A DNA stretch of 8,434 nucleotides. Source: Sporomusaceae bacterium. GTDB lineage: Bacteria > Bacillota_C > Negativicutes > Sporomusales_B > UBA7701. This document shows positions 1 to 8,434 of this stretch, piece after piece (within the stretch, counting starts at the first letter, position 1; each line of letters opens with the position of its first letter). The translations under genes and the position numbers were made by a program. Location of the stretch: positions 1 through 8,434 of the forward strand of contig JALHDI010000154.1 in NCBI GenBank assembly GCA_022839045.1. The letters run 5' to 3'. Below the pieces are notes generated by a model. That model was not told where the DNA came from, searched no databases, and saw only the letters and a list, made by a program, of their open reading frames with translations.

Positions 1-1
1 G

Positions 2-3000
2 CACGGCGGCCCAGACGCGCTGGCCAGCACGGCGGCCAACTGGTCGCTCGGGCACGCCCCGACCAATACGGATGCGGTCATCTTCCTCGGACCCTTCGCC
101 TCGCAACCCGACATGACCTGGGATCTGACGAACAGTGTGGCAGAGTGGCTGCAAACGGGACTTTACACCGGCACGGTGGCGGTGCCGGCGAGCGCCGCCA
201 TGCGGTTCAAGGTGGCCGGCGACATTCACCTTGAGGGCGGCAACATGGTCTTCGCCGGCGATCCGAACGTCATCGGCGGCGGCACGGAAAGCGTCAAGCA
301 CGGGATCGGCTACACGATCGAGGCGGCGAACCTCTTCGTCGGGACCAATGCGACGCTGCATGCCGACGGCAAGGGCTTCCCGGTCCGGCAGGGGCCCGGC
401 AAGGGCAGCACCTACGTCGGAGCGAGCCACGGCGGCGTCGGCGGCATCAACAGCCTCTCCTACGTCCAGCCGCTCCGCTACGGGACGGTGGCCGGCCCCA
501 CGGCGCTGGGCAGCGGCGGCGAGGACAAGGCGGGCGGCGGCGCGCTGAAGATCGCGGTCTCGGGGACGGTGACGGTCCACGGCCGCCTTTCGGCCGACGC
601 GCTTCCGGGCGTGAACGGCGGCGGCTCCGGCGGCTCGGTCTGGATCGCCTCGGGGACGCTGCGCGGCACGGGGCGCATCCCCGCCAACGGAGGCACGAGC
701 AGCAACGTCGCATGCCACGGCGGCGGAGAGCGCGTCGACATCGGCGGCACGGTCAACGACTTCGCCGGCGATCTGCTGGCCAACGGCTACGGCGGCTCGA
801 GCTACAAGCGCGGCACCACGGGCTCTATCCTGCTGCCGCAGTCGTCCGGCGTCGGCCTGACCTTGGCCCATTTCGCGCCAACCCGCAGCATCGCCTTCGG
901 CAACGCCGTCGCGTTCGGCGCCGCGACCATCCCGGCCGCGGTCACGGTGACGCTCGACGCCAACGAAGGCGACAACCACTTCGGCTTCGACACGCTGACC
1001 ATCGCGAACGGCGGAACCGTCGCCTGTCTGGGCAACGTGCTGGTCACCAACGAAGCCGCAGGCGGCACGGGCGCCAACCGCTACGGCGAGGGCGTCGCGA
1101 TCACCGTGACGAAGCTCATGATCGACGCGGGCGGGGCCTTGCAGGCGGACGACGGCGGCTTCGGCCCCGGAGCCGGGCCCGGAGGATCGGGGTCTTATCT
1201 CTACGGCGGCGGCTACGGCGGCCGCGGCGGCGTCAACAATGCGGAGGGGTTCGCCAAGGCCATCGCCGCCATGAAGCCGTGCTACGGCAGCGCCTACGGC
1301 CCGACGGCGCTGGGCAGCGGCGGCAGCGGCAACGGCGGCGCGATCAAGGTGACGGTCGTCGACACGGCCACGGTCAACGGGCGCCTCTCGGCCAGCTCGA
1401 TGTTCCAAAATCAAAACGCCTCGCTCGGTTCCGGTGGCTCGGTCTGGATCACGGGAGGCACGCTGGAAGGGAGCGGCGTGATCGCCGCCAACGCCTCGCT
1501 GGCCAGCTGCACGGTGGCCGATCACGGCACGGCGGGCGTCGTCCAGAGCGGTTCGGCCGTCGTGGCGATCACAAACTCTATCGTCTGCTTCAACCGGGAC
1601 GATCTCGTCGGCGCGGTCTCGGCGGTCTTCTCGAGCATCGGCGACGACGGCGCCGCCGACCCGCTCTTCGAATACGGGTACTACCTGGCCGCCGGCAGCC
1701 CCTGTCTGGGCGCGGGGTCGGCCACGGCCGCGACCCTGGGCCTGGACGGCTACGCGAAGAACAGCGCGGGCGACACCTACGGGCCGACGGAAACGGTCAA
1801 CAGGGGGTTCCACTATCCGCACGGCTTCGACATGCAGTACCCCGACATCTACGTCGCGCCGACGGGCGACGACACGCTCAACGACGGCAAGACCTCCGGC
1901 CAGCCCTTCCGCTCCGTCACAAAAGCGCTGGCCACGGCGCACGATGGCACGCGCATCCACGTGGCGGCCGGCGACTACACCAAGGCGACCGAGACGTATC
2001 CGCTCGCGCTCGTGGACAAGATCGGCGTCTCCATCGCCGGCACGAACGCCGCGTTGACGCGCCTCGACGCCGGGGCCCAATCCGGCAAGCGCGTGTTGTC
2101 CGCCAAGAACGCGCACCGGCTTGCAATCGGCGGCCTCACCCTGGCGGGCGGCAGCGCCAACGAGGGCGCGGGCGCGCGGTTCGAGAATAGCCGGAACGTG
2201 TCGCTGACGGACTGCACGATCCGCGACAACGCCTACACCGCCTCCGGCGCCGCGTTTTCGGGCGGCGGCATCTACGCCACGGCCGAAACCTCGCTGACGC
2301 TGACCGGCTGCACCGTGCGCGACAACCTGATTTACCAGCCCAACAGCGGCGTCGGGGGCGTGAAGGGCGGCGGAATCTATTCCGACGGGGCGCTGGCGAT
2401 GCGGGACACGCTCGTCTTCAACAACAGCCTCTCCCACGCTGGCGTCAACAAGACGCAGGGCTGCGGCATCTACTTCGGCGGCGACTCGCTGGACTTGTTC
2501 AACGTGCTGCTCTCGGGCAACACGGCGGCAAATAAGTTGGAAGCCGCGGGCGCGGTCTACGTCGCCGCCGGCAGTGCCTCGCTGGCCAGCTGCACAGTGG
2601 CCGAGCACGGCACGGCGGGCGTTGTCCAGAGCGGCGCGGCCGTCGTCGCGATGACCAACTCCATCGTCTGCTTCAACCGGGACGATCTCGTCGGCGCGGT
2701 CTCGGCGGTCTTCTCCAGCATCGGCGACGACGGCGCCGCCGACCCCCTCTTCGAATACGGGTACTACCTGGCCGCCGGCAGCCCCTGCCTGGGGGCGGGA
2801 TCGGCCACGGCCGCCAGCCTAGGCCTGGACGGCTACGCCAAGAACGTTGCAGGCGATGTGTATGGGTCGACGGATATTGTCAACATGGGGTTCCACTATC
2901 CAACGGGTTTCAACATCCAGTATTCCGACATCTACGTGGCAACTACAGGCGACGACACGCTCAACGACGGAAAGTCGGCGGAACAGCCCTTCCGCACCGT

Positions 3001-5056
3001 CACCAAGGCCTTGGCGACGGCGCATCATGGCACGCGCATCCACATAGCGGCGGGCGATTACACCAAGGCCACCGAGACGTATCCCCTTGTCCTCTCCGAC
3101 AAGACCGGCGTCGAAATAATCGGCGCGAGTGACGCTCTTACCAAGCTGGACGCCGGAGTCCAAACCGGCAAACGCGTGATGGAGACGAAGTGGGCGCACC
3201 GCCTTTCGATATCGGGAGTCACCTTCACCGGCGGCAATGCCAACGAAGGGGCCGGCCTGCGCCTCGAGAACAGCCGGCAAGTCCTGCTTGAGAATTGCAC
3301 GATCAGTAAAAACGAATATTCGGTCAACGCCGGGTCTAACGCTGGCGGGGGTGTTTATGTCACGGGCGATGCGTCTCTGGCTCTCATCGGCTGCACGATC
3401 CGCGAGAACCGGCTGCACCAGCCCTACACCGGAGCGTCGACCGCCAAGGGCGGTGGAATATATTCCGCTGGGACGTTGGCGCTACGGGACACCGCCATTG
3501 TGAACAACTCCCTGACCCATGCGGTCGCTAACAAGACGGAAGGCTGCGGGCTCTATTTTGGCGGCGACAATCTGGAAATGTTCAACGTCCTCGTCTCCGG
3601 CAACACCGTGTCGTTTCAGGATGCCGGCGGCGCTATTGGCATCGCCGCTGGCGGCGCATCGCTGGCCAACATCACGGTTGCCGACAACGCGTCGGCGGGC
3701 GTCGTCCAGTCCGGCACTGCGGTCGTCGCGGTCACCAACTCCATAGTATGGGGCAACGTCGGCGAGCTCGTCGGCACGGCGTCGGTGGGCTTCTCCAGCA
3801 TCGGCGTCGATCCGCTTTTCGAGTATGGCTATTACCTTTCCGCTTCGAGCCCATCTCTTGGGGCGGGTTCCGCGACGGCGGGGAGCCTGGGTCTTGCATC
3901 ATACGCGAAGAACAGCGCCGGCGATGCGTACGGTCCGACCGATGTTGTCAACATGGGGTTCCACTATCCGTCGGGATTCGATCTTCAATACGCCGACATA
4001 TACGTGGCGCCGACGGGTGACGACACCCTCAACGACGGAAAGTCGTCTGAACAGCCCTTCCAAACTGTTACCAAGGCACTGGCAATGGCTCATCACGACA
4101 CGCGCATCCATCTCGCGGCAGGCGACTACACCAAAGCCACCGAGACGTTTCCACTTGTCTTCCCCGATAAGACCGGCGTGTCCATCATAGGCACGAACGC
4201 CGCGATTACCAAGATTGATGCCGGCATCCAGTCCGGCAAACGCGTGATGGATGTAAAGTGGGCACACCGACTTTCGATTTCCAGCGTCACATTCACAGGC
4301 GGCAACGTAAACCAAGGGGCAGGTATGCGCTTCGAAAATTGCCGGAGCGTCCTCTTGACGGACTGCGCGATCACCAACAACACATACTCTAGTTCAGGTG
4401 ATTCTTGGCAACCGGATCCAGCAGACCTACGTCAATGCGCCGGCTGCGAAGGGTGCCGGGATCTATTCGACAGGAACGCTGGTGCTGCGGAACACGGTCG
4501 TCGCCGACAACACTCTGACCCATGCGAGCGCCAACAGGACGGAAGGCTCCGGAATCTACTTCTCCGGGGATTCGCTGGCGCTGTTCAACTCTCTTCTCAT
4601 CGACAACGCCGCATCGCAGCAGGATGTCGCTGGCGCTGTTTACGTCGCCTCCGGCCCCGCCGCTCTGACCAACTGCACGGTCGCGGCCAACATAGGTGGC
4701 GGCGTCCGCCGTTCGGGCGGCACGGTGGAGGCCGTCAATTCGATCCTCTGGGGCAACGGCGTGGACAGCAGGGCGCGGTCTCGATCGCGTACTCCTGCGT
4801 CTCCAACGGCGTCGACTACGTGGACGGCGGGCACAACGTCACTGCGGCGGCGTTGCCATTCCAGCTCTTCGTCGACGCGGCGGCGGGGGACTACCGCCTG
4901 GCGGACGGCTCGCCCTGCGTCAACGCGGGTCTCAATCAGCCGTGGATGGCCGGCGCGACCGATCTCTCCGGCCTGCGCCGCGTCATGGCCGGCGTCGTGG
5001 ACATGGGCGCGTACGAGTGGGAGCCGCCGGCGGCCACGCTGCTGATCATCCGATGA
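2..5056 (+). CDS. Giant right-handed beta-helix repeat protein with glycine-rich N-terminal domains and DUF1565-like units (5'-partial, internally frameshifted)
   Basis: The frame is open from base 2 to the TGA at 5054-5056 (1684 codons in the window). The residues before the first ATG at 113 (ANWSLGHAPTNTDAVIFLG) read as good protein, so the true start lies upstream. Order of parts: N-terminal linker; two glycine-rich domains sharing GPTALGSGG and GGSVWI; the tail of a beta-helix unit; then units that each begin DIYVAxTGDDTLNDGK, continue QPFxxVTKALA, RIHxAAGDYTKATET and LxxDKxGVxIxG, and run into Asn/Gly-rich coils (xxNSLxHA, GGGIYS, CTIRxN). The opening of each unit matches the DUF1565 pattern seen at the start of parallel beta-helix (pectate-lyase-like) proteins. 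The end (SPCVNAG, then DLSGLRR, then VDMGAYEW) is the usual closing signature of such proteins in PVC bacteria. Role inferred: exported adhesin or matrix protein, possibly binding polysaccharide. No catalytic motif, transmembrane anchor or sorting tail is visible; the signal peptide would lie outside the window. Codons from about 4400 to 4772 are out of frame with respect to the repeat sense. Confidence 0.85.
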   Translation, partial: HGGPDALASTAANWSLGHAPTNTDAVIFLGPFASQPDMTWDLTNSVAEWLQTGLYTGTVAVPASAAMRFKVAGDIHLEGGNMVFAGDPNVIGGGTESVKHGIGYTIEAANLFVGTNATLHADGKGFPVRQGPGKGSTYVGASHGGVGGINSLSYVQPLRYGTVAGPTALGSGGEDKAGGGALKIAVSGTVTVHGRLSADALPGVNGGGSGGSVWIASGTLRGTGRIPANGGTSSNVACHGGGERVDIGGTVNDFAGDLLANGYGGSSYKRGTTGSILLPQSSGVGLTLAHFAPTRSIAFGNAVAFGAATIPAAVTVTLDANEGDNHFGFDTLTIANGGTVACLGNVLVTNEAAGGTGANRYGEGVAITVTKLMIDAGGALQADDGGFGPGAGPGGSGSYLYGGGYGGRGGVNNAEGFAKAIAAMKPCYGSAYGPTALGSGGSGNGGAIKVTVVDTATVNGRLSASSMFQNQNASLGSGGSVWITGGTLEGSGVIAANASLASCTVADHGTAGVVQSGSAVVAITNSIVCFNRDDLVGAVSAVFSSIGDDGAADPLFEYGYYLAAGSPCLGAGSATAATLGLDGYAKNSAGDTYGPTETVNRGFHYPHGFDMQYPDIYVAPTGDDTLNDGKTSGQPFRSVTKALATAHDGTRIHVAAGDYTKATETYPLALVDKIGVSIAGTNAALTRLDAGAQSGKRVLSAKNAHRLAIGGLTLAGGSANEGAGARFENSRNVSLTDCTIRDNAYTASGAAFSGGGIYATAETSLTLTGCTVRDNLIYQPNSGVGGVKGGGIYSDGALAMRDTLVFNNSLSHAGVNKTQGCGIYFGGDSLDLFNVLLSGNTAANKLEAAGAVYVAAGSASLASCTVAEHGTAGVVQSGAAVVAMTNSIVCFNRDDLVGAVSAVFSSIGDDGAADPLFEYGYYLAAGSPCLGAGSATAASLGLDGYAKNVAGDVYGSTDIVNMGFHYPTGFNIQYSDIYVATTGDDTLNDGKSAEQPFRTVTKALATAHHGTRIHIAAGDYTKATETYPLVLSDKTGVEIIGASDALTKLDAGVQTGKRVMETKWAHRLSISGVTFTGGNANEGAGLRLENSRQVLLENCTISKNEYSVNAGSNAGGGVYVTGDASLALIGCTIRENRLHQPYTGASTAKGGGIYSAGTLALRDTAIVNNSLTHAVANKTEGCGLYFGGDNLEMFNVLVSGNTVSFQDAGGAIGIAAGGASLANITVADNASAGVVQSGTAVVAVTNSIVWGNVGELVGTASVGFSSIGVDPLFEYGYYLSASSPSLGAGSATAGSLGLASYAKNSAGDAYGPTDVVNMGFHYPSGFDLQYADIYVAPTGDDTLNDGKSSEQPFQTVTKALAMAHHDTRIHLAAGDYTKATETFPLVFPDKTGVSIIGTNAAITKIDAGIQSGKRVMDVKWAHRLSISSVTFTGGNVNQGAGMRFENCRSVLLTDCAITNNTYSSSGDSWQPDPADLRQCAGCEGCRDLFDRNAGAAEHGRRRQHSDPCERQQDGRLRNLLLRGFAGAVQLSSHRQRRIAAGCRWRCLRRLRPRRSDQLHGRGQHRWRRPPFGRHGGGRQFDPLGQRRGQQGAVSIAYSCVSNGVDYVDGGHNVTAAALPFQLFVDAAAGDYRLADGSPCVNAGLNQPWMAGATDLSGLRRVMAGVVDMGAYEWEPPAATLLIIR
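314..757 (+). repeat. Glycine-rich domain, copy 1 (coding)
   Basis: First of two related glycine-rich domains inside the giant protein. Landmarks are LHADGKGF, GGVGG, GPTALGSGG (494-520), GGALKI, GRLSA, GGSVWI (629-646), GTGRIPANGG and GGGERVDIGG. The alternation of short beta-like stretches with GG-rich turns looks like a repetitive beta-helical or beta-roll fold. This copy has a complete end (NGG, about 10 residues, then GGGERVDI), which shows what copy 2 lacks. I do not recognise a named family. Confidence 0.6.
1100..1492 (+). repeat. Glycine-rich domain, copy 2, C-terminally truncated (coding)
   Basis: Second copy of the glycine-rich domain. It aligns with copy 1 at a fixed offset of 804 bases over GPTALGSGG (1298-1324), GGAIKV, GRLSA, GGSVWI (from 1433) and GSGVIAAN. 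Copy 1 continues NGG...GGGERVDIGG at this point, but copy 2 stops after IAAN (Asn codon 1490-1492). The next codon already belongs to a beta-helix unit tail. The domain is therefore truncated by about 20 residues relative to copy 1. Confidence 0.6.
1493..1843 (+). repeat. Partial beta-helix unit (unit 0), C-terminal third only
   Basis: Begins ASLASCTVADHGTAGVVQSG and corresponds codon for codon to 2576-2926 of unit 1 at an offset of 1083 bases. It contains TNSIVCFNRDDLVGAVSAVFSSIGDD in segments, DPLFEYGYYLAAGSPCLGAG and GFHYPHGF. The first 244 codons of the unit (counterpart of 1844-2575), including the DUF1565-like opening, are absent. It is nearly identical in DNA to the same part of unit 1: 1580-1704 against 2663-2787 differs at only two positions, so the two copies diverged recently or are kept alike by gene conversion. 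Confidence 0.8.
1844..2926 (+). repeat. Beta-helix unit 1, full length (361 codons)
   Basis: Full unit opening DIYVAPTGDDTLNDGK at 1844, followed by QPFRSVTKALATAH, RIHVAAGDYTKATET and GKRVLSAKNAHRLAIGG. The coil region carries CTIRDN, GGGIYA, CTVRDN, GGGIYS and GCGIYFGGDSLDLFN, ending with the conserved tail NSIVCFN, DPLFEYGYYLAAGSP and GFHYPTGFNIQYS. The opening matches the DUF1565 pattern; the coils resemble parallel beta-helix repeats with Asn and small residues at turns. Full length is 1083 bases. Confidence 0.8.
2927..3994 (+). repeat. Beta-helix unit 2, full length (356 codons)
   Basis: Same order of motifs as unit 1, starting DIYVATTGDDTLNDGK. It is 15 bases shorter, fully explained by one residue fewer near SFQDAGGAIG, the absence of the DDGAA insert after SSIG (five residues in unit 1), and one residue more elsewhere or an equivalent gap placement. 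Its protein sequence is closer to unit 3 (GKRVM, KWAHRLSIS, VTFTGGN) than to unit 1. Its DNA uses more A/T at third positions than units 0 and 1. Confidence 0.8.
3995..4772 (+). repeat. Beta-helix unit 3, damaged by a 65-base deletion and a second indel
   Basis: Starts DIYVAPTGDDTLNDGK and follows unit 2 closely up to TNNTYSSSG (Gly codon 4397-4399). The segment expected next, which in unit 2 reads about GGGVYVTGDASLALIGCT, is missing. Homology resumes one base out of frame at 4401 (ILGNRIQQTY against unit 2 IRENRLHQPY) and continues as GAGIYSTGTLVLRNT, GSGIYFSGDSLALFN and NSILWGNGVDS. Between the shared Tyr codon and Asn-Arg pair, unit 2 has 87 bases and unit 3 has 22, a shortfall of exactly 65. 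Confidence 0.8.
4400..4772 (+). other. Out-of-frame stretch inside the giant beta-helix gene
   Basis: In the open frame this stretch encodes an Arg/Cys-rich sequence (QCAGCEGC, RRRQHSD, RCLRRLRPRR) with no likeness to the units. The frame one base later (4401 onward) gives clear unit sequence up to SILWGNGVDS near 4767. The original frame becomes sensible again from about 4772 (GAVSIAYSCVSNG). The restoring change is equivalent to one lost base around 4767-4772; for example one missing C in a Ser-Gln codon pair would give it. The stretch spans about 124 codons and has no stop in either frame. It may be a real paired mutation or two assembly errors. Confidence 0.75.
4773..5053 (+). other. C-terminal cap of the beta-helix protein
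   Basis: After unit 3 the protein does not repeat the GFHYP tail. It ends differently: GAVSIAYSCVSNG, GGHNVTA, LFVDAAAGDYRLADGSP, CVNAG, DLSGLRRV and VDMGAYEW, then EPPAATLLIIR and stop. The DYRLxxGSPCxNAG...D(I/M)GAYE ending is typical of bacterial choice-of-anchor or parallel beta-helix proteins in PVC lineages (family knowledge). No transmembrane helix or PEP-CTERM-like tail follows, so the anchor, if any, is not here. Confidence 0.65.
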
Positions 5057-6744
5057 TGGAACTCCATGCGGCTACGGATTTCGGCGACGAGTTCGTCGGA
5101 GGCGATCGGTTCTACGACCGCGCGAACATCGACGCGCTGATGGCGTATCTCGCGTCGATGGGCGTCAAGCGGCTGGAATGGATCTACCACTGCTGGCTGG
5201 CGTTCGACGACTCGTACCCTCTCGGCTTCGACATCGAAGCCGAGGCGGTTCGCGCCGCGCATCGGCACGGCCTCGAATTCGTGGCGGTCATCAAGCCCTT
5301 CGAGTGCCTGGGGCTTTTTCTGCTGCCCCATGCGTTCCCCATTGCGAAGTCCGAGTGCTGGAACAGCGTCCGCGGCCTCTTCCATCAAGTCTCCGATCTG
5401 GCGATCGCCCGGCCGGACTTGTGCCTGAAGCGCAAGCCCGGCGTCCGCGATCCGGGCGGGCCGGTGGCGGCCGTCCGCCTCGTCAAGGCCGACGACCGCC
5501 CCAGTGGACTGGAGGCGGACGACCTTTCGATCTGGACGAGCCATGAGAACGGCTCGTGGTCGCGCTACGAAGGCCCGTTTCGCCTGGAACAATCGGTCGA
5601 ATGGCGGCCGCTGTTCCCCAAGCCGGGCAACTGCCGCATCCTGACGTTGTCCGGGCTGGCGATTCCCGAGAGCCGGCGCTACATCGAGGTGCGCACCCGC
5701 CGCCCCGATCCGAACGGGGATTTCGTGTGCGACCTGGAGTCGGTCGTCGAACTCGTCGGGGCTGACGGCGCGGTCCTTCCCCAAACGCCGCCGGGCCTGA
5801 TATTCGAGCGCGACCGCTTCGGCCCGCTCAAGTCCCCGGCGTTCCGGAAGGTAACGCGCCACTGGAACACGCCGGAAGTCGAGGCGCTGCTCGCCGGGGC
5901 GCAGGAGCGTCTGGCGCAATGGAACGCCGACACGCGCGACTACGCCCACAAGGGGCAGCCCTACGTGGCCTACGACTTCAACCGCCGCGGGCGCGTGGCG
6001 GTCGCGCGCGGCGTGGACGAGGCGCTCCCCATTCCTCATCCCGTCTACCCTGAGGTGCGCGCGTACTGGCTGTCAAAGGCGCGCCGCTTCCTCGACTTGG
6101 GCGCGGACGGGATCAACTTCCGCCACTGCACCCATTTCAACCAGTACGATCATCGCGAGTACGGGTTCAACGAGCCTGTCTTAAAGCGCGCGGGCGGGAG
6201 CCTCAACATGGGCGAGGTGGCCCGGGTGAACGGCGAGGCCTACACGCAGCTCCTGCGCGAGGCCGCGGCGCTGACCCATTCGCACGGCAAGCCCTTCGGC
6301 GTGCACGTCCTGACGCACTACTTGCGGGCTTCGGAGGAAAACCGCGGCGATGCGATCATCGGTAACTTCGATCTGCCGTGGGAGACCTGGGTGCGCGAAT
6401 TCGCAGACTACGTCGTCTTTCGCGGCGCCATGGGCTGCCGGCCCGCGACCGTGCGTGAGGTCGTGGACCGCATCGGGCTTGTCTGCCGAGAGGCGGGCAA
6501 GCCCCTCGTCTACCAGTCCAACCGCCGCCAGTATTCGTTCGACGGGCCGTTGCCGGTGCAGGATCACGAGCTGGAGTGGGTGACCCGTCATCCGGACGTG
6601 TCCGCCTACCAGCTCTACGAGACGGCCTCGTTCACCCGGCTCGACGCGCAAGGCCGGCTGGAGGGCAGCGAGGCCGTCCGGGCGCTTGTCAGCAAACACG
6701 GGTTTGCCTCCCGGCTCTCTCGCTTACCGAAACATAATCCTTAA
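5053..6744 (+). CDS. TIM-barrel, glycoside-hydrolase-like (GHL10-like) hypothetical protein with a beta-rich insert
   Basis: Encodes 563 residues from the ATG at 5053; a second in-frame ATG at 5056 is equally possible. The first ATG overlaps the upstream TGA as ATGA, and I see no good Shine-Dalgarno sequence before it, which favours translational coupling. There is no signal peptide, so a cytoplasmic location is likely. Probable barrel strands in order: VKRLEWIYH (38-46), LEFVAVIKPFE (74-84), PYVAYDFN (303-310), ADGINFRHCTHF (351-362), KPFGVHVLTH (413-422), DYVVFRGAMG (452-461), KPLVYQSNR (484-492) and VSAYQLYE (516-523). Between strands 2 and 3 a segment of roughly residues 157-257 is beta-rich (SIWTSHENGSW, RILTLSGLAIP, RYIEVRTR, ESVVELVGADG) and looks like an inserted beta-sandwich. 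Acidic candidates for an active site are Glu42, Glu84, Asp308, Asp352, Asp366, Glu369 and Glu374; none is proven. The layout resembles GHL10-type (glycosyl-hydrolase-like 10/DUF187-like) proteins, but the exact family is unproven. Confidence 0.8.
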   Translation: MMELHAATDFGDEFVGGDRFYDRANIDALMAYLASMGVKRLEWIYHCWLAFDDSYPLGFDIEAEAVRAAHRHGLEFVAVIKPFECLGLFLLPHAFPIAKSECWNSVRGLFHQVSDLAIARPDLCLKRKPGVRDPGGPVAAVRLVKADDRPSGLEADDLSIWTSHENGSWSRYEGPFRLEQSVEWRPLFPKPGNCRILTLSGLAIPESRRYIEVRTRRPDPNGDFVCDLESVVELVGADGAVLPQTPPGLIFERDRFGPLKSPAFRKVTRHWNTPEVEALLAGAQERLAQWNADTRDYAHKGQPYVAYDFNRRGRVAVARGVDEALPIPHPVYPEVRAYWLSKARRFLDLGADGINFRHCTHFNQYDHREYGFNEPVLKRAGGSLNMGEVARVNGEAYTQLLREAAALTHSHGKPFGVHVLTHYLRASEENRGDAIIGNFDLPWETWVREFADYVVFRGAMGCRPATVREVVDRIGLVCREAGKPLVYQSNRRQYSFDGPLPVQDHELEWVTRHPDVSAYQLYETASFTRLDAQGRLEGSEAVRALVSKHGFASRLSRLPKHNP

Positions 6745-6784
6745 TAATCGGGAAGAATTCAGGAGTAAAACGGGTAGTTTCGGG

Positions 6785-6814
6785 TTGACAAGTGTGAAAC
6801 AATCCCACTAGCAG
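6785..6814 (+). promoter_or_regulatory. Possible sigma-70 promoter (perfect -35, weak -10)
   Basis: TTGACA at 6785-6790 is a full match to the -35 consensus. The best -10 at a workable distance is TAGCAG (6809-6814, 18-base spacer), which matches only three of six positions. A regulated promoter needing an activator would look like this, but so would chance. It would drive the secreted DUF2341/LamG gene with a leader of about 50 bases. Confidence 0.3.
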
Positions 6815-6821
6815 TTTGGGA
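6803..6821 (+). promoter_or_regulatory. Small inverted repeat in the promoter region
   Basis: TCCCA (6803-6807) and TGGGA (6817-6821) are perfect inverted arms around a 9-base loop. The repeat overlaps the possible -10 element and is followed by AAAAG rather than a T tract, so an operator is more plausible than a terminator. Arms of five bases can occur by chance. Confidence 0.2.
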
Positions 6822-6837
6822 AAAAGTGTCCTGATTC

Positions 6838-6861
6838 GAGATGCTATAGCTGGATCGTCTC
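6838..6861 (+). promoter_or_regulatory. Stem-loop directly before the ribosome-binding site
   Basis: GAGATG (6838-6843) can pair with CGTCTC (6856-6861), six pairs including one G-U, with a 12-base loop. The 3' arm ends at the base before AAAGGAG. In RNA this could affect access to the ribosome-binding site. It is short, and no family is recognised. Confidence 0.2.
6842..6850 (+). promoter_or_regulatory. Possible extended -10 element TGCTATAGC
   Basis: TGnTATAgc matches the extended -10 pattern (TGnTATAAT) at four of six hexamer positions plus the TG. It has no consensus -35 at 17 bases upstream; GTGTCC lies at 6826-6831, 13 bases before TATAGC. Starting here would leave only a few bases before the ribosome-binding site. 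It is an alternative to the TTGACA promoter. Confidence 0.25.
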
Positions 6862-6868
6862 AAAGGAG
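6862..6868 (+). promoter_or_regulatory. Ribosome-binding site AAAGGAG
   Basis: AAAGGAG lies five bases before the ATG at 6874 and is a strong Shine-Dalgarno match. It fixes the start of the secreted protein gene, in agreement with the signal peptide that begins at that ATG. Confidence 0.85.
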
Positions 6869-6873
6869 TCGTC

Positions 6874-8434
6874 ATGAAAGCAATTCAACGTGTCGTCGCG
6901 GTCGTTCTGGTCGCGGGTTTGTCGTTCGTCTCCAACGCCGCCGATTTTCCGGCGTGGGGGAAAAAGGCGGCGATCACATTCTCCGGCTACACCGGGACGG
7001 AGACGCTCACGAACTTCCCGGCGCTGGTCGTGCTGGGGAGCGACACCATCGGCGGCTTCACGTACGCGGAGTGTTTGGAGGGCGGTGCAGACCTGCGCTT
7101 TTCGGACTCGTTGGGAACCGTCGAGCTGCCCTACGAAATCGAGCGGTGGAATCCGGCGGGGCGATCGCTGGTCTGGGTGCGCGTGCCGGAACTGGTGGAT
7201 GCTGGAACGTCGATCACGGCCTACTGGAACCGGGCGGGCCAGACGGCGCCGGACTACACGACCAACGGGACGGTCTGGGCGAACGGCTACGTGGCCGTGT
7301 ACCACCTCGGCGGGAGCGAATCCACGCTGTCCGATTCCAGTCCGCTGCTCAATCCGGCCGCCCAGTACGGTGTTGTCCAGCAGGGCGCGGTCGGCGCGGT
7401 TGGCGAGGCCGTTGGCTGGCCTGATGGCAACAACGACTGGTTGCAGGCCCCGGATCGAAGCGAACTCGACGGCATGGGCCAGCTCACGCTCCAGTGCTGG
7501 ATGTACGACACGCAGAACGACGTGCAGCCCCGCGGACTGATTTCAAAGCGTACGTCGTCCTCGATCCGGTCCTACTATCTGTTCAAATACACCAATCGCA
7601 ACCTCTTTTTTCAGATTGGCGGGGCAGGCGGTGAATTCAGCAATACCGTGACGGACGCAAACCGGTGGTATTTTGTCACGGCCACCTACGACAAGAACCT
7701 TGCCAGCAATCGCATGAAGGTGTATCTCGACGGACTCTACAAGAGCGCGCGAAACGAGGCGTCCGGCAACGTGCCTGTCACGGCGGCGGGTCTGTATCTG
7801 GGCATCCTCAACGCCTCCTATGGAAACGCATGGAAGGGGCGGCTCGACGAAGTCCGGGTGTCCAACGTGACTCGGTCGCCAAACTGGATTCAGGCGGACT
7901 ACCTCACCATGATCTCCAACACCGTCTTTCAGACGTACGGCGAGGCGCAGGGCGCGGTGCCGGGGATGCCGTCCATCACGGTCGGCGTGGCGACGAACAT
8001 CACCGCATCCTCCGCCTGGCTTTGCGGCAACCTCGTCTCGACGGGGGCCTCGGCCACAGCCGCGGTCGCCTACTGGGGCGCGACGGATGCCGGGACGAAC
8101 GCCGCGAACTGGGTTTCCTCCGCCACGCGCGCCGCGCCGCAGGCTCCGGGCGAATTCAGCATCCAGGCCACGGGACTTGCCGCCGATTCGACCTACTACT
8201 TCCGCGTCGCGGCCTCGAACGGCGCCGGCGTCGCCTGGTCCTACTACGGTGGGAACTTCATCACCGGCGAGCTGGCGCTCACGAAGACGTCCGACGCCGA
8301 CGAGGCGACGCTGACCCCCGGCGTCTTCACGGTCTCGCGCCCCGGCACGGCCACGAACGAGGCGCTGAGCGTGTCCTACGCGCAGACCGGCGGCACGGCG
8401 GATCCCGGCGTGGACTATGCGCCGCTTGGCGGCA
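6874..8434 (+). CDS. Secreted modular protein: signal peptide, DUF2341-like, LamG-like, fibronectin-III-like and Calx-beta-like domains (3'-partial)
   Basis: The frame is open from the ATG at 6874 to the window edge (520 complete codons). Residues 1-22 form a signal peptide: MKAIQR, then a hydrophobic VVAVVLVAGLSFV stretch, then SNA before the likely cleavage site. Residues about 32-130 match DUF2341 (ITFSGYTGTETLTNFPALV, DLRFSD, LPYEIERWNP, WVRVPEL, YWNRAG). Residues about 140-358 look like a LamG/concanavalin A-like domain (YVAVYHLGG, LTLQCWM, WYFVTATYD, VYLDG, GRLDEVRVSN, WIQADY). Residues about 366-460 resemble fibronectin type III (AWLCGNLVSTG, YYFRVAASNGAG). From about 467 the sequence fits a Calx-beta start (DADEATLTPGVFTVSR, GGTADPGVDY). 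Combinations of DUF2341 and LamG are usual in exported carbohydrate-binding or adhesive surface proteins. The C-terminal part, including any anchor or catalytic domain, lies beyond the window. Confidence 0.85.
   Translation, partial: MKAIQRVVAVVLVAGLSFVSNAADFPAWGKKAAITFSGYTGTETLTNFPALVVLGSDTIGGFTYAECLEGGADLRFSDSLGTVELPYEIERWNPAGRSLVWVRVPELVDAGTSITAYWNRAGQTAPDYTTNGTVWANGYVAVYHLGGSESTLSDSSPLLNPAAQYGVVQQGAVGAVGEAVGWPDGNNDWLQAPDRSELDGMGQLTLQCWMYDTQNDVQPRGLISKRTSSSIRSYYLFKYTNRNLFFQIGGAGGEFSNTVTDANRWYFVTATYDKNLASNRMKVYLDGLYKSARNEASGNVPVTAAGLYLGILNASYGNAWKGRLDEVRVSNVTRSPNWIQADYLTMISNTVFQTYGEAQGAVPGMPSITVGVATNITASSAWLCGNLVSTGASATAAVAYWGATDAGTNAANWVSSATRAAPQAPGEFSIQATGLAADSTYYFRVAASNGAGVAWSYYGGNFITGELALTKTSDADEATLTPGVFTVSRPGTATNEALSVSYAQTGGTADPGVDYAPLGG

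Follow-up and report, generated by a model that had tools for sequence, protein, structure and literature searches.

Is the giant open reading frame (ORF) of this contig as intact as it looks, or does it carry codons that are read in the wrong frame, and if so did the change arise in a living genome or in the contig? The first-pass annotation had proposed that losses of about 65 nt and 1 nt in the last of three repeat units compensate each other and flank a run of out-of-frame codons. We analysed the whole stretch of 8,434 nt (hereafter the window), in which the following features bear on the question.

2-5056, + strand: giant ORF for a beta-helix repeat protein, 1684 codons in the window, 5' end open.
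1811-2893, + strand: repeat unit 1, intact (direct repeats, spacing of 1083 to unit 2).
2894-3961, + strand: repeat unit 2, intact, used as the control unit (direct repeats).
3962-5056, + strand: repeat unit 3, terminal, with both frame changes (offsets, alignment, GC phase, codon HMM).
4388-4400, + strand: first frame change; units 1 and 2, and most of the relative units measured, have about 65 nt more here (offset, alignment).
4398-4769, + strand: stop-free segment of 124 codons whose homology is in phase 2, the shifted frame (Beta_helix, relatives, HMM).
4397-4768, + strand: the same stretch in the open frame, Arg-rich, with 6 Cys, no Lys and no relatives found.
4767-4772, + strand: second frame change, 1 nt missing relative to relatives (relatives, return of phase).
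4772-5056, + strand: choice-of-anchor Q cap and tail, in the original frame again (NF041518).
5053-6744, + strand: downstream gene, 563 aa, whose start codon shares bases with the giant ORF's stop codon (ATGA at 5053-5056).

Judged from its sequence, the giant ORF encodes a repeat protein of the right-handed beta-helix type, built of DUF1565 and Beta_helix units and ending in a choice-of-anchor Q part. Positions 2-4396 score 102.8 bits against PF07602 (DUF1565; gathering cut-off 20.3) and 60.6 bits against PF13229 (Beta_helix; 25.9), and positions 4763-5053 score 34.6 bits against NF041518 (choice-of-anchor Q; cut-off 25, E 1.7e-8). The score of 2-4396 against NF047854 (LIC10774/LIC10365 surface protein) was 103.8 bits, below the equivalog cut-off of 380. 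Proteins of the same DUF1565, Beta_helix and choice-of-anchor Q make-up, several of which belong to Kiritimatiellae or other PVC bacteria, match units 1 and 2, most of unit 3 and the cap. The cap is matched by 102 of 104 relatives, which is no independent count because the queries used to retrieve the relatives contained it.

The first frame change is seen as a step in the spacing of the repeats. Units 2 and 3 are offset by 1068 for the repeat copy that ends at 4101 and by 1003 for the one that begins at 4448, so that 65 nt have gone, and in the pairwise alignment of units the gap opens right after 4396, with a safe range of 4388-4400. In the 30 relative units measured at this site (from 14 of 88 proteins), the surplus over the window is 15-23 residues in 21, about one rung more, 44-87 residues in five and fewer in four. 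A loss of about 65 nt amounts to roughly one helix rung; by the letters of the sequence, an in-frame loss of 66 nt (one rung) with a gain of 1 nt would be indistinguishable from it. At the second site the window has two bases where relatives have a codon, which places the loss of 1 nt within 4767-4772. Among 12 relative units, exactly one additional residue is present here in six, two in two, none in one and other values in three, and the relative P0089 likewise has one more. Neither indel is a multiple of three and their sum, 66 nt, is.

Between these points the reading frame signal moves. Near 4390 the distribution of GC over the codon phases shifts, and near 4770 it reverts. Trained on the remainder of the window, a codon-usage HMM reported a sole shifted segment in the three ORFs tested, at 4391-4768 (126 codons, 112.4 nats), so the frame changes are not scattered as they would be in an error-rich contig. 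The shifted frame resembles Beta_helix at 21.3 bits (E 2.3e-4), short of the 25.9 cut-off, and is matched by 75 of the 104 relatives at E<=1e-3, whereas the open frame is matched by none of the 104 at this threshold and, at E<=0.01, by no sequence among 132 database candidates. The segment is thus open in one frame and homologous to relatives in another. Offsets, alignment, GC phase, codon HMM and relatives together confirm that two compensating length changes hide about 124 codons read in the wrong frame. The proposed pair of losses, the homology confined to the shifted frame and the acceptance of the whole by a plain ORF call are all borne out, and the comparison with related genes that had been suggested as a check finds the Arg/Cys-rich version in none of them.

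We then considered the open-frame stretch itself, for which a novel basic, Cys-rich segment had been envisaged. It contains 22.6% Arg, 4.8% Cys and no Lys. The same-shift frame elsewhere in the window averages 25.4% Arg, and 221 of 543 same-shift windows (which overlap) are free of stops, so an open stretch of such length is unremarkable. Cys lies about 2 SD above the mean of the same-shift windows (1.8%, SD 1.5), and the translation has six Cys, among them a CxxCxxC pattern. Unit 2, the control, was modelled as a beta-helix (mean pLDDT 82.9), and Foldseek matched this model to beta-helix enzymes (best E 2e-5, TM-scores by query mostly 0.3-0.55). The open-frame model of unit 3 has a mean pLDDT of 50.4, dropping to about 24-43 within the segment, a comparison of little weight because the alignments have 7 rows and a segment without relatives would model poorly in any case. 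With average Arg for the frame, no match among the relatives or candidates and this low model confidence, the reading of the stretch as a meaningful domain is not supported.

The old frame bears on the age of the change. Of the 24 relatives that could be scored, 23 match the core of the segment better than they match unit 1 or unit 2, and its dN/dS in the old frame is 0.50 against unit 1 and 0.46 against unit 2, compared to 0.48 between units 1 and 2. In ungapped counts, differences at codon positions 1 to 3 are 0.33, 0.24 and 0.38 between the segment and unit 2, 0.29, 0.17 and 0.39 between units 1 and 2 over the segment's counterpart, and 0.17, 0.07 and 0.40 in the DUF1565 part, so that third-position bias is weaker in the segment than in either of the others. 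Codon-aligned second-position differences are 0.32 and 0.28 for the segment against units 1 and 2, and 0.18 between units 1 and 2. P0089 is 41% identical to the segment and 57% and 60% identical to its flanks. The weaker bias and the extra second-position change may reflect slight decay or merely an older unit 3. As the old frame is without clear decay, the shift is either very young or present in the contig only.

No near-identical copy was found in any set searched. Among long relatives (88 proteins at E<=1e-5, from the 7988 scored candidates that shared the most words with the query), the best five of the 88 proteins reach 39-44% identity over 38-42% of the query; among shorter proteins (16 at E<=1e-10) the best has 57% over 32%; and in 345 genomes of the class, 13 of which have a match at E<=1e-12, the best identity is 48%. 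The plasmids and viral contigs searched likewise held none. For comparison we scanned 64 control ORFs, each 400 codons or longer, from 20 regions (32 of 38 listed places, 11 of 13 genomes; the place of L009 is among the six left out). Twenty-three of them (27,637 codons) have matches to pieces of unit 3, and the others are further ORFs of the same regions. None of the 64 has a compensated shifted segment, at a power per genome of 96-100% for segments of 124 codons and 11-48% for 40 codons. Seven, two of them relatives, have a shifted stretch at the 5' end, which is probably run-in ahead of the true start. In another scan, of 70 ORFs, including those of the window, the ORFs of three relatives (L003, L004 and L009) also score for a shifted frame. 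The signal in L003 overlies an apparent gene in another frame. In L009 (G004:C220), the DUF1565 part and the helix with its cap lie in different frames, through a single change with no return.

The reading that we favour, at an even chance, is that two frameshifts, natural and very recent, compensate each other in the last repeat of a giant beta-helix protein, probably one of a Kiritimatiellae-like bacterium. A deletion of 65 nt, roughly one helix rung, would have broken the frame, and a single base would have been lost some 370 nt beyond it; combined, the losses would keep the ORF open and bring the C-terminal cap back into frame. The 124 intervening codons would fall in a frame that is usually Arg-rich and often stop-free under GC-rich codon usage. 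The resulting 124 residues, which we infer to be disordered, would probably split the last helical unit in two rather than form a new domain, and the intact units 1 and 2 would explain why they are tolerated. The change would then be present in a living genome, in a protein presumably located at the cell surface. Phase 0 has no stop between 4693 and 6742, so the first change without the second would extend the ORF to 6742 through the downstream gene, in that gene's frame, and the second without the first would give a stop at 5043. Most of the protein would thus survive with either change alone. Selection of the second indel for rescue of the cap, as had been suggested, is possible given that the cap is conserved, though none of these results demonstrates selection. 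It is improbable, in our view, that a living lineage makes this Arg-rich, six-Cys stretch as an overprinted product; if one does, a new domain of a repeat protein may be starting to arise by overprinting.

A natural event and an artefact are about equally likely. We place slightly short of an even chance the alternative that the terminal unit is intact in the genome, possibly shorter by one rung through an in-frame loss, and that each of the two points was altered in the contig by small errors of the consensus or by local misassembly. A contig error would leave the old frame looking just as it does, the compensated segment is absent from the ORFs around relatives, and in a published survey, in the passages of PMC8935012 used here, strict filters left only 6 of 624 candidate genes. 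Against this, no other frame change is seen in the three ORFs, and two errors about 370 nt apart must cancel exactly. The first-pass annotation had named an assembly fault in a repeat, and repeat collapse is unlikely, since the sequences around the two ends of the gap have no more than 5 nt in common in unit 2 and 9 nt in unit 1, and no word longer than 11 nt around the first junction is repeated within the window. Around the second junction the longest repeated word is 15 nt, common to 4766-4780 and 7378-7392; it is one of 7 repeats of at least 13 nt at non-unit offsets in the window, another of which is also 15 nt, and is therefore taken as chance. Small consensus errors at the two points are possible; neither junction has a homopolymer of four or more, although three G stand at 4771-4773.

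Two further explanations take the stretch or its frame as functional. An Arg/Cys-rich segment under selection would account for 124 open codons, for the Cys excess with its CxxCxxC pattern and for the somewhat raised second-position differences from units 1 and 2, but it has no relative among the 104 relatives, the 132 candidates or the ORFs around relatives, its Arg content and model confidence are as described, and its codons still fit the old frame and not the new one; we consider it very unlikely. Least credible of all is programmed ribosomal frameshifting, in which ribosomes would enter the segment's frame and then return, making an intact beta-helix. The old frame, being without clear decay, would suit it, but 4340-4860 contains no X XXY YYZ heptamer, the 90 nt after each point have no structure beyond chance (z -0.10 and 0.27) and the window has no Rfam match at gathering scores, so that neither slippery site nor stimulatory structure was identified. 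Two opposite shifts would also be required, and the absence of a rung that units 1 and 2 possess speaks for a deletion in DNA.

If the compensated frameshift is real, it is a long and very young one in a bacterial repeat protein, in which redundant repeats and GC-rich codon usage, with its long stop-free shifted frames, let a gene survive a change of frame. If it is an artefact, an intact-looking ORF call hides 124 wrong residues that codon-phase checks expose at once.

The event is of a known kind, a compensatory frameshift pair (pCFM) or 'frameshift scar', with a span here that exceeds the pairs given in the consulted portions of PMC8935012 and PMC8339072. In the Mycobacterium tuberculosis scars of the latter, as here, a wounding and a fixing indel lie inside one bacterial gene; as far as that portion goes, in the majority of two-indel scars there the indels are less than 10 nt apart, and the indels were checked against reads, whereas here they are about 370 nt apart and known from the contig alone. 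A computational survey of 50 proteomes (PMC12871928, in part) describes a gain of Arg in frameshifted tandem repeats, as in this segment; the shifts there are computed and do not represent an actual compensated pair. The six well-supported pairs in the excerpted text of PMC8935012 come from animals and have spans of 7-99 nt with indels of 1-2 nt, compared to a span of about 370 nt and one indel of about 65 nt in a single contig here. They nevertheless share with this locus two indels that are each out of triplet but together divisible by three, a change of residues limited to the stretch in between, and a position in a less conserved part of the protein: here, units 1 and 2 are 61% identical in the segment's stretch and 70% identical in the DUF1565 part.

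The frame changes discussed here lie in the giant ORF, which is followed by two further genes.

Gene layout of the window
2-5056, + strand: giant ORF, 5' end open (ORF call)
5053-6744, + strand: downstream gene, 563 aa, starting within the stop of the giant ORF
6874-8434: third gene, beginning only; large, with DUF2341 and Laminin_G_3 domains (domain search)

The giant ORF encodes a repeat protein with three units, direct repeats of about 1.07-1.1 kb each. In profile searches the units match DUF1565 and right-handed Beta_helix models, with choice-of-anchor Q at the end (the cap). An AlphaFold model of unit 2 has many short strands (mean pLDDT 82.9), and its closest PDB folds are beta-helix polysaccharide lyases and esterases, with modest TM-scores. 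We compared the ORF with 104 related proteins. Five loci were found in named genomes, recorded as PVC group, uncultured bacterium, Kiritimatiellae, Lentisphaerae and Clostridia, which would point to a Kiritimatiellae-like host. One relative, P0003, has an N-terminal Laminin_G_3 match, a domain also present in the third gene. It should also be noted that the first repeat (1426-1782) looks chimeric: near 1483 a Gly-rich N-terminal unit type, repeated at 535-689 and 1333-1493, appears to pass without a break in frame into the latter half of a beta-helix unit (90% identity to 2566-2865).

The first-pass annotation proposed that two compensating indels in unit 3, the terminal unit, hide about 124 out-of-frame codons, and the analysis confirms this. 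Measured on the repeat copy that begins at 4448, the offset between units 2 and 3 is 65 nt less than on the one that ends at 4101, and the alignment gap opens directly after 4396 (safe range 4388-4400). From 4388-4400 to about 4770 the codon position rich in GC moves over by one phase; after that it returns. A codon-usage HMM trained on the remainder of the window detected one shifted segment, 4391-4768 (112 nats), the sole shift among the three ORFs tested. At the first point, 21 of 30 relative units (from 14 of 88 proteins) have 15-23 additional residues, about one helix rung; five have 44-87 and four have fewer. At the second, exactly one codon stands opposite the window's two bases in 6 of 12 relative units, with one codon more in two, none in one and a different arrangement in three; the relative P0089 likewise has one codon there. 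These residue counts give a total change of 66 nt, which is divisible by three. A 66-nt in-frame deletion combined with the gain of one base and the loss of another would add up to the same total, a route indistinguishable by sequence. A 15-nt word is identical at 4766-4780, at the second junction, and at 7378-7392 in the third gene, probably by chance.

Repeat homology follows the shifted frame, as had been claimed: 4398-4769 read in that frame matches 75 of the 104 relatives at E<=1e-3, versus none for the open-frame segment. Searching the database for the open-frame segment, among proteins 0.55-1.75 times the ORF length, gave 132 candidates and no match at E<=0.01. Its Arg content also argues against a domain in what had been suggested to be a novel basic, Cys-rich segment. 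Among 543 overlapping 124-codon windows of the window's other coding DNA read in the same wrong frame, Arg averages 25.4% (22.6% in the segment) and 221 are stop-free; this reading gives 28.9% Arg in unit 1 and 26.6% in unit 2, with one stop apiece. Cys, at 4.8% versus a mean of 1.8% (SD 1.5), is about two SD high and the sole unusual feature. The frame shift is clear, but the residues it produces are what a shift of this type commonly gives; on present evidence the segment is no new domain.

No clear sign of decay is seen in the old frame. Segment dN/dS is 0.50 against unit 1 and 0.46 against unit 2 (0.48 between those units). The segment core is the best match of the three units in 23 of 24 relatives (those scoring >45 bits with any unit), averaging 61.8 bits versus 49.2 and 53.8 for the other two, a lead that may partly reflect the terminal position of unit 3 and of some relatives' matching units. 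When random drift of 0.1 per site was simulated, the unit 2 score, 324 at the start, fell to about 240. Other results point the opposite way: at second codon positions the segment differs by 0.32 from unit 1 and 0.28 from unit 2, somewhat more than the 0.18 by which those units differ mutually, and its third-position bias is weaker (ungapped counts). The absence of stops tells little, as 41% of copies so drifted remain stop-free. We conclude that the change is very young, or absent from the genome altogether.

We consider a natural compensated frameshift pair an even bet, and natural event and artefact stand nearly level. An artefact, with the changes present in the contig only, is a serious though slightly less probable explanation. 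The old frame, with no clear decay, fits it, as do the lack of a second genome to confirm the pair and a control in which none of 64 ORFs around relatives (53,093 codons, 11 genomes; relatives proper, 23 ORFs and 27,637 codons) carries such a segment. The window's downstream ORF 4696-6741 also scored as shifted in this control, being the same region viewed from an overlapping frame. However, the two changes cancel exactly and stand near each other, and the HMM found no further shift in the three ORFs tested. Repeat collapse, as in the suggested assembly fault in a repeat, is unlikely: within the window, neither junction has a homopolymer of >=4 or a repeated stretch long enough to mislead assembly. 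In a relative from genome G004 (L009, 70-1331), a single uncompensated change puts the DUF1565 part in one frame and the helix with the cap in another, which may reflect an error in the sequence or a gene that is broken.

If the pair is natural, the first change by itself would cost the ORF its cap and extend it to 6742, across the downstream gene and in the frame of that gene; the second by itself would end the ORF at 5043 with 91 residues altered. Together they bring cap and tail back in frame, at the cost of a last-unit helix modelled over only about 144 residues. In the unit 3 model, pLDDT per ten residues is 69-89 along the helix, except for 42 in its first ten; the segment has 24-43 and the cap 25-49. 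The low cap values tell little because the final stretch of the unit 2 control is also weak (52-68). The change may be tolerated because units 1 and 2 are intact.

At its C-terminus (5030-5053) the giant protein carries a short hydrophobic tail whose last residue is Arg. A choice-of-anchor-Q-like motif lies within the last 40 residues of 38 of the 104 relatives, 27 of them Arg-terminal, often as [GA][TS] plus hydrophobics and Arg. The phrase 'choice-of-anchor Q' was not found in the literature searched. Judged from sequence, tail and Arg are possibly an unannotated C-terminal signal. Searches of Pfam, NCBIfam, PHROGs and PADLOC gave no match for the 563-aa downstream gene, and no PDB hit fell below E 0.15; its relatives (29-45% identity) occur in 9 of 345 class genomes.

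Compensated pairs are known elsewhere. Published surveys describe 624 candidate genes in animals, six of which passed strict filters, with spans of 7-99 nt (PMC8935012), and 74 unique 'scars' among 5,977 M. tuberculosis isolates, most two-indel scars being <10 nt (PMC8339072); an Arg gain is reported for frameshifted repeats (PMC12871928). Compared with the animal pairs and M. tuberculosis scars as described there, the window's case appears to be of the same kind, merely longer.
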